Source of the DNA: Streptomyces amritsarensis
GTDB lineage: Bacteria > Actinomycetota > Actinomycetes > Streptomycetales > Streptomycetaceae
NCBI RefSeq assembly: GCF_001953875.1
Contig: NZ_MQUR01000001.1
Location: 124,039 to 188,038, forward strand
Direction: 5' to 3'
DNA: 64,000 bases
Shown here one piece after another: positions 1 to 64,000 of this stretch; positions within the stretch are counted from its first letter, which is position 1, and the number at the start of each line of letters is the position of its first letter. The translations under genes and the position numbers were made by a program. The notes beneath the pieces are model-generated. The model did not search any database, was not told where the DNA came from, and worked only from the letters and a program-made list of their open reading frames with translations.

Positions 1-1
1 G

Positions 2-826
2 GCGACCGGCCGCTACGCCGACGCCCAGGTGCTGCGCCGCATCGCGGACCGGCCGGTCGCGCTGTGGGGGCGGCCGGGCGATCCGGGACCCGCGATCCGC
101 CGGGCCCGCGCGGCCGCGCAGGCCTCCGGGCGGACCCTGGTGCTCGCCGCGCACAACATCCCGCACCGCGACTGCGGGCAGCTGCCCGCCGGGGGCGCCG
201 CCGACGCCCGCGCCTACCGCGGCTGGATCGGCGCCTTCGCCGATGCCGTCGGCGATGCCAGGGCCATCGTCGTGCTGGAGCCGCATGCGGTCGCGCACGC
301 CGTCGACGGCTGCGTGCGCGCCGAGCACCGCGCCGAGCGCTACCGGCTGCTCTCCGAGGCCGTCGACCGGCTCAAGAGGAACCGCCATACGAAGGTCTAT
401 CTGGACGCCGGCGATCCGGCGTGGATCCGCGACCCGGCGGACCTCGCCGGCCCCCTCCGCGAGGCGGGCCTCGACCGCGCGGACGGCTTCGCCCTGAACG
501 TCTCCGGCTTCCAGCCGGACGCGGCCGTCCGGGCCTACGGCGCAAAGCTCTCCCGGGCGGTGGGCGGCCGGCACTTCGTCGTCGACACCGGCCGCAACGG
601 CGAGGGTCCCCTGCCGGGCGACCGCGAGCGGGCCTCCTGCAACCCGCCGGGCCGCGCCCTCGGGACACCGCCGACCGACCGGACCGGCGACCCGCTCGTC
701 GACGCGTACCTGTGGGTGAAGGGGCCGGGCGAGTCCGACGGGACCTGCCGCGGCGGCCCGGCGGCCGGCACCTGGTGGCCCGAACAGGCCCTCGGACTGG
801 CCCGCCGCGCGCGGCACGTCCCGTAA
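2..826 (+). CDS. GH6 (cellulase family) protein, 5' end cut by window edge
   Basis: The reading frame enters from the left edge; a GTG at 29 is in frame but the protein clearly starts further upstream. GH6 landmarks appear in order: NIPHRDCG near the start, YLDAGDPAW, FALNVSGF, VDTGRNGEGP, CNPPGRALG, AYLWVKGPGESDGTC and a C-terminal WWPEQALGLARRA. Family members are secreted beta-1,4-glucanases or cellobiohydrolases. Two active-site positions are unusual. The signature that normally reads E-P-D, whose Asp is the general acid, reads E-P-H, and the Tyr normally found just before N-x-P-x-R-D-C is His. The protein may therefore be inactive or altered in function. The signal peptide and any binding module lie outside the window. 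The family call is firm; activity is doubtful. Confidence 0.85.
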   Translation, partial: ATGRYADAQVLRRIADRPVALWGRPGDPGPAIRRARAAAQASGRTLVLAAHNIPHRDCGQLPAGGAADARAYRGWIGAFADAVGDARAIVVLEPHAVAHAVDGCVRAEHRAERYRLLSEAVDRLKRNRHTKVYLDAGDPAWIRDPADLAGPLREAGLDRADGFALNVSGFQPDAAVRAYGAKLSRAVGGRHFVVDTGRNGEGPLPGDRERASCNPPGRALGTPPTDRTGDPLVDAYLWVKGPGESDGTCRGGPAAGTWWPEQALGLARRARHVP

Positions 827-885
827 GCGGCGTCCGCGCGGTCCCGCCCGCCGTGCGCCGCTGCGCGGGCACGGCCCGGGGAGGG

Positions 886-1518
886 TCAGGTCCGGGTGCC
901 GCGGCGCAGGCCGTGGCGGACCGCACGCTGGCTCAGGGGGCCCAGGCCCTCCAGTACCGCGGCCAGTTGGGCGAGCTGTTCGAGGGCGTCGAACGCGCGG
1001 CCGGCGCCCTGCGGATCCACGGCCTCGTACAGCTCGATGCCGACGAAGGAGGCGGCGGTGGCCCGGGCGAGCCCCGCGGGGTCGGCGAACCCCTCCAGCG
1101 GGGTCGCCGCGAGCAGCCGGGTGAGCACCGCCTCCAGTTCCTCGATCCACAGGCCGAGTCCGGCGGCGGTCGCGGCCGCGAGGGCGGGCGAGTTCTGCCC
1201 GGCGGCCAGCAGCTGGCCGAGCACGGCGACGTGCCCGGCCGCCCGCTCCTCGGCGTGCATGGCCCGGGCGAACTCCAGCAGTTCGGTGAGGCTGCCCAGC
1301 TCCGCGAGACGGTCGCGGTAGCGGGCCACTCGCTGCTCGGCTCCGTACCGGCAGGCGGCGGCGAGCAGTTCGTCGACGGAGCCGAAGTGATAGAAGATCA
1401 GCCCCTGGCCGACGCCGGCGGTGGCCGCGATGGTGCGGGCCGAGACCTTGGCGATGCCCTGCTCGACGACCGTGCGCAGGGCTCCTTCGAGGAGCTTGTC
1501 CTTGGTGGCCGCGCTCAC
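886..1518 (-). CDS. TetR family transcriptional regulator
   Basis: A 210-residue protein with an N-terminal TetR helix-turn-helix (ARTIAATAGVGQGLIFYHF at about residues 24-42) and an all-helical ligand-binding C-terminal half. I chose the GTG at 1518 because it overlaps the stop of the upstream DUF4166 gene as GTGA, the usual sign of translational coupling; a longer frame continues further upstream inside that gene. It is the last gene of a three-gene minus-strand operon whose promoter contains two identical 16-bp palindromes, so it probably represses its own operon. The ligand is unknown; the neighbours (SRPBCC and DUF4166 proteins) suggest a small hydrophobic compound, which is inference. 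Confidence 0.88.
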   Translation of the reverse strand: MSAATKDKLLEGALRTVVEQGIAKVSARTIAATAGVGQGLIFYHFGSVDELLAAACRYGAEQRVARYRDRLAELGSLTELLEFARAMHAEERAAGHVAVLGQLLAAGQNSPALAAATAAGLGLWIEELEAVLTRLLAATPLEGFADPAGLARATAASFVGIELYEAVDPQGAGRAFDALEQLAQLAAVLEGLGPLSQRAVRHGLRRGTRT

Positions 1519-2204
1519 GCCCGGGCCTCCTCGCGGACCGGCCGCAGGTCGCCGCAGAGCCCGCTCGCCCACCGTTGACGGGCGTCCACGTACTGCACGG
1601 TGAAGGACCCCTCGTAGCCGAAGAGCGGCCCGAAGCGGCGGTTGGCCACGCGCACCCGGATGCGGAACCGGCCGGTGGCGTCGTCGAAGGACTCGCGCAC
1701 CTCGGCGTCGCCGCCGATGAGGTCGGGGACGCGCACGTCGACGGGCCCCTCGCGGAAGCGGTGCTCACCGGAGCGGATGAGCAGCGACCCGTCGGGCTCG
1801 GCGCTCATGTGCAGGTCGCTGGCGAGGTGCTGGTGCGTGCCCAGGTAGTCGAGGACGCAGTCGCGCTCGGGGCTGTGGACCATCGTGGCGTCGAACCGGT
1901 GCGGCCCGTCGGGGAGCCGGAAGGTCCGTACGAAGGTGACGGTCTCCCGGCCGAAGGAGTCGCGGTAGGGGAGGTTCTCGATGACGAAGGGGACGTCGCG
2001 GCCCTCGCGCGGCACCAGGATGTTGCGCGTCCCGCCGAGCCGGAGGAAAGGCTTCACGAAGCTCCCGCCGTGCCATATCCGCTCCATGGTCCCGCGGCCG
2101 ACGCAGCCCTCCCCGCTCTCCAGGCCGACCGAGAACCGGCGCCGGATCTGCGGGTGCAGGCGGTCGAAGTCGGCGCCCATGTGGGCCTGGAAGATGGAGG
2201 TCAT
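1515..2204 (-). CDS. DUF4166 family protein
   Basis: A 229-residue soluble protein starting MTSIFQAHMGADFDRLHP, which matches the DUF4166 type of conserved protein often found next to lipid- or polyketide-associated SRPBCC proteins. No catalytic motif is recognised. The ATG at 2204 overlaps the stop of the upstream SRPBCC gene (ATGA) and its own stop overlaps the TetR start (GTGA), so all three genes are translationally coupled. The function is unknown. Confidence 0.75.
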   Translation of the reverse strand: MTSIFQAHMGADFDRLHPQIRRRFSVGLESGEGCVGRGTMERIWHGGSFVKPFLRLGGTRNILVPREGRDVPFVIENLPYRDSFGRETVTFVRTFRLPDGPHRFDATMVHSPERDCVLDYLGTHQHLASDLHMSAEPDGSLLIRSGEHRFREGPVDVRVPDLIGGDAEVRESFDDATGRFRIRVRVANRRFGPLFGYEGSFTVQYVDARQRWASGLCGDLRPVREEARA

Positions 2205-2899
2205 GACGGCTCCAGGGTGCTGAGCAGACGGGGTGCGGCGGCGGGGGTGCGGCCGGGCGGGGTGCGCAGGCAGCGGCGGGCGGCCGGGGTGCCGGGCAGC
2301 GGCGGCAGCAGCAGCGCGGCGGCCACCACGAGGAGGGCCGCGGCGGTGGGGGCGTACAGCAGGGCGGCCGCGGCCGCCAGGGCACGCAGGGCGCTCTCGC
2401 CGACGGCCCGGGCGAGGGCGCGGCCCGGCGGCGTTCCGCGTTCGCACCACAGCCGCAGCCTGTCGAAGGACCAGGCGGTGGCCCAGCCCATGAGCGGCCG
2501 CAGGACGAGCCGGTCGGCCAGCGCCCCGAAGCGCCCCCAGCGGGGCCGGTAGTCGTAGCCGGTGAGGAAGCGGATCCCGTCGCCGTCCGGGACGTAGCGC
2601 CAGTACCCGCTGCCCTCGGCGAGCAGGGACAGCGGATGGTCCGAGGCGAACCGCAGGGCCGACACCCTGGTCCCGTCGGGCCGGCGGCGGTCCCCCGCGC
2701 AGACGCCGGTCCCGTCGACGCAGACGAAGGGCAGTACGCGGGTCGCGTACCGGAAGCGCTGCGGCTCGCCCTCGGACCGCGGGAGGTGGTGGATGGAGGT
2801 GAACCTCAGGTCCCACCGCTGGTGCCGCGCCGGATCCTGGCTGCGTTCCCACAGCTCGTCCATCCCGGCCCGGACGAACGTCTCGACGTACAGGCCCAT
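2201..2899 (-). CDS. SRPBCC-fold protein with C-terminal membrane segments
   Basis: A 232-residue protein. The first two thirds look like a START/SRPBCC ligand-binding fold: an N-terminal strand (MGLYVETFVRAGMDELW), then alternating strands including YWRYVPDGDGIRFLTGYDYRPRWG, and a long helix. The C-terminal third has two hydrophobic stretches (about residues 165-200) followed by a basic Pro-rich tail, suggesting membrane association. It is the first gene of the TetR operon, and its ATG lies 31 bases downstream of the proximal operator. The ligand is unknown. Confidence 0.68.
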   Translation of the reverse strand: MGLYVETFVRAGMDELWERSQDPARHQRWDLRFTSIHHLPRSEGEPQRFRYATRVLPFVCVDGTGVCAGDRRRPDGTRVSALRFASDHPLSLLAEGSGYWRYVPDGDGIRFLTGYDYRPRWGRFGALADRLVLRPLMGWATAWSFDRLRLWCERGTPPGRALARAVGESALRALAAAAALLYAPTAAALLVVAAALLLPPLPGTPAARRCLRTPPGRTPAAAPRLLSTLEPS

Positions 2900-2929
2900 G
2901 CCCGCCCCCCGTATCCCCGCTCCCCCGTT

Positions 2930-2945
2930 TTGAGCGATCGCTCAA
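2930..2945. promoter_or_regulatory. Proximal TetR operator (perfect 16-bp palindrome)
   Basis: An exact second copy of TTGAGCGATCGCTCAA, 34 bp from the distal copy and covering the predicted transcription start. Two identical sites around one promoter in a TetR operon strongly suggest autorepression. Confidence 0.8.
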
Positions 2946-2950
2946 CTGGG

Positions 2951-2979
2951 ACCCTAGGCGAGTTTGAGCGATCGCTCAA
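2951..2979 (-). promoter_or_regulatory. Promoter of the SRPBCC-DUF4166-TetR operon
   Basis: On the minus strand, TTGAGC (2979-2974), a 17-base spacer, then TAGGGT (2956-2951) form a good vegetative-type promoter. The -35 lies inside the distal operator, and transcription should start inside the proximal operator. Confidence 0.72.
2964..2979. promoter_or_regulatory. Distal TetR operator (perfect 16-bp palindrome)
   Basis: TTGAGCGATCGCTCAA is a perfect palindrome of the size typical for TetR operators. It is identical to the copy at 2930-2945, and it covers the -35 element of the operon promoter. Confidence 0.8.
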
Positions 2980-3049
2980 CCCCGCCCATGCGAAAGCGCC
3001 CCCGGCCGGCTGGGCCAGGGGCGCTCGTCAGGTGCGGGTGCGGGCGTCT

Positions 3050-3346
3050 TCAGCCCTGCCCGAGGTGGCGCTCCACCGTCTCGACCTTGGAGGTGATCCC
3101 GTCGGTGACGCCGGGACGGATGTCGGCCTTGAGGATGAGGGAGACGCGCGGTGCCCGCTCCTCGACGGCGGCGACCGCGCGCCGGATCACGTCCATGACC
3201 TCGTTCTACTCGCCCTCGACGGTGGTGAACATCGCATCGGTGCGGTTCGGCAGGCCGGACTCGCGTACCACGCGGACGGCGTCGGCGACGTACTCCCCGA
3301 CCTCTTCACCGACCCCGAGCGGGGTCACCGAGAACGCGACGATCAC
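3050..3346 (-). pseudogene. MTH1187-type thiamine-binding protein gene with internal amber codon
   Basis: Translation from the GTG at 3346 gives a 98-codon frame typical of the MTH1187/YkoF-like family of small thiamine-binding proteins: [20 protein letters not shown] at the start, MFTTVEGE in the middle, ending [11 protein letters not shown]. Codon 47 (minus strand, 3208-3206) is TAG where relatives usually carry Trp (EGEW), a single G-to-A change. The GTG overlaps the stop of the DUF3817 gene (GTGA). Both halves otherwise look intact, so the loss is recent, or it is a sequencing error. Truncation at 46 residues should destroy function. Confidence 0.78.
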
Positions 3347-3687
3347 GCCTGGGCCGCCTCACGGGCGCGGGCCGCGACCACGCTGTCGGCCTCTTCGCGC
3401 TTGAGCAGCTTGTCGCCGTAGAGGCCGCCCAGGGGCACCACCGAGAGGACGAAGAAGAACAGGACCTTCTTGAAGGGCCACTTCGCCTTGTACCACACGT
3501 CCAGCAGCAGCACCGAGTAGACCATGAACAGGAACGCGTGCAGGAGGCCCAGCGGCATCAGCAGGTAGTCGATGTCCGAGATCCGGCTCAGCAGCGAGCC
3601 GAAGATCAGCAGGGCCGGGAACGACAGCGCCTCCGGCACGGAGACGAGGCGCAGGCGGTGCAGGGCGGAGGCGGTCTTGATGTCCAC
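3343..3687 (-). CDS. DUF3817 small integral membrane protein
   Basis: A 114-residue protein with three hydrophobic segments (about residues 20-35, 40-62 and 74-92). The pattern, [12 protein letters not shown] near the start and [13 protein letters not shown] in the middle, is that of the DUF3817 family common in actinobacteria. It starts with GTG at 3687 and its stop overlaps the next gene (GTGA). The function of the family is unknown. Confidence 0.82.
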
Positions 3688-3863
3688 GTGGAACCTTCGG
3701 GGGTGGAGGCCAGGGTCGCCTCCAGTGTCTCAGCCGCTTTACGGGATCTTGACCCGGGCCCTCGCCTCCCGGCCCGGCCCGGACCGTACCGGGATCGCTC
3801 CCAAACGCCCGGGTGTGTCATATATCCGGCCACTGGACTCTGTTCGGGTCCGCCCGCTGCCGA

Positions 3864-3869
3864 TAACGT
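3864..3869 (+). promoter_or_regulatory. -10 element (TAACGT) for a leaderless AIM24 operon mRNA
   Basis: TAACGT ends exactly 6 bases before the GTG start at 3876. No ribosome-binding site lies in between, so the transcript is predicted to begin at the start codon. The -35 region is weak. Confidence 0.5.
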
Positions 3870-3875
3870 CTCCCC

Positions 3876-4514
3876 GTGGCTCAGTTCCGACTCCAAGGCA
3901 GCAAGGTGCTGGCCGTCGACCTGACCGGGGACGCCGTGAAAGCGAAGAACGGCTCGATGGTCGCGTACGACGGGCAGATGGCCTTCAAGAAGATGACCGG
4001 CGGTGGCGAAGGCCTCCGCGGCATGGTGACCCGCCGGCTGACCGGCGAACAGATGACGGTGATGGAGGTACAGGGGCACGGCACCTGCTTCTTCGCCGAC
4101 CGCGCAAGTGAGATCAATCTGGTCAATCTGCACGGCGAGAAGCTCTACGTCGAGTCCAGCAACCTGCTGTGCACCGACGCCGGCCTGCGCACCGGCACCA
4201 CCTTCACCGGCCTGCGCGGCGCCTCGACGGGCAACGGTCTGTTCACCACGACGGTCGAGGGATCGGGCCAGGCCGCGATCATCTCCGACGGTCCGGCCGT
4301 GGTGCTGCGGGTGAGCGCGCAGTACCCGCTGTCCGTCGACCCGGGGGCGTACATCGCGCACACCGGCAACCTCCAGCAGTCCTTCCAGTCCGGTGTGACG
4401 TTCCGCACGCTCATCGGCGAAGGCTCCGGCGAGGCGTTCCAGATCCGCTTCGAGGGCGAGGGCCTGGTCTACGTGCAGCCGAGCGAGCGCAACACCGTCG
4501 GGGGCGACGTCTGA
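3876..4514 (+). CDS. AIM24 family protein, first of three
   Basis: A 212-residue beta-rich protein of the AIM24 (TIGR00266-like) family: MAQFRLQGSKVLAVDLTG at the start, LYVESSNLL in the middle and GSGEAFQIRFEGEGLVYVQPSE at the end. The fold is a double-stranded beta-helix/tubby-like barrel; the bacterial role is unknown, though relatives are linked to envelope or stress functions. The GTG at 3876 has no Shine-Dalgarno sequence and follows a -10-like element by 6 bases. Its stop overlaps the next start (TGATG). Confidence 0.85.
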   Translation: MAQFRLQGSKVLAVDLTGDAVKAKNGSMVAYDGQMAFKKMTGGGEGLRGMVTRRLTGEQMTVMEVQGHGTCFFADRASEINLVNLHGEKLYVESSNLLCTDAGLRTGTTFTGLRGASTGNGLFTTTVEGSGQAAIISDGPAVVLRVSAQYPLSVDPGAYIAHTGNLQQSFQSGVTFRTLIGEGSGEAFQIRFEGEGLVYVQPSERNTVGGDV

Positions 4515-5164
4515 TGCCGTTCCGCGAGATCAACTCCAAGATGGTCGAGGCCCAGGTCGTCCCGGGCCAGAAGATGTTCAGCCAGCGCGGCGCGATGCTC
4601 GCCTACCGCGGCGACGTCTCCTTCACCCCGAGCCTGACGGGCGGTCAGGGCGGGGTCATGGGCATGATCGGGCGCCGCGTGGCGAACGAGCAGACGCCGC
4701 TGATGGCGGTCGAGGGCAGTGGCACCGTGATGTTCGGCCACGGCGGCCACCACATCCAGGTGATCAACCTGACCGGCGAGACCCTCTACGTGGAGGCCGA
4801 CCGGCTCCTCGCCTTCGACGGCACCCTCCAGCAGGGCACCATGTTCATGGGCTCGCAGGGCGGGGTCATGGGCATGGTCCGCGGCCAGGTGACCGGCCAG
4901 GGCCTGTTCACCACCACCCTCAAGGGCCACGGCTCGGTCGCCGTGATGGCCCACGGCGGGGTCATCGAACTGCCCATCACCCCGAACCGGCCGGTCCACG
5001 TGGACCCCCAGGCCTACGTGGCCCACCACGGGGACGTCAGGAACAAGCTCTCCACCGCCCTCGGCTGGCGGGACATGGTGGGGCGCGGCTCGGGCGAGGC
5101 GTTCCAGCTGGAACTGTCCGGCCAGGGCGCGGTGTACGTACAGGCCTCCGAGGAGAAGCTGTGA
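4514..5164 (+). CDS. AIM24 family protein, second of three
   Basis: A 216-residue paralogue of the preceding gene with the same framework: GSGTVMFGHGG, LYVEADRLLAFD, GLFTTTLKGHG, GSGEAFQLELSGQGAVYVQ. It contains two Gly-Met-rich loops (GGQGGVMGMIGRR and GSQGGVMGMVRG). The ATG at 4514 shares one base with the previous stop, and its own TGA overlaps the GTG of the third gene. The three products are probably made in fixed ratio and may assemble together, which is inference. Confidence 0.85.
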   Translation: MPFREINSKMVEAQVVPGQKMFSQRGAMLAYRGDVSFTPSLTGGQGGVMGMIGRRVANEQTPLMAVEGSGTVMFGHGGHHIQVINLTGETLYVEADRLLAFDGTLQQGTMFMGSQGGVMGMVRGQVTGQGLFTTTLKGHGSVAVMAHGGVIELPITPNRPVHVDPQAYVAHHGDVRNKLSTALGWRDMVGRGSGEAFQLELSGQGAVYVQASEEKL

Positions 5165-5979
5165 ACTTTGGCCCCGTGATGGGCGGGCCCGGCGGCCCGA
5201 CGGTCTTCGACCCGTACACGCTGCCCTCGGACGACAACGTGAACGCGTACACCTTCTGCGTGGAACTCAAGGGGAGCCAGTGGTTCCTGCAGAAGGGCAA
5301 GATGATCTCGTACTACGGGCGCATCGAGTTCAACGGCATCGGCAACGGGCGCTTCGACCGCCTGCTGCGCACCAGCTTCCACTCCCCGCTGCACGCCGGC
5401 GACTGGGTGGTCGCCGAGGGCCAGGGCAAGATGCTGCTGGCCGACCGGGCCTTCGACGTGAACTCGTACGACCTGGACAACGGCAACCTGACGATCCGCT
5501 CGGGCAACCTCCTCGCGTACCAGCCCTCGCTCGCCCTGAAGCAGTCGATCGTCCCGGGATTCGTGACGCTGATCGGGACGGGCAAGTTCGTGGCGGCCTC
5601 GAACGGGCCGGTGGTGTTCATGGAGCCGCCGCTGCGCGTGGACCCCCAGGCGCTCGTCGGCTGGGCGGACTGCCCGTCTCCCTGTCACCATTACGATCAC
5701 GGCTACATGTCCGGCGTGATGGGCGGACTGCGCTCGCTGACCGGCATCGGCGGCACCTCGGGCGAGGAACACCAGTTCGAGTTCGTCGGAGCGGGGACGG
5801 TGCTGCTGCAGTCCTCCGAGATGCTGATGGCCGAGCAGTCGATCGGCACGGTGGGCGCCGGGGCCGCCACGGGCAACGCGCAGGGCGTGCCGGGCGCCGG
5901 CCAGGGACCCCTGGGACAGGTGGGCGTACCGCGGATGCCGGGACAGCTGGGTGACCTCCAGCGCCGCCTGGGACTGTGA
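5161..5979 (+). CDS. AIM24 family protein, third of three, with extended C-terminus
   Basis: A 272-residue AIM24 homologue that starts at the GTG overlapping the previous stop (GTGA). The core runs to about residue 228 (EEHQFEFVGAGTVLLQSSE). It is followed by a low-complexity Gly/Ala/Pro/Gln tail of about 40 residues that the other two lack. A His/Cys-containing stretch (CPSPCHHYDHGYMSG, about residues 178-192) sits where the siblings have AYIAHTG or AYVAHHG; metal binding is possible but unproven. Confidence 0.83.
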   Translation: MNFGPVMGGPGGPTVFDPYTLPSDDNVNAYTFCVELKGSQWFLQKGKMISYYGRIEFNGIGNGRFDRLLRTSFHSPLHAGDWVVAEGQGKMLLADRAFDVNSYDLDNGNLTIRSGNLLAYQPSLALKQSIVPGFVTLIGTGKFVAASNGPVVFMEPPLRVDPQALVGWADCPSPCHHYDHGYMSGVMGGLRSLTGIGGTSGEEHQFEFVGAGTVLLQSSEMLMAEQSIGTVGAGAATGNAQGVPGAGQGPLGQVGVPRMPGQLGDLQRRLGL

Positions 5980-5998
5980 CGACCGGGACCTTCGACCT

Positions 5999-6029
5999 TT
6001 GTACGCAATTCAACTTTTTAGGTAGAATT
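5999..6029 (+). promoter_or_regulatory. MarR gene promoter with overlapping inverted repeat
   Basis: TTGTAC (5999-6004), an 18-base spacer and TAGAAT (6023-6028) form a promoter whose -10 ends 6 bases before the ATG at 6035, predicting a leaderless mRNA. Half-sites AATTC (6007-6011) and GAATT (6025-6029) form an inverted repeat over the spacer and -10, a plausible MarR autoregulatory operator. The stretch is strikingly AT-rich. Confidence 0.6.
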
Positions 6030-6034
6030 CATTC

Positions 6035-6520
6035 ATGGAGACGATGGAGACCGAGACGGCCACGCGCTGGCTCACCGACGCGGAGCAGTGCGCCTGGCGC
6101 ACCCACCTGGACGTCAGCAGGCTGCTCATGCACCAGCTGGAAAAGGATCTCCAGCCCTTCGGACTCACCAACAACGACTACGAGATCCTCGTGAACCTCT
6201 CGGAGTCGCAGGACCACCGGATGCGCATGAGCGATCTCGCGACCGCCACCTTGCAGTCCAAGAGCCGGCTGTCGCACCAGATCACGCGCATGGAGACGGC
6301 GGGCCTGGTCCGCCGGGTCAACTGCGAGTCCGACCGCCGCGGCCTGTACGCGGTGCTCACGGACGAGGGCATGGAGACGATGCGCAAGGTCGCCCCGCAC
6401 CACGTGGCGTCCGTCCGCCAGCACTTCATCGACCTGCTGACGCCGGAGGCCCTGGCGGCGCTGCGCGCCTCGCTGACCCCGGTCGCGGAACACCTGCGCG
6501 GCACCCGCGGCAAGGTCTGA
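6035..6520 (+). CDS. MarR family transcriptional regulator
   Basis: A 161-residue protein with the MarR winged helix: FGLTNNDYEILVNLSES, then MSDLATATLQSKSRLSHQITRM (recognition helix region, about residues 68-90) and the wing VRRVNCESDRRGLYAVLTDEG. No Shine-Dalgarno sequence precedes the ATG. The promoter carries an inverted repeat suggestive of autoregulation. The divergent or nearby target is not obvious; the preceding AIM24 genes run in the same direction. Confidence 0.88.
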   Translation: METMETETATRWLTDAEQCAWRTHLDVSRLLMHQLEKDLQPFGLTNNDYEILVNLSESQDHRMRMSDLATATLQSKSRLSHQITRMETAGLVRRVNCESDRRGLYAVLTDEGMETMRKVAPHHVASVRQHFIDLLTPEALAALRASLTPVAEHLRGTRGKV

Positions 6521-6626
6521 GCGGGCCGGCGGACCGGCGGACCGGACCACGGGCGGTGTCCGCCCGCGGCCGGCCGCCGCCGAGCACCCGTGACGCTCCG
6601 CGGAGCCGCTCCGCGCCCGCCGCGCA

Positions 6627-6673
6627 TCCGCCCCGCCGCCCCCGGCAGACCTCGCCGGAGGCGGCGGGGCGGA
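6627..6673. terminator. Bidirectional hairpin between the MarR gene and meaB
   Basis: A perfect 14-bp stem (TCCGCCCCGCCGCC at 6627-6640 with its complement at 6660-6673) has a second CCGGC/GCCGG pairing inside its loop. It lies between convergent genes. A smaller hairpin (CGGGCGG-tgt-CCGCCCG, 6550-6566) sits just upstream. Confidence 0.7.
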
Positions 6674-6715
6674 ATCGTGCACGGCAGGCGGCAGCGGCCC
6701 GGCCTCAGGCGCGGC

Positions 6716-7678
6716 TCACGCCTCCGTGAGCGTCGCCAGGAGGGCGTCGGCCGCCGCGTACGGGTCCAGCTCGCCCTCGGCGACCCTGGCGGCCAGCGCG
6801 CCCAGGTGCGCGTCCCCGTGGACGTCCGCCATCCGGGCCCGCAGCGCCGTGACGGCGATCGTCTCGACCTCCCGGGCGGCCCGCGCCGCCCGCCGCTCGG
6901 CGAGCACCCCGCGCTCGTCCATCCACGCCCGGTGCTTCTCCAGCGCCTCGACGACCTCGTCGATGCCCTGCCCGCGGGCCGCGACCGTCTTCACGATCGG
7001 CGGCCGCCAGTCGTCCTTGCCGCGGGCCTCCCCCAGCCCCAGCATGTGGTTCAGCTCCCGGGCGGTCGCGTCCGCGCCGTCCCGGTCGGCCTTGTTGACC
7101 ACGTACACGTCGCCGATCTCCAGGATCCCCGCCTTCGCGGCCTGGATCCCGTCACCCATCCCGGGAGCCAGCAGCACCACCGAGGTGTCCGCCTGCGAGG
7201 CGATCTCCACCTCCGACTGCCCCACCCCGACCGTCTCGACCAGGATCACGTCGCAGCCGGCCGCGTCCAGCACCCGGATGGCCTGCGGGGCGGCCCAGGC
7301 GAGCCCGCCCAGGTGGCCGCGGGTGGCCATGGAGCGGATGTAGACCCCCGGGTCCGAGGCGTGGTCCGACATCCGCACCCGGTCACCGAGCAGCGCCCCG
7401 CCCGAGAAGGGCGAGGACGGGTCGACGGCGAGGACGCCGACGCGCTTGCCGGCCCGGCGGTACGCCGACACCAGCGCCGAGGTCGAGGTCGACTTGCCGA
7501 CGCCCGGCGAGCCCGTCAGGCCCACCACGTACGCCCCGCCCGTCAGCGGGGCCAGCGCGGCCATCACCTCGCGCAGCTGCGGGGACGCCCCCTCGACGAG
7601 CGAGATCAGCCGGGCCACCGCTCTGGGCCGGCCCTCCCGCGCCTGGGCCACCAGCTGGGGGACGTCCACCGCCGTCAT
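6716..7678 (-). CDS. meaB: MeaB, methylmalonyl-CoA mutase-associated GTPase
   Basis: A 320-residue P-loop GTPase of the MeaB/ArgK family: Walker A GSPGVGKST (about residues 54-62), switch region VDPSSPFSGGALLGDRVRM, Walker B-like ILVETVGVGQSE, and NKAD for guanine specificity. MeaB loads and protects adenosylcobalamin on methylmalonyl-CoA mutase. Its ATG is preceded by GAGGAG. It lies downstream of a thiolase and near a methylmalonyl-CoA epimerase, and a cobalamin adenosyltransferase follows about 19 kb away, consistent with propionyl/methylmalonyl-CoA metabolism, which also feeds polyketide synthesis. Confidence 0.93.
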   Translation of the reverse strand: MTAVDVPQLVAQAREGRPRAVARLISLVEGASPQLREVMAALAPLTGGAYVVGLTGSPGVGKSTSTSALVSAYRRAGKRVGVLAVDPSSPFSGGALLGDRVRMSDHASDPGVYIRSMATRGHLGGLAWAAPQAIRVLDAAGCDVILVETVGVGQSEVEIASQADTSVVLLAPGMGDGIQAAKAGILEIGDVYVVNKADRDGADATARELNHMLGLGEARGKDDWRPPIVKTVAARGQGIDEVVEALEKHRAWMDERGVLAERRAARAAREVETIAVTALRARMADVHGDAHLGALAARVAEGELDPYAAADALLATLTEA

Positions 7679-7777
7679 ACGTGCTGCGCTCCTCGGTTCT
7701 CGTACGGGACAGGTGCGGGCCGCCGGGCCCCGGACCGGCGGTCGCCGGGCCGGGTGCGGGCCCGGCGGCCGGGCCGC

Positions 7778-8977
7778 CTACTTGGCGACGCGGACGATCA
7801 GCGCGTCGCCCTGGCCGCCGCCGCCGCACAGCGCGGCCGCGCCGACCCCGCCGCCGCGGCGCTTCAGCTCCAGCGCCAGGTGCAGCACCACGCGGGCGCC
7901 GGACATGCCGATCGGGTGGCCCAGGGCGATGGCGCCACCGTTGACGTTCACCTTTTCCGGGGTCACGCCCAGGTCCTTCATTGACTGCACGGCGACCGCG
8001 GCGAAGGCCTCGTTGATCTCGATGAGGTCCAGGTCGGAGACCTCCAGGCCCTCCTTCTTCAGGGCGTGCAGGATCGCGTTCGACGGCTGGGACTGGAGCG
8101 AGTTGTCCGGGCCGGCCACGTTGCCGTGGGCGCCGATCTCCGCGATCCACTCCAGGCCGAGCTCCTCGGCCTTCGCCCTGCTCATCACGACCACGGCGGC
8201 CGCACCGTCGCTGATCTGCGAGGACGTGCCCGCGGTGATCGTGCCGTCCTTGGCGAAGGCGGGACGCAGCCTGCCGAGCGACTCCACCGTGGTCTCGGGG
8301 CGGATGCCCTCGTCCTCCGAGAAGATCACCGGGTCGCCCTTGCGCTGCGGGATCTCCACCGGGGTGATCTCGGCCTCGAAGACGCCGTTCTTCCGGGCGG
8401 CGGCGGCACGCTGGTGCGAGGCGGCGGCGAACTCGTCCTGCGGGCCGCGCTCGATGCCCAGGCGGGCGTTGTGCTTCTCGGTGGACTCGCCCATCGCGAT
8501 GTTCTCGAAGGCGTCGGTGAGGCCGTCGTAGGCCATCGCGTCCAGCATCTCGATCGCGCCGTACTTGAAGCCCTCGCGGGACTTCGGCAGCAGGTGCGGG
8601 GCGTTGGTCATCGACTCCTGGCCGCCCGCGACCACGATGTCGAACTCGCCGGCGCGGATCAGCTGGTCGGCCAGCGCGATCGCGTCCAGGCCCGAGAGGC
8701 ACACCTTGTTGATGGTCAGGGCCGGCACGTTCATCGGGATGCCGGCCTTGACCGCCGCCTGGCGGGCGGGGATCTGGCCCGCGCCGGCCTGGAGCACCTG
8801 GCCCATGATCACGTACTGGACCTGGTCGCCGGAGATCCCGGCCCGCTCCAGCGCGGACTTGATGGCGAAGCCGCCGAGGTCGGCACCCGAGAAGGACTTC
8901 AGCGAGCCGAGCAGCCGCCCCATGGGCGTGCGGGCCCCGGCGACGATCACGGAAGTGGTGTTGTTCGATCCGGACAT
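7778..8977 (-). CDS. Acetyl-CoA C-acetyltransferase (thiolase)
   Basis: A 399-residue thiolase of normal length. The nucleophile Cys is at residue 93 (NKVCLSG), the catalytic His lies in [11 protein letters not shown], and the second Cys is in [11 protein letters not shown]. It probably interconverts two acetyl-CoA with acetoacetyl-CoA, feeding the 3-hydroxybutyryl/crotonyl-CoA (ethylmalonyl) route. It is transcribed toward meaB (99-bp gap) and divergently from the epimerase. The ATG at 8977 has AAGGGG upstream. Confidence 0.93.
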
Positions 8978-9076
8978 GAGGCACAGCCCCTTGGATGAGG
9001 AGTGAACGAGGGTTTACGTGAATGTACTGGGCGGTACCGCAGCGGTCACCGGGCTGCCGGTGTGATCGCGCGCACG

Positions 9077-9106
9077 TTGCGTGACGACCCCCTTCAGCGG
9101 TGCACT
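9077..9106 (+). promoter_or_regulatory. Promoter of the epimerase gene
   Basis: TTGCGT (9077-9082), an 18-base spacer and TGCACT (9101-9106); the -10 ends 6 bases before the ATG at 9113. No Shine-Dalgarno sequence is visible, so a leaderless mRNA is likely. The -10 has G rather than A at its second position. Confidence 0.42.
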
Positions 9107-9112
9107 GTCCCC

Positions 9113-9541
9113 ATGCTGACAAGAATCGACCACATCGGGATCGCCTGCTTCGACCTGGACAAGACTGTCGAGTTCTACCGTGCCACGTACGGCTTCGAGG
9201 TGTTCCACACCGAGGTCAACGAGGAGCAGGGGGTCCGCGAGGCCATGTTGAAGATCAACGAAACCTCCGACGGCGGCGCCTCCTACATCCAGCTCCTGGA
9301 GCCCACCCGCGAGGACTCCGCCGTCGGCAAGTGGCTCGCCAAGAACGGCGAGGGCGTGCACCACATCGCCTTCGGCACCGAGGACGTCCGGGGCGACTCC
9401 GAGGCGATCCGCGGCAAGGGCGTCCGCGTGCTCTACGACCAGCCCCGCACCGGTTCGATGGGCTCCTCGATCACCTTCCTGCACCCCAAGGACTGCCACG
9501 GAGTCCTCACCGAACTGGTCACCTCGAACCCCGACCATTGA
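9113..9541 (+). CDS. mce: Methylmalonyl-CoA epimerase
   Basis: A 142-residue vicinal-oxygen-chelate protein: LTRIDHIGIACFDLDK (metal His), IQLLEP (acidic ligand region), GVHHIAFGTEDV (metal His) and a C-terminal GVLTELV (metal Glu). It interconverts the 2R and 2S epimers of methylmalonyl-CoA. I chose the ATG at 9113, which begins the conserved domain, over an in-frame upstream start at 9002. The divergent thiolase and meaB belong to the same metabolic area. Confidence 0.9.
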   Translation: MLTRIDHIGIACFDLDKTVEFYRATYGFEVFHTEVNEEQGVREAMLKINETSDGGASYIQLLEPTREDSAVGKWLAKNGEGVHHIAFGTEDVRGDSEAIRGKGVRVLYDQPRTGSMGSSITFLHPKDCHGVLTELVTSNPDH

Positions 9542-9562
9542 TGGACCACTGATGGCCCGATT

Positions 9563-9597
9563 CCCCGGCCGGTAGAGTGGCCATGGCTCGGCCGGGG
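9563..9597. promoter_or_regulatory. Inverted repeat around a -10-like element upstream of scy
   Basis: CCCCGGCCG (9563-9571) and CGGCCGGGG (9589-9597) flank TAGAGT (9573-9578), a plausible -10. It could be an operator over the scy promoter or a terminator for the epimerase gene. The scy start lies about 135 bases downstream. Confidence 0.4.
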
Positions 9598-9731
9598 TTC
9601 GGTGCGGAGAGGGTCGGGGCCTGTGACCCCTGCCCCGGTATCTGACACCATTCCCCCGGGGGCGTCGTTCAGCGGGCGAGCGATGCTCATTGGGAGTGAG
9701 CTTGCGACCAGGGGACGGATGGGACCGCGCT

Positions 9732-12700
9732 GTGCGGGGCTACGAAAGCCAGGAGAGCCATCAGGCCGAGGCCGACCATCTCTCGCGCTTCGAGGCCGAG
9801 ATGGAGCGGCTGAAGAAGGAGCGCGGGAAGGCCGTCCAGCACGCTGAGGACCTGGGTTACCAGGTCGAGGTGCTGCGCGCCAAGCTCCACGAGGTACGCC
9901 GGGCCCTCGCGTCCCGTCCTGCCTACGACGGCGCGGACATGGGGTACCAGGCGGAGCAGCTGCTCCGCAACGCCCAGATCCAGGCCGACCAGATGCGCTC
10001 CGACGCCGAGCGCGAGCTGCGCGACGCACGGGCGCAGACCCAGCGCATCCTCCAGGAGCACGCCGAGCACCAGGCGCGCCTGCAGGCCGAGCTGCACAGC
10101 GAGGCCGTCAACCGCCGCCAGCGGCTGGACCAGGAGCTCAACGAGCGCCGCCAGACCGTCGAGGCGCACGTCAACGAGAACGTGGCCTGGGCGGAGCAGC
10201 TGCGCGCCCGTACGGAGGCCCAGGCGCGCCGCCTGATGGAGGAGTCCCGCGCCGAGGCCGAGCAGTCCCTGAACGCGGCACGCGCCGAGGCCGCCCGGGT
10301 CGCCGAGGAGACCCGGCGCCGGATGGCCGCCGACGCCGAGGCCGCCCGCGCGGAGGCCGAGTCCACGCTGCTGCGCGCCCGCAAGGAGGCCGAGCGGCTG
10401 CTGACGGCAGCCTCCGCGCAGGCGCAGGAGGCCACCCAGCACGCCGAGCGGCTGCGTTCCACCACCTCCGCCGAGGCCGAGCAGACCCGGCAGCAGACCC
10501 TCGACCTCGGCCGGGTCGCCGAATCCCGCGTGCAGGAGGCCGAGTCCGCGCTGCGCGAGGCCCGCGCCGAGGCCGAGAAGGTCCTCGCGGAGGCCAAGGA
10601 GAGCGCGTCGCGCCAGCTCGCGTCGGCGGAATCGGTCAACGAGCAGCGCACCCGCACCGCCAAGGAGCAGGTCGCCCGGCTGGTCGGCGAGGCCACCAAG
10701 GAGGCCGAACTCCTCAAGGCCGAGGCCGAGCAGGTCCTGGCCGACGCCCGCGCCGACGCCGAACGGCAGCGCACCGAGGCCGGCGAGCAGGCCCGTACGG
10801 CCGCGGCCGAGGACATGGCCGCGCAGCTGGCGAAGGCCGCCCGCACCGCGGAGGACGTGCTGAACAAGGCCTCGGAGGACGCCCGGGCCACCACCCGGGC
10901 CGCGTCCGAGGAGGCGGAGCGGATCCGCCGCGAGGCCGAGGCGGAGGCCGACCGGCTGCGGCTGCAGGCCGCGGCGACCGCCGACGAGCTCAAGGGCGCC
11001 GCGAAGGACGACACCGAGGAGTACCGGGCCCGCACGGTCGAACTCCAGGAGGAGGCCCGCCGTCTGCGCGGCGAGGCCGAGCAGCTGCGCGCGGAGGCCG
11101 TCGCCGAGGGCGAGCGGATCCGCGGCGAGGCCCGCCGCGAGGCGGTCCAGCAGATCGAGGAGGCGGCCAAGACCGCCGAGCAACTGCTCGGCAAGGCCAA
11201 GTCCGACGCCGACGAGCTGCGCGCCGGGGCGACCACCGAGAGCGAGCGGGTCCGCGCCGAGGCCGTCGAGCGGGCCGGCACCCTGCGCAAGCAGGCCGAG
11301 GAGACCCTGGAGCGCACCCGCGCCGAGGCCGAACGGCTGCGCGCCGAGGCCGAGGAGCAGGCCGAGTCGGTCCGCGCCGAGGCGGACGCCGCAGCCCTCG
11401 CCCGGCGCGAGGAGACCGAGCAGGCGCTGGCCGCGAAGCGCGCGGAGGCCGACGCGGAGCTCGTACGGCTCCACACGGAGGCCGAGAGCCGGCTGACCAC
11501 GGCCGAGCAGACGCTGCGCGACGCCCGCAGCGCGGCGGAGAACATCCGCCGTGAGACGACCGAGGAGAACGACCGGCTGCGCGCCGAGTCGGCGGAACGC
11601 ATCCGCACCCTGCAGACGCAGTCCGAGGCGGAGGCCGACCAGCTGCGCGCGGAGGCGGCGCAGGACGCCGGCCGGGTGCGTGCGGAGGCCGAGCAGGCGG
11701 CCGTTCGGCTGCGCGGCGAGGCCGAGGCCGAGGCCGAGCGCGTGCGCTCCGAGGCCCAGGAGACCGCGGACCGGCTGCGTGCGGAGGCCAAGGCGGCGGC
11801 CGAGCGGGTCGCCGCGGAGGCCGCCGAGGCCCTGGCCGCGGCGCAGGAGGAGGCCACCCGGCGCCGCCGGGAGTCCGAGGAGACCCTGGCCTCGGCCCGT
11901 GCCGACGCCGACCAGGAGCGGGCGCAGGCCCGCGAGCAGAGCGAGGAGCTGCTGGCCGCGGCCCGCCGCCGCTCGGAGGAGGCGCAGGCCGAGGCGGCCC
12001 GCCTGACCGAGGAGGCCGAGAGCCGCGCGTCCGAGCTGGTGTCGGCGGCCGAGGCCACCGCCCAGCAGGTGCGCGACTCCGTGGCCGGACTGCACGAGCA
12101 GGCCGAGGAGGAGATCTCCGGGCTGCGCAGCGCCGCCGAGCACGTGGCGGAGCGCACGAAGGCGGAGGCCGAGGAGGAGGCCGCCCGGGTCCGCGGCGAC
12201 GCCCACGCGGAGCGGGAGCGGGCCGCCGAGGACGCGACCCGCATCCGCACCGAGGCGCGCGCCGAGACGGACGCCGCCAAGGCGCTGGCCGAGCGGACCG
12301 TCGGCGAGGCGATCGCCGAGGCGGAGCAGCTGCGCGCCGACACCGCCGAGTACGCGCAGCGGCTGCGCACCGAGGCCACGGACGCGCTGGCCGCGTCCGA
12401 GCGCGACGCGGCCCGTACCCGGGCCGACGCCCGCGACGACGCCAACCGCATCCGCGGCGAGGCGGCCGAGTCCCTGGAGGCCGCGCGCGCCGAGGGCGCC
12501 CGGATCACGGCCGAGGCTTCGGCCGAGGCCGAGCGGATCACCGCGGAGACCGCCGCGGCCAACGCGGCCCTGGTCGCCGACGCCGAGGCGGAGGCCGCGC
12601 GGATCACCACCGAGGCGGCGGAGGCCGCCGAGGCCACCCGCACCGAGGCCGCGGCCACGCTGGACGAGGCCCGGGCCGAGGGCAACCGGCTGCGTACCGA

Positions 12701-14288
12701 GGCCGCCGAGCAGGTGGACCGGCTCATCACCGAGGCGTCCGCGGAGGCGGACCGCCTCGTCGAGGAGACCCGCGCCGCGAACGCGGCCACCGTGGGCGAG
12801 GCGGCGGCGGAGGCCGAGCGCCTCACCACCCAGGCGGCACGGCTGAAGTCGCAGGCGGCCGAGACGCTGGCGAGCGCCGAGCGCGACGCCGCGAAGATCA
12901 TGGTCGACTCGCGTGCCGAGGGCGACCGGCTCATCGACGAGACCCGCGTGGCCAACGAGGCCACGGTCGGCGAGGCCGCGGCCGAGGCCGAGCGGCTGCG
13001 CGCCGACGCGGCCCGGGTCCTGGACGACGCACGCGCGGAGGGCGGCCGGATCATCGGCGAGGCCACCGCGGAGGCGGACCGTGTCACGGCCGCGGCGGGC
13101 GAGACCCTGGCCGGCGCCGAGCGCGAGGCCGAGCAGACGCTGGACGAGGCGCGCGCCGAGGCGAACCGGCTGCGCAGCGAGGCGGCCGAGCAGGCGGACC
13201 GGCTCATCACCGAGGCGGCGTCCGAGGCGGACAAGCTCACCGAGCAGACCCGCAGGGACAACGAGCGCACGGTCGGCGAGGCGGCGTCCGAGGCGGAGCG
13301 GCTGCGCGCCGACGCCTCCGAGGCGCTGTCCTCGGCGCAGGAGCACGCGGCCCGCACCCGGTCGGAGGCCGAGCGGGTCAAGGCGGAGGCCGCGGCCGCG
13401 GCGGAACGCACCCGTGCGCAGGCCCGTACGGAGTCCGAGCGGCTGCTGGACGAGGCCCGCGAGGAGGCGAACAAGCGCCGCAGCGAGGCGGCCGAGCAGG
13501 TCGACCGGCTCATCACCGAGGCGGCGGCGGAGGCCGACAACCTCACCGTCGAGGCGCAGAAGCAGGCCCTCGCCGCCACCACGGCGGCCGAGGAGCAGGC
13601 CGATGCCATGGTCGACGCGGCCCGCAAGGAGGCGGCGCGGATCACCTCGGAGGCCACCGTCGAGGGCAACTCCCTGGTGGAGAAGGCCCGTACGGACGCC
13701 AACGAGCTGCTGGTCGGCGCGCGCACGGACGCCGCCGCCATAAGGGAACGGGCGGAGGAGCTGCGGGGCCGCGTCGAGGGCGAGGTCGAGGAGCTCCACG
13801 AGCGGGCCCGCCGGGAGTCGGCCGAGCAGATGAAGTCGGCCGGCGAGCGCGTGGACAAGCTGGTGCGCGCGGCGACCGAGCAGAGCGTCGAGGCCGAGGC
13901 GAAGGCCAAGGAGCTGCTGTCGGACGCGAGCAGCGAGGCGAGCAAGGTGCGCATCGCCGCGGTCCGCAAGGCGGAGGCGCTGCTCAAGGAGGCCGAGCAG
14001 AAGAAGGCCGAGCTGGCCCGGCAGGCCGAGAGCGCCCTGGCGGAGGCCAAGGCGGAGGCCGAGCGCCTCGTCGAGGAGGGCCGCCGCGAGCTGGAGGTCC
14101 TGGTCCGCCGGCGGCAGGACATCCAGGGGGAGATCTCCCGTGTCCAGGACGTTCTTGAGGCGTTGGAATCATTCGAGGCGCCTTCGGGTGGCGGCAAGCC
14201 CGCGGTCGGCGGCCAGGGCTCGGGGGGAGCCAAGGCCGGAGTGTCCGCAGGTTCCACTCGTTCGGGTGGCAAGTCGTCGGAGGGGTAG
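9732..14288 (+). CDS. scy: Scy, giant coiled-coil organiser of polar growth
   Basis: About 1518 residues, almost entirely coiled coil rich in Ala, Glu and Arg, followed by a Gly/Ser-rich disordered tail (about the last 45 residues). The N-terminus (VRGYESQES then AEADHLSRFEAEMERLKKER) matches Scy, the scaffold that assembles with FilP and DivIVA at hyphal tips. The repeat pattern fits the 51-residue repeat described for Scy and FilP: near-identical segments recur at 306 nt (2 x 51 codons). The known S. coelicolor Scy is, as I recall, about 1326 residues, so this copy may be longer. I chose the GTG at 9732; upstream TTG 9690 and GTG 9696 are also in frame. filP follows in the same direction. 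Confidence 0.9.
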   Translation: MRGYESQESHQAEADHLSRFEAEMERLKKERGKAVQHAEDLGYQVEVLRAKLHEVRRALASRPAYDGADMGYQAEQLLRNAQIQADQMRSDAERELRDARAQTQRILQEHAEHQARLQAELHSEAVNRRQRLDQELNERRQTVEAHVNENVAWAEQLRARTEAQARRLMEESRAEAEQSLNAARAEAARVAEETRRRMAADAEAARAEAESTLLRARKEAERLLTAASAQAQEATQHAERLRSTTSAEAEQTRQQTLDLGRVAESRVQEAESALREARAEAEKVLAEAKESASRQLASAESVNEQRTRTAKEQVARLVGEATKEAELLKAEAEQVLADARADAERQRTEAGEQARTAAAEDMAAQLAKAARTAEDVLNKASEDARATTRAASEEAERIRREAEAEADRLRLQAAATADELKGAAKDDTEEYRARTVELQEEARRLRGEAEQLRAEAVAEGERIRGEARREAVQQIEEAAKTAEQLLGKAKSDADELRAGATTESERVRAEAVERAGTLRKQAEETLERTRAEAERLRAEAEEQAESVRAEADAAALARREETEQALAAKRAEADAELVRLHTEAESRLTTAEQTLRDARSAAENIRRETTEENDRLRAESAERIRTLQTQSEAEADQLRAEAAQDAGRVRAEAEQAAVRLRGEAEAEAERVRSEAQETADRLRAEAKAAAERVAAEAAEALAAAQEEATRRRRESEETLASARADADQERAQAREQSEELLAAARRRSEEAQAEAARLTEEAESRASELVSAAEATAQQVRDSVAGLHEQAEEEISGLRSAAEHVAERTKAEAEEEAARVRGDAHAERERAAEDATRIRTEARAETDAAKALAERTVGEAIAEAEQLRADTAEYAQRLRTEATDALAASERDAARTRADARDDANRIRGEAAESLEAARAEGARITAEASAEAERITAETAAANAALVADAEAEAARITTEAAEAAEATRTEAAATLDEARAEGNRLRTEAAEQVDRLITEASAEADRLVEETRAANAATVGEAAAEAERLTTQAARLKSQAAETLASAERDAAKIMVDSRAEGDRLIDETRVANEATVGEAAAEAERLRADAARVLDDARAEGGRIIGEATAEADRVTAAAGETLAGAEREAEQTLDEARAEANRLRSEAAEQADRLITEAASEADKLTEQTRRDNERTVGEAASEAERLRADASEALSSAQEHAARTRSEAERVKAEAAAAAERTRAQARTESERLLDEAREEANKRRSEAAEQVDRLITEAAAEADNLTVEAQKQALAATTAAEEQADAMVDAARKEAARITSEATVEGNSLVEKARTDANELLVGARTDAAAIRERAEELRGRVEGEVEELHERARRESAEQMKSAGERVDKLVRAATEQSVEAEAKAKELLSDASSEASKVRIAAVRKAEALLKEAEQKKAELARQAESALAEAKAEAERLVEEGRRELEVLVRRRQDIQGEISRVQDVLEALESFEAPSGGGKPAVGGQGSGGAKAGVSAGSTRSGGKSSEG
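12660..13560 (+). repeat. Most regular stretch of Scy coiled-coil repeats
   Basis: The segment L-D-E-A-R-x-E-x-N begins at 12660, 13140 and 13446, and a marker Asn codon before the T-V-G-E-A-A motif occurs at 12780, 12954 and 13260. The spacings are 174 nt (58 codons), 306 nt (102 codons) and 480 nt (160 codons). These equal 51+7, 2x51 and 3x51+7: the 51-residue repeat is kept, with one extra heptad inserted once. Confidence 0.75.
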
Positions 14289-14484
14289 CCAAGCAGTCCG
14301 GGATGTGCGCACCTGATGAAGGTTCAGGCGAACGGGTGACAAGCAATCCGCCGCCTTGCCACTCAAAAGGGGTGTCATTGTCCAGATCAAACGCGGATTG
14401 ACTCGATGACACGCCGCCTGGGCGCCTAGGATTCCCCTTAACACCTCACGTAGCACCTCATCGGTCTCATTCGACAGGAACCCC

Positions 14485-15423
14485 ATGAGCGACACTTCCT
14501 CCCCCTTCGGCTTCGAGCTCGTGCGGCGTGGTTATGACCGCGGTCAGGTGGACGACCGCATTACCAAGCTGGTCTCCGACCGCGACAGCGCCCTTGGACG
14601 TATCAACTCTCTGGAAAAGCGGATCGAGGAGCTGCACCTCGAGACGCAGAACGCCCAGGCCCAGGTGAACGACGCGGAGCCGTCGTACGCGGGTCTCGGC
14701 GCCCGGGTCGAGAAGATCCTGCGGCTGGCCGAGGAGGAGGCGAAGGACCTGCGCGAGGAGGCCCGTCGCGCGGCCGAGCAGCACCGTGAGCTCGCCGAGT
14801 CGGCTGCCCAGCAGGTGCGCAACGACGCCGAGTCGTTCGCGGCCGACCGCAAGTCGAAGGCGGAGGACGAGGGCGTCCGCATCGTCGAGAAGGCCAAGGG
14901 CGACGCCGCCACCCTGCGCGCCGAGGCCCAGAAGGACGCGGCCTCCAAGCGCGAGGAGGCCGACGCGCTGTTCGAGGAGACCCGGGCCAAGGCCGCCCAG
15001 GCCGCCGCGGACTTCGAGACCAACCTGGCCAAGCGCCGCGAGCAGTCGGAGCGCGACCTGGCCTCCCGCCAGGCCAAGGCCGAGAAGCGCCTCGCGGAGA
15101 TCGAGCACCGCGCCGAGCAGCTGCGCCTGGAGGCGGAGAAGCTGCGTACGGACGCCGAGCGCCGGGCCCGCCAGACCGTGGAGACCGCGCAGCGCCAGGC
15201 CGAGGACATCGTGGCCGACGCGAACGCCAAGGCCGACCGCATCCGCAGCGAGTCCGAGCGCGAGCTGGCGGCGCTCACCAACCGCCGCGACTCGATCAAC
15301 GCCCAGCTGACCAACGTCCGCGAGATGCTGGCGACGCTCACCGGTGCGGCCGTGGCCGCGGCCAACCCGATCGTGGACGACGAGCCGGTCACCCGCGGCG
15401 TGCCGGCGCAGCAGAGCCGCTGA
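14485..15423 (+). CDS. filP: FilP, filament-forming coiled-coil protein
   Basis: A 312-residue coiled-coil protein. The N-terminus (PFGFELVRRGYDRGQVDDRI) resembles the membrane-curvature domain start of DivIVA-like proteins; the rest is an Ala/Glu/Arg-rich coiled coil ending in a short unstructured tail. FilP forms intermediate-filament-like networks that stiffen hyphae and interacts with Scy and DivIVA. It sits 196 bp after scy, as in other Streptomyces. A TAGGAT at 14427 could be the -10 of its own promoter. A strong hairpin follows the stop. Confidence 0.93.
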   Translation: MSDTSSPFGFELVRRGYDRGQVDDRITKLVSDRDSALGRINSLEKRIEELHLETQNAQAQVNDAEPSYAGLGARVEKILRLAEEEAKDLREEARRAAEQHRELAESAAQQVRNDAESFAADRKSKAEDEGVRIVEKAKGDAATLRAEAQKDAASKREEADALFEETRAKAAQAAADFETNLAKRREQSERDLASRQAKAEKRLAEIEHRAEQLRLEAEKLRTDAERRARQTVETAQRQAEDIVADANAKADRIRSESERELAALTNRRDSINAQLTNVREMLATLTGAAVAAANPIVDDEPVTRGVPAQQSR

Positions 15424-15461
15424 CCGCGGGGCATGACCCGCAGGTAGTCATTGAGCCTGAT

Positions 15462-15504
15462 CGAGGGCCCTATGTCACCCGTTTGAGGTGGCGTAGGGCC
15501 CTCG
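15462..15504 (+). terminator. Terminator after filP
   Basis: An 11-bp stem CGAGGGCCCTA/TAGGGCCCTCG continues, after a small internal loop, into CACC/GGTG with a 7-base apical loop. It lies between filP and the ABC gene, and its right end is 7 bases from the -10 of the next gene. Confidence 0.7.
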
Positions 15505-15511
15505 GGCGTTC

Positions 15512-15517
15512 TAGCGT
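15512..15517 (+). promoter_or_regulatory. -10 element (TAGCGT) for a leaderless ABC mRNA
   Basis: TAGCGT ends 6 bases before the ATG at 15524, and there is no Shine-Dalgarno sequence. A leaderless transcript is predicted; the -35 would fall in the filP terminator and is not recognisable. Confidence 0.5.
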
Positions 15518-15523
15518 GACTCC

Positions 15524-16537
15524 ATGATCGAGCTCGATGGCCTCACGAAACGATTCGGTGCGAAGACTGCGGTCGACAATCTCAGCTTCCAGGTCAAACC
15601 GGGGCTGGTGACCGGCTTCCTCGGTCCCAACGGGGCCGGCAAGTCCACGACAATGCGCATGATGCTCGACCTCGACAACCCGACGAGCGGTGCCGTCCGG
15701 ATCTACGGCAAGCGCTACCGCGAGCTCCGGGAACCGCTGAAGCACGTCGGGGCGCTGCTGGACGCGAAGGCCATGCACGGCGGACGCAGCGCGTACAACA
15801 ACCTTCTCTGCCTGGCGCAGTCGAACGGCATCCCGCAGCGCCGGGTCGCCGAGGTGCTGGACCTGGTGGGACTGGCGCCGGTGGCCAGGAAGAAGTCCAA
15901 AGGATTTTCGCTGGGCATGGGCCAACGGCTGGGAATCGCCTCCGCATTGCTGGGCGATCCGCAGATCCTCATGTTCGACGAGCCCGTCAACGGCCTGGAT
16001 CCCGAAGGAATTCTCTGGATCCGCAATCTGATGAAGGGCCTGGCGGCAGAGGGGCGGACGATCTTCGTGTCCTCCCATCTGATGAGCGAAATGGCCCTGA
16101 CCGCAGACCATTTGATCGTCATCGGTCAGGGACGGCTGCTGGCCGATACCTCTATGGCTGATTTCATTCACCAGAACTCCCGCAGTTTCGTCCGGATGCG
16201 CTCGCCGCAGCTGGAGCAGCTCAAGGACGTCCTGCACGAGGCCGGAATCGCCCCTGTCGGCGTGCCCGACGGCGGCGCGCTGGAGATCGACGGCGTGGGC
16301 GCGGAGCAGCTCGGCGAGCTCGCCGCCCGGCACCGGATCGTGCTGCACGAACTCAGCCCGCAACGGGCTTCACTGGAGGAAGCGTTCATGCGCATGACGG
16401 CGGACTCCGTCGAGTACCACGCCCACGCACCGGGGGCACCCGGCGCGGCCATCGACAACCCGGCCCGGCCGGCCGACGTCCCCGCCTGGGGCGCCGGCTT
16501 CGACGCCGCCGACTCCACGCGCAAGGGCGGGCGGTGA
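15524..16537 (+). CDS. ABC transporter ATP-binding protein (pair 1)
   Basis: A 337-residue ABC ATPase: Walker A GPNGAGKST (about residues 34-42), signature LGMGQ instead of LSGGQ (as in bacitracin/antibiotic-type exporters), Walker B ILMFDEP, and the switch His in FVSSHLMSEM. A C-terminal extension of about 110 residues follows the core. Its stop overlaps the permease start (GTGA). It exports or extrudes an unknown compound and is a close paralogue of the ATPase at 17470. Confidence 0.9.
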   Translation: MIELDGLTKRFGAKTAVDNLSFQVKPGLVTGFLGPNGAGKSTTMRMMLDLDNPTSGAVRIYGKRYRELREPLKHVGALLDAKAMHGGRSAYNNLLCLAQSNGIPQRRVAEVLDLVGLAPVARKKSKGFSLGMGQRLGIASALLGDPQILMFDEPVNGLDPEGILWIRNLMKGLAAEGRTIFVSSHLMSEMALTADHLIVIGQGRLLADTSMADFIHQNSRSFVRMRSPQLEQLKDVLHEAGIAPVGVPDGGALEIDGVGAEQLGELAARHRIVLHELSPQRASLEEAFMRMTADSVEYHAHAPGAPGAAIDNPARPADVPAWGAGFDAADSTRKGGR

Positions 16538-17316
16538 CCATGGCCTTCTCCGCCGTCCTCACGTCCGAGTGGACCAAGATCCGCACCGTGGCCTCCACCA
16601 GCTGGACGCTCGCCACCGCGCTGCTGGTGACCGTCGCCATGGGCGCCGGTCTGTGCGCCGTGGTCAACGCGACCTTCGACACCATGCCGGAGTCGCAGCA
16701 GATCGCCTTCGACCCCACCCAGATGAGCTTCTCCGGGATGCTCTTCGGGCAGGTGGCGGTGCTGATCTTCGGCGCCATGGTGGTCGGCAGCGAGTACAGC
16801 ACGGGCATGATCCGCAGTTCCCTCGCCGCCGTGCCGGCCCGCGGCGCCCTGCTGCTGGGGAAGCTCACCGTGGCGACCGCCCTCGCGCTGGTGGTCGGCC
16901 TCGCGACCGGATTCCTGTCCTTCTTCCTCGGCCAGGCCCTCCTCGGCGAGCACAGCACCACGCTCGGCGAGGAGAACGTCCTGCGCGCGGTGATCGGCGT
17001 CGGCCTGTACATGGCGCTGCTCGCGGTGTTCGCCATGGGTGTGTCGATGATGCTGCGCAACACCGCCGCAGCGATCTCGATCCTGATCAGCTTCGTCCTG
17101 ATCCTGCCCATCGTGCTCAGCCTGGTCGACGCCACCCGCAAGATCGCCTTCTACCTGCCCAACCAGGCCGGCTCCGCGATCATGCAGACCGTGTCCTCCC
17201 CCGCCGTCACCTCGGACGCGCCCTACGGCCCGTGGGGCGGTCTCGGGATCATGGTCCTGTGGGTGGCCGCCGCGGTACTCGGGGGCTATCTCGTCCTCAG
17301 CAGGAGGGACGCCTGA
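16534..17316 (+). CDS. ABC transporter permease (pair 1)
   Basis: A 260-residue ABC-2-type membrane protein with six hydrophobic segments, beginning with a cytoplasmic amphipathic stretch (VLTSEWTKIRTVASTSW) typical of this permease family and ending YLVLSRRDA. The GTG at 16534 overlaps the ATPase stop; an ATG two codons later is the alternative start. It forms a transporter with the preceding ATPase; the substrate is unknown. Confidence 0.87.
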   Translation: MTMAFSAVLTSEWTKIRTVASTSWTLATALLVTVAMGAGLCAVVNATFDTMPESQQIAFDPTQMSFSGMLFGQVAVLIFGAMVVGSEYSTGMIRSSLAAVPARGALLLGKLTVATALALVVGLATGFLSFFLGQALLGEHSTTLGEENVLRAVIGVGLYMALLAVFAMGVSMMLRNTAAAISILISFVLILPIVLSLVDATRKIAFYLPNQAGSAIMQTVSSPAVTSDAPYGPWGGLGIMVLWVAAAVLGGYLVLSRRDA

Positions 17317-17400
17317 CGGCCGACCCCCTCCGCAAGGACTACGGGTCATACCAGGGTCGGCCTCCGGGACGGGTCAGGGATCCGGCCCGGGGCGGAACCG

Positions 17401-17418
17401 TAGGATCCTCGCTATCCT
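17401..17418 (+). promoter_or_regulatory. -10-like TAGGAT with short inverted repeat before ABC pair 2
   Basis: TAGGAT (17401-17406) is a good Streptomyces -10 element. AGGAT (17402-17406) and ATCCT (17414-17418) form a short inverted repeat across it. The ATG lies about 52 bases downstream of the repeat, preceded by AAGGGGC. Confidence 0.4.
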
Positions 17419-17469
17419 CTTAACCCTTACACGGGCGAGAGTCGTCCCGGCCTGGTAAGGGGCAGCAAG

Positions 17470-18585
17470 ATGATCGAGGCAGTCGGCCTGACGAAGCGCT
17501 ACGGCGCCAAGACCGCCGTCGACCAGTTGTCCTTCCAGGTCAAGCCGGGTCACGTGACGGGATTCCTGGGGCCCAACGGCTCCGGTAAGTCCACGACCAT
17601 GCGCATGATCCTCGGCCTGGACCGGCCCACTTCCGGTCATGTCACGATCAACGGCTCCCCCTTCCGGGAGCTGCCGAACGCCCAGCGGCACGTCGGGGCC
17701 CTCCTCGACGCCAAGGCCGTGCACGGCGGCCGGCGGGCCCGCACCCACCTGCTGTCCATCGCCCAGCTGTCCGGGATCCCGGAGAAGCGGGTGGACGAGG
17801 TGCTCGCCGTCGTCGGCCTCCAGGACGCCGCCCGGCAGCGCACGAAGGGCTTCTCGCTCGGCATGGGCCAGCGCCTCGGCATCGCCACCGCGCTCCTCGG
17901 CGACCCCCAGGTGCTCCTGTTCGACGAGCCGGTCAACGGGCTCGACCCCGAGGGCATCCTCTGGGTCCGCAACCTCATGCGCCGGCTCGCCGCCGAGGGC
18001 CGCACCGTCTTCGTCTCCTCGCACCTGATGAGCGAGATGGCGCTGACCGCCGACCACCTGATCGTCATCGGCCGCGGACGGCTGCTGGCCGACATGGGTA
18101 CGCAGGAGTTCATCGCGCACAACTCGGCCGGATTCGCTCGGGTGCGTGCGGCCGACACCGATCCCGATGGCCGGGACGCGTTGGGTACGGCCCTCACCAG
18201 GGCGGGCGGCCGGGTCCTCCAGGAGCCCGACGGAGCACTGCGCGTGACCGGGCTGGAGCTGCCCCGCATCAGCGACCTCGCGCACGCGGCCGGCGTCCGG
18301 CTGTGGGAGCTGTCCCCGCACCGGGCCTCGCTGGAGGAGGCGTACATGCGGATGACGCAGTCCGCCGTCGAGTACACCTCCACGGACGACCCGAGGGCCG
18401 AGCTGTGGGAGCAGGACCCGCTGGCCCTGCCGGCCTGGGAGGACGAGCAGGCGGCCCCCGAGGTCCCGCGGGCGGCGTTCTTCGCCCCGCCGCCGCCCGG
18501 AGCGGGCGGGAGCCCCTTCCTGATGCCCAGCCATCCCGGCGAGCTCGCGAGCACCGCCAAGGACTCCCCCGAGGACACCCGATGA
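17470..18585 (+). CDS. ABC transporter ATP-binding protein (pair 2)
   Basis: A 371-residue paralogue of the 15524 gene: Walker A GPNGSGKST, signature LGMGQRLGIA, Walker B VLLFDEP, then FVSSHLMSEMALTADHLIVIG. The C-terminal extension is longer and ends in a Pro/Ala-rich region. A Shine-Dalgarno-like AAGGGGC precedes the ATG. The stop overlaps the next start (ATGA). Confidence 0.9.
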   Translation: MIEAVGLTKRYGAKTAVDQLSFQVKPGHVTGFLGPNGSGKSTTMRMILGLDRPTSGHVTINGSPFRELPNAQRHVGALLDAKAVHGGRRARTHLLSIAQLSGIPEKRVDEVLAVVGLQDAARQRTKGFSLGMGQRLGIATALLGDPQVLLFDEPVNGLDPEGILWVRNLMRRLAAEGRTVFVSSHLMSEMALTADHLIVIGRGRLLADMGTQEFIAHNSAGFARVRAADTDPDGRDALGTALTRAGGRVLQEPDGALRVTGLELPRISDLAHAAGVRLWELSPHRASLEEAYMRMTQSAVEYTSTDDPRAELWEQDPLALPAWEDEQAAPEVPRAAFFAPPPPGAGGSPFLMPSHPGELASTAKDSPEDTR

Positions 18586-19418
18586 CCCCGACGACCACGA
18601 CGCCGGACCGGCCGCGGAGCTACAGCTCTCCGCTGCCCTCGCCGCGGCCGCACCTGGGGCACGCCCTCGCCTCCGAGTGGACCAAGCTGATCTCGATCCG
18701 CTCCACCCTGTGGACGCTGGGCGCGCTCGTGCTGACCGTCGTCGGCGTCGGGATGCTCTTCGTCTCGCAGACCTCGGACCGGGACTACGAGTCCATCTCC
18801 TTCACCACGCCGGCCCTCTTCGGCCTGATGGTCGGGCAGGTCGCCGTGATGGTGCTCGGTGTGCTGACCATCTCCTCCGAGCACGCCACGGGGCTGGTGC
18901 GGACGACGTTCACCGCCGCCCCGGACCGCTTCCGGGTCCTCACCGCGAAATACCTCGTCTTCAGCGTCACGGCCTTCACGGTCACCGCGCTGTCCGTCTT
19001 CGTGGTCGGGATCGCCGCCTCGCTCGCCCACGGAGGGGCCGCCGCCGGTGCGCACACGGCCGACGAGTGGCTGGGCGCCGCGGCCGGCTGCCTCTACGTC
19101 ACCCTGCTCGGCGTGCTCGCCCTCGCGATCGGCGCGCTGGTGCGGCATTCGGCGGGGGCGATCGCCGTCATGCTCGGCGTGGTCACGCTGCCGCCGGTGC
19201 TGGGCGCCATGCTCATCGTCTGGGAGGCCGTGGCCCCCATCGGGCGGGAGATCCTCCAGCGCAACGTGCCGGTCGCGCTGAGCCAGCTGTTCGGCATGCA
19301 GGAGGGCGGCGACCTGGGCGCGGCGCCGAGCAACTTCTCGAACGTGCTGATCCTCGTGCTGATCACGGGCGCGACCGTGGCCGCCTCGTACGTGATGGTC
19401 GGCCGCCGGGACGTCTAG
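18582..19418 (+). CDS. ABC transporter permease (pair 2)
   Basis: A 278-residue ABC-2-type permease with a Pro/Ser/Thr-rich cytoplasmic N-terminus, the ASEWTKLISIRSTLWTL entry helix, about six membrane segments and the C-terminal VMVGRRDV. It is a paralogue of the 16534 permease, so the two transporters arose by tandem duplication of an ATPase-permease unit. The substrate is unknown. Confidence 0.87.
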   Translation: MTPTTTTPDRPRSYSSPLPSPRPHLGHALASEWTKLISIRSTLWTLGALVLTVVGVGMLFVSQTSDRDYESISFTTPALFGLMVGQVAVMVLGVLTISSEHATGLVRTTFTAAPDRFRVLTAKYLVFSVTAFTVTALSVFVVGIAASLAHGGAAAGAHTADEWLGAAAGCLYVTLLGVLALAIGALVRHSAGAIAVMLGVVTLPPVLGAMLIVWEAVAPIGREILQRNVPVALSQLFGMQEGGDLGAAPSNFSNVLILVLITGATVAASYVMVGRRDV

Positions 19419-19444
19419 GGAGTGTCCGGCGGGACCCTCCGGGG

Positions 19445-19771
19445 TCAGTACCTCGGCGCGTTGCGGGACCGCTGCACCTTCGTGGTGCGGCGGTCCTTCG
19501 CGTTCCAGCAGGCCTTGTGCCAGTGCCGCCGGTCGTCCACGCCGCCGTACTCGGGCCAGGCCACCAGGTGCGGGGTGCCGGCGGGGATCTCCTGGTCGCA
19601 GCCGGGGCAGCGGTAGCGCTTGCCCACCGCGCTCGCGCCCGCGACGTGTCTGACCCGCCACTCCTCGCCCTGGTACTCCTCGGTGCGCTCCAGCCCGAAG
19701 CGGTCCAGGCCGATACCGGGTCGGTCGTCCGGGTTCTCGCCGCCCCTCGGGCGGTTGTTGCGCGGTGACAC
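19445..19771 (-). CDS. Small zinc-finger-like conserved protein
   Basis: A 108-residue protein with one apparent metal site: CPGCDQE (about residues 55-61) and a later HWHKACW. The N-terminus is Arg/Asn/Pro-rich (VSPRNNRPRGGENPDDRPG). The GTG at 19771 follows GAGG at suitable spacing; longer frames upstream lack this. Similar Streptomyces proteins carry uninformative names such as ATP/GTP-binding protein, but no P-loop is visible here. It converges with the ABC permease, 26 bp away. Confidence 0.7.
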   Translation of the reverse strand: MSPRNNRPRGGENPDDRPGIGLDRFGLERTEEYQGEEWRVRHVAGASAVGKRYRCPGCDQEIPAGTPHLVAWPEYGGVDDRRHWHKACWNAKDRRTTKVQRSRNAPRY

Positions 19772-20000
19772 GTATACCTCACGGATGGGCCGACGGCAGT
19801 GACTTTCTTCCAGACTACGCGCAGCGAGGCCGGGTACCCGCAGGGTGTCCACGGGGGACGGGCCGATGGCCGGTACTGGCCCGACAATCCCAATAACTTT
19901 CGTGTCAGCCCGTGCCTTTGGCACGTGTCAGACGTTGTTGCCATAGGAAGAACCGGTCCACCTGGGGGAGGCCGCGTCAGCCGCGAGGAGGATGAAGGCG

Positions 20001-21032
20001 ATGCGCGTAGGAGCGTTTGTACTGGCGGCCCAGTTCCCGGGCCAGGGACAGGGTGAGGCACTGCACCGGGCGGTGCGGACCGCGGAGGTGGCGGAGGAGG
20101 CCGGGCTCGACTCGGTCTGGTTGGCCGAGCACCATTTCGTCCCGTACGGGGTCTGCCCGTCGGCGGTGACCCTGGCGGGCCTGCTGCTGGGCCGGACCCG
20201 CCGCCTGCGGGTGGGCACGGCGGTGAGCGTACTGCCGAGCACGCACCCGGTAGCCCTCGGGGAGCAGGCGGCACTGCTGCACATGGCTTCGGGCGGCCGT
20301 TTCACCCTGGGGGTGGGGCGCGGCGGGCCGTGGGTGGACCTGGAGGTCTTCGGAGGCGGCCTGGACGCCTACGAGAACGGCTTCCCGGAGTCCCTGGAGC
20401 TGTTGCAGCGGTGGCTCACCGAGGCGCGGGTGGGCGCCGCCGGGGAACGGTACGCCTTCCGCGAGGTGGCCGTCGTACCGCGGCCGTCGGAGGCGCTGGA
20501 CGGGGACGGGTCGGGCCCGGAGGTGATCCTGGCCTGCACCTCGCCGTCGTCGGTGCGGATGGCGGCGCAGCGGGGGCTGCCGATGCTGCTGGGCATGCAC
20601 TGCGGGGACGACAACAAGGCCGAGATGGTCGCGCTGTGGCGCAGCACGGCGCTGGCTGCGGGCCACTCCCCCGAGCACGTCGCAGCGGCCGGGCACGTCT
20701 CCGCCGGGGTGTGCCAGATCGCGGACAGCACCGCCGGCGCCCGGGAGACCCTGCTGAAGTCCATGCCGGGCTGGCTCAGGCTGGGCCTGGGCGCGCACGT
20801 GACCGTGGACGGCCGCGTGCGCGCGATGCGTGATCCCGTCGCCTATACGGAACTGCTGTGCGACCTGCACCCGGTGGGAACCCCGGAGCTGGCGGCGGAC
20901 CGCCTGGCGGCCACCTCCGCGCGTACGGGCATCACGCGCTTCGCCCTCCTGACGGAGGGCTCCGGAGACCTCGCCGCGACGGAGGAGAACGTACGACGAC
21001 TCGGCGTCGAGGTCCTGCCCCGTCTCGGCTGA
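20001..21032 (+). CDS. LLM-class flavin-dependent oxidoreductase
   Basis: A 343-residue protein with the luciferase-like TIM barrel: MRVGAFVLAAQFPGQGQ, SVWLAEHHF (the E-H-H of the family), RVGTAVSVLPSTHPVALGEQ and GRFTLGVGRGG. It uses FMN or F420; the substrate is unknown. The ATG at 20001 is preferred because GAGGAGG (19985-19991) lies 9 bases upstream. The ATG at 19992 is in frame but touches that sequence. Confidence 0.85.
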   Translation: MRVGAFVLAAQFPGQGQGEALHRAVRTAEVAEEAGLDSVWLAEHHFVPYGVCPSAVTLAGLLLGRTRRLRVGTAVSVLPSTHPVALGEQAALLHMASGGRFTLGVGRGGPWVDLEVFGGGLDAYENGFPESLELLQRWLTEARVGAAGERYAFREVAVVPRPSEALDGDGSGPEVILACTSPSSVRMAAQRGLPMLLGMHCGDDNKAEMVALWRSTALAAGHSPEHVAAAGHVSAGVCQIADSTAGARETLLKSMPGWLRLGLGAHVTVDGRVRAMRDPVAYTELLCDLHPVGTPELAADRLAATSARTGITRFALLTEGSGDLAATEENVRRLGVEVLPRLG

Positions 21033-21054
21033 GATCTACCGGCGTCGGCCCTGC

Positions 21055-21447
21055 TCAGCAGTCCCGCAGTTCCGGCGACTGGTTGAGCAGCTGGCCTCGG
21101 ATCGAAGTGAACTTGGCCAGCCGGTCGTCCACCGAGGGATCCAGCGGGAAGACCGCCACCCGGTGACAGTTCTGGAATGCCAGGCGCACTCCGAAGTGCC
21201 GCTGCAGCGCACCGCGTATCGCGTCACTCGCGAGTGCGCGCAGCAGCTGCCCACGCGCCTGCTCGTCGGGCGGCGGCGTCTGGTTGTCGGCGAACTGTCC
21301 ACCGTCGACCTTCAGCTGGGCCACCAGCGAGCTGATCATCTCCCATGCATAGGGCAGGGAGGTCCGGACGCAGTCGACGAATGCGGCTTCGTCGACCTCG
21401 CCTCGCTCGGCCTGTTCGAGTAGGGCCGGTGAGACGTCGAGCGACAT
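21055..21447 (-). CDS. Conserved hypothetical protein of actinomycetes
   Basis: A 130-residue protein (MSLDVSPALLEQAERGEVDE at the start, ending RGQLLNQSPELRDC) with no recognised motif; it is soluble, acidic in the first half and probably helical. I recall a conserved Streptomyces gene at this position beside nucS but not a function. The ATG at 21447 has GAGGAGA just upstream. It converges with the LLM gene (22-bp gap) and is divergent from nucS. Confidence 0.75.
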   Translation of the reverse strand: MSLDVSPALLEQAERGEVDEAAFVDCVRTSLPYAWEMISSLVAQLKVDGGQFADNQTPPPDEQARGQLLRALASDAIRGALQRHFGVRLAFQNCHRVAVFPLDPSVDDRLAKFTSIRGQLLNQSPELRDC

Positions 21448-21653
21448 GGGTTCTCCTCTCGCGACCCCGGCTGACTGGGTTGCCGGAGTCTTACGGGCAG
21501 GGAAGGAGATCGCGACGCAGAGTGCACGCTCGACAACCTCCCGCTCACCACGGTAGGCGCCCACTGGGTGACGCACCAGGAGAATGCGCATACAACGCGC
21601 CATCGGCGAACGGGGCTTTCAGGGGCGAATCGCGTGGAGGGCCGTAGGTCGAG

Positions 21654-21659
21654 TAGCGT
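21654..21659 (+). promoter_or_regulatory. -10 element (TAGCGT) for near-leaderless nucS mRNA
   Basis: TAGCGT ends 8 bases before the nucS ATG, and there is no Shine-Dalgarno sequence. The transcript probably starts at or 1-2 bases before the start codon. Confidence 0.5.
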
Positions 21660-21667
21660 TGCCGACC

Positions 21668-22339
21668 ATGCGTCTCGTGATTGCCCGCTGCTCCGTCGAC
21701 TATGCGGGCCGGCTCACCGCCCACCTGCCCTCGGCACCCCGTCTGATCCTCGTGAAGGCCGACGGCAGTGTCTCGATCCACGCGGACGACCGGGCGTACA
21801 AACCGCTCAACTGGATGTCGCCGCCGTGCACCCTCAAAGAGGGGAGCGGGGACGACACCGGTGTGTGGACGGTCGTCAACAAGGCGGGCGAGAGGCTCAT
21901 CATCACCATGGAAGAAGTCCTCCACGACTCCTCCCACGAGCTCGGCACCGACCCGGGGCTCATCAAGGACGGCGTGGAGGCGCACCTCCAGGAGCTGCTC
22001 GCCGACCGCATCGAAACGCTGGGCGAGGGCTACACCCTGATCCGCCGCGAGTACATGACGGCGATCGGCCCGGTGGACATCCTGTGCCGGGACGCCTCGG
22101 GCGCGACGGTGGCCGTGGAGATCAAGCGGCGCGGCGAGATCGACGGCGTGGAGCAGCTGACCCGCTACCTGGAGCTGCTCAACCGCGATCCGCACCTGGC
22201 CCCGGTCCGGGGCGTGTTCGCCGCGCAGGAGATCAAGCCGCAGGCGAAGGTGCTGGCGGCGGACCGCGGGATGGACTGCGTGGTCCTGGACTACGACGCC
22301 CTGCGCGGCATCGAGGACGACAAGCTCCGGCTGTTCTGA
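21668..22339 (+). CDS. nucS: NucS/EndoMS mismatch-specific endonuclease
   Basis: A 223-residue protein matching actinobacterial NucS: the N-terminal dimerisation/DNA-binding half begins [20 protein letters not shown] and contains NWMSPPCTL. The C-terminal PD-(D/E)XK nuclease has GPVDILCRD and [17 protein letters not shown]. The extreme C-terminus LRLF fits a beta-clamp-binding tail. NucS replaces MutS/MutL mismatch repair in these bacteria. The ATG at 21668 starts the conserved domain; a longer in-frame ORF upstream is not conserved-looking. Confidence 0.95.
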
Positions 22340-22356
22340 CCCCGCCGGAAACGAAG

Positions 22357-22382
22357 CGGCTCCGTCCGGCAGGACGGAGCCG
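22357..22382. terminator. Hairpin between convergent nucS and the ATPase gene
   Basis: A perfect 11-bp stem CGGCTCCGTCC/GGACGGAGCCG with loop GGCA, lying 17 bases after the nucS stop and 9 before the stop of the opposing gene. Confidence 0.82.
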
Positions 22383-22391
22383 TCGGCGTTC

Positions 22392-24983
22392 TCAGGGGGT
22401 GGTGACCGGCGAGGTGGCGGTGGCCGTGCCCGTTCCCCCGCCGGTGGCCGTGGGGGACGGCGCGACGGTCTCCGTCGGCTCCTGGGTCGGCGCCTGGGAG
22501 GTCGTCGGGGACGAGGAGGACGTCGGCGCCTGCGAGTTCGGGGGCGTCGTGGAGGGGCGCCGGGACGGGGTGCGGCCGGGCGTGCGGCCGGGGGTCGGGG
22601 CGGCGCTCACGCCGGGGGCGGGGGCCGTGGACCCCTGCGAGGGCGCCGACGCGGGCTGCTCCGGCGCAGGATCGTCCCCTTCGGTCTCCTGGACCGTCGA
22701 GGGCGTCCTGGAGGCTTCCGGGGTCGAGGACACCGCGGGGCCCTGCGCCGGCGGCTCGCTGTCCGAGGAGCTCATCGCGAAGCTGACGACCGTACCCAGC
22801 GCAACCGCCGTCAGCGCTCCCGCGGCGGCCAGCAGCACGAGCTTGCGGCGGCCGGCGTCCCGGGCGGGCCGCACGGCCGGGACCGGGGCCGCGGGGGCGG
22901 GCGCGTCCTGCTTCGGCGACAGCGGGAAGGCGTCCTCGAACACCGCCGACAGCGTCGTGGGCGGCTCAGTGCTCCGGTTCACCGGCACCACGGGGGTCAT
23001 CCGTGTGACCGCCTCGGCGGACACCGGGCCCGGGGGGACGGCGGCAGCGGCGGGGTCCGCCGCGGGCGCCCCGGCGGTCGGCGGCGAGGCGGGCAGGGCC
23101 GCAGTCGCCCGGACGGCCGGGAAGGGCCGGGTGCCCGCCGCCGGCCGGGCGGCGGAGGTCCGGCCGTCGGCGGAGGTCCTGTCGGCGGCAGAGGTCCTGT
23201 CGGCGGCCGGGGTGGCCACGGTCGCCGCCTCGGCGGCGGGGGTCGCCACCGTCACGGCCTCCGGGGCCGCGGCGGGCGCTTCCAGGCGCAGCGGCGGCGA
23301 CGCCGCCGCCCCCGCGGCCTCGCCGTCCACGACCAGCGCCAGCGCCCGCCGGCCCGCCACCGTGCCCCGCTTGTCGGCCAGCGCGCCCCGCAGCCCGATC
23401 GAGGTCTCCAGCTCGGCGCGGGCCCGGTCGAGCCGCCCCTCGCACAGGGCGAGCACGCCGAGCTCGTGGTGGAAGTAGGCCTGCTCGGCGACCTCTCCCG
23501 CCTTGCGCGCGGCTTCCGCCCCCGAGCGCAGCACCCGCTCCCAGGCCTCCCAGTGCAGCGAGGCGGCGAACGCGGGGGCGGCCGTACGCGCCAGCACCGC
23601 CGCGGCCACCACGTCGGCGCCGGCCAGCGCCGCGAGCACCGCGTCCGCCTCCGCCGCCACCCGCTCCGGGACCACCGAGGCGTGCCCGGTCCACCACGCG
23701 TAGTGCCGTGCGGCCGTACGGGCCTCCTCCGACGCGGTGTCCCCGTAGCCGACGTCCTCGAGCTGGCGGGCGACGCCTGCGGCCAGCCGGTAGCGCGTCC
23801 CGACGGGCGTCAGCAGCCCGCAGGCCAGCAGTTCGGCCACCGCCGTGTCGGCGTGGGTGTCCCCGACGAGCGCCGGCAGGTGGGCGTGGTGCGGCAGTTC
23901 GCCGCCGAGCGCGCACGCGATCCGCAGGGCCGCCCGCGCCGACTCGCTGACCCGCGAGGCCAGCAGCTCGGCGGGGGCCGCACCCTCGGCGAGCGTCGGC
24001 AGCGGCACCGCTGCGCCGTCGCGCGGGCGCTCCTCGAAGACGCCCGGCTCCTCCTCGTCGTCGTCCTCGTCGCTGTGGTTGAGCTCGTCGCGCTGGCGCA
24101 GCATCGCGGCGGCCTGTACGAAGCGCAGCGGCAGCCCCTCGGAGGCGAAGCTCAGGTCGCCCGCCCAGGCGGCCTCCTCGTCCGTCAGCGGGCGCCCCAC
24201 GCCCGCCTCCAGCAGGGCCGCGCAGTCGGCCTTGCCCAGGCCGGTGAGGAAGACCTCCTCGATGTGGGAGTCGTCGGAGGGGGCCTTGGTGTCGGGGGTG
24301 GCCGCCAGCAGGTAGGCGCATTCGGGGGTGGCGCGCAGCAGTTCGTCGAGCGCGCTCCCGCCCATCTCCAGGTCGTCGAGGAGGACGACGGCGCCGATGT
24401 CGCGGACGCGGGCGAGGAGCTCGTCGCGTGCGGGGCGTTCCCGCGGGGCCTCGTACACGGTCGCGTAGAGCGCGTGGAGCAGTTCTGCGGGCTGCTGGTG
24501 CCCGTGGCCGCTGAGCCGTACGACGCCGTCGGGCGCGACGGACGCGCACCGGGCGGCGACCGCGTCGAGCAGCGCGCTGCGGCCGGAGCCGGAAGGACCG
24601 GTCAGGCGGACGGAGCGGCCGCGGCCGAGGAGCCGGACGAGCCGCTCCAGCTCCTCGTCGCGTGCGAGCAGGGGCCGGGCGGATATCGGGGACCCCGGCA
24701 GGACGGGCGGCCGCGCCGCGGCGTCCCGGGCCGCGCGGCCGGCGGCGTCGCGCCTGGCGGGGCGGGCGCGCTCGCTGCCCGGCCGCAGCGGTTCGATCTC
24801 GCTGCCGTCGACGGGGTTGACGGTGAGGGTGAAGTCGCCGGCGGTCAGCGTCACGACCCGCGCGGGCCCCGCGGGCCCGCGCGATCCCGCCCCGGGGGAC
24901 GCGGGCGCGGCGGCGGGGGCGGGCGCGGCGGGGCCGCCCGCGGCCTGCTCGTCCCGCTCGCTCTGCCCTTGTGTACGGTCCAT
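22392..24983 (-). CDS. STAND-like P-loop ATPase with single C-terminal transmembrane helix and Ser/Thr/Pro-rich tail
   Basis: 863 residues. An Ala/Pro-rich start is followed by a beta-strand stretch (RVVTLTAGDFTLTVNPVDG). Then comes an AAA/STAND-type ATPase with Walker A GPSGSGRS (129-136) and Walker B AVVLLDDLE (199-207), an acidic insert DEDDDEEEPG, a helical region that looks TPR-like (to about 560), and an Ala/Pro linker. One transmembrane helix (about 714-737, LVLLAAAGALTAVALGTVV) is followed by a 126-residue Ser/Thr/Pro-rich tail, presumably outside the cell. There is no DNA-binding domain, unlike most STAND regulators in Streptomyces. The function is unknown; a membrane-tethered sensor or scaffold is inference. 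Confidence 0.8.
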   Translation of the reverse strand: MDRTQGQSERDEQAAGGPAAPAPAAAPASPGAGSRGPAGPARVVTLTAGDFTLTVNPVDGSEIEPLRPGSERARPARRDAAGRAARDAAARPPVLPGSPISARPLLARDEELERLVRLLGRGRSVRLTGPSGSGRSALLDAVAARCASVAPDGVVRLSGHGHQQPAELLHALYATVYEAPRERPARDELLARVRDIGAVVLLDDLEMGGSALDELLRATPECAYLLAATPDTKAPSDDSHIEEVFLTGLGKADCAALLEAGVGRPLTDEEAAWAGDLSFASEGLPLRFVQAAAMLRQRDELNHSDEDDDEEEPGVFEERPRDGAAVPLPTLAEGAAPAELLASRVSESARAALRIACALGGELPHHAHLPALVGDTHADTAVAELLACGLLTPVGTRYRLAAGVARQLEDVGYGDTASEEARTAARHYAWWTGHASVVPERVAAEADAVLAALAGADVVAAAVLARTAAPAFAASLHWEAWERVLRSGAEAARKAGEVAEQAYFHHELGVLALCEGRLDRARAELETSIGLRGALADKRGTVAGRRALALVVDGEAAGAAASPPLRLEAPAAAPEAVTVATPAAEAATVATPAADRTSAADRTSADGRTSAARPAAGTRPFPAVRATAALPASPPTAGAPAADPAAAAVPPGPVSAEAVTRMTPVVPVNRSTEPPTTLSAVFEDAFPLSPKQDAPAPAAPVPAVRPARDAGRRKLVLLAAAGALTAVALGTVVSFAMSSSDSEPPAQGPAVSSTPEASRTPSTVQETEGDDPAPEQPASAPSQGSTAPAPGVSAAPTPGRTPGRTPSRRPSTTPPNSQAPTSSSSPTTSQAPTQEPTETVAPSPTATGGGTGTATATSPVTTP

Positions 24984-25185
24984 GACCCAGTCCCCCGATC
25001 GCGGGCCGCGCGCCTCGCCGTCGTACCGCCCGGCCGTTGCGCACCCGCTGTCGCCACTGGTCCGGTTTCCGCCCGAACCCTAGACCGTGGCCGGTCGTGC
25101 GGGAAACCGCAGGGGCTCGATCACCACCGGACCGTTACTTTCCGCAGGAAATGCAAAGGTCAGCGGCTTGCGGATCGGACCGGGG

Positions 25186-25509
25186 TCAGACGCGGGGAAG
25201 GGACTCGGCTTCCAGGCCGCCTTCGATCGCGAGGATCCGGTGCAGCCGGGTCGCCACCAGCAGCCGCTGCATCTGCGGCGGCACCCCGCGCAGGACGAGG
25301 CGGCGTCCGGTCCGGCCGGCCCTGCGGTGCGCGCCCATGATCACGCCGAGGCCGGTCGCGTCCCAGGAGTCGAGCCCGGTGAGGTCGAGCACGAGGTCGC
25401 CCTTGCCGTCGTCGAGGGCGGAGTGGAGGGCCGTACGGGCGTCCGCCGCGCTGCGCACGTCGAGGCGGCCCCCGACAGCGAGTTCGGCGTGGTCGCCCCT
25501 GATGTGCAT
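25186..25509 (-). CDS. STAS-domain anti-anti-sigma factor-like protein
   Basis: A 107-residue single STAS domain: MHIRGDHAELAVGGRLDVRS, DLVLDLTGLDSWDATGLGVI and GRRLVLRGVPPQMQRLL. The phosphorylatable residue of anti-anti-sigma factors would be the Thr in D-A-T-G. I prefer the ATG at 25509, which has GGGAG upstream; a TTG at 25560 extends the frame. No anti-sigma kinase is adjacent, so the partner is unknown. Confidence 0.85.
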   Translation of the reverse strand: MHIRGDHAELAVGGRLDVRSAADARTALHSALDDGKGDLVLDLTGLDSWDATGLGVIMGAHRRAGRTGRRLVLRGVPPQMQRLLVATRLHRILAIEGGLEAESLPRV

Positions 25510-25680
25510 GTGTACTCCCGCAGTACTGCGTACGTATGGCAACTGGTCCGTGGTCGGCAACTCTCACTGCAACTGACTGCCGCGCGGGCAGGGAAGTTGC
25601 CGACCGTGAGCGAACCGATACCTAATTCACCCTGACGGGTGAAGGCATTCGAACGATGGCGCTCAGTGGCTGGACCGTTC

Positions 25681-26529
25681 TCAGTGCTTGTAGAAACCCT
25701 GGCCGCTCTTGCGGCCGATGTCCCCGGCGTCCACCATGCGGCGCATGAGCTCCGGCGGCGCGAACTTCTCGTCCTGGGACTCGGTGTAGATGTTGCTGGT
25801 GGCGTGCAGCAGGATGTCGACGCCGGTGAGGTCGGCGGTGGCCAGCGGGCCCATGGCGTGACCGAAGCCCAGCTTGCAGGCGATGTCGATGTCCTCGGCG
25901 GAGGCGACGCCCGATTCGTACAGCTTGGCGGCCTCGACGACCAGCGCGGAGATCAGACGGGTCGTCACGAAGCCGGCGACGTCGCGGTTGACGACGATGC
26001 AGGTCTTGCCGACGGACTCGGCGAACGCCCGCGTGGTGGCGAGGGTCTCGTCGCTCGTCTTGTAACCGCGGACCAGCTCGCACAGCTGCATCATCGGGAC
26101 GGGCGAGAAGAAGTGCGCGCCGACGACCCGCTCCGGGCGCTCCGTCACGGCCGCGATCTTGGTGATCGGGATGGCGGAGGTGTTGGAGGCGAGGACGGCG
26201 TCCTCACGCACGATCTTGTCGAGGGCGCGGAAGATCTCGTGCTTGATCTCGATCTTCTCGAAGGCCGCTTCCACCACGATGTCGACGTCGGCGACCGCGT
26301 CCAGGTCGGTGGTCGTCGTGATGCGGGCGAGCGCCGCCTCGGCGTCCTCGGCCGTCAGCCTGCCCTTGGAGACGAACTTGTCGTACGAGGCCTTGATCCC
26401 GTCCGTGCCCCGGGTCAGCGCCGCGTCGGTGACATCGCGCAGCACGACGTCCCATCCCGCCTGCGCGGAGACCTGAGCGATCCCGGAACCCATGAGTCCC
26501 GCACCGATGACGGCGAGCTTCCCAGCCAC
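25681..26529 (-). CDS. 3-hydroxybutyryl-CoA (3-hydroxyacyl-CoA) dehydrogenase
   Basis: A 282-residue NAD(P)-dependent enzyme of standard length: Rossmann motif GAGLMGSG (9-16), VVEAAFEK, ASNTSAI, the catalytic His in GAHFFSPV, and NRDVAGF. It reduces acetoacetyl-CoA to, or oxidises, 3-hydroxybutyryl-CoA. With the thiolase at 7.8-9.0 kb it would supply C4 units to the crotonyl/ethylmalonyl-CoA route; that link is inferred. It is divergent from the adenosyltransferase gene. Confidence 0.93.
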   Translation of the reverse strand: MAGKLAVIGAGLMGSGIAQVSAQAGWDVVLRDVTDAALTRGTDGIKASYDKFVSKGRLTAEDAEAALARITTTTDLDAVADVDIVVEAAFEKIEIKHEIFRALDKIVREDAVLASNTSAIPITKIAAVTERPERVVGAHFFSPVPMMQLCELVRGYKTSDETLATTRAFAESVGKTCIVVNRDVAGFVTTRLISALVVEAAKLYESGVASAEDIDIACKLGFGHAMGPLATADLTGVDILLHATSNIYTESQDEKFAPPELMRRMVDAGDIGRKSGQGFYKH

Positions 26530-26778
26530 TGCACACCCCTCGTTGTTCTCAAATACGGCACGGCTTCGCAGCCACTCCGGCGGAGACTAGCGCCCGGGGG
26601 GTGCGGTGTGACCGCGAAGTAACACGCGTCACGTCTCAGATGACGGACATCACACCGGTCCGGCCCAGCAGCCCTGCCCCGCCGTCCAGTTCATGTGACG
26701 TGGGTCCCGGCGTACCGCCCGGCCCGTGCGCCCCGCGGCGGCGGCCGCCCGACCGGCCGCGCCCCCGGCGGGCCCGTC

Positions 26779-26784
26779 TACCCT
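26779..26784 (+). promoter_or_regulatory. -10 element (TACCCT) for leaderless adenosyltransferase mRNA
   Basis: TACCCT ends 6 bases before the ATG at 26791; the 6-base gap is GC-only and holds no Shine-Dalgarno sequence. Confidence 0.48.
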
Positions 26785-26790
26785 GGCCGC

Positions 26791-27363
26791 ATGGTGAACC
26801 TCACGCGCATCTACACCCGTACCGGCGACAAGGGCACGACCGCCCTGGGCGACATGAGCCGCACGGCCAAGACCGACCTGCGGATCTCCGCGTACGCCGA
26901 CGCCAACGAGGCCAACGCGGCCATCGGGACGGCCATCGCGCTGGGCGCCCTCCCCGCCGAGGTCGTGAAGGTCCTGGTGCGGGTGCAGAACGACCTGTTC
27001 GACGTCGGCGCGGACCTGTGCACCCCGGTGGTCGAGAACCCGGAGTACCCGCCGCTGCGCGTGGAGCAGTTCTACGTCGACAAGCTGGAGGCCGACTGCG
27101 ACCTCTTCCTGGAGCAGGTGGAGAAGCTGCGCAGCTTCATCCTGCCCGGCGGCGCCCCCGGGGCGGCCCTGCTGCACCAGGCCTGCACGGTGGTCCGGCG
27201 CGCCGAGCGGTCGACGTGGGCGGCGCTGGAGGTGCACGGCGAGACGATGAACCCGCTCACCGCCACTTACCTCAACCGCCTCTCCGACCTCCTGTTCATC
27301 CTGGCCCGGGTGGCCAACAAGGAGGTCGGGGACGTGCTGTGGGTGCCGGGCGGCGAGCGGTAG
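26791..27363 (+). CDS. PduO-type ATP:cob(I)alamin adenosyltransferase
   Basis: A 190-residue protein with the PduO-type signature TRTGDKGTTALGDMSR at the N-terminus, DANEANAAIG, the LPGG turn, and VRRAERSTW for ATP/corrinoid binding. It makes adenosylcobalamin, the cofactor of methylmalonyl-CoA mutase whose chaperone MeaB is encoded earlier in the window. The ATG follows a -10-like TACCCT by 6 bases. The stop is TAG, 17 bp from the opposing gene. Confidence 0.93.
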   Translation: MVNLTRIYTRTGDKGTTALGDMSRTAKTDLRISAYADANEANAAIGTAIALGALPAEVVKVLVRVQNDLFDVGADLCTPVVENPEYPPLRVEQFYVDKLEADCDLFLEQVEKLRSFILPGGAPGAALLHQACTVVRRAERSTWAALEVHGETMNPLTATYLNRLSDLLFILARVANKEVGDVLWVPGGER

Positions 27364-27380
27364 CCCGCACGCGGCCGCTG

Positions 27381-27953
27381 TCAGCGGGACTTCACCGGCG
27401 AACGCCGGTCCTCCTCCGCGTCCGCCGGGGCCTTGCTCGGCCACACCGTGTAGGCGACGGCGACGAGGGCGTGGATGCCGGCCACGCGCAGGGCACCGGC
27501 CTGCCAGGCCCGCAGCGAACTGATGTCGCCCGCGTCGCCCACGTACCAGATCGCCGCCTGGAGCAGGCCGACGCCGACGGCCGCGGCGAGGACCGTCCGG
27601 GCCCACAGCTTCCACTCGTGCGCGGCCCGGGCCCTGCCGTAGCCGGCCCCCGCCGGCTTGGGGCCGCCGGCCAGCCGGTGGGCGGCGTGCCCGTCGAGCC
27701 ACTTGATCGTGTAGTGGCCGTAGGCGACGGTGTAGCCGATGTAGAGGGCGGCCACGCCGTGCTTCCAGTCCGGCTCGGCGCCGTTCTTCAGGTCGATCGT
27801 GGTCACGACGAGCAGGACCAGCTCCATCAGCGGCTCGCACAGCAGGACCGCGGCCCCCAGCCGGGGCATCTTGGCGAGGTAACGCAGGGCGAGTCCCGCC
27901 GCCAGCAGGACCCAGAAGCCGATCTCACAGGCGATGATCAGCGCGACGATCAC
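27381..27953 (-). CDS. Integral membrane protein, unknown function
   Basis: A 190-residue protein with about five hydrophobic segments (IVALIIACEIGFWVLLAAGL at the start; later MELVLLVVTTIDL, VAALYIGYTVAYGHYTI, TVLAAAVGVGLLQAAIWY and GIHALVAVAYTVW), ending in a charged tail. The GTG at 27953 has GGAG at good spacing; the longer upstream frame lacks coding character. The family is not recognised with confidence. Confidence 0.75.
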   Translation of the reverse strand: MIVALIIACEIGFWVLLAAGLALRYLAKMPRLGAAVLLCEPLMELVLLVVTTIDLKNGAEPDWKHGVAALYIGYTVAYGHYTIKWLDGHAAHRLAGGPKPAGAGYGRARAAHEWKLWARTVLAAAVGVGLLQAAIWYVGDAGDISSLRAWQAGALRVAGIHALVAVAYTVWPSKAPADAEEDRRSPVKSR

Positions 27954-28058
27954 GGGACTCTCCGTCCGCTCGGGTTGGTCGTTCCCCTCAAGGCTCCCGT
28001 CCGGCTCCGCCCGATTCGTCGTCGCGAATGACCATGTGCGTCTGCACCCTTCGATGTA

Positions 28059-28090
28059 CCCGCACCTCGGCCGCTCCGCCGAGGTGCGGG
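28059..28090. promoter_or_regulatory. 13-bp hairpin or palindrome between divergent genes, upstream of chiS
   Basis: CCCGCACCTCGGC (28059-28071) and its exact complement (28078-28090) surround a 6-base loop. It lies 26 bases before the kinase GTG and about 105 bases upstream of the divergent membrane gene. It may be an operator or a leader hairpin. Confidence 0.45.
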
Positions 28091-28116
28091 GCGCGTACAC
28101 CCTGTTGGATGGGACC

Positions 28117-29301
28117 GTGACCGAGAAGAGCCTGCGCCCCCACCGTGACGACGTCCTCCTCGCGGTGGTCAGCGTGGCCGCGGGCCTGGTGTTCTGGTCG
28201 CTCGGTGTCTACAGCAACCCGGCCCGCGGCTCCCTGCCGGCCTGGGCCGCCCTGGTGCCCCTGGTGGTGCTCGGCGCCATGGAGCTGCTGCGCCGCACCG
28301 CCCCGCAGGTGACCCTGATCGTCGGCACGGCGGGGGTGATCGCCGACCAGTTCACCGTCGGCAGCCTCGCCACCGTCGTGATCTTCACGGACCTGATGTA
28401 CGCCGCCGCCGTGTACGGAAAACCGGCCATGGCCCGGCGGCTCCCGGTGACCACCGGGCTGATCACCGTCGTCATCACCATCGCCTCGCTGGCCTGGCTG
28501 CGCACCCCGCAGGCCCTGCTGATCGGCGCGGTCACCGGCATCGTGAGCTTCGCCCCGGCGTTGACCGGAGCCACCCTGCGCAACCACCGCGAGGCCGCCG
28601 AGGCCGCCCGGCTGCGCGCCGAGCAGACGGCGCTGCTGGCCGAGATGGACCGCAGCCAGGCCGTCGCCGCCGAGCGCGCCCGGATGGCCCGGGAACTGCA
28701 CGACATGGTGGCCAACCACCTCTCGGCGATCGCCATCCACTCGACCGCCGCGCTCTCCATCGACACGGCGGGCACCAGCCGCGACGCGCTCGGGGTGATC
28801 CGCGAGAACAGCGTGCAGGGGCTGGCCGAGATGCGCCGCCTGATCGGGCTGCTGCGGGATGCCGGGGGCGGCCAGGAGGCGGTCGCGGTGCCCTCGCTGG
28901 ACGGCCTCGACGCCCTGGTCGGGCAGGCCGGGACCAACGGCTCGGCGAGCGGGCTGACCTTCGTCCTGCACGACGACCGGCCGCCCGGGGAGCCCGCGGC
29001 GGCCCCGGTGGAGCTGGCCGCGTACCGGATCGTCCAGGAGTCCCTGACCAACGCCCTCAAGCACGCGGCCCCCGGCACGGTGACGGTCCGCGTGGCGCAC
29101 GAGGACGGGCTGCTGAGCGTGGTGGTGGACTCCCCCTACGGGGAGCGCCCCGGGCCGCGCGCCCCGGGTTCGGGCGCCGGGCTGATCGGGATGAGGGAGC
29201 GGACGGAACTGCTGGGCGGGACGTTCACGGCGGGCCGGACCGGCAGCGTGTGGCGCGTGCGGGCGACCCTGCCCGCGGAGGAGAAGGCGGTGGAGATGTG
29301 A
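28117..29301 (+). CDS. chiS: Sensor histidine kinase next to chitinase (ChiS-like)
   Basis: A NarL-family sensor kinase of 394 residues. Four to five transmembrane segments occupy the first 150 residues, then a helical linker, the HisKA_3 dimerisation box RARMARELHDMVANHLSAIA (phosphorylated His in RELHD) and a HATPase domain (ESLTNALKHA, GAGLIGMRER). It overlaps the response regulator (GTGA). The pair sits next to a chitinase gene, as the chiS-chiR system sits next to chiC in S. coelicolor, so the name rests on synteny. I chose the GTG at 28117; a longer upstream frame overlaps a hairpin. Confidence 0.85.
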   Translation: MTEKSLRPHRDDVLLAVVSVAAGLVFWSLGVYSNPARGSLPAWAALVPLVVLGAMELLRRTAPQVTLIVGTAGVIADQFTVGSLATVVIFTDLMYAAAVYGKPAMARRLPVTTGLITVVITIASLAWLRTPQALLIGAVTGIVSFAPALTGATLRNHREAAEAARLRAEQTALLAEMDRSQAVAAERARMARELHDMVANHLSAIAIHSTAALSIDTAGTSRDALGVIRENSVQGLAEMRRLIGLLRDAGGGQEAVAVPSLDGLDALVGQAGTNGSASGLTFVLHDDRPPGEPAAAPVELAAYRIVQESLTNALKHAAPGTVTVRVAHEDGLLSVVVDSPYGERPGPRAPGSGAGLIGMRERTELLGGTFTAGRTGSVWRVRATLPAEEKAVEM

Positions 29302-29951
29302 CGATCCGGGTGGTGGTGGCCGAGGACCAGGCCGCGGTGCGGGCCGGGCTGGTGCTCATCCTGCGCAGTGCGGGCGACATCGAGGTGGTGGGTGAGGCGG
29401 CCGACGGGGAGGAGGCGGTGCGCCTGGCCCGGGAGCTGCGGCCGGATCTCGTCCTCATGGATGTGCAGATGCCCCGGCTGGACGGGGTGTCCGCGACCCG
29501 CGTGGTGGTCGAGGAGGGCTTGGCGGACGTGCTGGTGCTGACCACGTTCGACCTCGACGAGTACGTCTTCGGGGCGCTGCGGGCGGGCGCCTGCGGCTTC
29601 CTGCTGAAGAACGCGGACGCGGCGGAGCTGATGGAGGCGGTACGGACCGTCGCGCGCGGGGAGGGCCTGATCGCCCCGGCGGTCACCAGGCGGCTGATCG
29701 CGGAGTTCGCGGCGCCGCGTCCGGCACGGGGCGGTCCGGCGCCGGAGCGGGCGGCGGCGGTCGCCTCCCTCACCCCGCGGGAGCGGGAGGTGCTGGGCGC
29801 GCTGGGCGAGGGGTTGTCGAACGCCGAGATCGCCGAACGCCTGGGCATGGCGGAGGCGACGGCGAAGACGCACGTCAGCCGCCTGCTCGGCAAGCTGGAA
29901 CTGCGCAGCCGACTCCAAGCCGCGGTCTTGGCGCAGGAGTTGGGCATCTAG
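29298..29951 (+). CDS. chiR: LuxR/NarL-type response regulator (ChiR-like)
   Basis: A 217-residue protein. The receiver domain has acidic residues VVVAEDQ, the phospho-acceptor in DLVLMDVQMP, and the Lys in FLLKN. The output is a LuxR helix-turn-helix, SLTPREREVLGALGEG through EATAKTHVSRLLGKL. The GTG at 29298 overlaps the kinase stop; an in-frame start at 29250 lies inside the kinase gene. By position and type it is probably the activator of the chitinase gene 170 bp downstream. Confidence 0.87.
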   Translation: MTIRVVVAEDQAAVRAGLVLILRSAGDIEVVGEAADGEEAVRLARELRPDLVLMDVQMPRLDGVSATRVVVEEGLADVLVLTTFDLDEYVFGALRAGACGFLLKNADAAELMEAVRTVARGEGLIAPAVTRRLIAEFAAPRPARGGPAPERAAAVASLTPREREVLGALGEGLSNAEIAERLGMAEATAKTHVSRLLGKLELRSRLQAAVLAQELGI

Positions 29952-29969
29952 CGGACGACGGGCGGCACC

Positions 29970-30011
29970 GGTCTGGACCTCTTGACGGTTGGTCCAGACC
30001 TTTCTACTCTC
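29970..30011 (+). promoter_or_regulatory. Chitinase promoter with 12-bp direct repeats
   Basis: TTGACG (29983-29988), a 17-base spacer and TACTCT (30006-30011) form a clear promoter. TGGTCCAGACCT (29991-30002) fills the spacer, and a 10/12 copy, CGGTCTGGACCT (29970-29981), lies just upstream of the -35. These match the TGGTCYAGACCT direct repeats known from Streptomyces chitinase promoters, and they resemble DasR-type sites. Confidence 0.85.
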
Positions 30012-30124
30012 ACGGCAACACTGTGGTGAGCGTGCCATGACAAAGCGTGCTCACGGGCGGCGCAGGTCCCACCCCCATGTCGACGTCGGCCCCACGACGG
30101 CGACGGACCTACGGAGGAGCACCC

Positions 30125-31978
30125 TTGAGCACAGCATCCCCACCCCCCACCAGGCGCACCCGGTTCTTCACCAAAGTCGCGGCGGTCGTCGCCGTGCTCG
30201 CCCTGCCGGTCACCGGGCTCGTGGCCCTGGCCGGCCCGGCCCAGGCCGCCGCGTCCGCGACCGCGACGTACACCAAGGTCTCCGACTGGGGTTCCGGCTT
30301 CGAGGGCAAGTGGGTGGTGAAGAACACCGGCACCACCACGCTCAGCAGCTGGACCGTGGAGTGGGACTACCCGGCGGGCACCTCGGTCACCTCTGCCTGG
30401 GACGCCACCGTGACGAGCTCGGGCACCCACTGGACCGCCAAGAACGTCGGCTGGAACGGCACCCTCGCCCCCGGGGCCACCGCCAGCTTCGGCTTCAACG
30501 GCTCCGGATCCGGCGCCCCCAGCGGCTGCAAGATCAACGGTGCCTCCTGCGACGGCGGCACCCAGCCCGGCGACAATCCCCCCACGGCTCCCGGCGCCCC
30601 CTCCGCGAGCAACGTCGCCGACACCTCGCTGACCCTGGCCTGGACCCCGGCCACCGACGACAAGGGCGTCAAGAACTACGACGTCTACCGGGGCTCCGCC
30701 AAGATCGCCACGGTCACCGGGACCAGCTACGCGGACTCGGGCCTGACCAAGGGCACGACGTACACCTACAGCGTCACCGCCCGCGACACCGCCGACCAGA
30801 CCGGCCCCTCCTCCGGCTCCACCACGGTCACCACGACCGGCGGGGTGATCCCCCCGGACCCGGGCGGCAAGGTCAAGCTCGGCTACTTCACCAACTGGGG
30901 TGTCTACGGACGCAACTACCACGTGAAGAACCTGGTCACCTCGGGCACGGCGGGCAAGATCACGCACATCAACTACGCCTTCGGCAACGTCCAGAACGGC
31001 CAGTGCACGATCGGTGACGCCTACGCCGACTACGACAAGGCCTACACGGCCGACCAGAGCGTCGACGGCGTCGCCGACACCTGGGACCAGCCGCTGCGCG
31101 GCAACTTCAACCAGCTGCGCAAGCTGAAGAAGGCCTACCCGAACATCAAGATCCTGTGGTCCTTCGGCGGCTGGACCTGGTCCGGCGGCTTCCCGCAGGC
31201 CGCCGCCAACCCGACCGCCTTCGCCCAGTCCTGCTACAACCTGGTCGAGGACCCGCGCTGGGCCGACGTCTTCGACGGCATCGACCTGGACTGGGAGTAC
31301 CCGAACGCCTGCGGCCTGTCCTGCGACAGCAGCGGCCCGGCCGCCTTCAAGAACCTCATGCAGGCCGTCAAGGCCCGGTTCGGCGCGAACAACCTGGTCA
31401 CCGCGGCCATCACCGCCGACGCCTCGGACGGCGGCAAGATCGACAAGGCCGACTACGCGGGCGCCGCGCAGTACACCGACTTCTACAACGTCATGACGTA
31501 CGACTTCTTCGGGGCCTGGGCGGCCCAGGGTCCGACCGCCCCGCACTCCCCGCTGACCTCGTACGCGGGCATCCCGCAGGCCGGCTTCAACTCGGCCGAC
31601 GCCATCGCCAAGCTCAAGGCCAAGGGCGTGCCCGGCTCGAAGCTGAACCTCGGCATCGGCTTCTACGGCCGCGGCTGGACCGGCGTCACCCAGGCCGCCC
31701 CCGGCGGCACCGCCACCGGGCCGGCCCCGGGCACGTACGAGCAGGGCATCGAGGACTACAAGGTGCTCAAGAACAGCTGCCCGGCCACCGGCACCGTCGC
31801 CGGCACGGCCTACGCCAAGTGCGGCAGCAACTGGTGGAGCTACGACACCCCCGCCACCATCGCCGGCAAGATGACCTGGGCCAAGCAGCAGGGCCTGAGG
31901 GGAGCCTTCTACTGGGAGTTCAGCGGCGACACCGCCGGCGGTGAACTCGCGAACGCGGTCCACACCGGGCTCCAGTAG
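30125..31978 (+). CDS. chiC: Secreted GH18 chitinase with CBM2 and FnIII domains
   Basis: 617 residues from the TTG at 30125, chosen because GGAGGA lies 6-7 bases upstream. A signal peptide has a twin-Arg-like basic start (TRRTRFF) and a cleavage site near AQA-A (about residue 42). It is followed by a cellulose/chitin-binding CBM2 (about 45-148), a fibronectin type III domain (about 155-240), and a GH18 catalytic domain (about 250-617) with the D-G-I-D-L-D-W-E motif, catalytic Glu about 391. It hydrolyses chitin outside the cell. The order matches S. coelicolor ChiC-type enzymes. A direct-repeat promoter and a neighbouring two-component system are its likely controls. Confidence 0.93.
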   Translation: MSTASPPPTRRTRFFTKVAAVVAVLALPVTGLVALAGPAQAAASATATYTKVSDWGSGFEGKWVVKNTGTTTLSSWTVEWDYPAGTSVTSAWDATVTSSGTHWTAKNVGWNGTLAPGATASFGFNGSGSGAPSGCKINGASCDGGTQPGDNPPTAPGAPSASNVADTSLTLAWTPATDDKGVKNYDVYRGSAKIATVTGTSYADSGLTKGTTYTYSVTARDTADQTGPSSGSTTVTTTGGVIPPDPGGKVKLGYFTNWGVYGRNYHVKNLVTSGTAGKITHINYAFGNVQNGQCTIGDAYADYDKAYTADQSVDGVADTWDQPLRGNFNQLRKLKKAYPNIKILWSFGGWTWSGGFPQAAANPTAFAQSCYNLVEDPRWADVFDGIDLDWEYPNACGLSCDSSGPAAFKNLMQAVKARFGANNLVTAAITADASDGGKIDKADYAGAAQYTDFYNVMTYDFFGAWAAQGPTAPHSPLTSYAGIPQAGFNSADAIAKLKAKGVPGSKLNLGIGFYGRGWTGVTQAAPGGTATGPAPGTYEQGIEDYKVLKNSCPATGTVAGTAYAKCGSNWWSYDTPATIAGKMTWAKQQGLRGAFYWEFSGDTAGGELANAVHTGLQ

Positions 31979-31985
31979 GCAGACG

Positions 31986-32025
31986 GAAGCCGGGGAGACG
32001 GGTCCGCCCCCGTCTCCCCGGCTTC
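31986..32025 (+). terminator. Chitinase terminator
   Basis: A perfect 17-bp stem (31986-32002 and 32009-32025) with a 6-base loop starts 8 bases after the chitinase stop and is followed by TTCAT. Confidence 0.88.
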
Positions 32026-32046
32026 TTCATGCCCGAAGGGTGTCTG

Positions 32047-32086
32047 GTGCTGTGACCGGCAAGGTGCACCGGGTCGCTCACAGCAC
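32047..32086 (-). terminator. Hairpin at the end of the DUF2550 gene
   Basis: GTGCTGTGA (32047-32055) pairs with TCACAGCAC (32078-32086), with CCGG/CCGG pairing inside. The right arm touches the DUF2550 stop codon. It may serve the minus strand while the hairpin at 31986 serves the plus strand. Confidence 0.5.
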
Positions 32087-32538
32087 TAGGCGACGTTCAC
32101 CCGCTGGCCGGGCGGAGCCGCCTCCAGCCACGCCAGGAAGCCCGTCAGCGCGTCCTCGCTCATCGCCAGCTCCAGGCGCGTCCCCTGGTGGAGACAGCCG
32201 AGCACGACGGCGTCGGACAGCAGGGCCAGCTCCTCCTCGCCCTCCGGGGCGCGGCGGGCCAGGACCTCGATGGAGGAACGCTCCAGCAGCCGGCGCGGGC
32301 GCGGGGAGTACGAGAACACCCGGAACCACTCGATCCGGTCACCGCTGTAGCGCGCGACCCCGTAGACCCAGCCCTTGCCGGAGATGTCCGGCTCCTCGGA
32401 CACCCCCCAGCGCATGCTGCAGTCGAAGGTGCCGCCGGACCGCTGGATCAGTCTGCGGCGCAGTCCGAAGACGAACAGCCCGATCACCACCAGGGCTACG
32501 ACCAGGCCGCTCACAAGCAGAGCGAGGAGCATCTTCAC
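32086..32538 (-). CDS. DUF2550 membrane-anchored protein
   Basis: A 150-residue protein. One N-terminal transmembrane helix (MLLALLVSGLVVALVVIGLF, about residues 3-22) is followed by a soluble DUF2550 domain (GGTFDCSMRWG, GWVYGVARYSGDRIEWFRVF). The GTG at 32538 follows GAGGAGG. In actinomycetes this gene lies downstream of atpC, as it does here, separated from it by a strong terminator. The function is unknown. Confidence 0.87.
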   Translation of the reverse strand: MKMLLALLVSGLVVALVVIGLFVFGLRRRLIQRSGGTFDCSMRWGVSEEPDISGKGWVYGVARYSGDRIEWFRVFSYSPRPRRLLERSSIEVLARRAPEGEEELALLSDAVVLGCLHQGTRLELAMSEDALTGFLAWLEAAPPGQRVNVA

Positions 32539-32614
32539 CGACCTCCTCGCTCATCGAATACACATGAGAAACGGGGGCCCCTCCCAGACGGAGTCCGGGG
32601 GAGGACCTGCATCG

Positions 32615-32664
32615 CCTCAGCCGCGACCCGGTCTGGAAAGTTCCAGAACGGACCGCGGCTGAGG
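32615..32664 (-). terminator. Terminator of the atp operon
   Basis: A near-perfect hairpin of about 24 pairs: CCTCAGCCGCG (32615-32625) with CGCGGCTGAGG (32654-32664), then CCGG/CGG pairing and an apical TCTGGAA-ag-TTCCAGA. It lies 60 bases after the atpC stop. Confidence 0.85.
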
Positions 32665-32724
32665 TCTGCCGAGTCCCGAAGGTCGCCCCCCCCGGGATTC
32701 AGCGGTTGAAACTCCGACGGGCGG

Positions 32725-33096
32725 TCAGCCCGTTACGGCGCGCAGCCGGACATCCGCGCGACGCTCGGCGGCCGCGTCGGCCTCCGCCTTCGCGCGCTCC
32801 AGTGCCCGCTCCGCACGCTGGACATCGATCTCGTCCGCGAGCTCGGCGATCTCGGCCAGCAGGGACAGCTTGTTGTCCGCGAACGAGATGAATCCGCCGT
32901 GCACCGCGGCGATGACAGTGTTGCCCTCGCTGGTGCGGATGGTCACCGGGCCCGATTCCAGCACACCGAGAAGCGGCTGGTGACCGGGCATGACGCCGAT
33001 GTCGCCGGACGTGGTGCGGGCGACAACAAGGGTGGCCTCGCCGGACCAGACATTGCGGTCCGCCGCGACCAGCTCGACGTGCAGCTCAGCAGCCAA
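32725..33096 (-). CDS. atpC: ATP synthase epsilon subunit
   Basis: 123 residues from the TTG at 33096, which has GAGGAG upstream; GTG codons at 33117 and 33114 extend the frame. The N-terminal beta-sandwich (LHVELVAADRNVWSGEA, GDIGVMPGHQPLLGVL) and C-terminal two-helix part (ERALERAKAEADAAAERR) are typical. The subunit regulates F1 rotation and ATPase activity. The 140-bp gap after atpD contains a 7+3-bp hairpin (33163-33191) and a TAGAAT that could support internal expression. Confidence 0.93.
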   Translation of the reverse strand: MAAELHVELVAADRNVWSGEATLVVARTTSGDIGVMPGHQPLLGVLESGPVTIRTSEGNTVIAAVHGGFISFADNKLSLLAEIAELADEIDVQRAERALERAKAEADAAAERRADVRLRAVTG

Positions 33097-33236
33097 GGTG
33101 GCTCCTCGGGTCACCACCCGGCGGGTCGGCCGGGTGTTGGGTCAAATTCTAATGGGCGTGGGGAGAGGGACGGGACACACCCGCCCCTCTCGGTCGAACC
33201 TGCGAACCGGATGCGCTCCTCGCGGAGCGCGCCGGA

Positions 33237-35596
<2,360 letters not shown>

Positions 35597-35616
35597 GAGT
35601 CAGGTCCCTTCCGTCG

Positions 35617-37212
35617 TCACTTGGAGACGTTGACGGCCGGCACGTCCTCGCCCAGGAGCTTGCCGTCCGAGGTCTCGAACTGGCGCTTGAAGGCCGCGAT
35701 GGCGTCGGCGATCGAGCCGAGGGTGTCGTCCGACATCTTGCCGCCGTCGGCGATGGAGGTCAGGAGGTCCTTGCGCTCGCGGCGCAGGTGCTCCAGCAGC
35801 TCCGACTCGAAGCGACGGATGTCGGCGACCGGGACGTCGTCCATCTTGCCGGTGGTGCCGGCCCAGACGGAGACGACCTGCTCCTCGACGGGCATCGGCT
35901 GGTACTGGCCCTGCTTCAGCAGCTCGACCATGCGCTTGCCGCGCTCCAGCGAGGCCTTCGACGCGGCGTCCAGGTCGGAACCGAAGGCGGCGAACGCCTC
36001 CAGCTCGCGGTACTGGGCGAGGTCCACGCGGAGACGACCCGAAACCTGCTTCATCGCCTTGTGCTGGGCGGAGCCACCGACGCGGGAGACCGAGATACCG
36101 ACGTTCAGCGCCGGGCGCTGGCCCGCGTTGAACAGGTCGGACTCCAGGAAGCACTGGCCGTCGGTGATGGAGATGACGTTGGTCGGGATGAACGCCGACA
36201 CGTCGTTCGCCTTGGTCTCGACGATCGGCAGACCGGTCATCGAGCCGGCGCCCATCTCGTCGGACAGCTTCGCGCAGCGCTCCAGCAGACGGGAGTGCAG
36301 GTAGAAGACGTCACCCGGGTAGGCCTCACGGCCCGGCGGGCGGCGCAGCAGCAGCGACACGGCGCGGTAGGCGTCGGCCTGCTTCGACAGGTCGTCGAAG
36401 ATGATCAGGACGTGCTTGCCGGCGTACATCCAGTGCTGGCCGATGGCGGAACCGGTGTACGGCGCCAGGTACTTGAAGCCGGCCGGGTCGGACGCCGGGG
36501 CGGCGACGATCGTCGTGTACTCGAGCGCGCCGGCCTCTTCCAGGGCGCCGCGAACGGACGCGATGGTCGAGCCCTTCTGGCCGATGGCGACGTAGATGCA
36601 GCGGACCTGCTTGTTCACGTCGCCCGAGCGCCAGTTGTCGCGCTGGTTGATGATCGTGTCGACGGCCAGAGCGGTCTTGCCGGTCTGACGGTCACCAATG
36701 ATCAGCTGACGCTGGCCACGGCCGATCGGCACCATCGCGTCGACGGCCTTGTAGCCGGTCTGCATGGGCTCGTGCACCGACTTACGGACCATGACGCCCG
36801 GGGCCTGCAGCTCGAGGGCGCGGCGGCCTTCGGTCGCGATCTCGCCGAGGCCGTCGATCGGGTTGCCGAGCGGGTCGACGACACGGCCGAGGTAGCCCTC
36901 GCCGACACCTACGGAGAGAACCTCACCGGTGCGCTGCACCGGCTGGCCCTCCTCGATACCGCTGAACTCGCCGAGGACGATCGCACCGATCTCGCGCTCC
37001 TCGAGGTTGAGGGCGAGACCGAGGGTGCCGTCCTCGAACTTCAGCAGCTCGTTCGCCATGGCGGAGGGCAGGCCCTCCACCTTCGCGATGCCGTCGCCGG
37101 CAACGCTGACCGTTCCGACCTCCTCGCGCGAGGCCGCGTCCGGCTGGTACGACTGGACAAAGTTCTCCAGTGCGTCCCGGATCTCCTCCGGCCGGATCGT
37201 GAGCTCCGCCAT
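35617..37212 (-). CDS. atpA: ATP synthase alpha subunit
   Basis: 531 residues from the ATG at 37212 ([18 protein letters not shown]), preferred over an upstream in-frame ATG at 37296 because it begins the conserved N-terminus. It has the P-loop GDRQTGKT, the noncatalytic-site Gln type, and [16 protein letters not shown] 129-bp gap separates it from atpH, the largest gap between the Fo/F1 halves of the operon. Confidence 0.96.
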
Positions 37213-37341
37213 CTGGGTTCCCTGCTCTCCTTGTTGGGCCTGAAGCTTCTTAGGGGTCTGGGGGCGACCCCCAGGAATCTTCTGCAAGTTCTGCACGGCC
37301 CAACCGGGCCGCTAGGAATGCTTTGTACTTTTGGTGGCTGG

Positions 37342-38157
37342 TCAGCCGGCCATGCGGCGGGACGCCTCTGCGAGGCGGTCCGCGATGGTGCCGTCGATGA
37401 CCTCGTCGCCGACTCGCACCGAGATCCCGCCGAGGACCTCGGGGTCCACGTCGAGGTTCAGGTGCATCTGGCGGCCGTACAGCTTGGCCAGCACCGCGCC
37501 GAGACGCTGCTTCTGCACGTCGCTGAGCGGAACCGCGCTGGTCACGGTGGCGACCATGCGGTCACGGCGCTCGGCGGCGAGCTTGGAAAGGGACTCGAGT
37601 CCCGCTTCCAGGCTACGTCCACGCGGGTGCGTGACAAGACGGATCACCAGGCGCTCGGTGACGGCGTTCACCTTGCCGCCGAGCAGGCTGCGCAGCAGCT
37701 GGCTCTTGGCGGAGGCGGTCGCCGCACGGTCGGTCAGCGCGGCACGCAGCTCGGTGCTCGAGGACACGATCCGGCCGAAGCGGAAGATCTCGTCCTCGAC
37801 GTTGTCGAGCGCGCCGGCCTGCTGGGCCGCCGTGAGGTCGGCGGTGGCCGCCAGCTCCTCCAGCGAGTCCACCAGGTCGCGGGACTGCGACCAGCGGGAC
37901 CGGGCCATGCCGGACACCAGGTCGAGGGTCTCCCCGCCGACCTGACCGCCGAGCAGCCGAGCGACGAGCTCGGCCTTGGCCTCGCCGGCCTGCGCCGGGT
38001 CCGTGATGACCCGACGCAGCGAGACCTCACGGTCGAGCAGCGCGGTGACAGCGGCCAGCTCACCGGCGAGCTTCGCCGCGTCGACGGACGTGCTGTCCGT
38101 CAGCGCGTCGAGACGCTCGCGCGCGGAGGCCAGCGCCTCGCGGCTCGCTCCGTTCAT
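37342..38157 (-). CDS. atpH: ATP synthase delta subunit
   Basis: 271 residues, about 90 longer than the E. coli protein owing to the N-terminal region, as is usual in Streptomyces. Conserved C-terminal motif: VDPEVLGGISVRVGDEVIDGT. It connects F1 to the peripheral stalk. The ATG overlaps the atpF stop (ATGA). Confidence 0.95.
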   Translation of the reverse strand: MNGASREALASARERLDALTDSTSVDAAKLAGELAAVTALLDREVSLRRVITDPAQAGEAKAELVARLLGGQVGGETLDLVSGMARSRWSQSRDLVDSLEELAATADLTAAQQAGALDNVEDEIFRFGRIVSSSTELRAALTDRAATASAKSQLLRSLLGGKVNAVTERLVIRLVTHPRGRSLEAGLESLSKLAAERRDRMVATVTSAVPLSDVQKQRLGAVLAKLYGRQMHLNLDVDPEVLGGISVRVGDEVIDGTIADRLAEASRRMAG

Positions 38158-38696
38158 CGGGCCGCCTCGGCCTTCTCCTCAAGCTCGCTGAGGAAGCGGT
38201 CGATGGTGCGGCTCTGCCGGGCGTGGTCCTCGAGGGACTCGCCGACGAGCTTGCCGGCCAGGTCGGTGGCGAGCTTGCCCACGTCCTGACGCAGCGCCTG
38301 GGAGGCGGCCTTGCGGTCCGCCGCGATCTGGGCGTGGCCGGCAGCGATGATCTCCTCACGCTGCCGCTGGCCCTCTGCGCGCAGCTCTTCCTTCAGCGCA
38401 GTGCCCTGCTCCAGCGCTTCCTGGCGCAGGCGCGCGGCCTCGTGCCGAGCCTCGGCGAGCTGGGCCTTGTACTGCTCCAGGACGCTCTGGGCCTCGGTCT
38501 GAGCGGCTTCCGCCTTCTCGATACCGCCCTCGATGGCCTCGCGGCGCTCTTCCAGAACCTTGTTGATGTTCGGGAGGAGCTTCTTCGCGAGGAAACCGAA
38601 GACGATGACGAAGGCGATCAGACCGATGACGAGCTCGGGGATCGGCGGAACGAGGGGGTTTTGAGGCTCCTCGGCCGCGAGAACCAGGAGGTTCAC
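38154..38696 (-). CDS. atpF: ATP synthase b subunit
   Basis: 180 residues. One N-terminal transmembrane helix (ELVIGLIAFVIVFGFLAKKL, about residues 21-40) is followed by a long charged helix forming the peripheral stalk. The GTG at 38696 follows AGGAGG-like sequence. It is coupled to atpH. Confidence 0.95.
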   Translation of the reverse strand: MNLLVLAAEEPQNPLVPPIPELVIGLIAFVIVFGFLAKKLLPNINKVLEERREAIEGGIEKAEAAQTEAQSVLEQYKAQLAEARHEAARLRQEALEQGTALKEELRAEGQRQREEIIAAGHAQIAADRKAASQALRQDVGKLATDLAGKLVGESLEDHARQSRTIDRFLSELEEKAEAAR

Positions 38697-38733
38697 ATCA
38701 GTGCCTTTCGTCGATTCGGACTAGTCGTGTTCG

Positions 38734-38961
38734 TCAGGCGTAGACGAACGGCATGACCAGACCGATGAGGGCGAGCGCCTCACAGAAGGCGAAGCCGAGG
38801 ATCTGGTTGGCGCGGATCAGACCGGCAGCTTCGGGCTGACGGGCGAGCGCCTGGGTGCCGTTACCGAAGATGATGCCGACGCCGACGCCGGGGCCGATCG
38901 CCGCGAGGCCGTAGCCAACGGAGCTGAGGGAACCGGTGACGGCAGCAAGGGTCTGGGACAT
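38734..38961 (-). CDS. atpE: ATP synthase c subunit
   Basis: A 75-residue hairpin of two transmembrane helices: GPGVGVGIIFGNG in helix 1, the polar loop ALARQPEA, and the ion-carrying Glu61 in FCEALALIGL. The absence of the extra Gln/Ser sodium ligands suggests a proton-type ring. The ATG at 38961 follows AAGGAAGAA. Confidence 0.97.
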   Translation of the reverse strand: MSQTLAAVTGSLSSVGYGLAAIGPGVGVGIIFGNGTQALARQPEAAGLIRANQILGFAFCEALALIGLVMPFVYA

Positions 38962-39041
38962 GCCAGTTCTTCCTTCTCTTTCACGGACCGGTGGGGGTTG
39001 GCCACCGGACGACTGGGGGGATTGCTTGGAGCGGGCCGCGC

Positions 39042-39863
39042 TCAGTGGTGCTCGGCGAGCGCGCCCTGCAGGAAGCTGCAAGCCAGCAGCACGAAGACGT
39101 AGGCCTGGACGGCCTGGATGAAGAGCTCGAAGGCGGTCATCACGATGACCATCACGAACGAGACGCCCGCGTAGGCGATGCCGATCCCGTTCAGCAGGTA
39201 CCAGCTGGCGATGGTGAACAGCAGCAGCAGGGTGTGACCGGCGAACATGTTCGCGAACAGTCGGACCGCGTGGGTGAAGGGGCGGACCAGGACGTTCGAG
39301 AAGAATTCGATCACCATGACCATCGGCAGAACCGGGCCGAGCGTCTTGTCGTAGCCCGTGATGTTCTTGAAGCCGCCGACGAAACCGTGGCGCTTGAAGG
39401 TCACCGACATCCACATGACGTAGATGACGAGGGCGAGACCGGCCGGGTACGCGATGACCGCGGTCACCGGGAACTGGGCGAGCGGGACGATGGACCAGAG
39501 GTTCATCATCCAGACGAAGAAGAACGTCGCGACCATGAAGGGGACGTACTTCTCGCCCTCCTTCTTGCCCAGCGTTTCGTAGACGATGCCGCGGCGCACG
39601 AAGTCGTAGCCGGCCTCGGCGACCATCTGCAGCTTGCCCGGGACGACCTTCGGCTTCCGGAACGCGGCCCAGAAGAAGGCGACGATGATGACCGAACCCA
39701 GCAGGGCCAGGAGCATCGTCTTGTTGAAGTACAGGCCGTCCGCATCGCCGAACATCGGCTTGAACAGGAACGAGTACAGGGTCGGGCCCGGGAAGCCGCA
39801 GCCAGTGCCGTCTTCGAAATGACAATTGATCTCGAAGGCGAGCGTCATGTCAGCAGCACTCAC
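39042..39863 (-). CDS. atpB: ATP synthase a subunit
   Basis: A 273-residue membrane protein. The essential Arg lies in the helix SNVLVRPFTHAVRLFANMFAGH, and the last helix has ELFIQAVQAYVFVLL. It forms the proton half-channels against the c ring. The GTG at 39863 has AAGGAG upstream; the ATG at 39848 is the alternative start. Confidence 0.95.
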   Translation of the reverse strand: MSAADMTLAFEINCHFEDGTGCGFPGPTLYSFLFKPMFGDADGLYFNKTMLLALLGSVIIVAFFWAAFRKPKVVPGKLQMVAEAGYDFVRRGIVYETLGKKEGEKYVPFMVATFFFVWMMNLWSIVPLAQFPVTAVIAYPAGLALVIYVMWMSVTFKRHGFVGGFKNITGYDKTLGPVLPMVMVIEFFSNVLVRPFTHAVRLFANMFAGHTLLLLFTIASWYLLNGIGIAYAGVSFVMVIVMTAFELFIQAVQAYVFVLLACSFLQGALAEHH

Positions 39864-40089
39864 CGCAGGGCTCCTTCAGCGTGGCGCATAGGTACGGCAA
39901 CCTCGTTGTGTCGGCGCGGCGCACAGCCGCGGTTCGGCACTGGACTGGTGTAACGGATGGTGGGGCGGCAGTCAGGCATCGAGCCTCGCGATGGAACAGG
40001 CGTCAGCTCAGATGCCCGCGCCCGCAGTGCCGCAGTTGGCACCGGACGATAGCAGGATCTCGAACGCCCACTTATCCCGGCCCTACCCT

Positions 40090-40527
40090 TCACGACTTCG
40101 GTCCCGGATTTTCGGGCTTGTCGCCCTTCATCGAGTCCGGTTCGACGTAAAGGATCTTGGCCTTCATGTGGGCACGCGTCTGCGCGGCGATCCACACCAG
40201 GGTGGTGGCGACGAGCGTGATGGCGAAGGCCTTGGGGTTGAACAGCGTCGTGTTCTTGAACGCTGCGACAAAGACGAAAAGCAGCAGGATCTGGGCCGTG
40301 TAGAGCATGAGCCCCATGGCCTGGAAGAGGTGCGGAAGCGATTTCGCCGTGCGCTGCAGGACGACGAATCCGATGCCCATGAACAGGATCACGACCAGCG
40401 TCGCGACGACGGCTCCGACCGCACCCTTGCCGCCGACGACAAGCCCGCTGATCAACGCCGCGAGAGCACCGGCGATGGCCGTGGGCACGGCGGCTTGCAG
40501 AAGGGATCGGACGTCATCTGACCGCAT
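40090..40527 (-). CDS. atpI: AtpI, ATP synthase-associated membrane protein
   Basis: 145 residues from the ATG at 40527, with four hydrophobic segments typical of AtpI (c-ring assembly helper), and a short Lys/Asp/Pro tail. The first gene of the atp operon. A 226-bp gap separates it from atpB; a Rex-like operator lies about 125 bp upstream. Confidence 0.88.
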   Translation of the reverse strand: MRSDDVRSLLQAAVPTAIAGALAALISGLVVGGKGAVGAVVATLVVILFMGIGFVVLQRTAKSLPHLFQAMGLMLYTAQILLLFVFVAAFKNTTLFNPKAFAITLVATTLVWIAAQTRAHMKAKILYVEPDSMKGDKPENPGPKS

Positions 40528-40652
40528 GGCGGTTTGCTCCGCGTGGTGGTGGGGGCACGGGACTCGTACGGGACGAGCGTAAGCCCGGTCCGAGAGAGAA
40601 CCTCGGGCCAAGGGACCGTCGCACTACGGTCCTTCGGCTCTGTCGCCGGGTT

Positions 40653-40670
40653 TAGTGAACGGTATCACAA
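40653..40670 (-). promoter_or_regulatory. Rex-type operator upstream of the atp operon
   Basis: Read on the minus strand the site is TTGTGATACCGTTCACTA. It matches the Rex (NADH/NAD-sensing repressor) operator TTGTGAANNNNTTCACAA at all but two of the specified positions. It lies about 125-145 bp before atpI, in a notably AT-rich stretch suited to a promoter. Confidence 0.68.
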
Positions 40671-40801
40671 ACTATTTGATGAGAGCTTTACCTGCCGGGT
40701 GTGCCGACTGTCACACATGAGAGTGACCCTGCGCGTGTGTGCGCGACAGGCGGGTCGTCTGTCTGGTAATGGGCACCCATGTCGGACATGCGGCTGCGCC
40801 G

Positions 40802-42136
40802 TCAGTGAGTCGATTCAGCCTTACGCCGCTCGGGGAAGCGCGAACGGGGGCCCACGGCGGTCGCCCCGTTGACGCCCGAGACGCCCGCCGCGATCGGCCT
40901 GGCGGGCTCCGGTTCGGCCCCCGAGGCGTCCTGTGCGGCCGCCTCCGCGGCCGCCTCGGCCGCGCGTGCGGAGTGCCGGTAGCGCGGCGGGACCAGGCGC
41001 TCGGCCCAGACCGGGGTACGGGGCGTGAAGCGCGGCAGGAGCAGCAGGAAGAGGCCCACCGCGCTGAGCACGGCGATCACCAGCACGATCCACATCGCGG
41101 TGGAGTGCACGGAATAGGCCACGGTGCCGAAGGCGATCAGGCCCGACCAGAAGTACATGATCAGGACCGCGCGGCTGTGCGAGTGGCCGAGTTCCAGCAG
41201 CCGGTGGTGCAGGTGCCCGCGGTCGGCCGCGAACGGCGACTGGCCCTTCCACGTACGGCGCACGATGGCCAGCACCAGGTCCGCCATCGGGATCGCGATG
41301 ACCGTCAGGGGCAGGATCAGCGGGATGTAGGCGGGCAGCATCGCGTGCGTCGCGTTGCGCTCACCACCGGCGAACAGGGCCAGCGCGTCCGGGTCCACCT
41401 GGCCCGTCAGCGAGATCGCCGCGGCGGCCAGGACCAGGCCGATGAGCATCGATCCGGAGTCGCCCATGAAGATCCGCGCGGGGTGCATGTTGTGCGGCAG
41501 GAAGCCCAGGCACATGCCCATCAGGATCGCGGCGAAGAGGGTCGCGGGGGCCGCGGACTCGATGCCGTAGCCGAACCAGATCCGGTAGGCGTACAGGAAG
41601 AGCGCGGCGGCGGCGATGCAGACCATGCCGGCGGCCAGGCCGTCGAGGCCGTCCACGAAGTTCACCGCGTTGATGGTGATCACGACGAGTGCCACGGTGA
41701 GCAGGTTGCCCTGCCACTGGGTGAGCGGGACCGTGCCGATGAAGGGCACCGGGATCCACAGGATCGTCAGACCCTGCATGACCATCACGCCGGCGGAGAT
41801 CATCTGCGCGCCGAGCTTGATCAGGGCGTCGATCTCGAACTTGTCGTCCAGTACGCCGATCAGCCAGATCAGGGCGGCGCCGGAGAGCAGTGCGCGCGGT
41901 TCGTTGGACTTCTCGAAGACCGCGTTGAGGTTCTGCAGGTGGTCGGCGACCAGCAGGCCCGCGCACAGGCCGCCGAACATCGCGATCCCGCCGAGGCGCG
42001 GCGTCGGCTCGCGGTGCACGTCGCGGGCGCGGATCTCCGGCATGGCCCCGGCCGCGATCGCGAACTTCCGCACGGGCCCGGTCAGCAGGTAGGTCACCGC
42101 GACCGTGACGCAAAGCGTCAGCAGATATTCACGCAC
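40802..42136 (-). CDS. Undecaprenyl-phosphate GlcNAc-1-phosphate transferase (WecA/TagO, MraY superfamily)
   Basis: 444 residues and about 11 transmembrane helices. Motifs: the substrate loop EPTPRLGGIAM, IGVLDDKFE, the catalytic NAVNFVDGLDGLAAG, FMGDSGSM, and the His-rich DRGHLHHRLLELGHS. It transfers a sugar-1-phosphate to undecaprenyl phosphate for wall polymer synthesis. The C-terminus has a long Ala/Glu-rich cytoplasmic tail. I prefer the GTG at 42136; a GTG at 42175 sits directly against a TAATGT -10-like element, so transcription probably starts between them. Confidence 0.92.
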   Translation of the reverse strand: MREYLLTLCVTVAVTYLLTGPVRKFAIAAGAMPEIRARDVHREPTPRLGGIAMFGGLCAGLLVADHLQNLNAVFEKSNEPRALLSGAALIWLIGVLDDKFEIDALIKLGAQMISAGVMVMQGLTILWIPVPFIGTVPLTQWQGNLLTVALVVITINAVNFVDGLDGLAAGMVCIAAAALFLYAYRIWFGYGIESAAPATLFAAILMGMCLGFLPHNMHPARIFMGDSGSMLIGLVLAAAAISLTGQVDPDALALFAGGERNATHAMLPAYIPLILPLTVIAIPMADLVLAIVRRTWKGQSPFAADRGHLHHRLLELGHSHSRAVLIMYFWSGLIAFGTVAYSVHSTAMWIVLVIAVLSAVGLFLLLLPRFTPRTPVWAERLVPPRYRHSARAAEAAAEAAAQDASGAEPEPARPIAAGVSGVNGATAVGPRSRFPERRKAESTH

Positions 42137-42252
42137 TGGCTGCCCCAGATGTATCGCCGGCCATCTCAGCCCCACACATTAGCTGCGATGTCCCCTCCAC
42201 CGAGGACGCGAGGGGGCCGTATACCGGTTCCACTACACCCCTCTTGTCCGCT

Positions 42253-43482
42253 TTACTCCCCGTAAGGGGGAAATCCTGCTGTGAGCTCGCCGACCTCCGT
42301 ACGTGTCCGCGCGGCTTCCCCGTGCAGCGCGGCGGCGAACATCTCCGCGATCCGGAGCATCTGCGGCTCCCCCATCCCCTGCGTGGTCACCGCGGCCGTC
42401 CCCAGCCGCACGCCCCGCTGGTCCCCGTACGGCAGCACGCACGTGTCCAGCACCATCCCGGCGGCGGCCAGCCGGCCGCGGGCGGTCGGGCCGTCCACGC
42501 CCAGCGGCGCCGGATCTGCGGTGATGATGTGGGTGTCCGTGCCCCCGGTGGTGACCGTGAAGCCGTGCTCCTCCAGCGCCCCGGCCAGCACCCGGGCATT
42601 GGAGACCACCCGGTGCGCGTAGGTGGCGAAAGCGGGCCGGGCCGCCTCGCCGAAGGCCACCGCCTTGGCCGCGATGGTGTGCATCTGCGCGCCGCCCTGC
42701 GTGAAGGGGAAAACCGCCCGGTCGATGCGCTCGGCGAACTCGGCGCCGCACAGGACCATCCCGCCGCGCGGCCCGCGCAGCACCTTGTGCGTGGTCGCGC
42801 AGACCACGTCGGCGTACGGCACCGGACTCGGCGCGGCGCCGCCGGCCACCAGCCCGATGGGATGCGCGGCGTCGGCGATCAGATACGCCCCGACCTCGTC
42901 GGCGATCTCCCGGAAGGCCGAGTACTCGAGGTGGCGGGGGTAGGAGATGGACCCGCACACGATGGCCCGCGGGCGGTGCGCCCGGGCCAGGGCCTGCACC
43001 TGCCGGTAGTCGACGAGGCCCGTCCCGCCGTCGACCCCGTACCCGACGAAGGTGAACCACTGGCCCGAGATGTTGGCGGGCGAGCCGTGGGTGAGGTGTC
43101 CCCCGTACGGGAGCCCCATCGCCAGCACGGTGTCCCCCGGCCGCAGCAGCGCCGCGTAGGCGGCCAGGACGGCCGAGGATCCGGAGTGCGGCTGCACGTT
43201 CGCGTGCTCGGCCCCGAACAGCGCCTTGGCCCGCTCCACGGCGATCTGCTCGGCGAGGTCCGCGTACTCGCACCCGCCGTGGTAGCGGGCGCCGGGGTAG
43301 CCCTCAGCGTACTTGTTGGCGAGCGGGGACCCCAGCGCCGCCAGCACGGCCGTCGAGGTGAAGTTCTCTGCCGCGCTCAGCTGCAGCGTGCCGGCCTGCC
43401 TGCGGGCCTCCCCGTCGAGCACGTCGGCCATCTGCGGGTCCTGCCGGCGCAGCAGGTCCGTGGGCTGGGTGATGACGCTCAT
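42253..43482 (-). CDS. glyA: Serine hydroxymethyltransferase (second-copy type)
   Basis: 409 residues with fold type I PLP features: SAAENFTSTAVLAALGS, NKYAEGYPGARYHGGCEYAD, DAAHPIGLVAGG and the Schiff-base Lys in ATTHKVLRGPRGG. It interconverts serine and glycine with tetrahydrofolate. Several positions differ from standard GlyA (for example ANISGQ where GAKVNFSG is usual), and Streptomyces normally has another GlyA, so the substrate may not be serine. The ATG follows GGAG. It lies downstream of the phosphatase gene. Confidence 0.88.
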   Translation of the reverse strand: MSVITQPTDLLRRQDPQMADVLDGEARRQAGTLQLSAAENFTSTAVLAALGSPLANKYAEGYPGARYHGGCEYADLAEQIAVERAKALFGAEHANVQPHSGSSAVLAAYAALLRPGDTVLAMGLPYGGHLTHGSPANISGQWFTFVGYGVDGGTGLVDYRQVQALARAHRPRAIVCGSISYPRHLEYSAFREIADEVGAYLIADAAHPIGLVAGGAAPSPVPYADVVCATTHKVLRGPRGGMVLCGAEFAERIDRAVFPFTQGGAQMHTIAAKAVAFGEAARPAFATYAHRVVSNARVLAGALEEHGFTVTTGGTDTHIITADPAPLGVDGPTARGRLAAAGMVLDTCVLPYGDQRGVRLGTAAVTTQGMGEPQMLRIAEMFAAALHGEAARTRTEVGELTAGFPPYGE

Positions 43483-43560
43483 GGCGCGACTCCAGGGGGG
43501 TACCGGGTACCAGCCACTGTAGGCCCGGCCCGCCCGTCACGCCTCGCGGCGCCGCCGGGG

Positions 43561-44193
43561 TCAGCGGCGGGCCGTCACGCCCGTCAGGGCCGTCACCACG
43601 GGGTCCAGTGCCTGGTTGATCTCGTCGCCGATGGAGCGGAAGAAGGTGATCGGCGCGCCGTACGGGTCGTACACCTCGTCCGCGTCGGGCGACGGCGCCA
43701 GCAGCCAGCCGCGCAGCGCCGCGGCGGCCCGTACGAGGGCCCGCGCCCGCTCGGCCATGCCGTCGTCCAGCGGCGGCAGCGTCGCCGGGTCTATGGCCCG
43801 GACCAGCCGGGTGAACTCCTTGAGCGTGAAGGTGCGCAGCCCCGCCGAATGGCCCATCGAGATGACCTGCGCACGGTGGTCGCGCGTGGCGGTCAGCACC
43901 AGGTCGGCGCGTATGACGTGCTCGTCCAGCAGCTCACGGCCGGTGAACCCGGAGGCGTCCGCCCCGAAGTCCTCCAGCACGGCGGCGGCGTTCGCCTCCA
44001 TCGGGGCGCCCTCGTGGCCCCACGTGCCGGCGCTCTCCACGATGAGGTCCCCGCCGACGGGGCCGCCGAGGCGGTGGGAGAGGGCGTGCCGGGTGAGCCG
44101 CTCGGTGATCGGCGAGCGGCACACGTTGCCCGTGCTGACGTGGAGTATGCGGAAAGTGTTTCCCCCTGCTATGCCACGCCCCTCAGGGCTCAC
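43561..44193 (-). CDS. LMW protein-tyrosine-phosphatase-like protein lacking the catalytic Cys
   Basis: 210 residues. The P-loop of low-molecular-weight phosphatases (C-x-G-N-x-C-R-S-P) is present as VSTGNVCRSP, so the nucleophilic Cys is Ser (codon AGC), while the second Cys and the Arg remain. The general-acid motif DPYG is present near the C-terminus, about 30 residues before the end. The GTG at 44193 overlaps the stop of the TsaC-like gene. In this conserved gene cluster the protein may bind, rather than cleave, a phosphorylated ligand. Confidence 0.82.
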   Translation of the reverse strand: MSPEGRGIAGGNTFRILHVSTGNVCRSPITERLTRHALSHRLGGPVGGDLIVESAGTWGHEGAPMEANAAAVLEDFGADASGFTGRELLDEHVIRADLVLTATRDHRAQVISMGHSAGLRTFTLKEFTRLVRAIDPATLPPLDDGMAERARALVRAAAALRGWLLAPSPDADEVYDPYGAPITFFRSIGDEINQALDPVVTALTGVTARR

Positions 44194-44837
44194 GGGGCCA
44201 CCTCGAGGTCGGGTACGACCTCCCGCAGCTGGTCGGCGCTCAGCGCCCCCTCGCGCAGCAGCACGGGAACCTTCCCCGTTACGTCGACGATCGACGACGG
44301 CTCGATGCCGGGGGTGGGACCGCCGTCCAGGTACACCGACACCGAGTCGCCGAGCATCTCGCGGGCCGCGTCGCAGTCCTCGGGGGCCGGCTGCCCGGAG
44401 ATGTTGGCCGAGGACACCGCCATCGGGCCGACCTCCGTCAGCAGCTCGATGGCGACGGGGTGCAGCGGCATGCGCACGGCCACGGTCCCGTGGGTGTCGC
44501 CGAGGTCCCACGCCAGCGAGGGCTGGTGCTTGGCGACCAGCGTCAGCGCGCCGGGCCAGAAGGCGTCGACGAGCTCCCAGGCCTGCTCGGAGAAGTCCGT
44601 GACGAGGCCGTGCAGGGTGTTCGGGGAACCGATGAGCACCGGGGTGGGCATGCCGCGGCCGCGGCCCTTGGCGGCGAGCAGGTCGTGCACGGCCTCCGGG
44701 CTGAAGGCGTCCGCGCCGATCCCGTACAGGGTGTCGGTGGGCAGCACGACGAGCTCGCCGCGGCGCACGGCGGATGCGGCTTCGCGCAGGCCCGTCTTGC
44801 GGTCCGTCGCGTCGTTGCAGTCGTATCGCCGGGCCAT
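44190..44837 (-). CDS. tsaC: Sua5/YrdC (TsaC) L-threonylcarbamoyladenylate synthase
   Basis: 215 residues of the YrdC fold: VVLPTDTLYGIGADAFSPEAV, AKGRGRGMPTPVLIG, WPGALTLVAKHQPSL, TVAVRMPLHP and MAVSSANISGQPAP. It makes threonylcarbamoyl-AMP for the t6A modification of ANN-decoding tRNAs. GAGGAGG precedes the ATG. It lies between prmC and the phosphatase-like gene, and its stop overlaps the latter (GTGA). Confidence 0.92.
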   Translation of the reverse strand: MARRYDCNDATDRKTGLREAASAVRRGELVVLPTDTLYGIGADAFSPEAVHDLLAAKGRGRGMPTPVLIGSPNTLHGLVTDFSEQAWELVDAFWPGALTLVAKHQPSLAWDLGDTHGTVAVRMPLHPVAIELLTEVGPMAVSSANISGQPAPEDCDAAREMLGDSVSVYLDGGPTPGIEPSSIVDVTGKVPVLLREGALSADQLREVVPDLEVAP

Positions 44838-44886
44838 CAGCGAGCCTCCTCGTGCAGCAGGGTGGTGGCGGGGTTCGTCGGGCCGG

Positions 44887-45732
44887 TCACGGCAGTGCCT
44901 TGCGGGCCGTGGCGAAACGCGGACGGTTGTTGAGGTCGGGGTGGTCGGCCGCGTCGGCCCAGCCCCGCTCCTCGGCGAAGATCCACGGGACCTGGCCGCC
45001 CTGGGTGTCGGCGTGTTCGACGACGACGATCCCGCCGGGCCGCAGCAGCCGGTGCGCGGTGCGTTCGAGGCCCCGGATGGTGTCGAGGCCGTCCTCGCCG
45101 GAGAAGAGCGCCATCTCCGGGTCGTGGTCGCGGGCCTCGGGCGCCACGTACTCCCACTCGGTGAGCGGGATGTACGGGGGGTTGGAGATGACCAGGTCGA
45201 CCTGCCCGTCGAGCTCGGGCAGCGCGCTCAGGGCGTCGCCCTGGTGGACGGTGACCCGGGAGCCCTCGGCGTTCTTGCGGGTCCACCGCAGGGCGTCCTC
45301 GGACAGCTCGACGGCGTGCACGCGCGAGCGCGGCACCTCCTGGGCCATGGCCAGCGCGATCGCGCCGGATCCGGTGCACAGGTCGACGATCAGCGGCTCG
45401 ACGACGTCCATCGCCCGGACGGCCTGTATGGCCCAGTCCACGACCGACTCGGTCTCGGGCCGGGGCACGAAGACCCCGGGGCCGACCTGGAGCTCCAGGT
45501 AGCGGAAGAAGGCGCGCCCGGTGATGTGCTGGAGCGGCTCGCGCGCCTCGCGGCGGGCGACGGCCTCCCAGTAGCGGGCGTCGAAGTCCGCGTCCTTGAC
45601 GTGGTGCAGTTCCCCCCGTTTGACGCCGTGCACGAAGGCGGCGAGCTCCTCCGCGTCGAAGCGCGGTGAGGGCACGCCGGCGGCGGCCAGCCGCTGGGTG
45701 GCCTGGGCCACCTCGGCAAGCAGCAAGTTCAC
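44887..45732 (-). CDS. prmC: PrmC, peptide chain release factor methyltransferase
   Basis: 281 residues. An N-terminal helical domain is followed by a SAM-binding methyltransferase domain with [21 protein letters not shown] and the catalytic NPPYIP. It methylates the Gln of the GGQ motif in release factors; its substrate PrfA is encoded immediately upstream. The GTG at 45732 lies 46 bp after the prfA stop. Confidence 0.95.
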
Positions 45733-45778
45733 GCTGGTCCTCCGGGCTGCTGTCGTACGGGGGGTGATGCGGGTTCGG

Positions 45779-46858
45779 TCAGTGCGCGGCGGCGAGCTTG
45801 GCCGCCGAGTCCGTGTCCACGCAGGCCTGGATGACCGCGTCGAGGTCGCCGTCGAGCACCTGGTCCAAGTTGTACGCCTTGAAGCCGGTGCGGTGGTCCG
45901 AGATCCGGTTCTCCGGATAGTTGTACGTACGGATCTTCTCGGACCGGTCCACGGAGCGGACCTGGCTGCGGCGCACGTCGGAGGCCTCCTGCTCGGCGGC
46001 CTCCTGGGCGGCGGCCAGCAGGCGGGAGCGCAGGATGCGCATGGCCTGCTCCTTGTTCTGGAGCTGGCTCTTCTCGTTCTGGCAGGAGGCGACCACACCG
46101 GTGGGGATGTGCGTGATGCGCACGGCCGAGTCGGTGGTGTTGACGGACTGGCCGCCGGGGCCGGAGGAGCGGTACACGTCGATGCGCAGGTCGTTCGCGT
46201 TGATCTCGACCTCGACCTCCTCGGCCTCCGGGGTGACGAGCACGCCGGCGGCGGAGGTGTGGATGCGGCCCTGGGACTCGGTGGCCGGGACGCGCTGGAC
46301 GCGGTGCACGCCGCCCTCGTACTTCAGGCGGGCCCACACGCCCTGGCCGGGCTCGGTGGCGCCGTTGCCGCCCTTGGTGCGGACGGAGACCTGGACGTCC
46401 TTGTAGCCGCCGAGCTCGGACTCGGTGGCGTCGATGATCTCGGTCTTCCAGCCCACGCGCTCGGCGTAGCGCAGGTACATGCGCAGCAGGTCGCCGGCGA
46501 ACAGGGCCGACTCGTCGCCGCCCGCGCCCGCCTTGACCTCCAGCAGCACGTCCTTGTCGTCGCTGGGGTCGCGCGGGACGAGCAGCAGGCGGAGCTTCTC
46601 GGTGAGCTCCTCGCGCGCTTGCGTCAGCTCCTTGACCTCGGCGGCGAAGTCCGGGTCGTCGGCCGCGAGCTCCTTCGCCGTCTCGATGTCGTCGCCCGTC
46701 TGCTTCCAGGCACGGAAGGTAGCGATGATCGGGGTCAGCTCCGCGTAGCGCTTGTTCAGCTTGCGCGCGTTGGCCTGATCGGAGTGGACCGAAGGGTCGG
46801 CGAGCTGCTTCTCGAGGTCAGCGTGTTCGCCGACCAGTTCCTCGACCGCCTCGAACAT
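45779..46858 (-). CDS. prfA: Peptide chain release factor 1
   Basis: 359 residues, standard length: the codon-recognition tripeptide region RVPATES, and [18 protein letters not shown] carrying the GGQ motif for peptidyl-tRNA hydrolysis. The ATG at 46858 follows AGGAG; an in-frame upstream start at 46921 is not conserved-looking. First gene after the large hairpin that follows rpmE. Confidence 0.96.
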
Positions 46859-46922
46859 CGGGGGGCTCCTGTGGTGAAAGTGCGGGGGACCGCACGGGGT
46901 GACGGGCTTGAACGACGACAAA

Positions 46923-46975
46923 GGCGCCGGTCCGGCCGCCCCCGAGTGGACAGGGGGCGGCCGAAGACCGGCGCC
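46923..46975 (-). terminator. Large hairpin after rpmE
   Basis: GGCGCCGGT (46923-46931) and CGGCCGCCCCC (46933-46943) pair with GGGGGCGGCCG (46953-46963) and ACCGGCGCC (46967-46975): 20 pairs with a small internal loop. It lies 9 bases after the rpmE stop and separates rpmE from prfA. Confidence 0.83.
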
Positions 46976-46984
46976 TGGGTCGCG

Positions 46985-47203
46985 CTACTTCTTGGCCGCG
47001 CCCTTGCCGAAGCGCGCCTCGAAGCGGGCCACGCGGCCACCGGTGTCGAGGATCTTCTGCTTGCCCGTGTAGAACGGGTGGCACTCGGAGCAGACCTCGG
47101 CACGGATGGTGCCCTCGGTCAGGGTGCTACGGGTCGTGAACGACGCGCCGCAGGTGCAGCTGACCGCGGTCTCGACGTACTCGGGGTGAACATCGCGCTT
47201 CAA
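46985..47203 (-). CDS. rpmE: Ribosomal protein L31 (zinc-binding form)
   Basis: 72 residues with four Cys forming the zinc site (SCTCGASF and [13 protein letters not shown]). The start is TTG at 47203, supported by AGGAGACACC just upstream and by the conserved N-terminus [10 protein letters not shown] promoter lies about 75 bp upstream. Confidence 0.95.
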
Positions 47204-47279
47204 GGTGTCTCCTAGATTCGGGAGGGCGCCGGGTCGCAGGAGCCGAATTGCTACTTGCGTGAACCGGGGCCGACAGACC

Positions 47280-47307
47280 AGTCTGCCAGGACCGGGCTGC
47301 CTGTCAA
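47280..47307 (-). promoter_or_regulatory. rpmE promoter
   Basis: On the minus strand TTGACA (47307-47302), a 16-base spacer and CAGACT (47285-47280). It has a consensus -35 and a good -10, with transcription expected about 70 bases before the rpmE TTG. Confidence 0.65.
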
Positions 47308-47797
47308 AATTCTGAGGACATCACCCTCAACGGGAGGGGGTCCCGGTCTATTCCGGGGTCCGTGCCGGGCTCCGTTCCGGGCATGCCCCGAGGCATCCCG
47401 CGGCCCCGACCGCCGGACGGCGGTCCGGGCGTCGAGCGGGTCCGTGGGCACGGGCAGGGTGATCATCTGCAGGTCGGCGGCGTGGCCGCCCTGGAGGCTC
47501 CGGGCGAAGCCGGGGGCAGGTACTGCACGTCGCCGTGCGCCGGCGGACGGGGCCTTCACCTGCGGTTTCGGGGTGCGCGCCCGGCGCCGCGCAGCGGGTG
47601 TGACGGCGCGCGGCCCGCACGGGCCCCGGACGGCTCCCCGAAGGCCCTCCAGGGGCACTTCGGGAGCACCCCCCGGGGCGCCCCGGGGGGTGGGTTCCCG
47701 GCGGCCGCCGGACGCACGGCAGCCCCCGCCGCGGGCGTGCGGCGGGGGCTGCTGTGGCGATGCCTCACGGCCGGCGTGGGACGCCGGCCGACGGACC
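47308..47797. other. Gene-poor gap between rpmE and rho
   Basis: Long open frames cross this 490-bp stretch in both directions, but none has recognisable domains or a good start; they look like high-GC artefacts. A short minus-strand phrase (LQMITLPVPTDPLD) faintly recalls LCP/LytR-type C-termini and could be a remnant. The rho terminator lies at the right end. Confidence 0.5.
47719..47752 (-). terminator. rho terminator
   Basis: A perfect 14-bp stem, GCAGCCCCCGCCGC with its complement, around loop GGGCGT; it lies about 45 bases after the rho stop. Confidence 0.82.
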
Positions 47798-49912
47798 TCA
47801 GTCGTCGTTCTTACCCGACGGGGTCGTCTTCGCGATCTGCATCAGGAACTCGGCGTTCGACTTCGTCTGCTTCATCTTGTCGAGGAGCAGTTCGATCGCC
47901 TGCTGCGAGTCCAGCGCGTGCAGCACCCGGCGCAGCTTCCAGACGATGGCGAGCTCTTCCGCGTTGAGGAGGATCTCCTCCTTGCGGGTGCCCGACGGGT
48001 CGACGTCGACAGCCGGGAAGATGCGCTTGTCGGCGAGCTTCCGGTCGAGCTTGAGCTCCATGTTGCCGGTGCCCTTGAACTCCTCGAAGATCACCTCGTC
48101 CATGCGCGAGCCGGTGTCGACCAGCGCGGTGGCCAGGATGGTCAGCGAGCCGCCGTCCTCGATGTTGCGCGCGGCACCGAAGAAGCGCTTCGGCGGGTAC
48201 AGCGCGGTCGAGTCGACACCACCGGACAGGATGCGGCCGGAGGCGGGCGCCGCGAGGTTGTACGCGCGGCCCAGACGGGTGATGGAGTCCAGCAGGACGA
48301 CCACGTCGTGGCCCAGCTCCACGAGGCGCTTGGCGCGCTCGATGGCCAGCTCGGCGACGGTGGTGTGGTCCTCGGCCGGGCGGTCGAACGTCGAGGAGAT
48401 GACCTCGCCCTTGACCGACCGCTGCATGTCGGTGACCTCTTCCGGACGCTCGTCGACCAGGACGACCATCAGGTGGCACTCGGGGTTGTTCGTGGTGATC
48501 GCGTTGGCGATCGCCTGCATGATCATGGTCTTGCCGGTCTTCGGCGGGGCCACGATCAGGCCGCGCTGGCCCTTACCGATCGGCGACACGAGATCGATGA
48601 TGCGGGTGGTCAGCACGCCCGGGTCGGTCTCCAGGCGCAGCCGGTCCTGCGGGTACAGGGGCGTCAGCTTCTGGAACTCCGGTCGGCCGCGGCCGGATTC
48701 GGGCGCCATGCCGTTCACCGAGTCGAGGCGCACCAGGGCGTTGAACTTCTCGCGGCGCTCGCCGTCCTTGGGCTGGCGCACGGCACCCGTGGTGTGGTCG
48801 CCCTTGCGCAGGCCCGCCTTGCGGACCTGGGCGAGGGAGACGTATACGTCGTTGGGGCCGGGCAGGTAGCCCGAGGTCCGGATGAACGCGTAGTTGTCCA
48901 GGATGTCGAGGATGCCCGCGACGGGGATCAGCACGTCGTCGTCGGCGACCTGCGGCTCGTTCGGCGCGAACTCGTCGCGGCCGCGGCGGCCCCGGCGGTC
49001 GCGGTAGCGGCCGCGGCGGCCGCGCCGGCCGCCCTCGTCGTCGAAGTCGTCCTGCGGGCCGGCGTCCTGGCGGCCCTGCTGGCCCTGGCCCTGACCGCGG
49101 CCGCCCTGCTGCTGGCGGTCCTGACGGTCGGCGCGGTCCTGACGGCCGCCGCCCTGGCCGCCCTGTGCGGGCTGGCCCTGGGCCTGGCCGCCCTGGCCCT
49201 GCTCGTCGGCCTTGGCGCCGCGGTCGCGGCGGTCGCGCTGGCGGTCGCCGCGCTCGCGGCGGTCGCGGCGGCCGCGGCCCTCGCCGTCCTGGCCCTGGGC
49301 CTGGCCGGCGGAGACCGCGGTGGCGGCTTCGGCCTTGGGCTCGGCGGGCGCGGTGGCGGTGGCGGTGTCGGCCTTCTGCTCGACCTGTACGGCGACGGGG
49401 GCCGAGCCCTCCGGGCTGCCGGAGGGGGCCGTGGCGCGACGACGGCGGCGCTCGCCGGCCGGGGCCTCGTCTGCCCCGCTCTCGGCTGCGCTCGAACGGG
49501 AGGGGCCACCTGCGGGCTGGCCCGGGATCTCGATCTGCGCCTGCGCGGCGGCGGGCTTCTCGACGGGGGCCGCGGGGGCCTGCGCCGGTGCGGTGTCGGC
49601 GGCGGCCGTACGGGCCTTACTGGTGGCGCGGCGCTTCGGCTTGGCCTCGGCGGTGTCCGCGGCGGCGGAGGCGGCGGCCTTGGGGGCACCGCTGCCCGCC
49701 TGCGCCTCCTTGATGACCTCGATCAGCTGGCTCTTGCGCATCCGCGCGGTGCCCCTGATGCCGAGGCCCGACGCGACCTGCTGCAGCTCGGCGAGGACCA
49801 TGCCGTCAAGGCCGGTGCCGGTGCGGCGGCGCTTGGGTGCGGCGCCCGCGGCGGGGGCACTGGTGTCGACAGAGGTGTCGGCAGCGCCCATCAGATCGGT
49901 GGTGTCGCTCAC
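47798..49912 (-). CDS. rho: Transcription termination factor Rho
   Basis: 704 residues, against about 420 in E. coli. A Rho N-terminal helical segment ([25 protein letters not shown]) is followed by about 230 residues of disordered Arg/Gly/Gln/Asp-rich insertion, the cold-shock RNA-binding domain, and the hexameric ATPase with Walker [21 protein letters not shown] and [13 protein letters not shown]. The large insertion is characteristic of actinobacterial Rho. The start is GTG at 49912; the leader is about 300 nt. Confidence 0.97.
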
Positions 49913-50343
49913 GAAGGGTCCTTCCCTGGAGCGGACGTCGGCCTGTCTGGCTCGGCGACCGGTTGTGCTGTCCGACGACGGCCCTAGGTGTGGACCGTGC
50001 CGGGGCGGTGGTCCGCCGATACAGAGATACGGCGGAAAGAAACGTGCGTGGGTTCGGCGAGAAGCCCCCGAGCTGAAAGCGTGGGAAAATCACGCCGATT
50101 CCGGAGCGTGCTCGAAACTGCTGGAAGCGATCAAAGCAGTCGGGGAGGCTCCCGGAAGAAATGTGGTCCCGGATGGGGACACTGAGCACCGAGCCATGGC
50201 GGCTTCCGATGCGCACTTGAGACTAACACTACCGGATCCAATAGATATTCCCCCTCTCAATCACCGGCAATCGCGCCCTTCCGCGCGGGCGGCCTGCCCT
50301 GGCCGCCCGCCCCTGGCCGACTGGGCCTGCTCGAAGAGCAGGC
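49913..50343 (-). other. rho leader and thrB-rho intergenic region
   Basis: 431 bp without a gene. It holds the hairpins after thrB, a possible GGAAT-N19-GTT promoter and then about 300 nt of untranslated rho leader. Long rho leaders are common and can be sites of autoregulation; no small ORF with a good start was found. Confidence 0.55.
50225..50251 (-). promoter_or_regulatory. Possible ECF-type (SigR-like) promoter for rho
   Basis: On the minus strand GGAAT (50251-50247), 19 bases, then GTT (50227-50225). This resembles the SigR consensus GGAAT-N18-GTT with one extra base. A vegetative promoter was not obvious. Confidence 0.3.
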
Positions 50344-50344
50344 C
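50285..50344 (-). terminator. Tandem hairpins after thrB
   Basis: First GGCCTGCTC-gaa-GAGCAGGCC (50324-50344), overlapping the thrB stop codon; then GCGGGCGGCC/GGCCGCCCGC (50285-50294 with 50301-50310). Confidence 0.75.
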
Positions 50345-51270
50345 TAGCCGCCCTGGGTGCCCAGCGGGAGGACGCTCGCGCCCGCGGCGTCGAGGGCGAG
50401 CCGGTTCGCGGCCCACCCTTCGCCCGCGAGCTGCGCGACCTTGTCGGCCGCGTCGTTGTCGACCAGCGCCAGGACCGTGGGGCCCGCGCCGGAGATGACC
50501 GCGGGGATGCCGTCGGCCCGCAGTCGGTTGACGAGTGCCACGCTCTCGGGCATCGCCGGGGACCGGTACTCCTGGTGGAGCCGGTCTTCGGTGGCCGGCA
50601 GGAGCAGCTCGGGACGCCTGGTCAGGGCTTCCACGAGCAGGCCCGCGCGGCCCGCGTTGACGGCCGCGTCCACGTGCGGGACGGTACGCGGCAGCAGGCC
50701 GCGGGCCGTCTCCGTGAGGACCGGCCGGGAGGGTACGAAGACCACCGGAACGATGGATTCGGCGGGCTCCATCCGGATCGCCCGGGCGCTGCCCCCGTCC
50801 ATCCATGCCAGGGTGAACCCGCCGAGGAGGCAGGCGGCGACGTTGTCGGGGTGGCCCTCGATCTCGGTGGCGAGCTCCAGGAGCGCCGCATCGTCGAGCT
50901 TCGCCTCGCCGCCTATGGTGACGGCGCGGGCGGCGACGATGCCGGCGCAGATGGCGGCGGAGGAGGAGCCGAGGCCGCGGCCGTGCGGGATGCGGTTGGC
51001 GCAGACGACCTCAAGGCCGCGCGGCTGTCCGCCCAGCAGGTCGAAGGCGGTGCGCATGGAGCGTACGAGCAGGTGGCTCTCGTCCCGCGGGAGGGTGTCG
51101 GCGCCCTCGCCCGCGATGTCGATGTTCAGGCCGGAGTCGGCCACCCGGACGACGACGTCGTCGTAGAGCCCCAGGGCCAGGCCCAGAGCGTCGAACCCGG
51201 GGCCGAGGTTGGCACTGCTGGCGGGGACGCGCACCCGTACGGCGGCGGCGCGGAACGCTGGACCGGCCAT
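50344..51270 (-). CDS. thrB: Homoserine kinase
   Basis: 308 residues of the GHMP kinase family: VRVPASSANLGPGFDALGLAL at the N-terminus, the phosphate loop PHGRGLGSSSAAICAG, and the C-terminal ISGAGPTVLAL. It phosphorylates homoserine for threonine synthase. It is separated from thrC by 338 bp that include a strong hairpin, so it probably has its own promoter. The ATG at 51270 follows AAGGAG at slightly long spacing. Confidence 0.95.
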   Translation of the reverse strand: MAGPAFRAAAVRVRVPASSANLGPGFDALGLALGLYDDVVVRVADSGLNIDIAGEGADTLPRDESHLLVRSMRTAFDLLGGQPRGLEVVCANRIPHGRGLGSSSAAICAGIVAARAVTIGGEAKLDDAALLELATEIEGHPDNVAACLLGGFTLAWMDGGSARAIRMEPAESIVPVVFVPSRPVLTETARGLLPRTVPHVDAAVNAGRAGLLVEALTRRPELLLPATEDRLHQEYRSPAMPESVALVNRLRADGIPAVISGAGPTVLALVDNDAADKVAQLAGEGWAANRLALDAAGASVLPLGTQGG

Positions 51271-51608
51271 CGTCCGATGACACTCCTTGTGACTGTGCGA
51301 GAACTTCGCTCTTCGCTGGCTCGCTGTGAATGTACTGGAGAACCCACGACACCCGAAGGCCCTCGGGGCAGCACCGCAGTCATATGCGCGGTGGCGGATG
51401 TAAGTACAGCGTATCGAAGGAAGGTTCTCCCGCGACATAGGGCGCACAGGAGGCGCACGATGCGTGTCGCGGGGTTCGACCGGGTTGGACCCGCTTCGGC
51501 CGCACTTTTGTCGTCGTACGAGGCGAGTTGCCGGGTTCCGGAGGGCCCCGGGAGTGCCGTCAGGGCACTCGGGGAACCTCCGGAAACCCGGCTCGCACGA
51601 TCGCTCGG
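51271..51608 (-). other. thrC-thrB intergenic region
   Basis: 338 bp. The thrC terminator occupies 51531-51591. The rest is moderately AT-rich and should hold the thrB promoter; several weak TANNNT boxes (for example TACATT on the minus strand near 51350) are possible but none has a convincing -35. Confidence 0.5.
51531..51591 (-). terminator. Long hairpin after thrC
   Basis: About 25 pairs with small bulges: CCGGGTT, CCGGAGG, CCCC and GAGTGCC pair in order with GGCACTC, GGGG, CCTCCGG and AACCCGG around the loop GTCAG. It begins 17 bases after the thrC stop. Confidence 0.85.
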
Positions 51609-52679
51609 TCAGACCAGGCCGAGGCGCACCGCGGCGGCTTCGGCGTCCACCGGAACGGTGACCGGCTGCGGAGCGCCGGCGACCGCCCAGTCGGGGTCCT
51701 TGAGGCCGTTGCCCGTGACGGTGCACACGATCTTCTGCCCCGGATCCACCAGGCCCAGCTCGGCGGCCTTGAGCAGACCGGCCACGGACGCGGCCGAGGC
51801 GGGCTCGACGAAGACGCCCTCCTGAGCGGCCAACAGCCGGTAGGCGGCGAGGATCTGGCGGTCCGTCACCTCGTCGATGAAGCCGCCCGACTCGTCCCGC
51901 GCGGCCAGCGCCTGTTCCCAGGAGGCCGGGTTGCCGATGCGGATCGCGGTGGCGACGGTGTGCGGCTCCTTGACGACCTCGCCGCGCACGATGGGCGCGG
52001 AACCGGAGGCCTGGAAACCCCACACGCGGGGCGTACGGGAGGCCAGGCCGTCGGCCTTGTACTCCTTGAACCCCTTCCAGTACGCGGTGATGTTGCCCGC
52101 GTTGCCCACCGGCAGCACGTGCACGTCCGGGGCGTCGCCGAGCGCGTCGACGATCTCGAACGCGGCCGTCTTCTGGCCCTCGATCCGCACCGGGTTGACG
52201 GAATTGACCAGCGCCACCGGGTAGTTGTCGGACAGTGCGCGGGCGAGGTCCAGGCAGTCGTCGAAGTTGCCGTCCACCTGGAGGATCTTGGCGCCGTGCA
52301 CGAGGGCCTGGCCCATCTTGCCCAGCGCGATCTTGCCGCGGGGCACCAGCACCGCGGAGACCATTCCGGCGCGCACCGCGTAGGCGGCGGCGGACGCCGA
52401 AGTGTTGCCGGTGGAGGCGCAGATGACGGCCTTCGCGCCCTCCTCCTTGGCCTTGGTGATCGCCATGGTCATGCCGCGGTCCTTGAAGGACCCGGTGGGG
52501 TTCGCCCCTTCGACCTTCAGGTGCACCTCGCAGCCGGTGCGCTCGGACAGCACCTGTGCGGGGACGAGGGGAGTGCCACCCTCGCGGAGCGTGACCACCG
52601 GAGTCGTGTCCGTCACCGGCAGGCGGTCCCGGTACTCCTCGATGATCCCGCGCCACTGGTGGGTGCGATTGCTGCTCAT
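51609..52679 (-). CDS. thrC: Threonine synthase
   Basis: 356 residues, PLP fold type II, short bacterial class: [15 protein letters not shown] with the PLP Lys, [19 protein letters not shown], and the phosphate loop [12 protein letters not shown]. It converts O-phosphohomoserine to threonine. It starts 6 bases after the hom stop, so the two are co-transcribed. Confidence 0.96.
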
Positions 52680-52685
52680 GGGTCC

Positions 52686-53990
52686 TTACTCCCCTTCAAC
52701 ACGCATGATGCTGGCGACACCGCGGACGGTGTCCAGCTTCCGCAGCGCCTCGACGGTCCCGGAGAGGGCGGCGTCGGCGGCGCGGTGGGTGACGACGACG
52801 AGGGAGGCCTCCTTGCCGACCCCGTCTGGACGACCCTGCTGCCGGACGGTGTCGATGGACACACCGTGCTCCGCGAACGTCGTCGCCACCTGGGCGAGGA
52901 CGCCCGGCTTGTCGGCCACATCGAGGCTGATGTGGTAGCGGGTGACGACATCGCCCATGGGGCTGACCGGCAGCTGGGTGTACGCCGACTCGCCGGGCCC
53001 CGTTGCCTCGGCGAGCTTGTTGCGGGCGACGGCGACGAGGTCGCCGAGGACCGCGGACGCGGTCGGGGCGCCGCCCGCACCGGGCCCGTAGAACATCAGC
53101 CGCCCGGCGGCGTCCGCCTCGACGAAGACGGCGTTGTACGCCTCGCGCACGGAGGCGAGCGGGTGGCTGAGCGGGATCATCGCCGGGTGGACGCGGGCGG
53201 TGACGGACTCGCCGTCCGCGGCGCGCTCGAGGATGGCGAGGAGCTTGATGGTGCAGCCCATCCGCTTGGCGGAGGCGAAGTCGGCGGCGCTGACCTCGGT
53301 CATGCCCTCGCGGTAGACGTCGTCCAGGCGGACGCGGGTGTGGAAGGCGATGCCGGCCAGGATCGCGGCCTTGGCGGCGGCGTCGTAGCCCTCGACGTCG
53401 GCGGTCGGGTCGGCTTCGGCGTACCCGAGGGCGGTGGCCTCGTCGAGCGCCTCCTGGTAGCCGGCGCCGGTCGAGTCCATCTTGTCGAGGATGAAGTTCG
53501 TCGTGCCGTTGACGATGCCCATCACGCGGTTGATCTTGTCGCCGGCGAGGGACTCGCGCAGCGGGCGGATCAGCGGGATGGCGCCGGCGACGGCGGCCTC
53601 GTAGTAGAGGTCGAGCCCGGCCTGCTCGGCGGCGGCGTGCAGCGCGGCGCCGTCCTGGGCGAGGAGCGCCTTGTTCGCGGAGACCACCGAGATGCCGTGC
53701 TCGAAGGCGGTGGTGATCAGGGTGCGGGCCGGCTCGATGCCGCCGATGACCTCGATGGCGATGTCGATGTCACCGCGTTTGAGGAGGGCGGTCGCGTCGG
53801 TGGTGATCAGCGCAGGATCGATGCCCTCACGCACCTTGGAGGGGCGGCGCACGGCCACGCCGGCGAGCTCGACGGGCGCGCCGATCCTCTGCGTGAGGTC
53901 GTCGGCGTGCGTCGTCATGATGCGAGCCACCTCTGAGCCGACCACTCCACAGCCCAGCAGCGCCACCTTCAGCGGACGCGTACGCATCAT
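52686..53990 (-). CDS. hom: Homoserine dehydrogenase with ACT domain
   Basis: 434 residues: Rossmann motif LLGCGVVGSEVA at the N-terminus, catalytic region GIVNGTTNFIL and ADPTADVEGYDAAAKAAI, and a C-terminal ACT domain (YHISLDVADKPGVLAQVA, from about 350) for threonine feedback. Tandem ATGs at 53990 and 53987 are the possible starts. It lies 124 bp after lysA with two hairpins in between, and directly before thrC. Confidence 0.96.
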   Translation of the reverse strand: MMRTRPLKVALLGCGVVGSEVARIMTTHADDLTQRIGAPVELAGVAVRRPSKVREGIDPALITTDATALLKRGDIDIAIEVIGGIEPARTLITTAFEHGISVVSANKALLAQDGAALHAAAEQAGLDLYYEAAVAGAIPLIRPLRESLAGDKINRVMGIVNGTTNFILDKMDSTGAGYQEALDEATALGYAEADPTADVEGYDAAAKAAILAGIAFHTRVRLDDVYREGMTEVSAADFASAKRMGCTIKLLAILERAADGESVTARVHPAMIPLSHPLASVREAYNAVFVEADAAGRLMFYGPGAGGAPTASAVLGDLVAVARNKLAEATGPGESAYTQLPVSPMGDVVTRYHISLDVADKPGVLAQVATTFAEHGVSIDTVRQQGRPDGVGKEASLVVVTHRAADAALSGTVEALRKLDTVRGVASIMRVEGE

Positions 53991-54020
53991 TCGACCTACG
54001 CCTTTCGATCTTCCCTCATT

Positions 54021-54047
54021 ACCCCGCGCGCGGTTTGCGCGCGGGGT
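54021..54047 (-). terminator. Hairpin between lysA and hom
   Basis: An 11-bp perfect stem (ACCCCGCGCGC with its complement) around loop GGTTT, 30 bases before the hom ATG. It may terminate lysA or attenuate hom. A weaker upstream repeat (CCAATGGA at 54063-54070, TCCATTGG at 54090-54097) precedes it. Confidence 0.65.
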
Positions 54048-54114
54048 CTGAACCAGTCTCACCCAATGGACAGCACTTTCCATCCTCGGTCCATTGGCTG
54101 AGACACCTATTTCA

Positions 54115-55506
54115 TTATCCGACGTCGAGCCGCAGGAGATCTTCCTCCGTCTCGCGGCGAACGATCACTCGCGCCTGTCCGTCACGCACGGCGACGACGG
54201 GCGGGCGGAGCGCGTGGTTGTAGTTGCTGGCCATGGAGCGGCAGTACGCGCCGGTCGCGGGCACGGCGAGGAGGTCGCCGGGCGCCAGGTCGGCGGGCAG
54301 GAACGCGTCCTTCACGACGATGTCCCCGCTCTCGCAGTGCTTGCCGACGACGCGCACGAGCATCGGCTCGGCGTCGGAGGTACGGGAGACGAGCGCGATG
54401 GAGTATTCGGCGTCGTAGAGGGCCGTACGGATGTTGTCGGACATCCCGCCGTCGACGCTGACGTACGTACGGAGCCCTTCGAGCGGCTTGATCGTCCCCA
54501 CCTCGTACAGCGTGAAGGCGGTCGGGCCGACGATGGCGCGGCCGGGCTCGACGGAGATCCGGGGGGCGCGCAGACCGGCGCTCTCGCATTCGCGGGCCAC
54601 GATCTCGGTGAGCGCCTTGGCGATCTCGTGCGGCTCGCGGGGGTCGTCGTTCGAGGTGTAGGCGATGCCGAGGCCGCCGCCGAGGTCGATCTCGGGCAGT
54701 TCGACGCCGTGCTCGTCGCGGACGGCGGCGAGCAGCCGCACGACGCGCTTGGCGGAGACCTCGAAGCCGGCCATGTCGAAGATCTGCGAGCCGATGTGGG
54801 AGTGGACGCCCAGCAGCTCCAGCGAGTCGTGCCCGAGGGCGCGGCGCACGGCCTCGGCGGCGGACCCGTCGGCCACGGCGATGCCGAACTTCTGGTCCTC
54901 GTGGGCGGTGGCGATGAACTCGTGCGTGTGCGCCTCGACGCCGACGGTCACGCGGATCTGCACGGGCTGGCGGACGCCGAGCTCGCGGGCGACGTGCGCG
55001 ACGCGGGCGATCTCCTGGAAGGAGTCGAGGACGATCCGTCCGACACCGGCACCGACGGCCCGGCGGATCTCGTCCTCGGACTTGTTGTTGCCGTGGAAGG
55101 CGATCCGGTCGGCGGGCATCCCGGCGGCGAGGGCGGTCGACAGCTCTCCGCCGGAGCACACGTCGACGTTGAGGCCCTCCTCCTTCAGCCACTTCACGAC
55201 GGCCTTGGACAGGAACGCCTTCCCGGCGTAGAAGACATCGGCGTCCTTGCCGAACGCGGTCGCCCAGGCCCGGCAGCGGGCCCGGAAGTCGTCCTCGTCG
55301 AGGAAGTACGCGGGCGTCCCGAACTCCTCGGCGAGCCTGGTGACTTCGATGCCGCCGACGGAGACGACGCCGTCGCCCTCGCGCCGTACGGTGCGGGCCC
55401 AGACCTTCTCGTCGAGCGCGTTCAGGTCGGCGGGCGGCGGGGAGTAGTGCCCTTCGGGCAGGACGTCGGCGTGGCGGGGCCCGGCGGGGTGCGCGGAACG
55501 GCTCAT
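54115..55506 (-). CDS. lysA: Diaminopimelate decarboxylase
   Basis: 463 residues, fold type III PLP enzyme: YAGKAFLSKAV with the PLP Lys, HGNNKSEDEI, GVHSHIGSQI, DLGGGLGIAY, EPGRAIVG and the C-terminal GAYCRSMASNYN. It makes lysine from meso-diaminopimelate. It shares the aspartate pathway with the downstream hom and thrC. The ATG is preceded by AGAGAG; the gene follows nrtL by 19 bp. Confidence 0.96.
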   Translation of the reverse strand: MSRSAHPAGPRHADVLPEGHYSPPPADLNALDEKVWARTVRREGDGVVSVGGIEVTRLAEEFGTPAYFLDEDDFRARCRAWATAFGKDADVFYAGKAFLSKAVVKWLKEEGLNVDVCSGGELSTALAAGMPADRIAFHGNNKSEDEIRRAVGAGVGRIVLDSFQEIARVAHVARELGVRQPVQIRVTVGVEAHTHEFIATAHEDQKFGIAVADGSAAEAVRRALGHDSLELLGVHSHIGSQIFDMAGFEVSAKRVVRLLAAVRDEHGVELPEIDLGGGLGIAYTSNDDPREPHEIAKALTEIVARECESAGLRAPRISVEPGRAIVGPTAFTLYEVGTIKPLEGLRTYVSVDGGMSDNIRTALYDAEYSIALVSRTSDAEPMLVRVVGKHCESGDIVVKDAFLPADLAPGDLLAVPATGAYCRSMASNYNHALRPPVVAVRDGQARVIVRRETEEDLLRLDVG

Positions 55507-55525
55507 CGGTTTCTCTCTTCGCGGG

Positions 55526-56557
55526 TCATAGGCGTTCGGGTGCGTCCATGCCGAGCAGGGCCAGGCCGCCGGCCAGCACCGTCCCGGCGGCTTCGGCGAG
55601 TGCCAGCCGGGCGCGGTGGGCGGCCGAGGGTTTCTCGTCCCCCTGGGGCAGTACGCGGTACTGGAAGTCGAGCAGCGCGTCGGCCAGCTCGACGAGGTGC
55701 CGGGTGAGCCGCTCGGGCGCGCGGTGGTGGGCGGCGGCCTCGAGGACGAGGGGGTGGTCGGCGAGGAGGCGCAGCAGGGCGGCGGCGTCGTCGACCTCGC
55801 CCGCCTCCGGGCGGAAGCCCAGCTGCTCGGCGTTGCGTACGAGGGCCCGGCTGCGCGCGTGGGCGTAGCGCACCCGGAAGAACTCGCCGGCCTCGCTCTG
55901 CACGAGCAGTTGCTCGTCGGAGAAGGAAGGGGTCTCCCGGGCGGGCGTGGCGAGCATCGCCCAGGAGGCGGCGTCGGCCCCGTAGCGGGCGACGACGTCG
56001 CCGTCGCGCCGGGCGACGGGGGCGACGGGGGCGACGGGGAGGTCGGGCAGGTGCTCGGGCGCGGTGGTGGCGCCCTGGACGTACAGGAGCCGCTGAACGC
56101 TCCGGCGGACGACGCGCTCGCGCAGCCCGAGCCCGCTCGCGTCGGCGGGGGCGGCGGGGCCGGCGTGGGCGTCGGCGGGGACGGCGTGGGCGGCGGCGGG
56201 GACGGCGTGGGCGGCTCGGCCGCGGACATCCCGGCTGATCGCGTCGGCCACGAGGGCGCGCGCGGAGGGGGCGGGCAGCACGAAGTTGAGGAACCCTGCT
56301 CCGGTGACCTCGACCTGCTCGATGCCCGGCTCGGCGCCGAGCCGGCGGGCCAGTACGTCGGCCACGTCACGGGGCGGGCGTCCGGCGGCCTTGGCGACCT
56401 GGAAGGCGACGGGGGTGGCGTAGTCCCCCACCCCGCCGGGCCGGGTCCGCTCGACGACGACCCGCTCGGGCACGGCCGCACCGGCGGCCAGCTCCCCGTC
56501 CGCGACGGCGCAGCGCACGGCGCGTACGACGCAACGGGAGAGGTCTGCGGGGGTCAC
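55526..56557 (-). CDS. nrtL: ArgS-derived anticodon-binding protein NrtL (no catalytic core)
   Basis: 343 residues with the two ends of arginyl-tRNA synthetase but no HIGH or KMSKS core. The N-terminal additional domain (VVERTRPGGVGDYATPVAFQ, VEVTGAGFLNFVL) is joined by an Ala/Pro-rich linker with VP-A-H-A repeats to a C-terminal DALR-type anticodon-binding domain (FFRVRYAHARSRALVRN, LTRHLVELADALLDFQYRVLP). It presumably binds tRNA-Arg or other RNA. The GTG at 56557 follows a TAGGCT -10-like element by 6 bases, suggesting a leaderless mRNA. Confidence 0.86.
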   Translation of the reverse strand: MTPADLSRCVVRAVRCAVADGELAAGAAVPERVVVERTRPGGVGDYATPVAFQVAKAAGRPPRDVADVLARRLGAEPGIEQVEVTGAGFLNFVLPAPSARALVADAISRDVRGRAAHAVPAAAHAVPADAHAGPAAPADASGLGLRERVVRRSVQRLLYVQGATTAPEHLPDLPVAPVAPVARRDGDVVARYGADAASWAMLATPARETPSFSDEQLLVQSEAGEFFRVRYAHARSRALVRNAEQLGFRPEAGEVDDAAALLRLLADHPLVLEAAAHHRAPERLTRHLVELADALLDFQYRVLPQGDEKPSAAHRARLALAEAAGTVLAGGLALLGMDAPERL

Positions 56558-56563
56558 GGGACC

Positions 56564-56569
56564 AGCCTA
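56564..56569 (-). promoter_or_regulatory. -10 element (TAGGCT) for leaderless nrtL mRNA
   Basis: TAGGCT on the minus strand ends 6 bases before the GTG at 56557, and no Shine-Dalgarno sequence is present. Confidence 0.5.
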
Positions 56570-56634
56570 GGGGAGACGCCCGGTCATCCCGCGAAGGGTT
56601 TCGCCATGTGAACAGCGGACCCGTCCCGGCCCGC

Positions 56635-57060
56635 TCAGCCCCGGCCCCGCCCGGCGGGAGCGCCCTTCCTCCCGTCGCGCCGGTCCTTGCGCTCGACGAG
56701 CCGGCGCACGACGCGTACGAGCTCGGTGGGCTCGAAGGGCTTGGCGAGGAAGGCGTCGACCCCGGCCGCGATCCCGGCCTCGACCTCCTGCTGCGAACAG
56801 GCGCTGACGATGGCGACGGGCACGTCGCGGGTCCGCGGATCGGCCCGCAGCTGCGCGGCGGTCCCGACCCCGTCCAGCCGCGGCATGACCACATCAAGGG
56901 TGATCACGTCGGGGCGCACCCGGTGCACCATGTCCAGAGCCTCGGCACCATCGTTCGCGGTCACGACCTCGAAGCCCTCCAGCTCGAGATTGACCTTGAT
57001 CAGCTGCCGGATGACCTTGTTGTCGTCGACAACGAGGACGCGGCCCGAGACGCCTGACAC
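56635..57060 (-). CDS. Single-domain response regulator
   Basis: 141 residues containing only a receiver domain: RVLVVDDNKVIRQL (acidic pocket), the phospho-acceptor Asp in DVITLDVVMPRLDG, and the Lys in FLAKPFEP. The C-terminal tail is short and basic (ERKDRRDGRKGAPAG). With no output domain it must act through a partner; no kinase is adjacent. I prefer the GTG at 57060, which a TACTCT element precedes by 6 bases. Confidence 0.88.
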   Translation of the reverse strand: MSGVSGRVLVVDDNKVIRQLIKVNLELEGFEVVTANDGAEALDMVHRVRPDVITLDVVMPRLDGVGTAAQLRADPRTRDVPVAIVSACSQQEVEAGIAAGVDAFLAKPFEPTELVRVVRRLVERKDRRDGRKGAPAGRGRG

Positions 57061-57066
57061 AACTCG

Positions 57067-57072
57067 AGAGTA
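57067..57072 (-). promoter_or_regulatory. -10 element (TACTCT) for leaderless response regulator mRNA
   Basis: On the minus strand TACTCT ends 6 bases before GTG 57060; the gap (CGAGTT) has no ribosome-binding site. Confidence 0.5.
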
Positions 57073-57214
57073 GGTCCGCCCGGGCCCCCGCGTCCGGGTT
57101 TTTGCCACTTCCACCCCGTGCGGGCGACCCACTCCCCCGTCCCCCGCAAAACGGTTCCTGATCACCCCGCGGAAGCTGGTAGTGTTCAACCCGTCGCCGC
57201 ACCACAAGCGACAC

Positions 57215-57286
57215 GCCCCCGTAGCTCAGGGGATAGAGCAACGGCCTCCGGAGCCGTGTGCGCAGGTTCGAATCCTGCCGGGGGCA
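57215..57286 (+). tRNA. tRNA-Arg (anticodon CCG)
   Basis: A full cloverleaf: acceptor GCCCCCG/CGGGGGC, D stem GCTC/GAGC, anticodon stem ACGGC/GCCGT around the loop CTCCGGA (anticodon CCG), T stem GCAGG/CCTGC with TTCGAAT. CCA is not encoded. It decodes CGG. The 3' part, from the anticodon stem onward, is the attachment site of the downstream element. A TAGTGT at 57180 may be its -10. Confidence 0.96.
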
Positions 57287-57287
57287 C
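57245..57287 (+). repeat. Left attachment site (within tRNA-Arg)
   Basis: A 43-bp stretch from the anticodon stem to one base beyond the tRNA end, repeated exactly at 62698-62740. This copy keeps the tRNA gene intact, as expected for tRNA-targeting integrases. Confidence 0.93.
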
Positions 57288-57340
57288 AGAAGCCAGGCCA
57301 GCGTGATCAAACCGCTGACCAGCACATGTGCCAGCAGAAG

Positions 57341-57373
57341 AGGGCGGGAGTCAGTCTCACTGACTCCCGCCCT
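57341..57373. terminator. Hairpin inside the element, left end
   Basis: A perfect 15-bp stem AGGGCGGGAGTCAGT with its complement and the loop CTC, followed by TTCTCGTT. It could insulate the tRNA from element transcription. Confidence 0.82.
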
Positions 57374-57450
57374 TTCTCGTTGTCTCTCACTGTTCACGAC
57401 ACACCTCCGACACACGAAGCCCAGGGGACCGACAACCCGACTAAGCCGCC

Positions 57451-57503
57451 TTGACCTGCCAGCCGGAGCCAGCGAGACTGGCGTATGACACCTGTACTAC
57501 AGG
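57451..57503 (+). promoter_or_regulatory. Toxin-antitoxin promoter and palindromic operator
   Basis: TTGACC (57451-57456), 17 bases, then GAGACT (57474-57479). Downstream, CCTGTA-c-TACAGG (57491-57503) is a perfect palindrome located between promoter and ATG, a typical place for a ribbon-helix-helix antitoxin to repress its own operon. Confidence 0.58.
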
Positions 57504-57521
57504 CTGGAGAGAGGAGGAACG

Positions 57522-57959
57522 ATGACGCCTGAAACCCGAGCGAAGAAGGCCAAGCCACTCCCTACGCCGAAGCAACGCGGCATCGCTGGGGTAACGCACA
57601 GCAGGGCTGCGAAATCCGCTGTAGAGGGCAAGAGCACTAAGCTCAAGCCTGCAGAGGTTGACCAGCGCAGCTCGCCGCGTTCCCGTGCGGGCGGCTACTC
57701 CAGCTCTACCGAAGTAGCCCAGGTTCGACTGCGCCCAGACGAGATGGCAGACCTGCGCCTCGTGATGCAGACCCTCAACCTCACGTCGCTGTCTGACGCT
57801 CTCCGAGAGGGATTGCGCCTACTTTCACGCGAAGCTGCGGAGGTGGCAGCCTCTGAGGAGATTCGCTCCTTCTATAAGGGGGCGCAGGCTCCGACTCCGG
57901 CAGGCGTTGCGCCAGCCACGGCGGATGAGCTGGAAGCAGCAGACGAGATCGAATGGTGA
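57522..57959 (+). CDS. Ribbon-helix-helix antitoxin of a MazF-type module
   Basis: 145 residues. A long basic N-terminal extension (Lys/Arg/Ser-rich to about residue 60), a ribbon-helix-helix DNA-binding segment (VAQVRLRPDEMADLRLVMQ, then LTSLSDALREGLRLLS, about 64-100), and an acidic C-terminal tail (ATADELEAADEIEW) of the kind that neutralises MazF. GAGGAGG lies just upstream of the ATG. It overlaps the toxin gene by 7 bases. The partner makes the assignment reasonable; the N-terminal extension is unusual. Confidence 0.75.
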   Translation: MTPETRAKKAKPLPTPKQRGIAGVTHSRAAKSAVEGKSTKLKPAEVDQRSSPRSRAGGYSSSTEVAQVRLRPDEMADLRLVMQTLNLTSLSDALREGLRLLSREAAEVAASEEIRSFYKGAQAPTPAGVAPATADELEAADEIEW

Positions 57960-58291
57960 GTCCCGGTTCCGCGATGCGCGGAGAGGTATGGGGATGCGTC
58001 CTGCCCAGCCCAATCGGCTCACACCCCGTGGTCGTCCTCACCGTCAATCGCATTGCCGAACCACTGTCAGCGGTGACCGTTGCCGTGGTTACCGGAACGT
58101 CTGGCCCAACATCCACTCATGTCCCCATTGGCCCCGAGTGCGGCGTAACCAAGTACGACGAGTCATACGTCAACTGCACGGACCTGCACACCGTGGACAA
58201 GTCCAGGCTTCGTAGGCGTCTCGGTCTCCTGGATCTGAGCGAATTGCAGCGAGTCGAGGACTGCGTTCGCGTCATCTTGGGCCTTTCATGA
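57953..58291 (+). CDS. MazF/PemK-family toxin (endoribonuclease)
   Basis: 112 residues from the ATG at 57953 (GTG 57956 and ATG 57974 are alternatives; the conserved part starts at the last as MRGEVWGCVLPS). MazF features: RGEVW, HPVVVLTVN, a VAVVTGT strand, and the C-terminal TDLHTVDKSRLRRRLGLL. It is expected to cleave mRNA and to be held inactive by the preceding gene product. It ends 24 bases before a bidirectional hairpin. Confidence 0.87.
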   Translation: MVSPGSAMRGEVWGCVLPSPIGSHPVVVLTVNRIAEPLSAVTVAVVTGTSGPTSTHVPIGPECGVTKYDESYVNCTDLHTVDKSRLRRRLGLLDLSELQRVEDCVRVILGLS

Positions 58292-58315
58292 TGCCCACCG
58301 CCACCAAGATGTGAA

Positions 58316-58349
58316 GAGCGGTGGCCCGGATTGCTCCGGGCCACCGCTC
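58316..58349. terminator. Bidirectional hairpin between toxin and integrase
   Basis: A perfect 15-bp stem (58316-58330 with 58335-58349) and loop TTGC, between convergent genes. Confidence 0.87.
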
Positions 58350-58357
58350 CTAATCAA

Positions 58358-59038
58358 CTACATCCCCGGTGTGTCGCCTTCGTCATCGAGAGCCTTTGCA
58401 ATCTTCGCGTTGGCCGCCTCCTCGTGACCGTCGATGCAGCCGTGGTATCGGCGATGAATCACCTCAGGCGAGTTGCCGACGCGCCGCGCCACCTCAGCAA
58501 TGGGCGCCCCAGCATTCAGCCACCGCGTGATGCACGCGTGCCGCAGGTCGTACGGGCGGCCGGCCAACGGCGAGTCCATACGTTCCGGGGGCAGCGCGTA
58601 CGCCCGCGCTTCCTCCCATACCCGCCAATAAGTGGAGGATCCGACCACTCCACCGCGTTCGTTCCCGAAGACACGCCCCTCCTTGGCGGTCCCGAACTCC
58701 TCTCGGTGCGACTGAAGGATGGCGACCAGAACGGCCGGTATAGGGACCGGCCGGTCCGTGGACGCCTCGCGCGCCTTCAGGCCACGCCGGTCGTGGCGCT
58801 CGCCAGAGTCGGTCCACTGCTTCCCGGAGACGGGGCGCGTCTCCCGCAGCGTCAGCGTGCCCCACCCGTTCTCGGGCAGGTGGCAGTCCGTCCACCGGAG
58901 CCCGACCGCCTCGGCGGGTCGAAGCCCCGCGTAGTACAGGACCCGGCAAGCCAGTGCGGCGAGTCCGAGACGGCCTGTGTAGCCCCAAACGGCCGGTCTG
59001 TCGCCCCAGCGCCGATCGTCCGGCGACAGGGACTGCAC
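58358..59038 (-). CDS. Tyrosine recombinase, catalytic domain only (truncated integrase)
   Basis: 226 residues with the complete catalytic domain: the first Arg in YYAGLRPAEAVGLRW, the second box RPYDLRHACITRWLNAG, and the nucleophilic Tyr in HRRYHGCIDGH near the end. The N-terminal core-binding and arm-binding domains are missing: an in-frame TAA (minus strand 59053-59051) closes the frame 5 codons before the GTG at 59038. Actinomycete integrases are usually 370-450 residues. The element may therefore be unable to move without help. Confidence 0.8.
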   Translation of the reverse strand: MQSLSPDDRRWGDRPAVWGYTGRLGLAALACRVLYYAGLRPAEAVGLRWTDCHLPENGWGTLTLRETRPVSGKQWTDSGERHDRRGLKAREASTDRPVPIPAVLVAILQSHREEFGTAKEGRVFGNERGGVVGSSTYWRVWEEARAYALPPERMDSPLAGRPYDLRHACITRWLNAGAPIAEVARRVGNSPEVIHRRYHGCIDGHEEAANAKIAKALDDEGDTPGM

Positions 59039-59115
59039 ACGATGTCGGTGTTACTTCGACTTAGCTTCGTGCCGCATTTTACACAAAGCGACGATAAAAG
59101 CTGCGCAATAACCAT
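58852..59115 (-). pseudogene. Possible remnant of a zinc-ribbon regulator gene overlapping the integrase
   Basis: The frame from ATG 59115 begins MVIAQLLSSLCVKCGTKLSR and has C-x2-C at residues 11-14 and 27-30 (CVKC, CSPC). This matches the zinc-ribbon start of helix-turn-helix regulators common in Streptomyces. From about residue 32 it reads the integrase gene in another frame and has no coding character. The simplest explanation is a deletion that joined the start of a regulator gene to the middle of the integrase. Confidence 0.45.
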
Positions 59116-59176
59116 GGGTATTGTTCGTTCCCCTCGACAGGAGTGCATTGACCGCAACGACGCGAGTGCGGCCAGT

Positions 59177-61219
59177 TCATCGGATTCTCGCGGACGCTTG
59201 GCCCGCAACGCTCGCCGCAAGAAGATTCAGACGCCGAGCTGTCGTACCCGGATCTTCGAGAATCGAGTACTGGGAGCCCACTTTTCGGATCGCGTGGATA
59301 ATTTCCGAAGAAAGGAACTTCAACACAGATTCAATTTCGTGCGGAGTCGGCGGATTTTCTACTTCGGACCGGAAAATCAGGTATAGATCGTGAGCCGAGA
59401 GCGCGCCAGTCGTTACCGCGTCCGCAGAGGCTGCTTCGGTGGCCAACTGTCGCAAAACCCGATCACACAACCTATACATCCTTTTCTCCGCGCTCCACCG
59501 CTTTTCGAGCACCCCACTCTCCACCACGCCGACACGACTACATACGTCCCTAAGCTCTTGAAGCGTGAGCGGGGCTTGCGCATGATGCTCGACAATGGAG
59601 ATCAGAGTTTCTACATCCAGTAGCCCCACGCCATGCGCTTCGGCTCGTGCGGCCAGACGGCTACCGGGGAATCCTGGACCAACGACGAGTATATACTCTG
59701 CCGAATTCGCGGCGCGATGTTCCTTAAGCGTGTCGAAGTTGACCTGCGTCTCCCCAATCTTCCCGGATGCCGACGACTTGGCATCGACAATTACGCTGTA
59801 CTTAGAGTCGCCAGAGAGGTGCGCCGTGACCAGGACGTCGGTTTGCCCGGGGCCGCCGAAAAGTTGACTGTCGTACCCGAGATGTGCAAATGCCTCCGCG
59901 ACTTCTCGCTCGAACCGCTCAGGGCTACCCGAGTCCCGCGAGGCTGCCCGCAAAGTCTCGGCCGTCGGGCTGAGCGAGGCCTCAACCCCAGGAGTCGGGC
60001 CCTCCCCCTGCGTCGCTTCAAGGGCTGCGGGCGCGTCCGTCGGCAAGTCAGCCAGCATGGCCCGACCTAGCGGGAGCACTCGATAGTGCCCCCAAGTAAC
60101 CTCCTCTACGAGCCCACACTCTCGCAGCATTTGAAGTCGCGTCCGCACTTCCGGAATGTCCTCGCGAGGAACCCTGTAGCGAGTCAGCGCCAAGGCAGCC
60201 AAGTCGCGAGGGGTGTCAACTTCCTCAAGGGCTTCTAGGATTTCACCGACGAACTTAAACTTCGAATGAACGACACGCAGGTAATCGAGGTCATGCGGTG
60301 CGGCGAGGCAGGCTTTCGCAATATCTGTAGACCGGTAGGTACCGAACCCCACTTGTTCAACCATCCCCGCAGCCTTGAGCGTTCCAAGAGCGGAGGCGAC
60401 CGACGATGGCCTGAGGCCAAATTCAGCCGAGGCGAACTCGTCAATCTCCTCACGCGACATATCATCAGTCAGCGCTTTAGAAAATTTCCGCATCGTCAAA
60501 AAAGAGTCGCCATCATTGCGCGGAATATACCCAATGTTGGCCTTACGATCCCGCCCAGGGCCATCAAGCTGAGCCCGGACGAGTGGATGTGCTGCGGGCA
60601 GCTCCGTGACTGGGTCGACTTTTCCCGCACGTCGCTTACCAATTTTCGGTTCGGCCAGCTCCAAGCGCCGCACAAGCTCTAGGCCCGACTCTGTGGGGGT
60701 AATGTCATGCCGAAAGTCAAGCTCGACAAATCCGCCTGCTCGAAGCCAAGCTGTCCGCCTTCGGATCTGGTCAAGGCTCTCCCACGCACAGCCATATTTC
60801 TCAGCCGCGCGGGTCAAGAGATCCGACTGCGTACAGCCTTCGCGGGCCTCGTGAACCAGCTCACCCACAAAACGGATGTTGGCATGGAGAATCGCGATTA
60901 GATAAGCGTCGTCGCCGCTGTTCAGCCACTCCTCAGAATGCATGGTGAGCGCCCAGGAACTGCGACCCATCCTTGTAACAAGTCCCGCTGGCTGAAGTCG
61001 CTGACCAACCAGGGCAAGCGTTGTGTGGCCACCTGCGTCGCCCGGCAGGGCGATTGGCTCCTCCACCGGGAGACCGTCACGAAGGGCTGCCAGCAGGACA
61101 CGCAGAACCTCAATCTGCGCGTCCGTCCCACCCGGCAACGCCGGCATGGAAAACGCTCGGTTACTCCACGGCCGCACCGGTAGCAGTACCTCCGCGCCAT
61201 GGACTCGTTCGACGCTCAC
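59177..61219 (-). CDS. Winged-helix protein with FokI-like PD-(D/E)XK nuclease domain
   Basis: 680 residues from the GTG at 61219, chosen for GGGGAGG 5 bases upstream; a GTG at 61267 adds 16 residues. The first 400 residues look like several winged-helix units (GLVTRMGRSSWALT; WLRAGGFVELDFRHDITPTE; AAGMVEQVGFGTYRST; ECGLVEEVTWGHYRVLPLG). The nuclease domain (about 434-545) has GYDSQLFGGPGQTD, SVIVDAKSS and GLLDVETLI then LTLQELRD, paralleling the FokI cleavage domain: Asp461, then Asp479-Ala-Lys481. About 125 further residues follow. No methyltransferase is nearby. A standalone nuclease, probably anti-phage, is inference. Confidence 0.72.
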   Translation of the reverse strand: MSVERVHGAEVLLPVRPWSNRAFSMPALPGGTDAQIEVLRVLLAALRDGLPVEEPIALPGDAGGHTTLALVGQRLQPAGLVTRMGRSSWALTMHSEEWLNSGDDAYLIAILHANIRFVGELVHEAREGCTQSDLLTRAAEKYGCAWESLDQIRRRTAWLRAGGFVELDFRHDITPTESGLELVRRLELAEPKIGKRRAGKVDPVTELPAAHPLVRAQLDGPGRDRKANIGYIPRNDGDSFLTMRKFSKALTDDMSREEIDEFASAEFGLRPSSVASALGTLKAAGMVEQVGFGTYRSTDIAKACLAAPHDLDYLRVVHSKFKFVGEILEALEEVDTPRDLAALALTRYRVPREDIPEVRTRLQMLRECGLVEEVTWGHYRVLPLGRAMLADLPTDAPAALEATQGEGPTPGVEASLSPTAETLRAASRDSGSPERFEREVAEAFAHLGYDSQLFGGPGQTDVLVTAHLSGDSKYSVIVDAKSSASGKIGETQVNFDTLKEHRAANSAEYILVVGPGFPGSRLAARAEAHGVGLLDVETLISIVEHHAQAPLTLQELRDVCSRVGVVESGVLEKRWSAEKRMYRLCDRVLRQLATEAASADAVTTGALSAHDLYLIFRSEVENPPTPHEIESVLKFLSSEIIHAIRKVGSQYSILEDPGTTARRLNLLAASVAGQASARIR

Positions 61220-61243
61220 AGTGCCCTCCCCGTTTCGTACCAG

Positions 61244-61254
61244 ATGACCGTCAT
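61244..61254. promoter_or_regulatory. Palindrome upstream of the nuclease gene
   Basis: ATGAC-c-GTCAT, an 11-bp palindrome 24 bases upstream of the GTG at 61219, in the region between the divergent nuclease and unknown genes. A possible operator; no regulator is assigned. Confidence 0.35.
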
Positions 61255-61434
61255 GATCTGCCTTCACAGGCTGGGACGGCAGCGTTTCGTCAGATCTGAT
61301 GCGCGACAGGTTGATGGCTGCCGGCGGGCTGGCTCATTCAACCCGTGGGATGACGAGGCGGTCTGCAGAGCACGGGGCCAGGGTGTCGGTGCCTCAAAGG
61401 AGGTCTTTTCCAGATTGGTTGGGCACGAAGCTCG

Positions 61435-61440
61435 TAGGAT
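61435..61440 (+). promoter_or_regulatory. -10-like TAGGAT for the divergent unknown gene
   Basis: TAGGAT lies 57 bases before the ATG at 61498 and 9 bases before an in-frame GTG at 61450. No convincing -35 is seen. Confidence 0.35.
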
Positions 61441-61497
61441 GAACGCCCTGTGAGACGCCACGGTCGACCGTCTCTCGCTCCAGACCAAGAGGTCTCT

Positions 61498-62565
61498 ATG
61501 GACATGCTCTCCGACGTAACACTCACGCAGGACCAGCACTCCCTCCTCGGCGCTATCGCCCACCCGTGGCTTGACACTGGTGAGTGGCCGCTGTGGGCCA
61601 ATGTTCAGCACCGGTACGACCTGCGAGGCCAGGACGCCGACATCATCCTCAATTCGATGCCCCGTGTCGGCATTGAGGGACCCTTCGGCGCCAGCTACGG
61701 TTTCGTCTCCCACCCCCGGCCCCGTGTAGGCCCGGGTGACCGGGTGCGGCTGACGGTAGCTGCCTCCCTGGTCCTCCCCCAGGTGAAGATGATGGCTGGG
61801 GATCCCTTCGTGCAGGCCCTGCGCCACATGATCGACCTCTACACCGATAGGCCGATCACCAACGAACTCCCCACCGTCCACCTCCGCTCCACCGAACTCG
61901 CTTCCACACATCCCTCCTTCAAGCCCTGGTTCGTCCAGGTCCTACCCGACCTGCTCTCGCACGAGCCGGCCATCAGCACCAGTGGCGTCAATTTCCCCGA
62001 TGGGCGCTGGGAGCGCGATGTCACCCGCAGCGTGATGAAGTACATCGGCGTAGACACCGTCGAGAGGTACATCGAAAAGACGATCGAGATTGTGACCGCG
62101 AACGCCGCTGAGATCACTCCGGCCCCCGTGGAGATGATCGAGCCACAAGTCTCCCTGCCCGGGCGCGGGCCGTACGTGGGCCTCGCCCTTCTCTCTGATC
62201 TGGAGAAAGCCGCACAGACGAGCACTTGGGGGCTGCACAAGCTGATCGCCCTGTGCCGGGAGCTGAACGAGAACTACGCGACCGGCAACCCGTATGCGAG
62301 CGCGGCTTTGATCCGGGCCATCCTGGACCACATCCCACCGGTCTTTGGGCACCGAGACTTCAAGCAGGTCGCGGCCCAACACCCGTTCCCCATACAGCGG
62401 ACCGACAAAGCACACGCCCAGAGGCTCGCTGCCTTCAAGGACATCGCCCATGACGGTCTGCACCGGCCCATCAGCGATGCCGCGGGCCCCACCATCGGCA
62501 TGGACGACCTGGAACCGCCCGCCCGCCTCAACGCCATCCTTCACGAGCTGGCGCGGCTCCTCTAG
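61498..62565 (+). CDS. Unknown protein divergent from the FokI-like nuclease
   Basis: 355 residues from the ATG at 61498, with AGAGG 5 bases upstream (in-frame GTG 61450 and ATG 61504 are alternatives). The N-terminal 55 residues look like a helical or winged-helix unit (LTQDQHSLLGAIAHPWLDTG). The C-terminal third, LHKLIALCRELNENYATGN, then SAALIRAILDHIPPVFGHRDF and a final ILHELARLL, resembles a conserved domain I recall from other uncharacterised, often island-borne, proteins. No enzymatic motif or membrane segment is visible. Placement beside the nuclease suggests a joint role. Confidence 0.7.
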   Translation: MDMLSDVTLTQDQHSLLGAIAHPWLDTGEWPLWANVQHRYDLRGQDADIILNSMPRVGIEGPFGASYGFVSHPRPRVGPGDRVRLTVAASLVLPQVKMMAGDPFVQALRHMIDLYTDRPITNELPTVHLRSTELASTHPSFKPWFVQVLPDLLSHEPAISTSGVNFPDGRWERDVTRSVMKYIGVDTVERYIEKTIEIVTANAAEITPAPVEMIEPQVSLPGRGPYVGLALLSDLEKAAQTSTWGLHKLIALCRELNENYATGNPYASAALIRAILDHIPPVFGHRDFKQVAAQHPFPIQRTDKAHAQRLAAFKDIAHDGLHRPISDAAGPTIGMDDLEPPARLNAILHELARLL

Positions 62566-62697
62566 GGCCATCGCAGGCCATGCCCGGGCGGCCGAGATCG
62601 GGCCTGTGCACGATACGCGATAGACAACGGTGGCGCTTTGACGCTGCTACGGCGAAGTCCCAGGTCAAGACCTCAACATACGCCGTCTTAGGCGCCC

Positions 62698-62740
62698 CCT
62701 CCGGAGCCGTGTGCGCAGGTTCGAATCCTGCCGGGGGCAC
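62698..62740 (+). repeat. Right attachment site
   Basis: Exact 43-bp copy of 57245-57287. Only the 3' part of the tRNA is present, so it marks the far end of the element. Confidence 0.93.
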
Positions 62741-62769
62741 TTCGCAGGAAGTGCCCAAAGACCCCGCCA

Positions 62770-63310
62770 TCAGCGGCAGCGCTGAGGACGGGGTCTTCGC
62801 GTATGCGCCGGCGCCTGCTCGGCCGCGAGTTCAGCGGGCGAACCGTCGAAGACGACGCGCCCCGCGCAGTGAGACGACCCGGTCGGCCGGCAACTCGATG
62901 TCCGACGCAGCGGGTACGGCCCAGGTGAGCCAGGTACCGGCGGAGCTCGATGCGGTGTTCCCCATCGATGCCGGTCGTGGGCTGGTGGACGACGGTCCGG
63001 GCGCATGCAGGCACGCTGGCGGTTGCCTCCGGAGAGACGTGCCAGGCGGGCGTCGGCCACATCGGTGAGGTTCAGGTCGTCGACCACGCGCCGGACGGTC
63101 CCGGCGCGTCGGCCGCGAGGAAGCTGCGCAGCCACGCGGAACAGGTGATCGCCTCGTGGACGGTGAAATGGCCCGGAAAGCCTGGGGCTTGGGGAGGCAT
63201 CCGATCGCCGCGCGGTAGCGCCGTGGCTCGATCGTCCCCGACGCAGACCGATCCCGCCGCGGGACGGAGGAGGAGCCCGAACCGTTGGAACTGGTGAGAG
63301 CTGTGATGCC
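62770..63310 (-). pseudogene. Decayed ABC transporter ATPase
   Basis: Pieces of one ABC ATPase occur in collinear order on the minus strand but in different frames: a ruined Walker A (GITALTSSNGSGSSS, 63310-63266, conserved Lys lost), PQAPGFPGHFTVHEAI (63200-63140), VVDDLNLTDVADARL with signature LSGGNRQRA (63090-63010), TTGIDGEHRIELRRYLAHL (about 62978-62912), and VVFDGSPAEL (62856-62827). At least three frameshifts are needed. The gene lies just outside the right att site. Confidence 0.82.
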
Positions 63311-63841
63311 GGGTCGGAAGGAGAGGCTGGGATGTCGAGGGCGGTCCTGGGCCTGTAGCGGACCACGAGGTCTCGGACACCCGAGTCCCCAGGCGCCGTC
63401 GCCGGCGTCGGGGGTCCGCGGCGAGATCCTTCGACATCGCCTTGTTCTTCGCGTTGTCATAGGTCGCTGTGACGCTTCCCCAGCCCACAACTGACGCCGA
63501 CCCCGCCGTTCCAGGGGAGGTGCGAGGCATGAACACGCCTTTCGGAGCGGGGACTTCGAGACGCCCGGGCATGGCATGCGGTGTGTGCCCGCATAGGCCG
63601 GAGGGGGTGCTCCGGCCTCGATCCGCTCTGATCGGGTGACCGGAGCCTCATCGCGGGTTTCGCGGTGGCACGGCGTGGCTGCGGATGGCTTCCGGTGGTC
63701 CGTACGAGCGGTGGCCCGGGGATGCTGTGGGTTCGGGGGCTGGGGGCGGGGCATGGGGGTGTCTAGGGTGGATGGTGAGCCCGCAGGGTGCCGCTGACCT
63801 GGTGCTTTGCGGGGAGAGCTCGGAGTGGATGGGGCGGCGCG
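63311..63841. other. Gap between the ABC pseudogene and the XdhC-family gene
   Basis: 531 bp with no convincing gene; open frames here are short or lack domains. A TAGGGT (63764-63769) is a possible -10 for the last gene, but no -35 is evident. Confidence 0.5.
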
Positions 63842-64000
63842 ATGCGTGAGCTGGTGGAGACGGCGAAGCGGTGGGTGGCCGAGGGGCGGGCGGGGTATCT
63901 GGCCCGGCCCGTCACCGAGCAGGGCTTCGGGCCGCGGGATCCCGCGGGGGCCGTGCTCGTCGACCCGCGGGGGGAGTGCGTCGGCAGCCTGTACCGCGGA
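63842..64000 (+). CDS. XdhC/CoxI family protein, 3' end cut by window edge
   Basis: The first 53 residues (MRELVETAKRWVAEGRAGYL, then DPAGAVLVDPRGECVGSLYRG) match XdhC-type proteins, which help insert or sulfurate the molybdenum cofactor in xanthine dehydrogenase-like enzymes. Only the N-terminal domain is visible; the Rossmann domain and any partner genes lie beyond the window. Confidence 0.75.
   Translation, partial: MRELVETAKRWVAEGRAGYLARPVTEQGFGPRDPAGAVLVDPRGECVGSLYRG

Follow-up and report, generated by a model that had tools for sequence, protein, structure and literature searches.

Among the closest described systems is FokI, the textbook type IIS enzyme, which supplies the cutter in zinc-finger and TALE nucleases. 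Its recognition half consists of three subdomains that differ from one another, and FokI is accompanied by a cognate methyltransferase; as long as no DNA is bound, the cleavage domain stays packed against the recognition half, and cutting of both strands takes a dimer of nuclease domains. In FokI and BpuJI the winged helices recognise sequence as such, and BpuJI, HindIII and Nt.BspD6I belong to site-specific systems acting on unmodified DNA.

Winged helix-nuclease fusions are also established 6mA readers, mostly without a methyltransferase within three genes, and FokI is named as not methylation-dependent, in the part of PMC11037411 available to us. According to the available part of PMC12707154, Mrr is a winged helix fused to the Mrr_cat domain, and PMC12839542 and PMC10853773 are among the papers on defence loci that deal with nucleases of FokI-like or winged-helix type.

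The nuclease studied here lies in the window, a stretch of 64,000 nucleotides of Streptomyces amritsarensis DNA (contig NZ_MQUR01000001.1, positions 124,039 to 188,038), within a 5.5-kb insert in a tRNA gene. The features of this element are the following, in window coordinates:

57215..57287, + strand: tRNA-Arg (anticodon CCG), the integration target (ARAGORN)
57245..57287, + strand: left copy of the att core, 43 bp, the 3' part of the tRNA (perfect direct repeat)
57522..57959, + strand: putative antitoxin-like protein, 145 aa, overlapping the PemK gene (position before PemK; weak NCBIfam ParD-type match, E 0.11)
57953..58291, + strand: PemK/MazF-type toxin, 112 aa (PF02452, E 4.1e-15)
58358..59038, - strand: tyrosine integrase, catalytic part only, 226 aa (PF00589, E 7.4e-7; phrog_1 positions 290-454 of 611)
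59177..61219, - strand: orphan FokI-type nuclease, 680 aa (ORF at these window coordinates, Pfam, model, Foldseek, profile searches)
59204..59518, - strand: C-terminal winged helix with a long final helix, nuclease residues 568-672 (model; many winged-helix matches over 574-667)
59519..59983, - strand: FokI-type PD-(D/E)XK nuclease domain, residues 413-567, with D461, D479 and K481 (Foldseek, conservation, PDB profile search, hhalign)
60041..60544, - strand: module 2, two winged helices, residues 226-393, resembling the BpuJI recognition domain
60650..61162, - strand: module 1, two winged helices, residues 20-190 (model; hhalign to module 2)
61498..62565, + strand: divergent neighbour with winged helices and a HEPN-like C-terminal domain, 355 aa if started at ATG, 371 aa if started at GTG 61450
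62698..62740, + strand: right copy of the att core, 43 bp (perfect direct repeat; empty sites in related loci)

The nuclease gene, on the minus strand (a point that the preliminary description of this DNA left unstated), starts with a GTG codon preceded by GGGGAGGG, an alternative upstream GTG at 61267 being possible. The preliminary description had recognised by eye a FokI-like cleavage domain and had singled out Asp479 and Lys481, and several lines of evidence bear this out. The FokI landmarks follow one another at the expected places: a helix ending in LGY, then GGPGQTD, VIVDAK and VGLLDVETL ... PLTLQELRDV, with D479 inside VIVDAK and 18 residues after D461. Structure prediction gives a PD-(D/E)XK fold whose best Foldseek matches are 1fok and 2fok (E 2.4e-11). 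A profile of the nuclease domain built from 39 sequences ranks FokI first in the PDB (E 8.6e-4); since an unrelated acetyltransferase comes just behind (E 0.0039), the evidence of this profile search alone is modest. Direct alignment of the profile with the FokI cleavage domain by hhalign covers 133 columns with a probability of 90 (E 1.4e-6), against 0.4 for an arbitrary control, and D461, D479 and K481 are invariant in all 39 full-length rows, window included. The extent of the domain has to be corrected: it does not make up the C-terminal third as such, its limits being residues 413-567, and residues 568-680 form a further winged helix.

The whole-protein profile search ranks HindIII first, not FokI. 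The Pfam scans run on the nuclease list Mrr_cat (PF04471, 26 bits for a cut-off of 21) in place of PF09254, the FokI C-terminal family, which appears solely among the precomputed annotations of the database (21 of 26). No system of this kind is known to PADLOC, where the nuclease has weak matches at most, the best at E 0.005.

The repeated winged helices announced for the N-terminal part are present in the model, and they represent a true tandem duplication, which the preliminary description had not noticed: modules 1 and 2 are copies of a single two-winged-helix unit, aligned by hhalign over 165 columns (E 1.7e-32), and the reversed-profile control gives no match. The fifth winged helix, C-terminal to the nuclease domain, is seen in the model and in the fold matches. 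The separation of a winged-helix half from the cleavage domain is a type IIS-like trait that the fold displays. Mean column entropy amounts to 2.06-2.44 bits per winged helix versus 1.88 in the nuclease domain, and we infer that this near-equal conservation of the recognition modules would suit one shared target class more readily than targets as varied as those of type II families.

The integration of the element into a tRNA gene, also proposed from the sequence, is confirmed by the 43-bp att repeat at tRNA-Arg and by the related loci. The flank search retrieved ten of them at the same tRNA site, of which eight are empty, with the whole tRNA free of mismatches and continuing, by coordinates, into the right-flank sequence; two have the core only. 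These last two (L083 and L084) possess the att core without the tRNA 5' part, and other inserts seem to fill the site; in L084 about 17 kb separate two core copies, one of them diverged, and L083 has a single copy. The tRNA-Arg att site thus seems to be an integration hotspot. The GC content is 0.623 inside the element versus 0.717 and 0.713 outside. The integrase lacks its N-terminal domains, and since only the catalytic part is left, the present mobility of the element is doubtful. A short frame at 58852-59220 (- strand), with a zinc-ribbon-like CxxC...CxxC start and running out of frame into the integrase, probably represents gene debris at the place where the N-terminal part of the integrase was lost. 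The PemK toxin and the HEPN-like protein probably ride on this mobile element as cargo distinct from the nuclease. Elsewhere, the nuclease of L004 has tRNA-Val on one side and a full integrase on the other, with no second att copy in this short contig, and that of L118 lies about 430 bp from tRNA-Met; a tRNA is found within 1 kb at only 2 of 46 other double-module loci, so that the tRNA linkage of the nuclease is not general.

Sixty-six nuclease ORFs, including that of the window, were sorted by hand according to their layout. The module-module-nuclease layout is found in 39 of them, namely the window and 38 other full-length relatives from Actinomycetota and Bacillota. The C-terminal part is kept in 38 of these 39 and is borne by a separate ORF in L036; L039 and L041 have a weak module 1. 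Twelve ORFs combine one module, the nuclease and the C-terminal part, seven have the nuclease domain without any module, and eight partial or broken ORFs were excluded from the counts (L025, L027, L032, L040, L051, L058, L063 and L066). In its own 7.8-Mb genome (G000) the nuclease has a single protein match, and its closest named relatives are Streptomyces proteins. In the genus survey it is present in 13 of 392 genomes, the window's included, eight more of which show the double-module layout, and the other full-length copies are 28% to 61% identical to the window nuclease: as an accessory gene, it is patchily distributed. Bacillota and other Actinomycetota have it too, and so do five plasmid records. 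None of 50,697 phage records contains it, and none of 45 candidate stretches in the viral-contig scan was confirmed as the nuclease. In the fold search of viral models no match spans the whole layout at E 0.001; the matches are short and partial, the best reaching E 1.8e-5 over 225 aa and another, of 187 aa, being named after FokI. The tree built from 64 nuclease domains leaves 20 of its 61 inner branches open and contains long branches; given this poor deep resolution, no order of module gain or loss is claimed. At the level of titles and abstract openings, with subscription journals mostly outside the scope of the search, the double-module family is named nowhere.

The claim that the element has no methyltransferase agrees with the Pfam and NCBIfam scans, which found none in it. 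At the 38 double-module loci other than the window, a DNA methyltransferase occurs in the examined flank in three (an N6_Mtase protein at 3.3 kb in L014, an MmeI-type enzyme at 8.4 kb in L039, an HsdM-type enzyme at about 1 kb in L041) and within three genes in one (L041), these counts referring to motif-flagged called genes checked with Pfam on contigs of which several are short; consistent pairing with a methyltransferase is thus not a property of these homologues. None of the 12 one-module loci has a flagged methyltransferase among its called genes, and the same is true of the eight further double-module loci of the genus survey, where a six-frame scan gave five candidate motif frames in three loci. 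The same kind of scan of the first set of loci gave further candidate frames overlapping other genes, and three of these that were checked (two in L036, one in L063) match no family. In the four plasmid records examined, out of five, no DNA methyltransferase is among the listed genes, the gene table being incomplete; a methylated-DNA repair protein listed in one record does not count as a DNA methyltransferase. No DNA methyltransferase family figures among the 25 commonest of the 151 families matched by Pfam in 125 immediate neighbours.

The explanation we propose, and hold with about even confidence, is that the protein would be a stand-alone FokI-fold endonuclease with a type IV-like defence function, cutting incoming DNA that bears modifications absent from the host. 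The winged-helix modules would bind DNA and license cleavage only at a modified base, the host DNA would be spared because the mark is absent in that context, and two nuclease domains would dimerise to cut both strands. The precedents of the winged helix-nuclease 6mA readers (PMC11037411) and of Mrr (PMC12707154), as presented in the available parts of these papers, lead us to favour this type IV-like reading and leave gating by infection as its main rival. Of the three ways of protecting the host offered in the preliminary description, recognition of modified or foreign DNA is accordingly the likeliest. A more specific form of the proposal, which we put forward tentatively, would place the enzyme in a class of its own, a self-sparing FokI-type cutter whose two module copies, united in one chain, each read a modified half-site, cutting requiring two marks, and which would move between bacteria on elements and plasmids without a methyltransferase.

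In the main rival, the extra winged helices would restrain the cleavage domain until a phage product or a DNA structure, and not a base modification, releases it, thereby killing the phage DNA or the cell. The packing of the FokI cleavage domain against its recognition half offers a model for such restraint, the extra winged helices placed before and after the nuclease domain could hold it back, the other cargo (PemK and the HEPN-like protein) is abortive-looking, and hosts tolerate the gene alongside various methyltransferases. Against it, the domain, PADLOC and NCBIfam scans reveal no sensor domain besides the winged helices, and no constant partner gene is found among the called neighbours at the compared loci; most double-module copies have no recurring neighbour cluster in common, the largest clusters being P-loop proteins or clusters confined to one group of close one-module genomes. 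The divergent neighbour, to which the preliminary description had attributed a possible controlling role, does not provide such a partner: no relative of it occurs among the called genes at the other 65 nuclease loci, so that neither its conservation beside the nuclease nor its control of the latter finds support. Its HEPN-like C-terminal domain has an R-x4-H motif invariant in 35 of 35 aligned rows, its named homologues are almost without exception Streptomyces proteins, and no Pfam family is precomputed for any of them; tentatively, it is a HEPN RNase apart from the nuclease system. Release by infection is a reading that we regard as possible and rather doubtful.

Some gene neighbourhoods deserve mention for themselves. 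SLFN_AlbA_2 / HATPase_c_4 proteins are encoded close to the nuclease in L015 (736-2088, + strand) and, as members of the same cluster, in L013, L016, L027, L030 and L034; SLFN_AlbA_2 was found in 5 of the 125 scanned neighbours, which may reflect either a common neighbourhood or a context of defence. On a Priestia aryabhattai plasmid (L068), the nuclease is flanked by an ABC-three-component system with an AbiH-family gene and by a site-specific integrase, in a defence-island-like cluster. At 8 of the 12 one-module loci (L042, L045-L049, L052, L053), which come from a single group of related genomes, most of them Acidimicrobiia, the nuclease is preceded 34 bp upstream, on the same strand, by a member of one and the same cluster (in L042, 9367-9942 and 9977-11440, both +). 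An HNH gene, read from the other strand, stands in front of the pair. The L042 upstream gene, the only cluster member scanned, matches an HhH-GPD DNA glycosylase (E 3.3e-7), making a glycosylase-nuclease operon possible. Defence-like PADLOC matches among the 125 immediate neighbours were set aside for want of a control set.

That the nuclease might be an ordinary type IIS-like enzyme protected by a methyltransferase encoded elsewhere in the genome is suggested by FokI itself being a type IIS enzyme and by the distant nuclease-only relatives, five of which out of seven (L056, L057, L059, L060, L065) have a methyltransferase of the N6/N4, D12 or type I kind within three genes; the contrast with the double-module loci in linked methyltransferases is improbable as a chance result (Fisher 9.9e-5), for rows that are related and contigs of unequal length. 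The window genome moreover contains three C5-methyltransferase genes, all on other contigs, and no match to N6_N4_Mtase, N6_Mtase, Eco57I or MethyltransfD12. The draft genome G061 carries a nuclease 85% identical to the window's (L002) and has neither a C5 gene nor a match to PF01555, PF02384 or PF02086, its sole PF07669 match being the BREX-2 PglX, an adenine methyltransferase. The two genomes, one of them a draft, therefore have no methyltransferase in common in the five families compared; assuming that specificity is preserved at 85% identity, the two hosts do not owe their protection to a shared methyltransferase of these families. Carriage by plasmids and elements would also move the nuclease away from its partner, and we consider protection by a remote methyltransferase unlikely.

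The host genomes also constrain the type IV-like endonuclease that we prefer. Among 18 genomes carrying the relatives, G000 included, PF02384 is found in 12 and PF01555 in 8, 7 of them over the cut-off. As adenine and N4 methyltransferases are this frequent in the hosts, the enzyme cannot attack all 6mA or 4mC. A rule by which all hosts would be free of 6mA was rejected on the same grounds, G061 with its adenine methyltransferase being a further case. The type IV-like reading also has against it the recognition of unmodified sequence by the winged helices of FokI and BpuJI and the methyltransferases in the examined flank of three of the 38 loci, that of L041 lying about 1 kb away.

Finally, a nuclease that merely keeps or moves its own element, or a decaying gene, with no defence role, would agree with carriage by an integrative element and plasmids, the truncated integrase of the window, the 8 partial or broken ORFs among 66 and the position of the L004 gene, but this is improbable in view of the catalytic residues and architecture kept over deep divergence in two phyla and of an integrase among just 2 of the 125 immediate neighbours scanned.

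In conclusion, a wide family that pairs the FokI catalytic domain with a duplicated putative reading module, and that has no methyltransferase, implies that self is told from non-self by other means. Type IV restriction would gain a FokI-type branch if the enzyme depends on modification, and the enzyme could then provide a tool for the mapping of modified bases. The nuclease may further influence the transfer of DNA into its carrier strains.

Compared with the known systems, the protein resembles DpnI, FcyTI, Psp4BI, HhiV4I and Ahi29725I in joining winged helices to a nuclease, mostly without a methyltransferase neighbour, whereas the partners of the winged helix in those 6mA-dependent enzymes are DpnI-type PD-(D/E)XK, HNH, GIY-YIG or PLD nucleases, and the available part of PMC11037411 describes no FokI-type double-module form among them. 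With EcoKMrr and the Mrr-like type IV enzymes it shares winged helices N-terminal to an Mrr_cat (PF04471) match and the lack of a methyltransferase partner; according to the available text of PMC12707154, however, the binding domain of Mrr is a winged helix and its catalytic site is PD-QxK, whereas here four winged helices precede a nuclease whose motif is D-x-K in 39 of 39 full-length rows. The likeness to FokI lies in the fold of the cleavage domain, the D/D-x-K triad and the N-terminal, presumably DNA-binding winged-helix half. It differs from FokI in that no linked cognate DNA methyltransferase, as in type IIS systems, was found in the window element or at most double-module loci, and in that the two-winged-helix module likely to read DNA is duplicated, with a fifth winged helix following the nuclease domain.
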